Assembly (NCBI GenBank): GCA_029706075.1
Contig: JAINUG010000020.1
Location: 2,681,625-2,745,624 of the forward strand
Reading direction: 5' to 3'
Source: Aldrovandia affinis
Lineage: Eukaryota > Chordata > Actinopteri > Notacanthiformes > Halosauridae
Length of the DNA stretch: 64,000 bases
Shown: in pieces, positions 1 through 64,000 of the stretch
Position numbering within the stretch: the first letter of the stretch is position 1
Layout of the letters: every line of letters begins with the position of its first letter
Made by a program: the position numbers and the translations under genes
Notes under the pieces: model-generated
Told to the model about the DNA's origin: nothing
Database searches by the model: none
What the model saw: the letters and a program-made list of their open reading frames with translations, nothing else

Positions 1-1977
1 CAAGGTTACAATAACTAACAGTGTAAACACCCATACAACAGGTATACTTGGCACATAAGTTCTTTCACATTTTATTTTTCACAACTTTTTATGTTTTCCT
101 TAGTGAACTTAAAGACTGTCTGGAGGGTTCCTGACTCTTAACACTGTCCCTCTAACTAGGCCTACCCTCAGTGAGTCATGGGGTCAGCTACCACACCTTA
201 CCTTAAGACATTCTACGATCTCCCTCCGTAGCTGCATCAAGGTACTGCCTTTTCCCTGACTCTGTCTCAGGGCCTCCTATCAACTCCGTATTTCTTTGCC
301 AATATAGCCAGATTGTGGCATTTTCCATCACGAAACTCACAACAGGCTTCTGTCATGTTTAGGCAGTCCCTATAATTTTTCCTCTGACAACCCATTGTGT
401 GGAAATAAGGTACATAGTTCATTTCCTGAATGAAAAAGAACATTTCTGAGTAAAAGTAATTAATTCAAGACTTTAATATGAGGTACGATGGGTTTTGGCC
501 TTAGTGGGCTTATTGGGAACAACAATGGCCAATAGAAAATTAACCTCAATAACTTATTATAGAGTTAATGTAAAAGTGTAATATCTTTGTAATGAATGAA
601 ATACAATTTTTTTTACAACTTTATTCATGTTTTTTTATTGTTGGTAGTAAAACGTAAATAATTATTTTATGTTCAAGCCATGTTCAAGCCAACAGGCTTT
701 TCAATGACACCATTCCTTATAAGCTTCCTCATAATTTCAATTTCAATATCTTTTGTCTGAAACTGCTTGTAAAATGTTTTGATTTCATATGGTCATCAAC
801 AGTTTTTGTCCATTTTTGTTGTACTACTGCATCTATCTGTGAGACCACCATTCTGTCAGTGTCATGCTAGCACTGAATACTCAGAAGATCAATCAATGAA
901 CCACAAAATGGTGTTTTTAAATACCAAGCAAATCAATCATGTAAAGTATCATTGAATTAATTAATCTCTTAATTTTACAATTCTTATCAATACTCACCAA
1001 GTTTGGTTACGAAATTACAGAAAAATTGGTTCTTGGGAGGGCTCTAGAAGCAGGAAGGTTTTGAGGTGACTTAAAAAATGGTTGCTATGCAGTGGAAGCA
1101 CAAGGTCATGCATAACTCAAAAAGGAAACATTTGATTGACTCCAAATAAAAAGTAACATAACAATAACAGCACAATAACAACTGTATTTAGCAACAAAAT
1201 GAATGTTTCAGGTGACACAGAATATTTATTTTGTGTGCTTATCTTTCCATCCGCGATTGACACTTTATGGAGAAATGAAAACTGTACCGTTTTCAGTTGA
1301 CTAAGCCATTCTGACTGTGGGTCAAAACTGGGCCCCAGAATTGGGTCAAGGCGAGTCATAAGATTCATATACCGTATGACCTTCTCTGTATCATCTAATT
1401 ATTTTGTCGGTTAACATACTGTATATAAATGTATAGGTGGAAATTTCTCATTTTGTACTGTATACCTAGTCTTGATGCCAAACACTCTCTGAGCATCTGG
1501 TTTCCAGCATTGATCTCTGTTCAGTTTGCCTCCTACCTGTTTCTCATTTCATCCCTCCCCCTGACTTATACTTTCTGTTGTACCCCGGTAACATCTTTGA
1601 TCTCCCCACTACTAGCATCAGTCGATTGTGAATATAAAGATGTAAGATGCCTTTAACCCCTTTGTACGAGTGTGCTAGCTGGCTGTTAGCTGTTAGCCGT
1701 TAGCCAGCTAATATAAGTTGGCCAAGTATGCAAGGTTTGCTACTAGCTAGTTACACAGGCTGGTCAGTTTGCACACCCCGAGAATCTTGGCAGACTCATC
1801 TCACATCAGAATGTCAATCTGGTCAGGCTTATAGAACTGTGAAGCTACTGTATGCCCTCCATTTACATCGGGTGCCTTGGGAAGTTTTGACATTTGCTGG
1901 AAGTGACATTTGACTCAGCCCCTCTCCCACTCTCTCCCTCCCTTTTGCCCTCTCTCTCTCTCTCTCCCTCCCCCTCC

Positions 1978-2022
<45 letters not shown>

Positions 2023-2062
2023 CCCTCCCTCCCTCCCCTTCGGGCTCCTTCCCTCTCTGTAG
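1..2062. other. 5' flank or upstream intron of ampd2; no exon recognised
   Basis: This AT-rich stretch sits upstream of the first ampd2 exon I can support. I looked for a coding exon matching the variable N-terminus of AMP deaminase 2 and found none with both a plausible frame and splice sites. Its last 110 bases become a CT-rich microsatellite that doubles as the polypyrimidine tract of the next exon. It is probably a 5' intron, since the exon at 2063 opens with two bases of a split codon and therefore must be spliced to something upstream. Confidence 0.4.
1949..2040. repeat. (CT)n microsatellite at an ampd2 splice acceptor
   Basis: Almost pure CT dinucleotides interrupted by short C runs, ending about 20 bases before the acceptor AG at 2061-2062. 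The tract also creates long artificial Ser/Leu-rich reading frames on both strands, which are not genes. Confidence 0.9.
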
Positions 2063-15258
<13,196 letters not shown>

Positions 15259-16626
15259 AGCCCAGAACAGAGAGGACTCCCCCACCCACCCAACTCTACT
15301 GTACTCCTGCCATTCACCTGTCCAAAAGCCATGGAACATAATCCACACACCCATGGGCCGGGTGTGCTTTCTGTTCAGATTTCTGTGGCTGGGTTACTAA
15401 CCTCACTCTGGCAAGGAGATTATTGTGGCTGTCTCTTTTCCCGTCCTCTCTTTCCCTCTCTTTTCCCTTTCTTTTAATCTGACTCTGTAACCCTGCCTTT
15501 TTTTTTCTTATACGGTCTTCTGAGCCCTCTCTCTCTTTGTGTTTGTTTGTGTAAGTCTCTTGGCCAGGTGGCAGTGAAGCAAAGCTTCAATGTGTTCTTC
15601 GTCCTCCCTGTTACCTCTCTCCTTTTCCTTTCCCTCTGCCTCCTGTGCGAAGGCTGCAGAAACGGCTTTCCGGTCCAACCCTTTCAGCTTTTTAAAACCC
15701 ACCCTAAGCTCCTCCCCCTGTCATGTGACCTCGCACGTGAAAATCCCGCCCATCCTACGATGAGCACAGGATCTCTGTTTGCCTGAGCGCTCCCCGGCAC
15801 ACAGGCGCGCACACTCCCGTGGTCTCATCGTTTCTGACAGGTTAGAGCAATGTCGACGCCACACTACTGCGCTGCTTTGAGAGCGTCATTCAGTCGCTGG
15901 CCACGTATGACGGGGAAACAAAGAGTAATGCGCCGTCAGTCTTTCTTGTTCCATTTGGACAGAAAGGCATTGAGAAGTATGTTCACTGTAAGAGCACCTG
16001 CTAATCTTTTATCTTTAGTAGGATCGCAGAGATTGTGGGACCAAGCCAGAGGGGCCTACATTCCATGAGATGAGAAATGTGCAAATTATCTTTTTTTGAC
16101 TTTAATGTAAAATTGATTTAGGATAGCATATGTAAAATTTATATATATTTGAATATTGCTTTGGTAGGCGTGTGTTTGAAATGTCCTGTGACTGGGTGGG
16201 AGTCCGTGTAAGGCCAGTAGTGATGAACGCTCAGGGGTTGTCACAGTCCATGGTCAGAGCACGGGGCAAACCATCAGTGCGGCAAATATCGAGTCATCCT
16301 AGCCATGAGTGCACCACCACCCCCCCGTTACCATTATCTCAAATGTTACCATGTTCAGTGGAAGTTAATAGCTTTGAGAATGGCACAGTCGTGTCCTGCA
16401 CGTGCCCCCCCTCCCCCCGTGTGAGCGTGTGATTGATGTTGTCATGTGACAGGATGGGAACACCGTGGTCCTCTCGTCAGTAAAGCCTATTGGCGCTGCA
16501 TGCACTGTACAGTCCGCACACCAGCCAAGGTGCCTTTTTGCTTCTTTTAAAAAATGTTTTTATTCTATTTACTTTGGCTCTTCAGTTGGGACACTTCGTA
16601 GATTTTCTATTTTTGCTGTTTATTTT

Positions 16627-16948
16627 CATTTTTTTCCAATTCCAATTATACCCTCTCTTTTTTCATGTCAATTTCCCCTCCCTCATATGAGACCTCACTG
16701 CCGTAGCCCCAAGACAGGTAGTGAGTGCTGCACCGCCTCCTCTGAGCCGGCACCCGCCAAAGCTGAAGCCTGTCACCGTAACACACAGGACCACTCATAT
16801 ATGCAGCGAGCTCATATCGGCTTCCTTCCCCCCTCCCTGGGGTAGACAGCCATTTGACACCCCCTAGTGGCACACCCGACCAGATTCAATACTGGCGCAA
16901 ACTGGTGGAATTGAACCCCGGTCGCCCCACTACACCACCCGGCAGGCC
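16627..16948 (-). repeat. tRNA-headed SINE, GGTGG family, copy 1
   Basis: On the minus strand it starts with a GGCCTGCCGGGTGGTG tRNA-like head and contains GGTTCAATTCC as its B box. It has the family's CACTAGGGGGTGTC-type core and ends in the conserved GAGGGTATAATTGGAATTGG tail. The same order of blocks is found in five other places in the window. Confidence 0.75.
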
Positions 16949-19900
16949 TGTTTGTTTTCCTTTTAAAGAAACATCGGGGGAGACGGTTTATGTGCGTCTC
17001 TCCAAAGCAAGCGATGGGCTTAAGGCTTCCAGGCAAAACAAACACCCTTCTGGCCGCTTGCCTTCTGCTATGGTTTTATATTCCGTCTGCGGGGTGGCAG
17101 AGGAACAGTGAAAGTGTCTCCCTCACCTCCAATCATCCAGCTCGCCTCACGCTCCACAGACAGCCGTGAAGCGTGATGCTTTTCATTCCGTTTGTCCCCA
17201 CCGCTAACATCCAGAGTGCTGTTCTTTTGCAGGGCCTCCATTGTGTACTGTTCAAATGTGTGATTTTGTTTTATTTTTTCCACTTTGTGCTTCATTTTCT
17301 ACCTACTTTCCTCATACAGTTAGATGGCAAGATTGTTCCATAGAACAATAGTTACTGGCTTGCTGTTTTGCATGTCACACATATCAGATCGGCCTATCCA
17401 TTTTGCGTTGAAATGTACCCATAGCGTTCCACACGTTTGATGGATATGTTATGTTGAACTACCTTCCCTTAAGACCTAACCTACAGAGCAGAAGTAACTA
17501 TGGCCGTAAGTCATTGCTGTTGCAGCACATCTGCAGTTAGCTGCGAAGTTTGCTCTCCATTCTCGCAAATCCTGCACAAGTACAGACACAAGTCCTGATC
17601 TTGGTAGATAATGTCATCTTAAAGCCAACACCCGATTCAGTTCAAATTAAAAGCTTTTTTTACTTGCAGATACAGGTAGAAGTAACTGTGCTGGGGGTAT
17701 GGGGGCAATGAAGGACCTTTCTTAAGAACAGTACCATTCTACTTAAAAACAAAATGTTAATGAATGACAATTCTGCACCTAGCAATCACACTAAGGGTGG
17801 AGGTGCCTTCCAAAGTATCCCCCACGAATGAGGAACACTTGATATCCCTTCTGATGCTAAAAGTCCACTGTACATAAACACAGAAGAAACATTAATGCAT
17901 TATGGGTACTGTACCCCATTGGCCTTCAGAAAGTCTCTTTAGTTTGCATACATTACAAAGTGTATTTTTTTAAAAGGTATAGAGATTAGCGATTTATAAA
18001 TCTATATCAATGTCTATATTGTATTTGAAGATGGATTTTGTTATCAATAGTTCTAGTTTACGTTTATGCATAGTATAAACAAAGGTACTTAGGCTTTCCC
18101 ATTGGCCACAGTGCTATTATTACTATTATTATTATTATTATTATTATTGCTCCTATTCGCTTGTCTCTTTGGTAGATTTTCAAAGGGGGCTGAATGTTTT
18201 AAACTTTTTTTTTTACATTTTATTGTTTCCTCTCTTGGTTTTGAACATTATTTTTTGTAAATGTATAAGTACATTTAGAGAAAAATATTCCCTTTTTATA
18301 CATTTGTTATCACTTGCTGTCCTGTGTGGGTACTTGAACATTTCCCACTAGTGACCTCAGTGGCTTTTATCAGTGGTGTGTGGCCGTTTTCACACCCCAG
18401 AACCTGCAACCTTCCCAGTTTCTTTCAACTGTGATGCAGTCCACGTTTAAAGGAGTGCTGTTTGTGGGGGTTGGGGGTTGGGGTTGGGGGTTGGGGGGTT
18501 GTTCCACAATGCACCTTCTTCAATCACAATCTGCTATCTGGGCAAACAAACCTGCACCAGTGCACTACTGATTGGCACAGAGCCACTGTTGCAGAATTTG
18601 GCGAGGGGAGGGGGGGTGGGAAACCTCTTCCCAAGCTTTTGAATGCGTCTCTTCTCGGATTGAAAAATAGGCCTGCATAATAACTTGACTGAAGCCCTCC
18701 ACAAATGATATAATACTACACTGTGAGCATGTTGAGCCTTTTTTGTTTGTTTGTTTGCTTTTGAATAATGATTGTTCCTTTATCACACCTGTTGTGCTGT
18801 TGTTGTTTTTTTATGTTCAGACGGATACTGCTGTATGTTAACCCCTAGCGTTTGGGTGGGTCTGTTTCTTTCCGTGTAAGTGATCACAGTTTGACCTGGA
18901 CAGCAGTGCGAATGGAATCTGTGTTAAAAATTCATGTCCGAGATTAGTCGTGCTGAAATATCTCCAGCTGGTGTCATAGTTATGACTCTGTATGTATTTA
19001 TATTCTATCCAGTCATTTATTTTCACTGCCATCTCATCGGTTTCAAATGAATTGACACACAAAAGGGTTTGCGGTTCTGCATTCTGTTGGTTATCATATC
19101 CGTATAACCTCTTAACCTTGCTTTCTTTGGAGTACGGAAAATAGAGGCACTGTATAATTGTTTTTTGTTATTGTGGCACCTCTTGTTGATTCACCAACAG
19201 AATGAAGGGCCATCTTGCCATTGGCAAGGAGAGGGAAATATGAGAGACTGATGCCAATATTGAGTTGTCTAGAGTGACCGTAAACAAACTGTTAACAAAA
19301 GTACACAACTACTAGAAACTAGAAAGAGTAACTACCGTCAAAAATTATGAATTGATTAGCATCATGCGTGTGCGATTGAGCATTCCGAACAGGGTCCTAT
19401 GAGCACTAGACTCCATTCCTGCATGACGACGCAAGCCAGCTTACCACTAGCCAGGGCCTTTTCACTAGAGCAAACACTGAAATATGAAAACCTGACGAAA
19501 ACAAGCAGATTTTTCCCCCCAGAAATTGCTCTGATTAATTGGATGCAATTTATTGTTGAGCCTCTATTGCAGGATGTGGGAGCATCGTCTCTAGCTAGTT
19601 TAATTAAAGCTTTTTTGTTCACAATTTTAGCACATCGATGTGTTTCTACGTGGTCATTAGTGTATTTAAGAGACCACTGAGCGCCGTGTGGGAAAAGTAG
19701 ATTTTATTCAACAGAGTTTGTACTTCCCTGTACAGTGGTAAATACCACTCTATTGAAAAGCTCTGTCTGCTTGTAAGGCCGGTGTTTATGCTATTGACTG
19801 AGGTAGGATGAGTGGGATGTAGGCTTGCAGCGCGCAGTTTGGAATGCAGAGTTATGCATGCAAGTACTTGGTATTTACCATAAAACATATGTGCACTTTT

Positions 19901-20274
19901 CATTTTTGTTGAAGTTGAAGAGATGTAGAGACATCTTTACCATGGAATGAAGTAATATAATTTTGCCTATCTATTCATCCACACAGAACATCTCCAAACT
20001 TCACACCATTGATACCTGCACTTTACACAACCAAAACTATGAATAACAATAGAATAACATGCATTCTAAGTGTGACAAAGCAATGTAACACCCAGCTGCT
20101 AAACCTGAAATTCTGAAAGAGTTTCACCGGCAATGCACACAAAAAATGATGCCATGATAAAAGGGGAAAGGGGAAAGGGGTGTAGGCCCTCACAATGTGC
20201 TAAATGACTGTAGCAATGCTCAACATTACAGTATTGGATCTATTTGGCATTAGATAAAAATTTGTTTCTGATTT

Positions 20275-20490
20275 TATCCCATTTTCTCCCAATTTGGTTA
20301 GCCAATTAGACCCGCTATTTTTACGTCAATCCCCCCTAGTAATGTGAGTTCGCTGCCGTAGTCCTGCGACCGGTAGTGACGAATGCGAAGTGACGCCTCT
20401 TCCGAGACGTCACTCGCCGAGCCGTCGACCGTACCCCGGTACTACAGGGCCACTCTTATACGCAGCGAACGTCACGTCACTGAACAATTT
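20275..20490 (-). repeat. tRNA-headed SINE, GGTGG family, truncated copy 2
   Basis: It matches the tail half of the family (CCAATTTGG, AGTAATGTGAGTTCGCTGCC, CGAGCCGTCGACCGTA on the plus strand) but lacks the tRNA-like head. This is a 5'-truncated insertion in the presumed ampd2 3' UTR. Confidence 0.7.
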
Positions 20491-20912
20491 GGCCGCCTTC
20501 TCGCATGCTGCCTTTGTAATGGACTGGCTTCCACTTGTCCTCATACCACACTAAATAGCACTCTGGAGCCATTAGTCCATGATTCTGCAACCAATCAACC
20601 CAAAAATATAAATGGTGTATTTTTCTTTGCTGCTGTAAATTGGGATGCATCTTGGTCAGCAGTTGAATTTGAATTCTAAGGGGTCCACACTCCCAAAATC
20701 CCAATCGCCACGTACATCAATAAGTCCGTTTCCAACGTATGATTTATGTTAATGTTTTTTGACTGACTTTTTGAATTCATTATCTCTGTTTATGACTTTC
20801 ATTGGGTTCTTCTTTGCTGTACTTTAGTCTTCAGTCACCAGTCACCAGTTTCAATTGAATGCCAGTGAATTACAGACTGTCAAATGCACCTGAGCTAGTA
20901 TGTGTAATGTTT

Positions 20913-20931
20913 AATAAAGAAAACAAATAAA
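20913..20931 (+). terminator. Tandem polyadenylation signals, likely ampd2 3' end
   Basis: Two AATAAA hexamers eight bases apart, downstream of ampd2 and before the convergent gene. This is a candidate cleavage/polyadenylation site only. Confidence 0.45.
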
Positions 20932-23417
20932 GCATGTTTATACATCTAATGAGCGTGCCATGTCCTTGCGTGATCATTGGTACAACCTTCTCCAGCTTAA
21001 TGATTGACCTACAGTTTTGGATTTTCTGTAGTCGTTACACCAATTTACTTAGGGATTACCAACAGTGCACAACCGTGTACCAAAGAACCAAAAAAAGCAG
21101 TATGTAGGTTAGCATTCATAGCTTGTCAAAATCCAATCATTTCACCTTGAATCTGCACATTGATTTAATTTGCCATTACTGAAGAGCTAAAGTAGAATCA
21201 TTTCAATTGAAAAAATTTGAACTGACTTTTTACCCCAACCTTCTATTTTTTTATTTATTTTTTGCTCAAAGTGAGACATTCTCTCTAGACGACTGTAAAA
21301 TGACCATGTGGAGCTGTGCTCGCACCAGCTCTCTATCATCTAATTGGGAGAAGCAGGTTTGGATTCTCCTGGTGTACTTTAAGCTCAATGGGCGAGACGT
21401 GACCTAAAGCAGTGGGCTCTCAACCTTTTTGGCCTCAGGACCCACGTTTGATGATGCCAGCTCAGTGGTCGCCAAATATACATTAGGGATGCTTTGGGGA
21501 GAAAAAAAAAAAAAAAAGCTAGTGCCTTATCTCAAATGCAACACATTAATAGACACTTGCAACTCACATTTCCTGTTGTCTTAATGAGAAACCTCAAGCT
21601 TGGCTCATTATGAGCGTGTGGTCGATTTAGCATAGGCACATTTTAAATTGTTTAGAAACACTAATCTAAAGTAAATATTTCCCAATAGGACCACCGATAA
21701 TTTATGTGGTAATAAGGGCTTGTTAATAGTAATCCTGGTTCCATTATCAGTCATTTTCACAAATGTAGACTTTTAACATTTGAAACACTAGCCTCTGGCT
21801 GCTTTGATCGGACAATCTCCAGGCAGAACGAGGCGAAACACAATTTCACTTCAAGTCAGATTGGCTTGACGGAAGGTTCTAATAGAGAATTATTAGTGTC
21901 TGTGTCCCAAGCCAATAAGTTGTATTCCAAGGAAGACCTGAGTCAACAAAACTGTCAAAAACACAATCTGAACAGAGGCTAAGCCACAATTTATTTTCCA
22001 CATAATGATTCCAGTTCCCACCGATTTCAAGATCAAGGAGTAGCTGACATGAGCGGCCTGTATCAAGATAAACAGTGGGGTTTTATAGAATCCTACTGAC
22101 CGCCTGCATGCGCCGTGGAGTCCGCATTGTGCAAACGTGTGCATAATTCATTTTCTGTTTCCAACAAGAAAAAAGGTGAATACTTGAATGTAATACTTTT
22201 TTTTTAAACAAATTTGTTTCATTAAATTTTCTCCCAATTTAGGAGCCAATTACACCCTCTCTTTTTCATGTCAATCCCCCCTCGTATTGTGAGTTTGCTG
22301 CCGTAGCCCTGAGACCGGCAGTGACAAAGGCGAAGACGGCACTCGCCAAGCCGTCGACCATAACTCCAGTAATCCAGGGCCACTCCTATATGCAGCAAAC
22401 TCATGTCGGCTTCCCTCCCCCTTCCCTGGGGCGGGCAGCCAATTGCCGCCCCCTAGTGGCACTCCCGGCCAGAGCCAACTCTGGAGCGGCTGATGGAATC
22501 GAATCCCGTTCGCAGTGGCCAACGTCGAACGTTGTAACTGCTAGACCACCCGGGAGGCCCTACATGTAATACATTTTTGATTGGATAGCATATTTATTTT
22601 AGTGGTTGCTTTCACACTGTAGTGGCCATATGGCACTCAGTCAATTTCTGTTAACAGTTTCTGTTTGTGTCAATATTCTACACCAGTTATGAAAATATCA
22701 ATATGAGAACATTATTTTTTCATTCATTAATGATAGATTGTACATGTTCATGTTGAGGTAGACGATTGGTGCCCTACATGAAGACCAGCAAGATGGCAAA
22801 GGGGAGTCGGGCACTTGAACAGTTTTATTATTATCACAATACACACAATTAATCAACGACAAGCGTACGTACAGTTTCGACAAAAGAGGCGGTAACATAA
22901 GACCTACGTGGTAGAAATAAATTACGACAGAATCAACTAAATCTGAATCATAAGAAAAATGGTTCTATGAGCATCCATTGTCCTGACCATGCATGCAAAA
23001 AATAGCTTACATACACATATGGTATTTTGCTGTAATTGCCATCTTGAAATGATCTTATCTTGAGATGAAACTATGCCATTGTCAAAGTCATTAATGTTAT
23101 ACACCCAGACAATCCCATGACACTGCTCTGCGTATGACGACTAATTCTATAGCACAAAGAATTCAAATGAATAATAGTCCTCCAATGTCAAATATAACAT
23201 ACAGAGTTCTGTCAGTTGATCCAATGTGTAATTTCCTGATGCTGCTCAAAGTGTACTTTAGAAATATAGTTAGCTGTGACATGCCAAAGGCTGGAACAGA
23301 ATTCATCGCTGAGTTATCTTTTCCCTTTGTTTGTATGTTGACCATGCTGGTCTGATCTATTAGCACCTCCTCCCTCTCTCCCTTCTCTTCCTCTGCCTCC
23401 CATGTCTAGCGTTCATT
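20932..23417. other. Intergenic space between ampd2 and eps8l3, with eps8l3 3' UTR
   Basis: This contains no supported plus- or minus-strand exon. It holds a hAT-like terminus near 21413 (CAGTGGGCTCTCAACC), one full SINE, and a minus-strand AATAAA (TTTATT at 22824-22829) that could end eps8l3. No glutathione S-transferase mu sequence was recognised, although that cluster lies between the two genes in human. Confidence 0.45.
22216..22559 (-). repeat. tRNA-headed SINE, GGTGG family, full copy 3
   Basis: Read on the minus strand: head GGCCTCCCGGGTGGTCTAGC, B box ATTCGATTCC, core CACTAGGGGGCGGC, tail GAGAAAATTTAATG. It is the least degraded minus-strand copy and a good reference for the family. 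Confidence 0.8.
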
Positions 23418-26400
23418 CTACCGGCCGTGTCTGCCCTCATTGGCAAGCTGTGGAGGAACGAAGAGGAAAAGGCGTAAGGCACTGTGGGTCTCATTAGCAT
23501 CCATGTTTGACCCATGCATTTCCCAGGCCTCAGCCTAGCCGCTTCAGCATCTGAGACTCACCGCCAGAGTGTTCTTCACGGTCTGTAGCTGGAAGAAGAC
23601 CCTCCCCCCTTCCTCAGGGCACACGTCCTTCAGCTCCTCGCGCGTCATGCCCAGGAGCAGGGAGCCATTGAGCACGCCCAGACACCGCACCGTACTGCAA
23701 ACACACAAGGAAACACACGCGGAGAGAGACGAGGGGGTGGGCATGGACAAACACAAACACACAGATACACAAACACACACAGACACAAAAGCATGGAGAG
23801 GCAGACACAGAGAGACAAACACCCACAGAAAGGGACAGATGCAAGGTCACAGAGAGGTACAAACACACAATGGTGAGCGATACACAGGGTTGCAGGCAGG
23901 CACACACACAGGGTGAACCACACACAATAAGGTACATGTTATTATACAGACAAAGACACCTGTGAAGTTACAAAGTGCACAACACCCCATCTCACGGCAT
24001 GCTTTTCAGATTGTATTTGAATGATATTTAATTTAATTTAAAGTGATAGAATGAGTAATGTCATACACACATAAAATATATACTAACTGCACAACACATT
24101 CCATTACATGTGGAACATGATGGTGACTAATTTTCAACAACTATCTTTATCTATAATATTACAGATATTTCTCTGTCTTACATTTGAGAAAACTCTTTAT
24201 ACTCCAGCCAGGTCTTCACGTCCTCAGGTTTGGACCTCTTGTTCAGGGTCGGGGGTGAGCTCATGACCTGACAGGAAATTACAATGTCAGATTGGATTCG
24301 CAGAAGATTCGCATTGGATTTGCAGAAGAAAAAATGCAGCTTTGAAAAAAAAAAAGCATGCTGAAAACTGCTCTTCAGGTCCGGGTTGGGGAGAGACTAA
24401 GCAGACACCTGTGACAGCATCACTTGAACACAGATCTAATGAACACAGCCAAATATGCTGTCTAATTAGCTATCTAGCTACCGTCAGGAGGGAGCATACC
24501 TGTGATGTCATTGCAATAGAAGATTATCTATTGGTACACAACTCAAGTACAGAGAGGAGAGAAATAGTTAAGCAGAGTGTCTCTTTTTAGATTTGTGCAT
24601 GATGTTGTATATCCCTTCAACAACCGGTTTCTCCAGTAGTTAGTGTTGTCACAGGTGTACGCTAAATCCCTCCCCGTGCTGGTCAGTTTGTCTGAATGTA
24701 GGGGATTGTAATCCAACCAGTCCCCGCTCTCACCTGGGGCTCCTCTTCCACCTGCTTCCCGTCCATAGGCACCAGCACATTGTGGGGCACATAGCCCTCC
24801 TCGCCTTCATTGTTACGTACTCTCCACCACTGCTTGGACTGATCCAGGACCTACGCACACAGGACAATGTGACTCGTGACCTGATCCCGCTCACAGATTT
24901 CCACACTGACAAGGCTGTGACAGGATTCCGAGCAGCTCTGTTAGCGATGCGTTCGACACAAAATATATTCCCCTGCAGTCTATTGGCCAGGACTGCTGCC
25001 AAGGCTATCAGCAAAGGAGCAAATGGGCAACATTCCCCCATCATTACAGTTTGTTTGACCTTGAGCGATGAGTCCCAGCGTGCCGTGGTGCAGTTGAGAG
25101 GTTAAGCATCCTTGAGCAGACTGGACATCCACTAAAAAACTCACCAATGCCCTGCAAATTCCTTATTTTTTGTTTTAATCAGTGGAGAACCCAGGAAAGG
25201 GAGCTGAAGTGCTCGCTGTCTGGGATTAACGAAGGCTGACCATGACTGACTTGAGGCAGCATCACTAAACTGACGGTGGCCTACATGTGCCCCCCCGGCT
25301 CACCTGCACTACATCGTCCTTCATGATGCTCAGCTCCCTTTGGTTCCTGGCTGTGAAGTCATACATCACCCGCATGTAATGAGCCGGCAGTTCATCAGCA
25401 CTGCAACAGACACACAGATAGTGGATGAAGGTTCCATGAGAAATGAGAGATGCGTCCATAAATGGATATTGTACTTGAAGCAGTCCACACTCACACAGAA
25501 TACGAGGCCACAACGTGGCAATGTAACGTTATTTGGTGGTTGGAAGGTAAGGATTTCTACAAGAGCATACCGTGTTTTTGGAGTGTTCCGTAGACCAATA
25601 GAAGTCTTAACAAGGGAAGGAAAAAACAATGTAATGTGATTCATAACTTTGTTCTACATTTATATAACATAAGTCAAACCTCATTTAACATTTAGCATTT
25701 CAGTGAAATATTTCCTACTCAATGATAACATTTTGTGTACAATAGTGGGATGTCTGTTTTAAACCTGCACTATACCACTGAGTGTCACAGCTTAGCTGTA
25801 TTGCTTATACACTTTTCTTCTACCTTATCACAGCTAGAAAATCATTTTACCATAACCCTTCAAATCCATGTTCTCTAGTCAAATATGAGCTTGTGACAAG
25901 GATTCTGGACCATGGATCTTCTCCATAAGTTCTTGAGTGATTACCCGTGAAGGCTGGGTACTCTCTGGTTCTCTTCTAGGGGGCAACCGCTCACTCTTGG
26001 TCTTGGGGGCCGGGCTCTTTTTGGGGGGAGCCTTGACCACCATGGGGGGCTCCCAACCATTGTAGAACTCTGGGACGTAGGGCGGAATATCTTCTTCATC
26101 ATCTGGCCATTTAGACCTGAGAGTGCACCGGAGATAGTGCGTCAGTTATTTGTCATAAGCCGACCATTCGGTTAATTGCGCTCCTTTATTCGGGCTTGAT
26201 GTGATCCCCAACCGCAGAGCGAACAGGTCCTTACTGACACACTGCAGATTAGATTTGTCTGAATTGAATGTTCTTTTAATGTGATATTTAAATTCCTTAT
26301 GGGAAATGTATTTCACAAAAGAGTCCAATTACCTCTGCATAGACTCAGACTGAACAAAACCATTAAACCACCTTGGCCTTAGAACCCCCTGAGATGTGAG

Positions 26401-29400
26401 CGGTATCAAGACAGCCATGCAGATGCATAATCTGAATATTAATCATTTGTTTTAATAATTGTTTTCTCTGCTTTAATCACAGCATTTGTCCTGTTTGTTT
26501 TTGTTAGGGGGGGGCATTATGCCAAGGTAAAAGTTTGACTTTAATGTAGCTCATAATTGGATCAGACAAGATTACAGAGCTGACAGCTACTTTCAGACTG
26601 AAATAACTATTATAATAATAACAATCATTATTAAATACAGAATGGGATTGCAATGGTTCCTGGCCACCACCAGAGGTCGGCATTGGACTTTTAGTGTTCC
26701 CTTATTGGTTTAATTGGTTTTATTGTGTTCCCTGATTGTGGTCTATTTAAGTTGCCTGTTTTCTTTGTTCTGTGCTTGGGCTTGAATGTTTGTTCCTTGT
26801 GTTAGTGGTCTCTGAGTTTTTCCCCTGCTGTTTTGACTTTTGCCCTTCTTATTTTATTTTTCGTCCAGTGTTTTATTTAGTTCCTGTGTTTGATTTTTGT
26901 TCTTTGTATTTATTAAATTAGCAGTTAATTTTGGATTAATACCTCTATCTGCATTTTCTGCACTTGGGGCCAATCTCCCGCCCTCGTTTCAGGGATGTGC
27001 TAGACAGGTAACACATGTTGATTAAAATAATCAGAAGACCTGAACAGAGATGCATGGGGGGTTGGGGGTTGATTATCATATAGCATTCTGTAGAATGCCC
27101 CTCATTTTCTACTTTATTACTCTATTCATTCCATGTGTATGGCTATTTTTGCATTAGCAAGCAGTAGATATAAGTTTGTCAATAAGACATGCCATTGGCA
27201 GATACCCATCCCCCATCACCTATGCCTAGTGATGGCGAAATTGGGTTCAGTACTCGGAGCTTCATATGAGAGAATGCACATTGCCATCTGCTGGTGAAAT
27301 TAATGTAGCGCAACAAACCTGAGGACTACCGAGTGTATATAACATATATGACCGCACTAACTGACATGTGGTGCGTATAGTGTAGAGAATAATATTTTAC
27401 CCTCCTAGACAGTAGACCCAGGTTCAATTCCCCCTTTGTCAATAACTCATACTTGTTCATTGACTTATATTTTTCAATATGATTAAAAATTGATAATAAA
27501 ATATTGTGTGAGTGTGCATATGTTTTGACAGTAAACGCGACACACGATTAGCTCGCCGAGCTAAAGTTCCAATTCCCCAGCCAAGGGAACTAATCACACT
27601 CTTATTGATGTCACATTCTGTAGCGGACGCTCATGTGTTAATGTATGTATCGGAACTCCACCGCTACACTTATTCGGAGTTAAGTTTTCCCACACTTGAG
27701 AATGGCAGCTTCTCTTTCACTCTGGCTCCATCACAACACTGAAATAAATGCAATCTAATCCACTCTCCACAATGAGAACAATGTACGCATCTACTACTAC
27801 AACCCACAATTTGTTCATTTTTAGAGTTCATTATATAGGGAAGCCCGCTAACGTTTCAAACCTGTCAAACCCGGTAGGCAGCAAATCAAATCAGTCATGT
27901 GATTCACTGAGGGAACGTGTGTTTGCTTTGGACGTCATATTTCACGTGATCATTTCCTTAACAAAGCAAGCTCCGAAGCAGTGGTTCAGTTGACTGCGAG
28001 TTTGAAGCACGCATCAGAGCTTCAATGTCAGACATAACATCACTACCTATGCCAGGACTGGGCCCAGCAGTTCTGCCTCTACCAGATCAGGCAGAGTAAG
28101 ATGATTTGTTGGAATGTCCCACCTGGGAATGTTCCAAGCATCCCCCAGGGACTGCCAAAGCTTGTCCTCCTCTGGGGTGGCCTCCTCACTGAGAATGTTA
28201 ATGCACTCATCTGTCAGCAGAGGGGAGACGATGGTGGAAGGAAGGTCAGGGGGACAATGTGGCACCAACTGGGGGAAGGGGAGAGAGAGGGTCAGAGTGG
28301 CATTAAAATAGTGCTATCCAGACAGAGACTCCAATGAAGGAAGTAGATCTCCGGTTGCTACAACAGAGCTTCAAAATCGGAGCTTTGACTGGACCTCCAA
28401 GCACAAGAGTGTGTTAGTCAGGGGTGGGTTGTTGCAGATTTGGGGGGTTGCGAGTGTCTGCTGGTTTCAGTTCTGCGTCACCTCATATTTAATTAAAACA
28501 TTTCGTCACCTCACCTGGTGTTCCAGGTATAAATCTGGTGCTAATAACTATTTGTACTTTCTACTCTACTGCTCTTTCTACAATGGAGTTGTCTGCCCCA
28601 TCTTAATTTCATAATTAGGTTCATCTGCTGGATGTAACTTGAATAAACTGTCACGCCTGGTGCTGGTTCAATGGTATCTATAAAACCTTTAGGATTGTCA
28701 ATATCCTGGAACATGGTTAACCTTGATTGTTCGGCCATAGTATAATCCAATGTATGAACAACCAGTCAGCTCGGCTTGTTTGACATTGTGACACAGCAGA
28801 CAGATGTATGAGAGACTTGCGTCACATTGGACCTGAAGATAAATTCAGAGTTTAAATCTACATGAGTAAGGTGCGTTCATCGAACAGAAATGAGAGCTGA
28901 AATAATAACTTACAAACTCCAGGATGGAGAAGAAGCAATGGATGAATTCAGGGACACTGGGATTAGTGATATCATCTTTCAGCACCGCCTGCCACAACAA
29001 AGAGACCAGCATGAGCATGTTCATTTCAGACTACAGTGCATAGAGGTCACCTTGTGGCAGATGTTGATTCTGTGCCCCTGTTCACCTTCCCATCGTCTTT
29101 GCGGTCAGTCTTTGGTATCATGTTTGATATCAGCGGTATTGTATTGGGGTTTAGTATAATTTGTTACTGACATATATGAAAAATATGAAACGGCTATCAA
29201 TTCATTGACTATTTGTGTGTATGGTGCCTTTTGGGGAAAAACCCCAAAGTATTTTGTTTACATCATCTCGTCCTTTTCATTGCAATGTCTGTCTTGTCTA
29301 TCCTTCTAGATCTATGTTGATGTGTATTGACACTTCACATTGATAGTTAATCTATGGGAGTTTCCAATCCAGAATATATTTTGTGTCCCCTGCATTCATC

Positions 29401-32400
29401 AAGTCCAGGCTAGATACAGTACTAGATACTCTTTCGATTAGGACATGATGAGCCTAGATGGGCTGAACGGCCCATTCTCGTCATTATGTATTCTTATGTT
29501 CTTGTTTCTTGTTTAACTTGTTTCAGCTTCAGCTGCTCTAAGTACCGTACATGCTGCATCTGCATCTGCATCTGTCATTTACATTTACATTTTAAGCATT
29601 TAGCAGATGCTCTGATCCAGAGTGACTTACAAGATGTGCATTAATACATGGTAGGGACAATCATATACAATCAGTAAAACAGCAATAGACATAATTGCAG
29701 GCATCTGCGTACCATACCTGTAACACTGGGAAGGAAAGGGTTAGTGTATATATATATATATATATATATTTTTAAGTATAGTGTTGAACAAGTAAACAGT
29801 GGTGAAGACAATTTAGCTAGATGGAAAATCACTGATAGAACGGTGTTGGTCAAGCAACGTGCGATTAAGGAGTGTGGCAAAATGCCTGCTGACTGTCTCA
29901 TGTACACTCCATGTATGTGGGTGACAATTGTTCAATACGTGTGAGACACTTACCAGAAGGTTGAACCCATGCTTGACTTTTTGCAGACAGGACGCAAATT
30001 CTTCTGGGGGTGGCAAACCTTCAATAGCTTAAAATGAAAGAGATAGGGATGCTACACTGATATAACAATAGTTTTCACAAACCTAACCTTTCTAGACAGC
30101 ATCTGAAACCAGGATACAGTACAAATACATTGACTGGGTCCTGGTTAATCACAACCAGGAGCCATAGCCACCTGTAGATTGAAAAAGGTAAGCCTCAAAG
30201 GGAAGTCTGGTCATTGCCAGATGGACTGGTTGACAATTGGGACTATTTCCTTCCTTCTGTAGCAAATATAGTTTGGTCTAGGCTTTAGAAGGTAACATAT
30301 TTTAGGGAAATAATGTCAAGCGGTCCTGATTTGCTCAGGTCTTCCCAGTTCCCCAAGTATTCCACCGTTAACATGCCATTTTCAGACTGGCCCCTGAACC
30401 CCCCGGTGGTATGGTGAGTGGTCACAATGACCCTCGGTCTCTCCATTTCGATCTCCTCAGGTTGTCATAATAAATGAGTAATAAGATACTCATTAGAAGT
30501 ACTAAGTAATATGTTAAATTATAATATAGTTCTTAGTTAAATACAATTTTACATTTTGTATGCTTGTTTTATGTCTATGTGTACCTATGTATGGCAACAT
30601 GTCATTTACCGTGTATTTTTAAATTATGTGTTTGAAATTTTAAGTATGTACACTTGGATGGATGCTGCTGCTACCTGAATTTTCCTTTTGGGATAATAAA
30701 GTTGAACTTGAACTTGAAGTACTATGTAATAAGTAATATGTAATAGGCTCCAGGGTGGAGCATCCAGTTAAAACACTAGCCCTTGGCGCAGTGACGCACC
30801 CCACAATCCAGAGTTGGACCATAACCTGGACACAAATGATGCGTGTGTACTTTGCCAAACTTATGGATCAGGATGGACTCATAAATATGATAGGGTGTTC
30901 CCAATTATGAGAAAAATAAAAAAATAGGGATCAAAATCGATTATTTCTCCGGCTGATGGAATACACTTTCAAAAAGGCTGAACTGATAAAGATGGCCATA
31001 TGATACACATTGGTTTTTATTATGATCAATGGATCTATTTCATTTGAGATTGCATTAAATTTATCACTAGGATTTTATTGTTCTATATTAGCCTTTTATA
31101 TTCTTTCTTTCTTATCTTCTCATCTCATCTCTCATCTTCAGCCACTTATTCCTAGTTAGGGTCGCGGGGGGGCTGGAGCCTATCCCAGCATGCATTGGGG
31201 CGAGAGGCAGGAATACACCCTGGACAGGTCGCCAATCCATCACAGGGCACTACATACACCATTCACTCACACACTCATACCTACGGGCAATTTAGACTCT
31301 CCAATTAGCCTAACGTGCATGTCTTTGGACTGTGGGAAGAAACCAGAGTACCCAGAGGAAACTCACGCGGACACGGGGAGAACATGCAAACTCCACACAG
31401 AAAGGTCCCCGGCCTGGATTCGAACCCGAGACCTTCTTGCTGTGAGGCGACAGTGCTATCCACTGCACCACCGTGCCGCCTTTCTTTCTTATCTTCGTTT
31501 GTATAATTATTATTGCTGTTATTATTATTATCGTTATACCTTTTTACATTATTATTCTTTTTCCCCTCTCTTCTGTTTCATTCTTTATTCATTCTCATTT
31601 TCTTACATTTGTTTTGTTATTTGTATTGTACTGTTCCCTCTTGAGGACCCCATGAAGACTAGCCATCACCATGGTCACTACACCGGTGGCAGCTAATGGG
31701 GATCCTAATAAAACAGTAAACATACTAGTAAAATAAGGTTAAGAGGCTTAATCACCAGTTTTCTTCTTCTTGTTCTTGTTCTTCATCATCAATATCTTCT
31801 TCTTCTTCTTCTTATCTTCTTTGGGCACCAATTCTGCTACTCTGCCCATGAACTGCTCCACGTCATTTAGCACGTGGTTTAAGATGTCCTGCAGAATCAC
31901 AAGCAAAAACAACGGCTGTGGAAATCATTGTCACAAATAAACATTATGGAAGCATTAGTTGTGTGTGAGCTTCACCTTCACTTATAAGAATCCAATACAT
32001 AACCACAAACTAATACAAATATAGTAGCTTTTTGGAATTGTGATTCCCTTTTAATTGTCCTTTTTTGTAACTACAATGATTTTTCAGTGACACTTTTTAA
32101 ATATAGCGTTTATTGATAAAAATTCTGTGAGACATTATTTTCTATTGCAAGTAATGGCTTACAAATGGCAAGACTCTGAATATGGGTGTGTAACTGTAAC
32201 AGCAACTGCAACTTTAAGTGCAAGTGTAACTGGCTTCAGAAGCCGTGAGCAAAGGAATTCTGCATGGCTTAAGAGAAACGTGCATTATTCTTAGGGTGAC
32301 ACTACAGCTGTGAAGAGGTCAAGTGGCACGGGTGTGAATGGGAGTGTTGAGGTTGGGCTGCAACTGACCACATTCCTGTTGATCTCTGTGTACTCCCGCG

Positions 32401-32475
32401 GGGGGGCCTCCTCCTCCAGGGGTTCCGGCTCAGGCTCGGGGGGAGGAAGGCTGGCCTCTTCTGGCATACACGCAT

Positions 32476-32512
<37 letters not shown>

Positions 32513-35500
32513 ACCATTGCAATTCCTTACCTGGTATTCAAACCAACAACCTCAAGTACACAAGTCACACCTCAGTTGTACAGTATAACATATTATATTC
32601 TGTAAACCAGTGGTTCCAAAACTTATTTTATTACAACTGAGGATATAAATAGAGTGACCCAAAAAAAATTACAACTTGATGGTTGCATGCAAACACTTAA
32701 TTGTGTGGTGTGTATGAGTTTTTCATTTTAAAAATTAAGTTTTCATTTTGAATCAATTAACTTTACACAAACATTTACAAAATGTAATAACATTTTTCCA
32801 CATCACAATTTATCCCAAGCACTACCCTGGGAAACAATGCTCTTCACAGCATTTCATATTCATTCACTTCATATTTAGCAAAATACAGCTGAAGACACCT
32901 TCATCAACATAACATAGCTACTTACTCAGTGCAGTAAACAAATAATAGAACTACCAGCAGACAGACAGAATCAATATGCTCTGGGCATTAATCACAGTTT
33001 TTCAAGGATTATTTTGCCTGCTCTAACAGATACAGGAACTAGCAATTATGTTAAATCCCTGAAATTAGCTCACCATAATCTGGAAGAGCCCATCTGTCTG
33101 TAGAGGGTGGCTCAGAGCCATGTAAACTTCCTGAATATTGCTGGCCAACTGTGTTTTCCAGGATGTTCCTGTGACAAAGGAGTTGAGGAAAGATATTTTG
33201 CATTTATCTGGACATATTTTAATATTCTAAAGCTGCCACCCCAGAATACTGTATAGAGAATAATTCTGGGTGAGATTTCATGAGGTGATTGAGTGTCCTC
33301 ACCCATAGTTCAAAACCGCTCCCATCCAAATCACAAATCCAAACACAACCTCAATGCTCCTCCTCTCACACTTGTTGTCCAACATCTAAAACCTTCAAAG
33401 AGTTCTAGCAGTTTAATGATTAACCAAAAGAATGAAGCCTGTATTTGAGACTAACCAACCTCAGTTCCACCTGATGTACAGTGCCGTGTCACTCCTGTGT
33501 ACATAATGAAGCATCGGCCTCATAAGATCATTGTAAATACATTTTTGTTGGTCTGTCCTGCATAGAACCCTCTCTGTGTGGGACAAAGTTGTATAGAATG
33601 TTGGCCTTTTGCAAAGGATGGCACCAGATGTTGCACTGGTCTCTCCTCTGTGGGGCTGCCACCAAGCACTGCGCTGGGTTCACCCATGCTGGACTTTAGG
33701 GGACACTGAGGCTATGTGTACTGTAAACTCCTGAGTTGAACTATACCCAGTGTTCCCTGCATCCATCATTCCGAGTCGAATAGCCCTGTCCAGGTCAATT
33801 TTTATGTGTTCTGCCTGCAACATAAAAAGAGAGAACAATGAGCCAAAACTGTCTGCATATACAGTCCACTACCAATATCTGTTTGTTTTCATGAAAATAT
33901 CTACTCATGTGGTATTTGTTTTCATAAAACACTGATACAAATAAAAAAAACATGTTTGTTTGAGAAAGGATCAAGGATATTGACGTAATTAATTTGGTCC
34001 TCTGTGTGTTCTCATAGCTACTGCAGTTGGTTTAATCTTGAAAAAGGACACCTCCTTTGCAAACGTTTTTGCAGCTGTTTGTAATTATGTCAGCAGAGCT
34101 TAGTGAAGTAGTTAGAGGTCCAATTGTTCTCCTGAGTAAAACATTTTGTGTTCCTTTTTGATAAATGACGAAAGCAAACAGATCTTGGTAGTGGACTCAA
34201 GACTTTTGGACCCCACGGTACTTGCACAAAAAATTTAAACATTGATCCATTTACATTATATGAGAATAGTGGAATACCAGTCTCCCGCATATAGGTGAAC
34301 CTGCCATGAGGCCAGGTTTGGCCATTGTTGGCTGGTTAGAGTGTAGCTTGGTTGGAGACCGATGCTGCCGAAGGTAAGAAAGCCTCCTCACCTTGACCTC
34401 CTCGCACTGAAATATGAAGATGCTGGTCGTCCCCTTGGCACGCTCCTTCACCATGACCGTCAGTATGGAGTTGTAGATACACGTGTCCAGCAATGCCTTC
34501 ATTTCAACAATGCTGGTCAGAGCCAGAGACTCCAGTTCCTCCTGAACCCCAGAGAAAGACACAGGAAGGATGGAGGAGAAAGAGGAGAGGAGTGAATGCG
34601 GGAAGAGGGATGCAGAGGGATAAAGGACATTCTTATAAAATGACTATAATGTTTCATACTCTGGACGATAATATTAGAGCTCCCATTTTCAATATTTTGA
34701 CATTTGAAAAGCAACAACTTGCAAACACATCTTTCCAATTGTAGTCTCTCAACAAATAAAGCAAATTCCCATATTTAAAAAGGTACATTTCCCTCCAACT
34801 ATATGAAGACACAGATTCAGACCGAGGGTTGTCCCTCGGTCATTTACGTAGCCTTCAGGTAGCAGATATTAAATATTTCATATTTCTCTCATGCATTTTA
34901 AATGGCTTGGATTAGGGAATTATTCTTATTCTTATTATGTTTTGATAGTAATAATTACAATCCTTCATACAAGTAGGTATAGAAAGATAAATCTGATGAG
35001 AATCTGCAATCAGCCTCACAGTGCACATCTGTGGGCTCACCTTGGTCTCAATGTCAGTCAACTGCAGGCTGCCGTCATGCACTTCCAGCATCATGTCCTG
35101 TCCCCACACCCTTCCCCTGGCATCCAGAACCTTCAGCTGTTCCATGCAGTCGTCCAGATCACGAACATCTCTGCCATCAACCTCACAGGTGAAGAGGTGC
35201 TGGGGGTGGGGGTTACAGGGTGCAGAGAGATTATTTAGCTAACAAGGAATATTTGGGGAACATTGGGGAATGTGGAGAAAAAAATGTCATGGGATGTATG
35301 CGTTTTCAACATGTATTGAAATTACAGATTCGTTTAACGTTTTTAATCACATTTCCTGATAAAAAAGTAACATAAATGACCATATACAATTCAAAAGTTT
35401 TTTTAACTGAAATAACACAATTGAATAACATTGCAGACTGTTCCAGCAATGTTCCTTAATAATGTGACTTCATAATGTTCAAGGGGCATCCAGGGATCTG

Positions 35501-38500
35501 GACAAATGTATGTGTTGGGATCATTTACCCTTTCTGGGAATGTTTTGGGAACTGAAGTAAAACTGTTCGTTGGGAAGACACATTGAAGGTATTGAAATGA
35601 TATTGAGCATGTTAAGGGAAGGTAGATGAAAATGTGTTCTTTGGCAGAGTAGAAAATTATAACCAGGTAATGAGACCCTGAGTGTATTGTGTTGGCAATA
35701 TTTACTTCATGGATAGAACAATAAATACCCATGATACTCTCAACATTTTAGTCTTTGATAATAATAACTTATCTTTGATAATAATCATATAGCATTTCTC
35801 CAAAGGAGCAAAGGTAGCAGAGTTGGGAAATCCACTGAGATGGGATATTGCTAGTCAGTAGTGAACTACAGGTCTTACCTCCACTCTGTACTGGAAATTC
35901 CCCGGCCGTTTAATTACGGACTCTGCATATCCCTTCCTCTGCACTAAATTGAGAAATCACACACGTGTGAGCTACAGCAATTAATGGGGCTATTCTCAAT
36001 CACAACAATTATGCATTGGCATGCACATAGGCTAAACTAAATAACAAACATACAAACTTTCACTGCTAGGAAATGATAGGAATGCACTCGCCAGAGAAAT
36101 GGTTATCAAAATGATTCAATTTTATTTGACTCCATAAATAAACTGAAATTCAAAGATAACACAAAGGAATTTCTGTTACAAAGCCTTTGTCAGAGCATCA
36201 TGGGTAATATGCTGGCCTACTGTAACTGTAATGCAGTATCTCCACTTGTTTCTTTTTTTCCCTGTTTTCTTTCCTAATTTGGAAGCCAATTATACCCTCT
36301 ATTTATTTCGATTAACCTTCCCCCACAAACTCGCTGCCCGTCTCTACGGGGCAAGATACTCCCCGAGGTCGGCAATGATCCGCCTCCTTTGAGACGGAAC
36401 TCACCAACCCCGAGTTCATGCCAACTACCCTCCCTCAGGAGCAGACAGCCAAATGCTGCTCCCGATCGGGGCTAACGGCCAGGGTTGGTCTGGTAGAGAC
36501 AGGTTTTGAACCGCATCCCTGATAGCCAGCTTGCTCTCATATAGGACCAGCCAATGTTTAAAAAAAGAGAAAAAAGATTTACATATAATTTTTCTCCCAA
36601 TTGTACCCTATTTCTAATTCAATTATCTCTTCCCTTGTACTATGAGCTAGTCGCTGCAGCCCTGGGACTGGCAGTGACAAAGGTGCTGAACCTCCTCCAA
36701 GATGGAATTCCCCAGCTGTTGGCTGCAACACTGGTACACACAGAGCCACTTTTGCATGTGGCGAGCTCCTGCCAGGTTCCCTCCCCACTCCCTCTGGGGC
36801 GGACAGCTAATCGCCGTCCCCAAACGAGGGTCCCGGCAAGAGCCAGGCTGGTGCAACAGGAGATTGAGTGCCTTTACAGTTACACCATCCGGGCCCCCCC
36901 CCTACACTTGTTTCATAGTCAGCCAATCTGAGGAAATACCTCTTAGTTATTGAATGGTACTCACAATATATGGCCTTGCCACTGGGTCTGGATAAACTGG
37001 ACCTCTGTGAGGATGGTTCATCCAATGAGAAGCCACTGAAATACACAGACACACCTGAACCAAGCAACCAGACATTATGACCATTATGGGAATGTCACAC
37101 GCCACGTGACAATCTCTGGACTGGAGCAGAGCACCTGATGGTAAGACGTGGCAGAGGAGTGGGGTTTGCCGGTCTACGGACCGGATCTTAGATTTTTTTC
37201 TGTCTCTCCCCCCAGACATGGGAGAGAGACAGTGGGAGAGCATGTTCAAATAAAACAAACACAAGCAAACACAAAATCTTCACCCTACTTGCCGCGAAGC
37301 TTTCGGTCAAAAACAATGAACTAAAATAACAAGCTAAAATAATCAAACCATAAATGAAAGCCCTGCCTCCTCCGAGGGGGGAAATCCCCTTCCGGGGAAA
37401 CACAGAACAAACACAGACAATCAGCGGCTTTCCACACCGCCTTCATACATTCATATTATACACACATCAACACTCACCGGGACAGGGTAGAACTCTACTC
37501 ACTGTCCCGACACACACACATCTCCAGTGACTTTTCAAGTGCTTCCCAAACCCATGCACACAGAGACACTCAAACTTTCCAGTCCGAGTTCTCTTTTACC
37601 CCAAACATACCGAGACCCTCGCCACTCCTCACAGTGAGAGTTCTCTGGTAACCAGCCCCGAGACACTCTCCACTCTTTCAGTGAGAGTTCTCGGGCCGTT
37701 GTCCAGAGACACTCTCCACTGCCCGAGTGCGAGTTCTCTTCCAATCACACCGAGGGTGAGAGGCGGACCCTCTTTCAGGGCACCCTCTCGCTCTCTTTCA
37801 CGATCACACCGAGGGAGAGAGGCGTACATTCTTAGTGCGCCCCCTCTCCCTCTTTCCCACACACACAAGAAGCACTCTACTCAGTCACTTTCGACAAACA
37901 GACACAGAACTCAACACAGACTCCACATACGGAAACCCCCTTGCACGGAAGACACCACACACAGTACGTCACTCACATTAAACTTACACTCTACACCAGT
38001 GGTCCCCAACCTTGGTCCTGGGGGCCCACTGTGTGTGCTGGTTTTCGTTCCAACCATAATTGTAGCCTCTCTATTGTAACTAGCTGTTAATTGTTCTTAA
38101 TTAGACACTTTTAATTTATATTAAAGCATGATTTCACACTGTTAAGACCATATGTCAGAAATAGCTATGCATGCCATGAACAATAAACGTCCCATGTTCA
38201 CATCCCAGGACATTTAACCCTCTGAGGTCCGTGCTAAGCTTTTAGATGTTTTTTGATTTTGGCATGGTCTGATATTTATCTCAATTTCATCAATTTAACA
38301 CACACTTACTCCAAAGTGTTTGATATTTTTATTTGAAGGACAATCACAGCTACATTTGTATGCCATCAATAGTTTGGTCAGTATCATATGCAGCTTGTAA
38401 ATAGATCTACAAACACACAAGTTAAAAAAGTAATTTTTCTGCTGTCACAAAAGTTGTGAAAGCACACACTAAACTATAGTGACGAATTGTTTTGCCAATG

Positions 38501-40522
38501 TGCGTTTGTTCATCAAGGTCTTGGTTATGTAAGGGTGTGAAAACAGTTTAGCACATCTGAGATCTAAATAGCTAAAAACCTGTTTTTATCAGAACTGGTC
38601 ACATTTATTTCAGGCTGTGGGAGGGCTAAATGCTAAATACCTGAATATTCATTATTCATTGTCCACACCTCTAAGATCTGTCAGATGGGCCCATCTCTCT
38701 CTCAAAGGCCATCAGTGTTATATTCTGAGTTCCTGTTCTGTTGTTTTTGGTCTTTGTTTATTTTTCATTCAGTCCTTATTCATTATTCTTTATCCAGTAT
38801 TGCATTTTCCCTGTTCTGTCACGTTCTGCTCCCTGTCTGTCCTTGTTCCGTTTATTTCGAGATCCACTCCTTGTCTTGTCATGCACTTCGGGAGTTTATA
38901 CTTTTCGGGTTTTTTCCGCCTTCGCTTATTATCTCGTTTTCTTCCTTCTTACTTTCTAGATTGCACTTTGTATATATTAGGTAGATGTGTATAGTACTAA
39001 CCAACTAATCTACTAACGTTAGGGATTTAGATTAAGTTACTAACACGCTGAATATGTTTGGCGTCACAAGACGCGAATTCATATATTTTCACGAGTATTT
39101 GAAAACAAGCGAAATAAATAACATTTTAGGCTGTTTGAAAAGTATTCTTCCATAGATCTTGTGTGCATATTGCAATTTGTTACGTTGCAACACGCGGAAT
39201 ATGTAGTCACAAGACGCGGAATTCATATATTGAATATATATACGAGTATTTGATAACATGGCAAATCAAATATAGTTACTTACTATTCGTCAGTTATTGT
39301 CTTCGTCTCTTTCCATCAATACTCTCAAACACTGCAGCGCAGAAAATCTTTCCATCTTGAATAAAATTGTATGTCTGTATAAAATCTTGCTTCAAATTGT
39401 CGGGACAGTTTATGTGTTTACGCCGGCGTTTTACATGGCCCCACGCCCCTCCCCCACACACCTCCCGAAACTCGCACCTAGTTACCATGTCAATAGAAGG
39501 GGGACGTTACTACCAGGTAAAAAATAGAGTAAAAGGCAAGGTTTACTTTTGGTCTAATTAACCTAATTTTAAAAATCCCATTTGATTTGCCAGTGCTCAA
39601 ATCGGAAAGTCGCGATTCTAAGGTTTCTGTCAATGTTTTTGTCGCGTGTGTATGATAAAATATCGCGAAGTTAGAAATAGTAATATACTTTTATTGCTGC
39701 TGGGAGCGGCGCCGCTCCCGTCGACCTCAGGGGGTTAATCAGTCACTATTGCTCTCATTTTCTGTAATGCACTGTATGACACATGATTCCTTTACAAAGA
39801 GGTTACATCTTTTAATTGATTCAATTGTAGACAGGTGAAATCAGTGGGGGCCTTATTTTTTAAAGTGAACAGCTGGTCACAGAAACCATTTGTGGAAAAT
39901 GAAGAATTCAATGACAAAGCAATTGGCAATGAGCCAAACCTGCATTGTGTTAAAATAAGTTAAAAGAAGAAAATGGTAGAACTTAGATGTTTTCCATCCA
40001 TCCATCCATCCATTATCTAAGCCGCTTATTCCTGGTCAGGGTCGCGGGGGCTGGAGCCTATCCCAGCATGCGTTCCGGGCGAGGCAGGAATACACCCTGG
40101 ACAGGTCGCCAATCCATCGCAGGGCACACACACCATTCACTCACACACTCATACCTACGGGCAATTTAGACTCTCCAATTAGCCTAACGTGCATGTCTTT
40201 GGACTGTGGGAGGAAACCGAGTACCCGGAGGAAACCCACGCGGACACGGGAGAACATGCAAACTCCGCACAGAAAGGCCCCCGGCCTGGATTCGAACCCG
40301 AGACCTTCTTGCTGTGAGGCGACAGCGCTATCCACTGCACCACCGTGCCGCCCTTAGATGTTTTCAACAACCTTAATTGATCAAGAGACTAGCAGAAACA
40401 AAAATCAGCATACACAGTGGGCCCCCAGGACCGAGGTTGGGGACCACTGCTCCACACGATATGCCACGTGTGCATTCACACGAACGAACGAACGAACGAA
40501 CGAACGAACGAACGAACGAACG

Positions 40523-40553
<31 letters not shown>

Positions 40554-42119
40554 CCCACAACTCTTAACACTCACACATAATGACAAAGACAAAAGACTAA
40601 CTGATTCCCCACTTGCCCCACCTGCTCTTAAATAGGTTTACTTTCTGCCTGGCTCAGGTGGGACTCGTGAGGCAATCACCCATCTATCAATCACTCACCC
40701 AATCACAATCACTCAACACCAAACAATTCACATTCTCACACACAAACCCAATCAGTCAATTGAATTCCAATCAATTGCCTGATTGACACCAATTAAATCA
40801 ATTATGGCCTTTGGAGCAACCTTCCGGGCGACAGTTCACTCTCACACCTTGTGAGAGTGCCAAACCTGCCCCCGGAAAGTCTCCCTGCTCCAAAGGCCTC
40901 CACAACATGTAAAAACAAAGGCAACCATGCGACTCTCATGTGCCCGAGACCGACGCCCTCCACAGGGAATTACTGCCATCCTGCCTGGATTAAACCCCTC
41001 ACCTGAATCTCCCATTGTGAGAATTACAGGTAACTGCCAAAATAAAGGAAGCATTTGAGAAAGTGGGAGAGGTACAAGGTATGTTGAAAGCAGGAGCTTC
41101 CACACAGGGGGACACCTGGATCAACAAAACACTAAATTATGGAATTTCTCGTGAAAGAATGGTGTTGCATCCGTCAAAATAGAGTTCCAGACACTTATAG
41201 AATTTATGCTAAGGTGCATTGAATTCGTTCTGGTGACTCGTGGTGGTTCAATGCCCTATTAAGACACTTTATGTTGGTGTTTCCTTTATTTCAGCAGTAT
41301 ATATCTGTATTTACATGTATATATCAGTATAATATTAATAAAACAAGGAATATATTTTGTCACATACACATGCCAAATATATTCTAGACTGCATATTTAG
41401 TCAAATATGTTTAAAGTATTTGTACAAATTACAATGGTAGCATTGCATTCAATAATGCAGTAATTCAGTAATGTAGTAATTCAGTAATGCAATAATGACA
41501 TTAATCATACTTTTGATTATATATTTTGATATATTGCTTTTCATAATGACTGCCATGTCCATGACATCTACCTGTTGGGTTTATTATCTTAGGAAATATA
41601 TTTTACACTGCTCTCAATTACAGTGAGACTAGTTATAACAAATTAACATTATACATATTAATAAGGGGAAATAATACTATGAGAACAGCCATTACTTCAG
41701 CTGTAATGCCAGGGTAGACACCTTCACAATTATAATATAGCTATACGGAGCTTTCTCCTCAATTGGGGGAATTCCATTAGACCCATGTTTCAATATCATT
41801 ATGTCATTAACTCAAGTCAAATCAGTTTTTGTTCTCCCTGTGCAAGATTGTTTTTCTGCAACGCTTTCAGTTTCCACACTCCTGTACAAGTCTTCATTCA
41901 AATTGACCAAATAAATTACCAAAAAGATATTCAACAAAAACAAGTGTCAGAAGTACAGAAAAGCATGTTGGGCACCTAAAATAAGTACCTCAAGCAGATG
42001 TTCTTGTGGACATATAGACATCAGTGCGTTTGTTAGCATTAGCGTCAGACCTACCTGGATCGAATAGAGCCTCCATCATCGCTTGGGTCATAGGGATAGC
42101 TACCGTTGCTTCTATACAT
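23418..42119 (-). CDS. eps8l3: EPS8-like 3, epidermal growth factor receptor kinase substrate 8-like (19 coding exons)
   Basis: EPS8-family adaptors link receptor signalling to Rac and actin. Coding exons from the start: 42055-42119, 36965-37035, 35879-35943, 35041-35199, 34392-34541, 33747-33814, 33074-33168, 32369-32460, 31756-31888, 29954-30027, 28914-28988, 28123-28268, 25945-26116, 25571-25605, 25304-25400, 24734-24850, 24182-24267, 23562-23694 and 23418-23447. They sum to 1863 bases in one frame (620 residues plus stop). A PTB domain spans about residues 60-190 (RVEHLFTCEV, VWGQDMMLEV). A lysine-rich linker follows, then the EPS8 motif PPYVPEFYNGWEPPM, the SH3 domain at about 467-535 (MYDFTARN, QWWRVRN, GYVPHNVL) and the C-terminal SAM-like region (SKPEDVKTWLEY, CLGVLNG, VCPEEG). 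The N-terminal LSRPSGKAIYLQRK matches EPS8L3 rather than EPS8 or EPS8L1/2. ATG 42119 is chosen because its exon ends in the phase needed by the next. The 30-base last exon (LANEGRHGR then stop) and the exon at 33074 are the least certain. Confidence 0.93.
26650..27000 (+). repeat. Possible degraded solo LTR in an eps8l3 intron
   Basis: A GGTTCCTGGCCACCACCAGA block, a TATTTAAG TATA-like site and a long T/GTTC-rich stretch have the look of a gypsy-type LTR, but I could not define matching ends or a target-site duplication. Confidence 0.25.
29577..29745 (-). repeat. SINE or L2-type 3' tail, copy 2
   Basis: This has the same unit as 12096-12285: minus strand CCCAGTGTTACAGGTATGGT to GTCTGCTAAATGC. 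It is followed on the plus strand by a TA microsatellite and lies in an eps8l3 intron. Confidence 0.7.
31125..31481 (-). repeat. tRNA-derived fish SINE with GATG-type tail, copy 1
   Basis: On the minus strand it begins GGCGGCACGGTGGTGCAGTG (A box region), has B box GGGTTCGAATCC and the conserved body (GTTTGCATGTTCTCC, AAAGACATGCACGTTAGGC, CTGTCCAGGGTGTATTCC), and ends in a degenerate GATGAGATGAGATG tail. It belongs to the same family as 39995-40352. It lies in an eps8l3 intron. Confidence 0.85.
31756..31888 (-). other. eps8l3: eps8l3 exon encoding the lysine-rich linker
   Basis: This exon encodes DILNHVLNDVEQFMGRV, which is the conserved EPS8 helix, and then a run dominated by lysine with 14 Lys in the last 20 codons. 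The run is built from AAG/AAC/ATG trinucleotides. EPS8 itself carries a similar basic stretch here (as I remember it), so the charge is conserved, but the simple-sequence DNA makes the length prone to change. Confidence 0.85.
32480..32511. repeat. (CA)n microsatellite
   Basis: About 15 CA units immediately upstream (on the minus strand) of the eps8l3 exon ending at 32460. On that strand it reads as a TG run close to the acceptor. Confidence 0.9.
36270..36549 (-). repeat. tRNA-headed SINE, GGTGG family, diverged copy 4
   Basis: The plus strand shows the family tail (TTTGGAAGCCAATTATACCC) and remnants of the body. The head is badly eroded. It lies directly next to another copy in the same orientation. 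Confidence 0.55.
36590..36899 (-). repeat. tRNA-headed SINE, GGTGG family, diverged copy 5
   Basis: It has the same orientation as the copy 40 bases to its left, with a recognisable AGCCCTGGGACTGGCAGTGA block and a CATCCGGGCC head remnant. It lies in the intron between the second and third eps8l3 coding exons. Confidence 0.6.
37560..37850. repeat. Irregular minisatellite
   Basis: Four units of roughly 45-53 bp share a GTGAGAGTTCTC-like core (near 37579, 37632, 37679 and 37724). Two further units share ATCACACCGAGGG with GAGAGGCG. It lies in the first intron of eps8l3, just left of the nested transposons. Confidence 0.55.
38218..39734. mobile_element. piggyBac-type element nested in the hAT element
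   Basis: The element is bounded on both sides by TTAA (38214-38217 and 39735-39738), the exclusive piggyBac target. Its ends are CCCTCTGAGGTC and, inverted, CCCCCTGAGGTC, differing at one base in twelve. It is about 1.5 kb. No long frame with recognisable piggyBac transposase motifs was seen, so it is probably non-autonomous. Confidence 0.85.
39995..40352 (-). repeat. tRNA-derived fish SINE with GATG tail, copy 2, nested in the hAT element
   Basis: On the minus strand it runs from GGGCGGCACGGTGGTGCAGT through B box GGGTTCGAATCC to a clean (GATG)n-type tail. It is flanked by a 13-bp duplication CTTAGATGTTTTC (39982-39994 and 40353-40365), the signature of LINE-driven insertion. It is in better condition than the copy at 31125. 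Confidence 0.92.
40481..40554. repeat. Compound microsatellite (CGAA)n(CAA)n
   Basis: About ten CGAA units are followed by about ten CAA units, 24 bases beyond the hAT target duplication. Poly-Gln, poly-Asn and poly-Thr frames here are artefacts. Confidence 0.9.
41033..41297. mobile_element. Tc1/mariner-type MITE
   Basis: Inverted termini share (A)CTGCCAAAATAAAGGAA on the left and, inverted, CTGCTGAAATAAAGGAA on the right, with TA at each edge. It is about 265 bp without a reading frame. It lies in the first intron of eps8l3. Confidence 0.65.
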
Positions 42120-42142
42120 CCTTGAATATTGATGGACCCAAC
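42120..42142 (-). other. eps8l3: 5' UTR part of the first eps8l3 coding exon
   Basis: A minus-strand acceptor (CACTACAG) ends at 42143, so 23 untranslated bases precede the ATG at 42119. At least one non-coding exon must lie further upstream; I could not place it or the promoter. Confidence 0.6.
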
Positions 42143-42911
42143 CTGTAGTGTAGAGTGAGGCAATCAGTATCACAGTACATTGTGCATCATTGTAATAAAG
42201 CATTTTAAAGCGTTCCAGTTCTCAGCTCCTTCAGCTCCTCCAGAAAGAGCTCAACATACAGAAGCTTGTCTCACTAAATTATTTTAAAACAAGGGTTAAA
42301 ACTATAGAAAAAGTGAAAATTGTAAATGCTTTGACCCTTAGTTGCACCACATACTTAGACTGCTCATGTGTAACCAGATGAGAAACTTTGAATATTGTTG
42401 TTTGTCTGCTTTTATGTTAAACGTTGTCATTTTTGTATTATTGCTGCTCTCTTGGCCAGGTGTTTCTTTAAAAAGAGATTTCTAATCTCAATGAGACTAA
42501 CCTGGTTAAATAAAAGTTAAAAAATAAAAAAATAAATGTTTGGCTATGTGACAGGTCAAGCCCTTTCCAGTGTGAATTCAGTTTTGATTAGTTTGATTTT
42601 GTGAGGCACCAAAGCTCTATATTAAACCGAGAATGTATTTTCTCACTTAAAATTTGGGGTTCTTTGTCTGTCTCACTTCTTTCCACACTCCAACAATTGT
42701 AATATACAGAATAATTATCTCTAATTACATTTCTATATTTTTTTATATTTACAGTTTTTAGTATGATTTGGGAGACACATATCTAATAGTTTTTAGGTCT
42801 AAAGTAAGTCATTCAATTAATTACAATTCCTGCATTTCGACAGAAACGACATTTAAATGTGCATTCATTCAGTTTTTGATGGCATCATATATATACACAT
42901 ATACAAAAAAA
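42143..42911. other. AT-rich flank upstream of eps8l3; nothing recognised
   Basis: It presumably contains the eps8l3 5' intron and perhaps its promoter. I see no CpG-rich block, TATA motif in context or coding exon here. Confidence 0.3.
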
Positions 42912-42913
42912 TA

Positions 42914-44154
42914 CACTGCCCGTCCCAAAAAAAAGTCACACACTAATATTTCGTTGGACCACCTTTAGCTTTGATTACGGCACGCATTCGCCGTGGCATT
43001 GTTTTGATAAGCTTCTGCAATGTCACAACATTTATTTCCGTCCAGAGTTGCATTAATTTTTCGCCAAGATCTTGTATTGATGATGGGAGAGTCGGACCGC
43101 TGCGCAAAAGTCTTCTCAGCACATCCCAAAGATTCTCAAAGGGGTTAAGGTCTGGACTCTGTGGTGGCCAATCCATGTGTGAAAATGATGTCTCATGCTC
43201 CCTGAACCACTCTTTCACAATTTGAGCCCGATGAATTGTGACATTGTCATCTTGGAATATGCCGGTGCTATCAGGGAAGAAAAAATCCATTCATGGAAAA
43301 ACCTGGTCATTCAGTATATTCAGGTAGTCAGCTGACCTCATTCTTTGGGCACATAACATTGCTGAACCTAGACCTGACCAACTGCAGCAACCCCAGATCA
43401 TGACACTGCCCCCACAGGCTTGTACGGTAGGCACTAGGCATGATGGGTGCATCACTTCATCCGCCTCTCTTCTTACCCTGATGCGCCTATCACTCTGGAA
43501 CAGGGTAAATCTGGACTCATCAGACCACATCACCTTCTTCCATTGCTCCAGAGTCCAATCTTTATGCTCCCTAGCAAATTGAAGCCTTTTTTCCGATTAG
43601 CCTCACTGACAAGTCTACACAGGCTATACAGCTGTTTAGTCCCAATCCCTTGAGTTCCCTTCCCATTGTGCGTGTGGAAATGCTCTTACTTTCACTATTA
43701 AACATAGCCGTGAGTTCTACTGTTGATTTTTTACGATATGATTTCACCAAACGTTTAAGTGATCGCTGATCACGATCATTCAAGATTTTTTTCCGACCAC
43801 ATTTCTTCCTCGAAGATGATGGTTCACCACTATCCTTCCAGGTTTTAATAATGTGTTGGACAGTTCTTAACCCAATTTTAGTAGTTTCAGCAATCTCCTT
43901 AGTTGTTTTCTTTGCTTGATGCAGGCCAATAATTTGACCCTTCTGAAACAGATTAACATCTTTTCCACGACCACAGGATATGTCTTCTGACATGGATTGT
44001 TTAAGAAATGAGAAGCTACTCAGTGCATCAGTTAGGGTTAAATAACTTGTTGCCAGCTAAAACATATTAATCACTGCAGTAATTATCCAATGGAAGGCTC
44101 TTACCTATTTGTTTAGTTAAATCCAGGTGGTGACTTTTTTTGGGCCAGGCAGTG
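42914..44154 (-). mobile_element. Tc1-like transposon, broken (DD36E spacing)
   Basis: TA target duplications lie at 42912-42913 and 44155-44156. The terminal repeats begin CACTGCCCGTCCCAAAAA on the left and, inverted, CACTGCCTGGCCCAAAAA on the right. The element is 1241 bp and carries a degraded transposase on the minus strand. Confidence 0.9.
42943..43993 (-). pseudogene. Tc1-like transposase, inactivated
   Basis: The N-terminal half (from ATG at 43993) has two helix-turn-helix DNA-binding segments: KKTTKEIAETTKIGLRTVQ, then a second that includes STRTMGRELKGLGL. The catalytic core follows in a shifted frame with WSDESRF (first Asp), an in-frame stop at 43291, FQDDN (second Asp) and [11 protein letters not shown] (Glu). 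The frameshift falls near an A run at about 43590. The Asp before Asn and the catalytic Glu are separated by 36 residues, so this is DD36E rather than the usual DD34E. DD36E is the spacing reported for the Incomer group of Tc1/mariner elements. Full length would be about 340 residues, normal for the family. Confidence 0.9.
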
Positions 44155-44156
44155 TA

Positions 44157-44657
44157 TATTTGGTTTTAGAATTCTCAATATCCTGATAGCTTTTAATTCA
44201 TGGTCCTTGTGTATACGTTGTAGCAGGAACAGGGGGTGTGGGGTTTCCACGCGACCAAGTTAAATAACAAAACACACACAAGTCAAATTAAATAAACAGG
44301 TATTTATTTAGGGAAACTCACAATAACTGGGGAGGGGGAAAAACGGCAAACAATCCAAATCTGTAATCCAATTTCGTAATCTTTATCCGTTTTCCAAGGT
44401 CCAATGTCAATCCAGTTTCTCACAAAAAACTGTTCAGTATAAAGCGGGTATTCAGGCAGTCCTGGTCACATCAATAAATCCAATAATAATAATAACTCTC
44501 AATTGTAACACTCCAACCACCAGCGTTTCCATATGGTACTTTGCAAACAGGCAGCATCGCAGCCCGATTCCCAGGTTTGTCTCGTTGCCTCAAGAAGTCC
44601 ATATATGGCTTGGGGGTGGAGCCAGCGTGCTATCAGGTACTTCCCTTCTATTACTGC
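44157..44657. other. Possible LTR region of the minus-strand gypsy remnant
   Basis: The stretch from about 44216 (TGTAGCAGGAACAGGGGG) lies just beyond the 3' end of the minus-strand polymerase remnant, where an LTR is expected. No second copy was found to confirm it. Confidence 0.25.
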
Positions 44658-46145
44658 TCATCTCACCTCTCCCGGCCATCTGCCACACACCCCCTTCCTC
44701 AGCTCCAACCAGGAGGGCGGGGCGGCCTGACACCATAGCGCATCCCTCCTGGAGAGGGCATCGGCACTCCCATGGGCAGCACTGGACCTGTGTATGACAG
44801 AGAAAGCAAATGGTTGCAATGATAAGAACCACCGAGTGACCCGGGCATTACTGTCCTTGTTCCTTGCCATCCAGACCAGCGGTGCATGGTCCGTCACCAG
44901 GGTGAAGTGTCGTCCCAATAGGTAATATTTTAAGGTTTCCAAGGCCCACTTGATTGCCAGACATTCTTTCTCCACTGTTGAATATCGTTGTTCCATAGAC
45001 CACAGTTTCCGGCTTATGTAGACGATTGGGTGTTCCTCACCTCCTTGTAGCTGTGATAGGACGGCACCCACCCCTTGACACATCCTCTCTCGATGGTATA
45101 CCCCAGGTATTCCGCCTCCTGTAGGTCGAGTCAAATTTTTTTTGGGTTGGCTGTAAGCCCCGCCCCCCGTAATGCATGTAACACTGCACTCACCCGGTCT
45201 AGATGCGACTTCCAATCCTTTGGATTGCCTCGTTTCTCTGCTCCTCCCAACATACTGGACCACAGTCAGACAAACATCGGGGAGTCCCTACCGATAAGAA
45301 CTGGAACAGGCAGGTCTGGCACAACCCCAGCTTATCCCATGTGTTGTCCTTTGGGTCTGCAGGTTTAGGAGAGTTGCCTTGTACTTTTTAGTCTCCCCAT
45401 GGATGCAGGTGATGGCCATGGTGTTGGTCGTGTTCTGGGACAGGCAAATTCAGGTCGAACCAGCGTTATCATAGAGTCCAAAAGAGCTGTGGTGGCTTTC
45501 CCATTGGCTTTCACTGGGGTGTCTGAAAAGGGTCTACTCTTGTGAGCCCAGCATGGTTGACCATGTTCAGAAACGTCCTTCGTGTTGGGGAATTGGGGTG
45601 CAGGCTCCCTCTGTCCTTGGCAGGGTTCCAGGTAGTGTCATGAGACTTTTTATTTTCCTTTGGGCGAGTGGCAGTTTCCGTTTTCAGCGTAAGACCTCCA
45701 CAGCAGCCTGGTGTCCCTTGACCTTTGAGGAGCTGATCCGCACTTTGGGGATTAGCTTGACTTACCAGCTTTTTAGCTTCAAAGGGGAGAGAGCGCAAAC
45801 ATTTATCCACTACAAACAGTTCAATGGGATTTAGGGACAGGGGTTCTGCAGATAGCCAGTTCTTAGCCAATCGGAACAGATCTGACATCTGCGACTGGGG
45901 AGATCCCGCAGGATCATAAGTCCAATTGTGAAATCTTTGCGCCCGGTAAATTAGTGTATATCCATAACGTCGCAAGATTTCCTTTTTAAGTACCACATAA
46001 TGCATAGCCTGCTCAGGGGTCAGATCTTGGTAGGCTTTCTGTGCTGTCCCTGCCAGAAACCGCGCTATTAGACTGTCCCACTGTTCCGATGGCCAGCTCT
46101 CCCAGACCACCGTCTTCTCGAAGGCTTGGAGGCAACAAGTCCAGA
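44658..46145 (-). pseudogene. Ty3/gypsy-type retrotransposon remnant: gag and RT/RNase H pieces
   Basis: On the minus strand, a gag-like segment (about 46145-45700) has capsid-type motifs such as WPSEQWDSLIARFLAGTA and ILRRYGYT. After a gap there is the end of the reverse transcriptase thumb (SAVLHALRGAGLTANPKK, YLGYTIERG near 45250-45090). An RNase H segment follows (GVGAVLSQ, VYISRKL, EKECLAIKWALETLKYYLLG, TDHAPLVW) down to about 44700. The protease and the reverse transcriptase core are missing, and several frameshifts separate the pieces. This is a long-dead copy. Its 5' edge at about 46145 abuts a second remnant of opposite orientation. Confidence 0.85.
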
Positions 46146-46149
46146 TCAC

Positions 46150-47501
46150 CTGCCCCATCAACTTGAACGAGGCCTTGACTAAGGCGATTCTAGATAAGGA
46201 AGTGCCTGCAGTCAGCGGAGAGGCAGAAAGCGACAATAAAATCGCAACAGCTAGGGCAGCAGCACGCCGCTCCAACACCTCCTGCTTCTACTGTGGCAAA
46301 CAAGGCCACTTCGCTAGGGACTGCCAAAGGAAAATGCAGCGAGAGGCGATCCGGCAGCCGTCGGGGTATCTCCAGCCTATACACCACCATGCCCCGTGGC
46401 ATCAAGAGTGGGCCGCCTGGGAAGCAGCGGTCGTAGCATGTTTGTGCTATACTACATTGAGGGGGGAGCAGGTCAACACACTGATCGACACCAGCTCCAC
46501 CATCAGCCTGATCCGACATGACCTGCTGCCCCAGGTCACGGACTGGTCTCACACGAACACCAGGCTAGAGAAAGTAACAGGGCAAAAAGCGGATATGCTG
46601 GGCTGTAAAAATATGTTTTTACAGTTGGGCAAAACAACCGTTTCGCATAACTGTTTCCGGGCCCACATCTCCGACCCGTGCATCCTGGGTCTTGATGACT
46701 TGCTGCTGCGGGAGCCGTCATCGACACAGCCGAACATTGAATCCTGGTCAACAGGTGACCACTACGACAGCCAGCAAAGACACAGCCAGCAAAAGGTCAG
46801 GTGAGTGCTCCCACCGTCAATCACACCAATGGCGAAAGACAAGGGGTCTGATGACGCAGTCGAACAGCTGTTCCAGCGTAGCAGCAAGGGACTTCGTGCA
46901 GGAGAGCATAGCCAGCTATGCGCTCTCCTAGCTGAGTTCTGGTATCTGTTCGCAGCTAAAGACAAAGACTGCACCCGCACAACCGTTGTCCAGCATCACA
47001 TCGAAACCATCGCAGCAGCCCCCATCCGACAGTGAGCGAGACGACTGCCCCTAGCATGGCTGGGTCTCCCCTGCCATGCCAGCCGAACTGCACAGTGACC
47101 AGGGGAGTAACTTCGACAGCCAGGTGTGTCGAAGGCTCGCCATTCAGAAAACTCGCACCACTCCCCTCCACCCACAAAGCGACGGCCTGGCGGAGCGCTT
47201 CAATCGCACCTTCACCACACAGCTGGCTCTCCTCATGTCATGGCACCAAAAAGACTGGGACGCCCACCTCCCTCTGGTCCTGCTGTCATACAAGTCGGCG
47301 GTGCAGGAGTCCACAGAGTGCACGCCGGCGTCCCTCATGCTGGTACGGGAGCTGCACACACCCGTCAGCCTGACATTCGGTTGCCCGCTGGACCCAGAAC
47401 TGACCTGCCAGCCTGGGCTTGAGTACACCCACCAGCTGCAGGATCGCCTCGACCGCGTACACCAGCTGGCCTGCGACCATCAGCAGGGGGCAGAGCGATG
47501 A
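46150..47501 (+). pseudogene. Ty3/gypsy-type remnant: zinc knuckle, protease, RT start and integrase end
   Basis: Plus strand, in family order. A CCHC nucleocapsid knuckle (CFYCGKQGHFARDC, near 46282) is followed by a retropepsin-like segment whose active-site region reads LIDTSSTIS, with Ser where the usual motif has Gly. Then comes the leader of the reverse transcriptase (HHIETIAAAPIRQ, near 47000). After a deletion at about 47040-47080 there is the distal integrase core (LHSDQGSNFDS, PLHPQSDGLAERFNRT, DWDAHLPLVLLSYKSA). The integrase piece keeps the Asp of DQG and the Glu of AERFN. A deletion of RT core, RNase H and integrase N-terminus has fused the leader to integrase. The copy is non-functional. 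Confidence 0.85.
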
Positions 47502-49236
47502 CAGAAAATAAACTACGACACATGTCGTACGCTGTACGGGTCGTGGGTTTTAAGCAGGCGAGCGGGTGTGGGTCTTTAACCCATATGTCCATATGTCCCA
47601 GGGGCCCTTGCAGCCGGTTAAACCGTAAATGTATAGTTAGCTATATTCAGATATGTTCAGATGTGGTAATCGATACATTGGTTGAGTGAAAGCCCCTTTT
47701 CCCTTCATATGAATGATGTTTGTGTTTTGTGGTTGAGTGTATGTCACATCGTCCACCGTCGCTGGTTGTGTATGCGTGTAGAATGACTCCCGTATGAAAG
47801 ACAAGCAACAATTTTAATAAAGAAGGAGCACTATAATGGAAAAGCAAAGTCTCTCGACTCTTGATTCCGTGGCATTCACCACTACAGTATCAATCCTCAC
47901 ATTTCCCAAAAGACTTAATTACACAACTGCACTGACATGCTCCTTTGATTTTGCATGAATCTTAACAAACCTGTCAAATAATTTTATATCCTCAAATCCA
48001 TCTCTTGCAAACTTCGAACACCCATCTCCTGCAACAGGAGGTTAGGGTCCATCTTGATTCACAGAGGAAAAAGTTGTTGTGGTGATACTTAGGCATTTAA
48101 AAAATATGTTTTATGTGATATGTGTGTTATGTTTTTTTATCTGTTTGTTTTTAGGTGAAGCACTGCGTTACCTGTTGTCTTATAGAAACCTCTACTGACA
48201 TGTATACGAACAGTGATTCGCATCGGTTCACAGAAAGCGCACGACAGGAATTTGTGACTGTGCCAATATTTACCATGAATGAATCAACATTTCTTGGGCT
48301 TAAGTCAATGTCAATAAAGTCTTATATTTTCTTTGATTAGAATTCAATGAGACATGACATGATAAAAAAACAATCATATTTTAAATACTTGTGAAAGTAC
48401 TGTACAATCCCTCTGAAATGATGTAGTTCATATGTTTAGCTTTGATCCGTAATACTAAAAATACTCTGTAATACTCTGTTTTGGTATCTGATTATTTTCT
48501 CCAAAGCACTGTGTAACAATTTGGTGTGAAAGGCCTTGAGCCAAGTAAGATCTGAGAAGTCCCACCACAGCATAAAAGTCCCAGAAATAGCCAAGATATT
48601 AGTTTCCAGCAGATACCTGTTATCATACTCTGCAATAAACATGTGTCAGTTACTATTATTGTCATTGTTTTTTTCATTCATCATTTATTGCGAAGCACAT
48701 TCCAGCACCAGAAAGAAGCCAGATCATAGGTTTGACTGCTGGAGACCTTTACCTTACCCACTAAACCTCAGTCATGTGGCGGTTAATGATTCATTTGGTT
48801 TCAAGTCTTGAGTCTCACATAGTCCCACTCCCCACACTCTACACAACCAAATTAGACTGACCTAACAACCATAACAGGGCAACCAAGGCAATTCTATGAA
48901 GGAAAAAAATTAACCTTAAGTAAAAGTAATACACCTCACAGTTGTGACTTTTCAAAAGTTATTAAGCATTTTGTTATGAGCCCCAAGGAATATTTTCAGT
49001 TGGACATTCAGATACATATCTTTTCGGTGACTTTCTGTAAATACGTATGTCCAACCAAACCCCTTTCATGTTTTTTTTTATTTTATACTACCACCCCAGG
49101 TGCCTTTTAAATATGACTATATAATGGGCTTATATGTGATAAAGGATACATTTCATCTGCTATTGGGGTCGTAAAGTTGAATTTTGGATAACAAACTGCA
49201 AATCCACTTCATTTGTAATAATCCTATTACTGTGAC
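47502..49236. other. No gene recognised; possible LTR of the plus-strand gypsy remnant
   Basis: The region from about 47510 to 47880 follows the integrase remnant and holds an AATAAA near 47816, as a 3' LTR would. No matching 5' copy is present to prove it. The rest is AT-rich DNA with no supported feature. Confidence 0.3.
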
Positions 49237-49450
49237 ACCGACTTGCACAGAGTGACTGTTAACCCATGTTAACCCATTACTGAAATTGACAAAAAAATTC
49301 AGTTTTTGGTAACCTAAACTTTTTTTTTTTAACCTCTGGCAGTTTATCGCTTACCTTTGTACCATTTCAGGTTATTCACTGGACTTGAACTGCTTAAATT
49401 TAAGTAAAAACTGGAAAATGGGGGTGTTCTAAAACTTTTGACCAGTAGTG
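49237..49450. mobile_element. End fragment of a Tc1-like element
   Basis: About 214 bp matching the right end of the Tc1-like element at 57473-58327. They share GACTTGCACAG, GTTTTTGGTAACCTAAAC, TTATCGCTTACCTTTGTACC and the terminal GGGGGTGTTCTAAAACTTTT. It ends at TA (49451). The left part is absent. Confidence 0.85.
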
Positions 49451-49452
49451 TA

Positions 49453-52180
49453 CATTGCAGCAAGATTTCACAGCATTATTGCTTTATATTTGACTAAATG
49501 CGTATTATAAATGTGCACACCCCAATTAGGTTTCAGTTAGATGTAATGAAAGGCCCAGTTGCATTTGACATGCATTTCATTCTAATTATTTAGACACTTA
49601 TTTATGTATTATATATTTAATAATTTACAAAACCTTTACATTAACAATCATGTTTTACTTTGAAATTGTGGAATATGTGTCCCCAGCCATAATTTAAAAA
49701 ATCTATATTAATTCCAGGTTGGAACACATTGGTAAACAATAAAAGTGCTTAAATGACAAAGGTGCATTCACATAGCTCATATAGAACTACAGAGAAATCC
49801 TTGTCTTACATTATTAAGCAAACACAGACTACAAAATATTTTGTACTTTGTACTTGTACAATCAATATTTACAGGCTGGAAATTATATAATTTCAACAAC
49901 TGGTGTTTTTTCAACATAATCATATCTGGTGTAAAAACATTTATGTTAGTTTTAGTTTTGTTGATCACCACCTGTGAACACGCAAGACATTACTGCTGTG
50001 AGATTACTGAATGTCTTTTAACCGCTTCATAAAAACTGTTTTACATCCATGAAATGGTCATCTAATATATATTTCAATGTATTTCAAATACGAAATGTAC
50101 AATACAGGGGATATATTTCTGTTAGAATATGTGGCAGTGACTACAAAAATAATGAACATTTGTATACATTTCTGCATGCGTTGTCATTTAACATGACATA
50201 ATGAGCAGAATACTGGTACATACATGAAATTATATATCCTTTAATGAAACATTGTACATAAACTGTTTATTACCCGTTTGATTGTAATTCTGGCTCAATG
50301 TAAAATCTCTAATCCTATTACTTTTTCTGAAAGGAACGGGACCAAGATAGTAAGTAATATAACAGCATTTTCAGGCGAGAGAAGGAAAACAGGCCTTTAC
50401 CTGTACAGAAAGCAGACGGAAGTGTGGTAAAATCTGTATTATTCGGCTTGTTGTTTAACAAAACGTATTAGCAGTGACCTAGTTAACGTTAACATTGAGT
50501 TCCTGGTCTGGTGAAAATGAAGACGGCAGCCTCTCCTAGCCCTTTGTATTGCCATCCACTAAGAGAGTCTAGAAACTCAAGAGAGGTAGTATGGCAGTAC
50601 GGCATTACTTTCAAGTTGTTGCCGAAAGAGCAATTAGCCATCAAAAATGAACTTACTACACAAAAATTGCGAAAGTATATACCTAAAGAGAGCACAAAAA
50701 AACATCGCTCTGTAGCTTTGACCTGATTTCCTTCGCTTTTTTCAAATCGTCAGTACAGTACATTTTACAATTGTTCCTGGCACCATAAATCAAAAATCTA
50801 AACTCAAAAGCCTTCATCCTTTACTCATCAATACATTACCTGCTAACGGTCTCTTTTTTCACCCTCTCAATTCTTCAGCTCAGAGGCTTTTCCGTTGCTC
50901 CTGTTCATATCCTAAACATCCATCTTTCTCACGTAACGGAGAGCAAACATCCACACTTCCTGCTCATTTAAGCCAGGGGATAAAGTCCAGTAGTTCAACG
51001 ATCGATGGGGCTGATTTTTTTCTTGCGCACTGTACATTGTGCTTCGAACAGGTCCTAAGATTTTCCATGGTAGGCTTGAGGCGTGCCCAGTATGTGTCCC
51101 ATTGATCAAAGGTCTCAGGCTCAAAGGGAGGAACACAAACCCAGGCCCACGTTTTTATAACCGTGAAGCGATTATGCCGTAACCATTGCTCACAGGTGGC
51201 TATTAAAGGCAATCTGCATTAAAATGATTATATTTTAAAGGCCCAATTACAAAAACACCTTGAACTGCCGGTTTGAGCAATATGACCAATTTCTATTAGA
51301 CTTCATAGGGTCTGAAGGAGAATAACAAAAGGAATATGCCTCAACGGAGTGGTTGTGTGCCTTGTATACTCGCACCTGCACCTCAAAATATATAAAATGG
51401 TAAAAGTCTATTAGCAGTTTACCCGTTTTACAAGAGATAAGCTTTACAGCTCATGCAAGATAAAAGGTGATGTGGCGGAGTTGGAAAGCTCAAGCATTTA
51501 TTGGGACATATAATGTGAAATCACGCACATACCTAGATATGGGACACCAACTACCTCGGTTGATTTGATTTTTATATCCTTTCTTGTGTTTCGTACAGTT
51601 CTGTACATTTATATAATTCTTGCACACCTGCACATTCCACACTAATTGAGTATATGCACACACACACAAATCTGCTTTCACCTACACTTACTAAACACAC
51701 ACTCTGTCCTGTCTTTTCTCAGGCCTTGGGGAGGCGTCCGGAGATGCCAGGTTAACTGTCTATGTTATGATGTTACATATGAACCATGTGGCTGAGGTCA
51801 TCTTCACCCGAGGAGTGTGTACACGTGCCATCCTTAAGACGAGTTGGGTTTAGGAGGTGGCAGGCCTTCCCGGCCTGCGTGTGTAATTGGTCAAAGTCTA
51901 TGGATGGTCATAGCTTGGGGTGTTAGGTGACCAGAAGCACCTGAATGAGAAATGTATGCAAATGTATTCATCATGCCAGATATTGATGGGAGGGCATAGC
52001 GGGGGGTATGATTCCACCGTGTTTTGCTATAATAATGTGTGTTAGGAGATTATGTCTCCAGAACGTTGTTTGGTTTTGTCCTTGAATGGCTCTCCCTGTG
52101 TGCACGCACTGTTTAATACAACTGTTTACTTGTTCAAAAAAAAAATAAAAATAAAAAAAAAATAAAAAAAATAAACCCAC
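49453..52180. other. AT-rich stretch with no supported gene
   Basis: Two overlapping minus-strand frames at 50912-51212 are open, but neither matches a protein I recognise and no splice structure is evident. An A-rich run at 52136-52171 borders the SINE that follows. Nothing else was seen. Confidence 0.4.
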
Positions 52181-52184
52181 TAAC

Positions 52185-52370
52185 CTTTTCTTTCCCAATG
52201 TTACAGGTATGATACGCAGATGCCTGCAATGATGTCTTTTGCCGTTTTACTGCACTGATCTTGTACGCTAACTTTGATTGTTCTCACCTTGTATTAATGC
52301 ACATCTTGTAAGTCGCTCTGGATAAGAGCGTCTGCTAAATGCTTAAAATGTAAAAATGTAAAAATGTAAC
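52185..52370 (+). repeat. SINE or L2-type 3' tail, copy 3
   Basis: A plus-strand copy of the unit also seen at 12096 and 29577. It runs from CCCAATGTTACAGGTATGAT to CTTGTAAGTCGCTCTGGATA and GCGTCTGCTAAATGC, followed by short (TGTAAAAA)n tail repeats. Confidence 0.75.
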
Positions 52371-52683
52371 TTATTTGTTCTACTTGCGATTGCGTCCTCT
52401 CATCTCTCTCCGGGTCCTGGGGGAATCGGAGGGTTTCTTGGACCACGACCACATCAATTGGCGACAAAACTTTCCCTGTGAAACTTGACAGCTGACAATA
52501 ACAATGACGTTGTGGACAATAAATGTACAACTTACGATAACTTTATTTTTTATTTCAATGGACATGTATATGCAACCAAACCATGACAGAGTATGCCTTT
52601 TCTTAAGGGGAATCATTTTTTAAATAATGAACCGTGACTGGTGGCAATGACGCCACAGGGTGGGGTGTTGTCGCTGAAGGGCA

Positions 52684-54180
52684 TTAGACAGCGACCCTGG
52701 CTTGTGCCACCTTCTTCAGGTCATTGATGCACTTGGCAATGCTCTCCTTCTCCTGTAGGACAAAGCAAAGAGAAAGCATTTCAGCAATACCAAAAAAAAG
52801 TGAGGCCAACTGAATCAAGGTCTTCATTTGAAAGGCCAAGTTGAAAGATCGAGGCAAGGAATGGAGTTCCAAGGTGCTTCATTTGTAATACAACTGTGTC
52901 ACGTCTCGTGTTCGTGTTCCCCGTAATTAGGTGTTATGTTTTCCTGGGTGTCCGGTCCGTGTTTTCACTTTCACTTACCTGTTTCCAGTCTTGTCATTGT
53001 ATTATCGTTTCACCTGTTCCTCGTGTGTCTGATTGCAGTCTCCAGTGGCAGCTGCATTCATGTTAATTCCTGATTGTTTCTCGTTATGTCTAAATGTATA
53101 TAAGCTGTGTGTTTTCCCATGTTCGTTGCCAGATTGTCTTGTGCTTTGCTTATGCCTACACAACTTTCCAGCGGTCTCTTTGTTTACCCGTGTTCGTGCT
53201 TCCTCATGTTCGTTCTTCCTCGTGTTCCCGTGTTCCCGTGCTTCTGTGCTTCTGTGCTTCCGTGTTTCTGTGCTTCCGTGCTACCACGTCTTGCCTGCCT
53301 CTGACACACCTGAAGCCTGGAACGAACTTTGCCTGTCCCCGACCACTCTTTGGATTCCTGTATTGCCCTGATTGCTCCCGTATGAACTTTGCCTGTCTTT
53401 GCAATAAAAAACATTATTGCATTCTTGGGTCCGCGCCTGGTTTTCCTACTCCGTTCCTGACACAACTGTTACAAGGGAACCTATATTGAGGAGCTCCATG
53501 TTATCATGTAGACGACTGCTCCAGATTTTTAGCACCAACTACAACATTACAATTGGAACAGGTGTTGCCCTAGGACTAAACCGACAGGACACTAACGAGA
53601 TGGACAATTTGTGCCCGTCTGTTGTCTATGCCCCAGGTGCTGTTTTCCCTGTTTTCTCTCCTTTCCTCTCCTCCTCCCTATCATTCTGTAGCTAATTGAG
53701 TGATTACCTTCAGCTCCACCAATTGCTACAGCGGCAAGAGATTGGGTGAGATCTCCCACATGATCCACGACACGCCCCTATACTATGTTTTTTTTAAAAG
53801 TACCTCTTCCTCGAAAATGGCGCGCCACGACTGCTGATGCCCGTGATCCGGAGAAAGACCCCTTCTGCCTGCTGAGCCAACTGGAAAGGGATGTGAATAC
53901 TTCTGATCCGATTGGGCGTTAGTGTGCCTTCTAGCCAGTGTTTTTGTTGGGTTGTATGCTGATCCGCTGTTCTCCCCGGCTGTGTAACCAGCACCGCCGC
54001 GACCGACGGGGAGCGGACCAGAACAGCAAATGGGACGAAACTGCTGAAATGATTACAACGCTCACTAATCCGCACCGAAAGGGATGAGTTAATTCCATTA
54101 TAACGTTTCAGTGTGTGCGTTTCCCCCATTTCAATGTGCATCACCGCTCACGTGCCGTGTTGCTGGCTTCTCTTTAGACT
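52684..54180 (-). CDS. Unidentified small minus-strand gene (last exon firm, 5' exon tentative)
   Basis: The last exon (52752 to stop at 52684) follows a strong acceptor (TTTGCTTTGTCCTACAG) and encodes EKESIAKCINDLKKVAQARV and a final AV, an amphipathic-looking tail. A donor (GAG then GTACTT) at 53804 would join it in phase 0 to an open stretch ending SWRAIFEEE. That frame stays open upstream to a possible acceptor (TTGTAATCATTTCAG, near 54040) and contains no ATG, so a first exon must lie further up. A CRE-bearing, CpG-richer block just upstream (54187-54240) looks like its promoter. I do not recognise the protein. The intron contains a solo LTR. A spurious exon is possible; the last exon alone is about 60 percent likely to be real. 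Confidence 0.4.
52897..53462. mobile_element. Solo LTR of a retrotransposon
   Basis: A 566-bp unit starting TGTCACGTCTCG and ending CCGTTCCTGACA, with the TG...CA ends of LTRs. It is flanked on both sides by CAACTG (52891-52896 and 53463-53468). Inside are a TATA-like box (TGTATATAAGC, near 53093), a short CTTCYGTG minisatellite (53235-53285) and an AATAAA at 53403, all in the order expected of a plus-strand LTR. No internal retrotransposon sequence remains, so it is the product of recombination between two LTRs. Confidence 0.88.
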
Positions 54181-54186
54181 TCCTGG

Positions 54187-54240
54187 TCCTGACGTCATCG
54201 CTCCAACGCGGTCTCACATTCTGGTGACGTGACGTGATTG
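54187..54240. promoter_or_regulatory. Candidate promoter with CRE sites
   Basis: A perfect TGACGTCA (54190-54197) and a doubled half-site TGACGTGACG (54225-54234) sit in a locally CpG-richer block about 150 bases upstream of the candidate minus-strand gene. CRE sites bind CREB/ATF factors. Promoter role is inferred from position only. Confidence 0.45.
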
Positions 54241-55190
54241 CCACCGGATTCCACCGGTGCTTCTAATTAGATTCCCCCCGTTGGCTCTGGCTTGAATCCC
54301 AGAGAGAACAGTTAAAGCCACTTACCTTGACTCTCTTTTAGATGGACTTTTAGCAAATTGGACTTTCCCTCAGCTGTTTGTTATATAATTTCCCTTATAT
54401 TAAACTGTTGTGTTGTTTATTTTTGGGGCTCTACGTGCCCCCGACGTACTATTAGCTTTTAACTGTGTAACCACCACCTGTAAGGGAAGTTAAGACAACC
54501 CATATCCAATCTCTGCTGTTGGCGCCCCCTCCTGGCAATTCTGTAACGTGCCCCTAACGTGACCTTCCTTTTAATGGTTGATTTATCTGGAGTGATTTGC
54601 CTTAGGAAAGCAGTTAATTAGGCTAGGTTTATCTGTTTACCTGTATCTTTCCCAGCGACACAGGCACAGCTTCTGCTCTTAAACTGCTGGCCCCTTCACA
54701 TACCATCATGCCAGCTGTGTAACGCTGCATACTGTGTTAGTCTCTTTTTTACAGTTATACTGTATATGCGGTTATGCACAATAGGTTTGGGTTCATGTAA
54801 GAATTTGAGACCAACCTCTGAGCAGTGTCCTGCGATCATTCACTTCACTACAATTCACTTCACTACTTCAGAAACCTAAGAAAATTGACACGGGTTCACA
54901 GACATTCAGCAATTGTAAATGGATGCTGTTAAAAATAGAAGCAGGATGAGAGTCAAGGTGACCATTTTTTGTTTTTATAATGTTAATAACACTGCCGTCA
55001 TCCCCCGTCCTTAACTGTCTTCTTTTTTTTTATAACAAACTGGCATTGTTAGAATTTAAACACCACTTACAGAACAAGAGGTGTAATTGAATTGAACTCA
55101 AATTAATGTTAGATAATGGCACATCAAAGCTTGTATCAAAATTCCCCCATCACACTTTTTTTGTTATGCTAAACATAACTATTGCTCAAG
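54241..55190. other. No feature recognised
   Basis: A non-coding stretch between the candidate promoter and a SINE; only scattered T and A runs were seen. Confidence 0.4.
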
Positions 55191-55192
55191 CC

Positions 55193-55545
55193 TTCCGGGT
55201 GGTCTAGTGGTTACAACGTTCGATGCTGGCCACTGCGACCGACCAGGGTTCGATTCCACCAGCCACGCCAGAGTCAGCTCTGGCCGGGAGTGCCACTAGG
55301 GGGCAGCAATTGGCTGTCCGCCCCAGGGAGTGGGGAGGGAAGCTGACATGAGTTCGCTGCATATATGAGTGGCTCTGGACTACCGGAGTTACGGTCGACG
55401 GCTTGGCGAATGCCGTCTCGGAGGAGACAATACTTCGCCTTTGTCACTCGGCAGCGAACTCACAATATTGACATGAGGATTGACATGAAAAAGAGAGGGT
55501 GTAATTGGCTACTAAATTGGGAGAAAATCTGAAACAAATATATAA
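55193..55545 (+). repeat. tRNA-headed SINE, GGTGG family, copy 6
   Basis: A plus-strand copy with head CCTTCCGGGTGGTCTAGTGG (A box), B box GGTTCGATTCC, core GCCACTAGGGGGCAGC and tail GGTGTAATTGGCTAC followed by an A-rich end. It is the best-preserved copy of the family in this window. Confidence 0.88.
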
Positions 55546-55785
55546 AAAAAAAAAATTAAAAAAAAATAAAATAAAAACATAACTATTACTCTGATGGGGG
55601 AGGAGAGAAGACAATGCAATATAATTGCTTAATCATAGGTAAGGGGGGAGACCAACATTTCACTAATGAGAAATGGAACTGCATATTTGGGCAAAGGCAC
55701 CAGCACCACACCAGCACCACATGATGGGCATAACTAATGTGTCCATGTCATCAAGGAATGAGACATTTGCTTTTATCTGCACTTA

Positions 55786-56750
55786 ATGGGCCTCATGCAA
55801 GAACGCTCGTAACTTCAGAAAACTGTCGTAAATGACAACGTAAACATGCTGAATGCCACGTCTTCTTAAATGAGTGCGCGTTCATGTGATTTGTGAATTA
55901 GCATAATTAACGCCCCAATAATGCTATATAAGGTTAGGCGTCCCGCCCCATTTTCATAGGAAAGTCATTCATAACAATGGCACTGAAAAAAAACCAAGAA
56001 GAAAAACTTTACGAGCTCGGAGATTGAAGTACTACTATCTGAAATAAGTAACCGAAAGCACATACTATTTAAGAGCGTCAACAGTGGAATTAAGGGACCT
56101 GTTAAAACCAAGGAGTGGGAAAAAATTACTTGTGCAGTTAACGCACTATCATCTGTTGCCCGTAGCATCACAGAAATAAATAAAAAATGGTGTGATATGA
56201 AATTGGAGTCAAAGAAACGTCTCGCGAAAGCAAGGCAATCCATGACTGCAACAGGAGGGGGTCAGGTGGAAGTTTCCGTTACGCACACTGACGAGCGAAT
56301 GTGAGATGTTTATATTGATATTGTAGTATTATACCATAGCCTCAATAGCCACAATTGAAACGAATGATAATGATATAATTATATTAATGAAATATGAATG
56401 ATATTATCCTACAATTAGAGAAAAAAAACAGTCAAATATAGGCCTACAATTGTCAAACAGGATACTCTCAAAATGATTATACATTATGAATTCTATCATT
56501 TACGGTGTAATTTATATATTCAAACTCAACAGTTCTTCTAAGTAATGAAATAGACACAATCCATTAGTCAAAAACAAAGTTGTTTTGCTTTGGAGAACGG
56601 CAAGCAAATTGTACGTATGACTCGTACGACAGCTCTGGACCACTCGTAAATCTTGTTCGTACCTAAGAGAAAATTCTAAATACGCAAAAATTGGTGAATT
56701 CGGCAAAACGAATTTGTGCATAAAAGTGGTTCTTGCATCTGGCCCATTGA
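55786..56750. mobile_element. PIF/Harbinger-like element carrying only the Myb-like gene
   Basis: Terminal inverted repeats of about 20 bp, AATGGGCCTCATGCAAGAAC on the left and AATGGGCCAGATGCAAGAAC (inverted) on the right, are bordered by TTA and TGA, close to the 3-bp TTA-type duplication of Harbinger elements. It is about 0.96 kb. Only the accessory DNA-binding ORF is present, with no DDE transposase, so it is non-autonomous. Confidence 0.75.
55977..56304 (+). pseudogene. Harbinger Myb/SANT-like DNA-binding protein, frameshifted
   Basis: Autonomous Harbinger elements encode a DDE transposase plus a Myb/SANT-like protein that helps it bind the transposon ends. From the ATG at 55977 the frame breaks at an A run. 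In the +1 frame the conserved domain reads NFTSSEIEVLLSEIS, then GIKGPVKTKEWEKITCAVNA, ITEINKKWCDMK and SKKRLAKARQ, up to a TGA at 56302. It is about 100 residues, with tryptophans spaced as in this domain family (EWEKI, KKWCD). A TATA-like box (GCTATATAAGG at 55923-55933) lies about 50 bases upstream of the ATG. The single-base break could be real or a homopolymer sequencing error. Confidence 0.8.
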
Positions 56751-57470
56751 CCCATACTTATACCCTCACTTTTATATTGTTTTACATCCATTTCCTTACT
56801 TTTTTAATGCACATCGGACCAAAACACACTGCACATTGGAAATTACACATGGGGCATAGTATATGGTGAAACCAATACCAATGAGCTCCATGTTATCTAC
56901 CAATGTTTTCTTATCTAGGCCACATTTTATAATGTCACTATCGTTTTCATTAGCTTCTGGGCCAAACTCCTTGGACAAAACCCTCTTGAGAATGGAGCCC
57001 TGTTCACAAATCGCCCAAATAATGACATGTACAAGGCAAGGAAAGTAAATGTGAATTTAGAGGAACGGTGCAAAAAACGTCCCTTTACCATTAAGTAATA
57101 AGAACAGAACGAGCGAGCTCTATGAACACAAAATGTTCTAAACAATAGGAGAGACTTTTAACATTAGAACACGGGAGTGGACCATCTCTACTATTGTCTA
57201 GAATCTCTGGAAGTCCCCATAAATAGTTTTCAGAAATTCCAGAAATCAGATTCAGGAATCGGATTTCATTCACAATTTAACTGGACAGTTTTTCAGTACC
57301 ATAACAAAATCACAGCGTTCCACTTATTTAAAAGCTCTTCGCTACCATTTACGTATACGAGATATAGGGGCATGCACACATTCTCTTTAGTTTCATATGT
57401 ACTCCATAAGATACAGTATTTCCACGCATATCATGCTGTTACATAATTTCAGCAAGTCAGCATGTTGACT
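56751..57470. other. No feature recognised
   Basis: Ordinary AT-rich DNA between two transposons, with no supported exon on either strand. Confidence 0.4.
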
Positions 57471-57472
57471 TA

Positions 57473-58327
57473 CACTACCGGTCAAAAGTTTTAGAACACC
57501 CCCATTTTCCAGTTTTTACTGAAATTTAAGCAGTTCAAGTCCAGTGAATAACCTGAAATGGTACAACGGTAAGCGGTAAACTGCCAGAGGATTTATAAAA
57601 ATATAAAATATATTTAAAAAAATTAAAAGTTTAGGTTACCAGAAACTGAAAAAGAATGTAGGAAGAGGTCTGGCAGACCCAAAGCCACAACAAAATCGGA
57701 AGACAAGTTTCTGAGAGTCAACAGCTTGTGTGATAGGAAGCTCACAGGACAACAGTTTCAAGCACAGCTTAACACTGGTCGAAGTAAGGAAGTCTCAGTT
57801 TCAACTGTGAAGAGAAGACTTTGAGCTGCAGGTTTGACAGGTCGAGTGGTAGTAAGAATGCCATTGCTAAGATGGCAAAATAAGAAAAAGAGGCTTGCCT
57901 GGGCCATGAAGCACCGCCAATGGACTACTGAAGACTGAAAGAAGGTCTTATGGACCGATTAATAAAAATGTGAAATCTTGAAAGGTTTTTGTAGACCGTC
58001 GAGTAGGCGAAAGGATGGTTCCTCAGTTCCTCACCAACTGTCAAACATGGAGGAGGAAGTGTGATGGTCTGGGGCTGTTTTGCTGGATCCAGAGTCGGCG
58101 ACTTGCACAGTGACTGTTAACCCACGTTAGCCCATTACTTGTTCCCTGAAAAGGAACTCTGAAATGTACATTATTTTTCAGTTTTTGGTAACCTAAACTT
58201 TTTTTTTTAACCTCTGGAAGTTTATCGCTTACCTTTGTACCATTTCAGGTTATTCACTGGACTTGAACTGCTTAAATTTCAGAAAAACTGGAAAATGGGG
58301 GTGTTCTAAAACTTTTGACCGGTAGTG
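57473..58327 (+). mobile_element. Tc1-like element with deleted, broken transposase
   Basis: TA lies at both edges (57471-57472, 58328-58329) and the long terminal repeats begin CACTACCGGTCAAAAGTTTT on both sides. Inside, on the plus strand, are transposase fragments GRPKATTKSEDKFLRV, VSVSTVKRRL, AMKHRQWTTED and, after a deletion, a piece corresponding to the GGGSVMVWG region, broken by stops and frameshifts. At 855 bp it lacks roughly half of a complete Tc1 element. The fragment at 49237-49450 belongs to the same family. Confidence 0.9.
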
Positions 58328-58329
58328 TA

Positions 58330-59475
58330 TGTTCCAACATGCAAACCTGTACACCCGACCTTTAATTGTCACAGAATGGTCTAAGAGGAAACAGTTGTGT
58401 AATGGGGTTTTGTGGCTGCCACTGACCCGTTACTCTAGTCTTGGGGTACAGGAGCTGGAATAACTCCTCCGGTATGATGCCATGGCACACCTTGCCCCCC
58501 TTCTCAGGTAGTGGGGGCAGGGGCGCCAAGGCTTTGGGGAGATGTGTTGAAGGAGCGCGATGCCTGCATCAAGCTAAAGAAAAGGGAGAAATGAAAGGGT
58601 TAAACAGGCCAATTTCAAAAGTACAAGCTGCACATATTAACTAACAAGCTAGCTAATCAGCAACGATAAGTAATTTGGCTAACCATGTTAAGTAATTACT
58701 TTCTACACGTCTACCCACGTCAGTGTGGAAGCCAAATGTGTTCCATTAGTTAACGGTTGGCAGTTGCTATAGGTTTAAATGACCAACCCTGTTGAGTAAG
58801 CAAGACTTGTGAACAAACATAAAGTTTGATTATTTGCCGGCTAGCTAATTAGCTAGTAGGGGTAACGTTAGTGATTGGTCAACATTGGTTGACTTAATTA
58901 GCAGTATGATTTCCACAATGACAAACTTTCAAAGCCTTGCTAGCTAGCTATCCATTTGAGCAGAAAGCGTCCTCCAAGAGCATTAGCTGGATAACCACAT
59001 TAGCTAACAAGTACAGAACACGTATTTCAACATCTTACGAAGACCCGTTAGTGGTGTGTCGTTTCGTGAACGAAAGGAACTGATTCACCTCCATGTAGGA
59101 ATTGTTCCTTTGGTTAATCACTCAGGAAATAAATTTGGGAACTGCCATTCGTTGAAACTGCAGCGGCGACTCCTACTTAACAATTTCCACCATTATGCTC
59201 TAGTCCAGGCCTACTCAACAGGCGGCCTGCGGCCCGCATACGGCCCGTGAACCTTTATTTTGTGGCCCCCAACATGCCTGGTTATGAATGTATAATCATT
59301 ATAATTAGCCCCCAAAAGTCGTGTGAAAATTAGGCAGTGCGCCTTTAAATTTTGTGCCTCATCCAATACCATTCTAATTCTATTTATCGCGAGAGCTCAT
59401 CTGTCGACTCAAGCCGGCAAAATATTTTGCACCTCAATCGATGATGGCGATGTCATGGCAGATGTTGTCCGGGTG
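58330..59475. other. Non-coding, with a possible hAT-type end near 59206
   Basis: The sequence CAGGCCTACTCAACAGGCGG at about 59205 followed by CGGCCCGCATACGGCCCG resembles the GC-rich start of many vertebrate hAT MITEs. No matching right end was identified. Otherwise there are clusters of GCTAGC/TTAGCT motifs and no gene. Confidence 0.3.
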
Positions 59476-59548
59476 CCAATATCAGTCCGGGGTGATGTAA
59501 TCGGGTGAATATCAGTCCGGGGTGATGTAATCGGGTGATGTCATCTGA
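59476..59548. repeat. Short direct duplication
   Basis: The unit AATATCAGTCCGGGGTGATG plus TAATCGGGTG occurs twice in tandem (about 59477 and 59507), an almost perfect 30-bp duplication. Confidence 0.85.
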
Positions 59549-59660
59549 ATTTTGGACTGTAGTTGCTATGCCAACATGACGTGCTCGCATTCCTGAGTGA
59601 GAAAACCCAGAAGAATGTGTCCGGGTGTACGGGTGATGTCATTTAGCTACGAATAAGCTG

Positions 59661-60045
59661 TACAGCTAAGTTAGCTGCCTTGCTACGAACATAATATATG
59701 AATTATAATATATAATTATATCATAATTATATAGCCAGCTAGCTACGGACATAACAGTATGCATTGTCTGTTCAGCTGTACAGCTAAGTTAGCTGCCTTG
59801 CTACGAACATAATATATGAATTATAATATATAATTATATTATAATTATATAGCCAGCTAGCTAACAGTATGCATTGTCTGTTCAGATGTACAGCTAAGTT
59901 CGCTGCCTTGCTACGAACATAATATATGAATTATAATATATAATTATATTCTAATTATATAGCCAGCTAGCTACGGACATAACAGTATGCATTGTCTGTT
60001 CAGATGTACAGCTAAGTTCGTTGCCTAGCTACGAATATAATATAT
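59661..60045. repeat. 118-bp tandem repeat, about 3.3 copies
   Basis: Units begin TACAGCTAAGTT at 59661, 59779, 59889 and 60007. Periods are 118, 110 and 118; the middle unit lacks an 8-base piece. Each unit contains a palindromic AT core (ATAATATATAATTATAT) and GCTAGC-rich edges. Confidence 0.9.
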
Positions 60046-60384
60046 GGATCGCCTGCTTAGATGGCTAGTGAAATACTTGCTAGTAAAATAAAAATCGCGT
60101 CGTCGGAGACAGATCACTACATCAGATAACCTTTATAATTTCCTTTTTGTATAGGCTACTGTGCTTATATTGTTAATTGTTTTAGATTTTACATTGTGTT
60201 AGTGATGCTAGTGAGAGAAAAAAAATGTTCGCTGGCCTGCCCCCGCTGGACACCTGCGATGATAACATCGCTGGCATCACTGTCCTGGACAACCTGTGAG
60301 AACTGAGAAAATATAATTGACCCTTTGCTAAACCACGCCCCCCTTAGTTATTTTTGCTAAGTCCGTCAAGCTTTCGGAGCCAGC

Positions 60385-60660
60385 ATGGCGCTACCGCTGT
60401 CGTTAACTGCTCTCCCTGGAGAAATTGTATCCAATTTTTGGAAAATAGACAAAGAGATTTCGATAGAACCAGACAGAAGAGCCCTACAGTATGCTTTCGA
60501 AGGTTATATCCAGGATATCACAATTACTCTGCAAAAATATTACACAAAAAAAATTAGGATAGAAGGGATAGCCTACAGATCACAAAGTAAAAGTGAATCA
60601 CCTGGCGATTGAGACAGAGGACAACGACATTAAGGAGCAACACTGTTCCTGTAAAGCTGG
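60385..60660 (+). pseudogene. First exon of a SWIM zinc-finger protein, frameshifted
   Basis: From the ATG at 60385 the product begins MALPLSLTALPGEIV and stays open to 60612. A second frame overlapping its end (about 60587-60660) continues as HKVKVNHLAIETEDNDIKEQ and then HCSCKAG, which is the first half (CxC) of a SWIM zinc finger, and stops at a good donor (GG then GTAGGT) at 60661. The frame change shows a small indel. In fish, proteins of this type continue with the rest of the SWIM finger and a YqaJ-like nuclease domain, and such proteins are encoded by ISL2EU-type transposons. No second exon was found before the opposing THAP exon 0.4 kb away. Family assignment is from memory and moderate. 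Confidence 0.5.
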
Positions 60661-61076
60661 GTAGGTCTTTATTCACTTTATTCACTATTACAATCATTAA
60701 AAAGCAAAAGCAGTAGGCCTATATAACGTTACATTCAGTAGTAAGTTAGCTAGCATTAGTCTGCTAATAACGACATTACTCTGGTTAGCTCCACAGGTTT
60801 CTGCGCCCATTGACAAAGTGCTGAAATAGTAATGATAGTAACATCTTAACGTTAGCAAGCTGGCTGGATCACGAATAACAAAGCTAACATTTAGTCTAAC
60901 TTTACCAACGTTGCAACCCAGAGCTGTATATCCAGACCATAGCCACGTTAGCGTCGCTGGCTAAGCTTGCTAGCGCCACGGATAGCTACGAACCTTACGA
61001 TAATTTAGGTTAACCAGCTAACATCTGATAACAACAGCATAACATTATTTTACGGTTGATAAGAGTAATTACTGAC

Positions 61077-61277
61077 CTTGGAGCAGACAAAGCTGTGCTT
61101 GTTGATCTTGGAGGTGTTCAACTGGGCATGAGGACATCCACATAGCTTTATACACAGTCTACACTTTTCAGGATTTGATTTAGGTTTTGTAAAAGGAAAA
61201 AAACGTATATCTCCTTCAAACCTCTCTGGGTAACGAGTGTCACTGTTACACGTGCCCCAGGCACAACGTTTAACCAT
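61077..61277 (-). pseudogene. First exon of a THAP-domain protein (degraded)
   Basis: From the ATG at 61277 the minus strand reads MVKRCAWGTCNSD, then FFPFTKPKSNPEKCRL and NTSKINKHSFVCSK, ending at a donor (AAG then GTCAGT). This is the N-terminal C2CH THAP DNA-binding domain. The C-x4-C pair and the third Cys are present, and the final His would be the first residues of the next exon. The invariant tryptophan of the RLW motif is Cys here (RLCIKL), which should abolish folding, so this is probably a decayed copy. THAP domains head several transposases (P element, Kolobok, ISL2EU) and domesticated genes. No downstream exon is recognised on the minus strand. Confidence 0.7.
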
Positions 61278-62043
61278 AATTTGCTAAAAATCCGCAAAAC
61301 CAGCTCGAAAATGAAGAAAAATTCTAATTTTTGCGTGAAAGTCAACGGAGGGCAGCAAAAGACTGTCGGACTCTCTGTCGGAGTATGTAAAACACGGCGC
61401 TGTGATTAGGGTGATCAGATGTCCCGCATTGCGCGGGACTGCACAGCATTTTCATGACTTTTCATGCGTCCCGCAAATTGAGAAGATGTCCCTCCTATTT
61501 CATTTTGATTGGCTCTAGTTTTCAAAGACGCGTTTCTAAAATCAGGCTTATCCAATGGCTGTGGAGAAAGCAGCAAGGGCTGTCATCACGGGGCTGTGTT
61601 TGCTGTCAATCAAACTGCAGCACACGTGGGGTGCTGGGGTCAAGGGGCCAAAAGTTTTTTTCATATATTAATTTAAATAATGTCACGAGACATGTCCCGG
61701 TCCAATTAAAAGATGAGTTGAAGTTGGTGTGGCCTTTCGTTCGGGGCTGGATCAGTCTTTTCAAAAGTGAAATTCTTCGAGACACGACCGGTACCGCTAA
61801 TTTAGTAAGATAGATTTCACTTTTTAACATGTTTAAATTGAAATAACTGCATACAAAAAAATATGTACATGTTCATGAATATGTAAGGAAGTATGTTTGA
61901 TTGTTTAAAGACTTATTTTGTTTTTATTTATATACGATAAACATGTTTTTCGGTTCGTTGCCTCAGGGCAACACTATGCGGTTAGCCCTCAATTTCTTAG
62001 CCAATGTTATGCGCCGGCGCAACAGAGCGCCGGCCCCACGAAA
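61278..62043. other. Non-coding, with a possible transposon end near 61409
   Basis: GGGTGATCAGATGTCCCGCA near 61409, with a GCGCGGGAC partner, looks like a short inverted motif at a transposon edge, but no matching right end was found. No gene recognised. Confidence 0.3.
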
Positions 62044-64000
62044 ACAGGGTTCCCGCGCTGGTCTTAAAAAGCCTTAAAGTCTAAAATCCAACAATCCGAT
62101 TTTTAAGGCCTAAAAAGGTCTTAAATTGTAGTTATTAGGTCTAAAAAATGAGGTGCTAGGTCTTAAAAGTGAGATTAGCTCTCTATTGTGTTAAAAATGT
62201 TTTGAGTGTCCTGCAAAGAAATCAGTCCTATCTATTTACACGGAAATTAATCAAGCTGGAACCAAAACAATGCAAATTCGCTGCCCCCGGGAGAAATTAT
62301 TGGCGAACGAAGCTACGTATCGTTCGAGTTGGTTGAACGTAGACAAGAGCTAGCTAGCTAACTACTCGTGTTTTGTTTTGAGTTTTCTCCCCGTGTGGTT
62401 TTCGCGTTTTCGGGATTTCTCGGGTAAACGCAGGCGGAGATTTCCGCATTCAAAGTGGGGCAGGACTAACCATTCTCCTTCCATTCTTTGGTCTGTAAAT
62501 CTGTCATTCATGGTCGTAAAACCAATCGTAAAATTGATAGTGTAGATAAGAAGTACCCATTCAAAGACGTTTTCTCCTGTTTCTAGGCAGACTTTGTCAT
62601 TCATCCTCGCAAAATCGCCTAAAAAAAGTTGCATCGCGTTTTTTAAAATAATTTCCTCATACCAAGGCCTTGGTGTGACAGAAACAGAAATCAAAAGTCT
62701 TGGTACACATTGTGTGTTGGCTGTGTGCAATAAAATACAAGAATATGATTTACGTTTTTGATAATACTGCTTATCAAATAATTACACTGAATCAAATGTA
62801 CTATAAAAAACCTTGGAGTTTTACTACCCTTGTCGCACAGTGTTGCCCTGAGGAAACAAACCAATATCTGGTTGGGGGGGGTGACACATTTTATGATTGA
62901 AATAAAGCCCCCGTCGAGACTCATGACCTCTGTATTTTTTAGGTCCTGGTTACGCCACTGGTTACGCCCTCGCCCCCCGAACAACAACTACGAACAAGAC
63001 AGTCGATTTGGAAAATGGAAACTACGACAAAAAAAAGGAGATGCAGCTACAACAAGGACTGGGAAACTAGTTATCCGTGGGTGAAGCCAGTTCAGGTTGA
63101 TGCTCAGAGAGTTTTTTGCGATCTTTGCAAGAGTTCTTTTTCAATTTCACATGGAGGAGAATACGACGTCAAAAGACACAGAGAATGCGAGACCCACAAG
63201 AAACGACATGCACAAAAAGAGACGTCCCAGTCTATGGAGGCATTCCTACTGAAGCCCAAAGATGATTGCCACTCTGACAAGGTAACAGCAGCTGAAATAA
63301 CCAGCGTTTACCATACAGTGCAACACTCCCAGTCATACAGGTCAAGTGACTGTGGTAACAAGCTAGCACCGACCATTTTTCCAGACTCGGAGATTGCAAA
63401 GAAAATGGCATGTGGTCGTACAAAAACAGCGTCCATAGTAACAAATGTGCTCGCACCTGTCTCCGTGGAGTTGTTTGAGAGAGTTAAACACGCCAGTGGT
63501 TCAACAACTTCCAAGTGACAAAATAGCCCACACGCCATTTTTTTCAGTGGCTTCAGATGCTTCAAATCATGGCACTACAAAACTCTTCCCACTGTCTTTG
63601 AGATATTGGACCCCAGAGTTGGGTTTGAAAAGCAAGATCCTTGACTTTTATGAGGATAGTGATGAGTCAGCTGCTACCATACACCGCCAGATTACGAGCA
63701 AGTTAGAAGAAAATGGCCTGAAACTTGACATGATTTCAGCATACACTGCCAACAATGCAAGTGTAAATTACGGGAAAAACAATTCCGTTTTCCAGAAGCT
63801 AAAAGCAGACAACAGTGGCATCATAAAGGCTAACTGTATGGCCCACATAGTGCACAACAGTGCAAAACATGCTGGAGACAGGTTGAACATCGACATTGAG
63901 TCCGTAGTGAACAAAATATTCAGTCACTTTTTATCATCTGCAAAACGTACAGAAGCATTGAAAGCAGTGTTCGCTGGCCATGGAAGAACAGTATCAGGTT
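62044..64000 (+). mobile_element. hAT-type transposon, right part beyond the window
   Basis: The probable left end is CAGGGTTCCCGCGCTGGTCT at 62044, followed by the GGTCTTAAAAAG-type repeats common in fish hAT elements, then about 0.9 kb of leader and a BED/hAT transposase gene. The right end and target duplication lie outside, so the boundary is inferred. Confidence 0.55.
63015..64000 (+). pseudogene. hAT transposase with BED zinc finger, frameshifted and truncated by the window
   Basis: The first frame (ATG 63015 to stop at 63516) carries a BED-type finger, CDLCKSSFS followed by KRHRECETHKKR (C-x2-C ... H-x5-H), which binds transposon ends. A frameshift at about 63470-63500 moves the reading to another frame. 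That frame continues open to the window end through VASDASNHGTTKLFPLSL (first catalytic Asp, codon 63556), AYTANNASVNYGKNNSVF and CMAHIVHNSAKHAG. In the second motif the usual catalytic Asp-Asn pair reads Asn-Asn (codon 63751). Both the frameshift and this substitution suggest an inactive copy. A domesticated gene is less likely because of the break. Confidence 0.82.

Follow-up and report, generated by a model that had tools for sequence, protein, structure and literature searches.

In this work, the two exons that face each other at 60385–61277 of the window (the whole stretch of DNA analysed, 64,000 nt) were found to be part of a repeat family that recurs in the window's own genome and has inverted repeats at its ends. 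This copy is almost certainly a non-autonomous, internally deleted form of an ISL2EU-like DNA transposon of the PHIS superfamily. Its long parent would have carried two opposed genes, one on the plus strand encoding a SWIM finger and a YqaJ nuclease, and one on the minus strand encoding a THAP domain and an HTH/DDE transposase. A single deletion at a 5-nt microhomology would have removed both catalytic parts and kept both ends together with the zinc-finger exons.

The facing exons and the ends of the element

In its own genome (1.22 Gb), the window corresponds to C1113:2681625-2745624. Exon 1 of the SWIM-YqaJ gene lies on the plus strand at 60385..60660 and ends at the donor GG|GTAGGT; its frame is broken. 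Exon 1 of the THAP-transposase gene runs on the minus strand from 61277 to 61077, is open over 67 codons and ends at the donor AAG|GTCAGT. The positions of two first exons facing each other within 0.9 kb, and the splice donor at the end of each, are as the earlier note on this DNA had described them. In a Pfam search, neither the SWIM exon nor the THAP exon of the window copy gave a match at E≤10, and the THAP exon of the long copy L017 matched PF05485 at 3e-5 (25.2 bits, cut-off 23.9). The comparison of the THAP exon with viral contigs gave 17 pattern matches and no relative, and that with solved structures gave one unrelated esterase only (E 0.38 and 0.43).

The THAP exon had at least 150 scored matches among 1,454 candidates in the window's own genome, and the SWIM exon at least 150 among 1,382, so the facing arrangement is not due to chance. 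Among the matches listed, 36 THAP matches have a SWIM match at most 20 kb away; 34 of these 36 pairs are facing and two are not, and the spacing of the facing pairs is 371–583 nt in 29 cases and 2.0–6.4 kb in five. This pairing took in all 150 THAP rows and 82 of the 150 SWIM rows. The 68 SWIM rows left out were tied at 87.9 bits, and five of them that were fetched (L029–L033) belong to a second class of short copies. Elsewhere in the window, an Rfam match to UnaL2, a LINE 3' end, was observed at 52296–52348 (60.2 bits), and several reading frames are present at about 9600–13700, which we take to resemble exons of an AMP deaminase gene.

The similarity of the window copy to the fetched loci begins within a few bases of 60315 and stops at 61407. 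The left terminal inverted repeat, GACCCTTTGCTAAACCACGCCCC, occupies 60319..60341 on the plus strand and follows the left copy of the target site AATT (60315..60318); its inverted partner lies past the end of the window, reaching 65973 on the window scale. In other short copies, the element continues for about 46 nt further to the right and closes with the inverted left end, and the terminal inverted repeats of the family are AATT-GACCCTTCGCTAAACCACGCCCC, about 23 bp long. The ends of the element begin with TGACCC or GACCC, not GG. The weak inverted similarity previously proposed as terminal repeats (TTTTTGCTAAGTCCGTCAAG and CTTTTGCTGCCCTCCGTTGA) lies inside the element on both sides; the real left end is at 60315–60341 and the right end is beyond the window.

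The earlier note had also called for a definition of the terminal repeats and of the target duplication, which is now provided by the matched inverted ends and by AATT, which stands before 80 of the 82 distinct termini of the loci that were fetched. These termini are exact matches to the end sequence save one C/T, with more degenerate ends uncounted. Three copies (L025, L026, and L032) are inserted at the identical position of another repeat, and the empty site of that repeat, with a single AATT, was found 654 + 669 times (at most 3 mismatches), with a backwards control of 0. Because of these termini and the empty site, we conclude that the target is AATT, partly or wholly duplicated; duplication of AT in A|AT|T and of the 4-bp AATT leave identical letters. 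The base 5' of AATT is C at 47, T at 23, G at 8, and A at 2 of the 80 termini, which points to a target preference beyond AATT. A tandem array at 59659–60046 (period 118, 3.4 copies) adjoins the left side of the element, and units like those of this array also lie next to L005 and L016, two of the short copies.

The right end of the window copy was split off by a later insertion. Foreign sequence, TAGGGTGATCAG, starts after 61406. In four kb of sequence taken from close to the end of the window onwards, the far end of the insertion, CTGGTCACCCTA, was located at 65925 on the window scale, where it is followed by a second copy of GCTGTGAT (65926–65933), the left copy of which stands at 61399..61406. 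The remaining right end of the element comes after this second copy and closes with GGGTCAATT at 65977 on the window scale. The exact 8-bp duplication on both sides means that 4,519 nt (plus strand, 61407..64000 and on to 65925 on the window scale) were inserted into the element. The length of the duplication and the ends suggest that the insertion is hAT-like. Its reading frames at 63015–63999 gave no transposase match against Pfam, and those within the window at 62943–63999 gave no convincing Pfam match.

The internal deletion and the short copies

When the window copy is compared with the long copy L017, similarity extends to element position 535 and resumes at 4288, with a five-base overlap, CCCAT. 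This microhomology marks the deletion junction at 60806..60810, at which 3,757 nt of the long form are missing. This junction falls within the second exon of each gene, leaving a few codons of both. On the plus strand, intron 1 of the SWIM gene (60661..60796, with the candidate sites GG|GTAGGT and CCACAG|) precedes the remaining start of exon 2 (60797..60810), which gives the last finger ligands, FCAH, and then a stop. In the THAP gene, on the minus strand, intron 1 (60821..61076, 256 nt) is followed by exon 2 as it is read here (60785..60820), which gives HFVN as in the long form and then GRRNLWS before a stop. It had been suggested that one internal deletion left only the two outer first exons, with no visible second exon. 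The single loss of 3,757 nt bears out the first part of this claim; the second part falls, as the starts of both second exons are present at 60797–60810 (plus strand) and 60820–60806 (minus strand).

The same junction was found in 38 of 41 aligned short copies. The three exceptions are L005, in which a further deletion crosses the junction, and L059 and L061, which have another junction; five copies that repeat loci already used (L009, L022, L028, L034, and the first copy in L035) do not enter the alignment. Genome-wide, the window-class junction occurs 53 + 61 = 114 times (at most 3 mismatches; control 0). A second class joins position 615 to 4263 and occurs 419 + 400 = 819 times (control 0), and a third junction, 703 to 4471, was present in all three copies fetched (L065–L067). 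There are three distinct junctions, and therefore at least three independent deletions of such elements were amplified. The short product is about 1.16 kb long, and the median divergence of the 41 short copies from their consensus is 1.5%. The idea of a collapsed two-gene element holds insofar as the window copy matches the long copies on both sides of the deletion; the collapse itself is ancestral and amplified, as the 114 junctions indicate, and not a local event.

As the simplest mechanism, we hypothesize that the gap left after excision of a long element was only partly refilled by copying and was then sealed at a short homology. The short product kept its inverted repeats, and it could then have been amplified in trans by the transposase of the long copies. 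Such abortive gap repair is established for derivatives of this kind, as in PIF/Harbinger-like elements, whose short copies are internal deletions of a longer element (PMC2213677, available portion). As far as that portion goes, the present short copies are similar in being simple internal deletions of a two-gene element that abortive gap repair could explain, and they differ in host, in transposon group and in keeping both zinc-finger exons at the ends. The short copies are ordinary in kind, being deletion derivatives of a two-gene transposon. There are more than a hundred of them for every long copy (114 + 819 junctions vs about six loci with the family's YqaJ exon).

It could be supposed that the remnants in the short copies still act. 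In this scenario, which is compatible with the main explanation, their THAP exons would encode a zinc-finger protein of 78 aa able to bind the element's termini and to repress transposition in the manner of KP, the 207-aa repressor from the P transposon of Drosophila (PMC7776569, in the part available). In the short-copy consensus, an in-phase join of THAP exons 1 and 2 gives an open frame of 78 aa that contains every zinc ligand. Moreover, the sum of all differences in THAP exon 1 across the 41 copies (33 synonymous vs 17.3 expected and 74 missense vs 65.7 expected, the expected counts being derived from the middle part of the element) gives a hint of constraint. However, the copies were mostly picked by similarity to the THAP protein, which biases them toward few missense changes, and changes seen in a single copy (8 at 63 sites for codon position 1, 11 at 62 for position 2, and 16 at 66 for position 3, with 70 at 405 sites in the middle part) do not make constraint clear. 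The sign of selection on the THAP exon is thus weak and biased. Furthermore, a position that is Trp in the three long copies is Cys in 24 of the 36 readable short copies, and at least 6 of the 41 short copies carry a frame shift or a stop in THAP exon 1. In the short-family consensus, 8 nt of SWIM exon 1 that are present in the three long and two second-class copies are missing, and this breaks the SWIM frame. KP, as described in the part of the source available, is likewise an internally deleted element that keeps the THAP part of its transposase gene, but it derives from an unrelated transposon and its 207 aa compare with at most 78 aa here. A repressor role of the short copies is therefore quite unlikely.

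The long copies and the transposon group

The earlier note had proposed that the genome be searched for long elements with the SWIM and THAP exons at opposite ends and with YqaJ and DDE domains inside. Three such copies were found, L017, L018, and L019, of about 4.9, 5.2, and 7.0 kb, respectively. All three have the exon order SWIM exons 1–3 (plus strand), DDE exon (minus), YqaJ exon (plus), THAP exon 2 (minus), and THAP exon 1 (minus). In the Pfam search, L018 matched DDE_Tnp_4 at 3.5e-40 and HTH_Tnp_4 at 1.4e-12, and L017 matched YqaJ (PF09588) at 1e-21. The presence of YqaJ and HTH/DDE between the SWIM and THAP exons supports the ISL2EU-type reading offered before. No intact copy was seen among the three, and hence no present source of transposase: L017 and L019 each have a broken DDE frame; in L018, SWIM exon 1 carries an insertion and the transposase frame contains a stop. 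The YqaJ exon gave 29 match rows genome-wide, six of which are loci with the family's own YqaJ exon (C1136, C1799 twice, C127, C1884, and C2052). Two other copies were set aside from further analysis: L020, a short copy interrupted by 2.8 kb of inserted sequence, and L021, of 2.6 kb.

In the available parts of two papers, ISL2EU elements are described as about 4,840 bp long, with a transposase combining DDE, HTH, and THAP, a second protein with YqaJ, an AT duplication in A|AT|T and ends that usually start with GG (PMC4482050; PMC9179366); their terminal repeats are given as 6–259 bp, again usually with a GG start (PMC4482050). The DDE, HTH, and THAP domains are present in the window's family (L018 and L017), with candidate splice sites that are out of phase, and the second protein is represented by the PF09588 match in L017. 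L017 and L018 are close to the length of an autonomous element and L019, at 7.0 kb, is longer; the terminal repeat of about 23 bp falls within the described range, and the target AT/AATT also agrees. Judged by domains, the content features of ISL2EU are present in the family. In comparison with these partial descriptions, the differences are the ends in TGACCC instead of GG, the SWIM finger in the YqaJ gene, and the swapped, interlocked catalytic exons.

The ends without GG could speak for a different PHIS group, that is PIF/Harbinger, Spy, Pangu, or Nuwa, and the assignment to ISL2EU rests on domain content and target site compared with published descriptions. On the other hand, YqaJ and THAP are both found here, as described for ISL2EU, and the available part of PMC4482050 names Myb/SANT partners for four other groups. 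A TWA duplication and a Myb/SANT partner, the features of PIF/Harbinger, contrast with the AATT site and the YqaJ partner of this family. Spy, described in the same part as lacking a duplication, inserts at AAATTT, whereas a duplication is seen at the AATT site here. Membership in one of these other groups has only a slight probability. That two unrelated host genes face each other by chance, for which the good splice donors and the open THAP frame at the locus might be cited, is next to impossible given the identical arrangement, ends and junction at many loci, and this candidate was ruled out by the repeat evidence of at least 150 matches for each exon and recurrent facing pairs.

The preferred reading therefore remains an ISL2EU-like element. 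The spread of ISL2EU in teleosts has been described (PMC9179366, part available); this distribution and the UnaL2 match in the window make a fish host likely. It has also been noted that non-autonomous copies may have been missed (PMC4482050, part available). The words 'SWIM', 'orientation', and 'opposite' are absent from the main texts of both papers, and none of the papers searched contains both 'SWIM domain' and 'YqaJ'; the family may already stand in Repbase, which is outside this comparison.

The interlocked exon order of the parents

At all four loci of the window's family that have both catalytic exons (C1136, C1799 twice, and C127), DDE is upstream of YqaJ on the opposite strand, and each of the two exons lies antisense inside the presumed intron of the other gene. 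At C1884 and C2052, no DDE match was found within 6 kb of YqaJ. At the other YqaJ loci with a DDE match within 6 kb (31–57% identity to the YqaJ query), DDE is downstream, tail to tail, in nine of nine cases. Besides the family and the tail-to-tail loci, 11 of the 29 YqaJ rows had no DDE match within 6 kb. In a distant relative, C343 (L064 2506-3792), a single open frame of 428 aa covers YqaJ and the second half of the SWIM finger, and therefore SWIM and YqaJ are one protein there. The DDE match of C343, known by its position, is downstream of SWIM-YqaJ on the other strand. In the window's family, unlike C343, the DDE exon separates SWIM from YqaJ.

All three long copies have a donor (CCAG|GTAAAG) following SWIM exon 3 and, ahead of YqaJ, an acceptor (GTGTGTGTAG|CTCCCA); both sites are in phase 0 by the frames of L017, which is consistent with splicing from SWIM to YqaJ across the DDE exon. 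With canonical splice sites, however, the phase of SWIM intron 1 is off by one nucleotide in L017. The obvious DDE acceptor does not share the phase of the THAP exon 2 donor in any of the three long copies. A guessed DDE acceptor was rejected, as the resulting frame runs into stops in all three. Splicing in the window's family is thus only partly resolved, the joins of SWIM to YqaJ and of THAP to DDE being putative.

For a rearranged ISL2EU parent, the arguments are about evenly balanced. In such a parent, the DDE exon would lie antisense between SWIM exon 3 and YqaJ, YqaJ would lie antisense between THAP exon 2 and DDE, and both genes would be spliced across each other. This order would have arisen from the tail-to-tail order by swapping the catalytic blocks with the strands unchanged. 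Coding exons of one gene continuing past the other at this locus had been named beforehand as refuting the collapsed-element reading. Such passing of coding exons is seen in the long parents, and there it explains how one deletion removed both catalytic parts.

The short copies show that single microhomology deletions can yield mobile units with zinc-finger exons only. Less usual than these short copies is the interlocked arrangement seen in their parents. If it is true, the transcripts of the two genes would be coupled, and any single internal deletion could remove both catalytic parts. If both genes are indeed spliced across each other, the family would be a natural case of opposed, overlapping genes that need co-expression for transposition.
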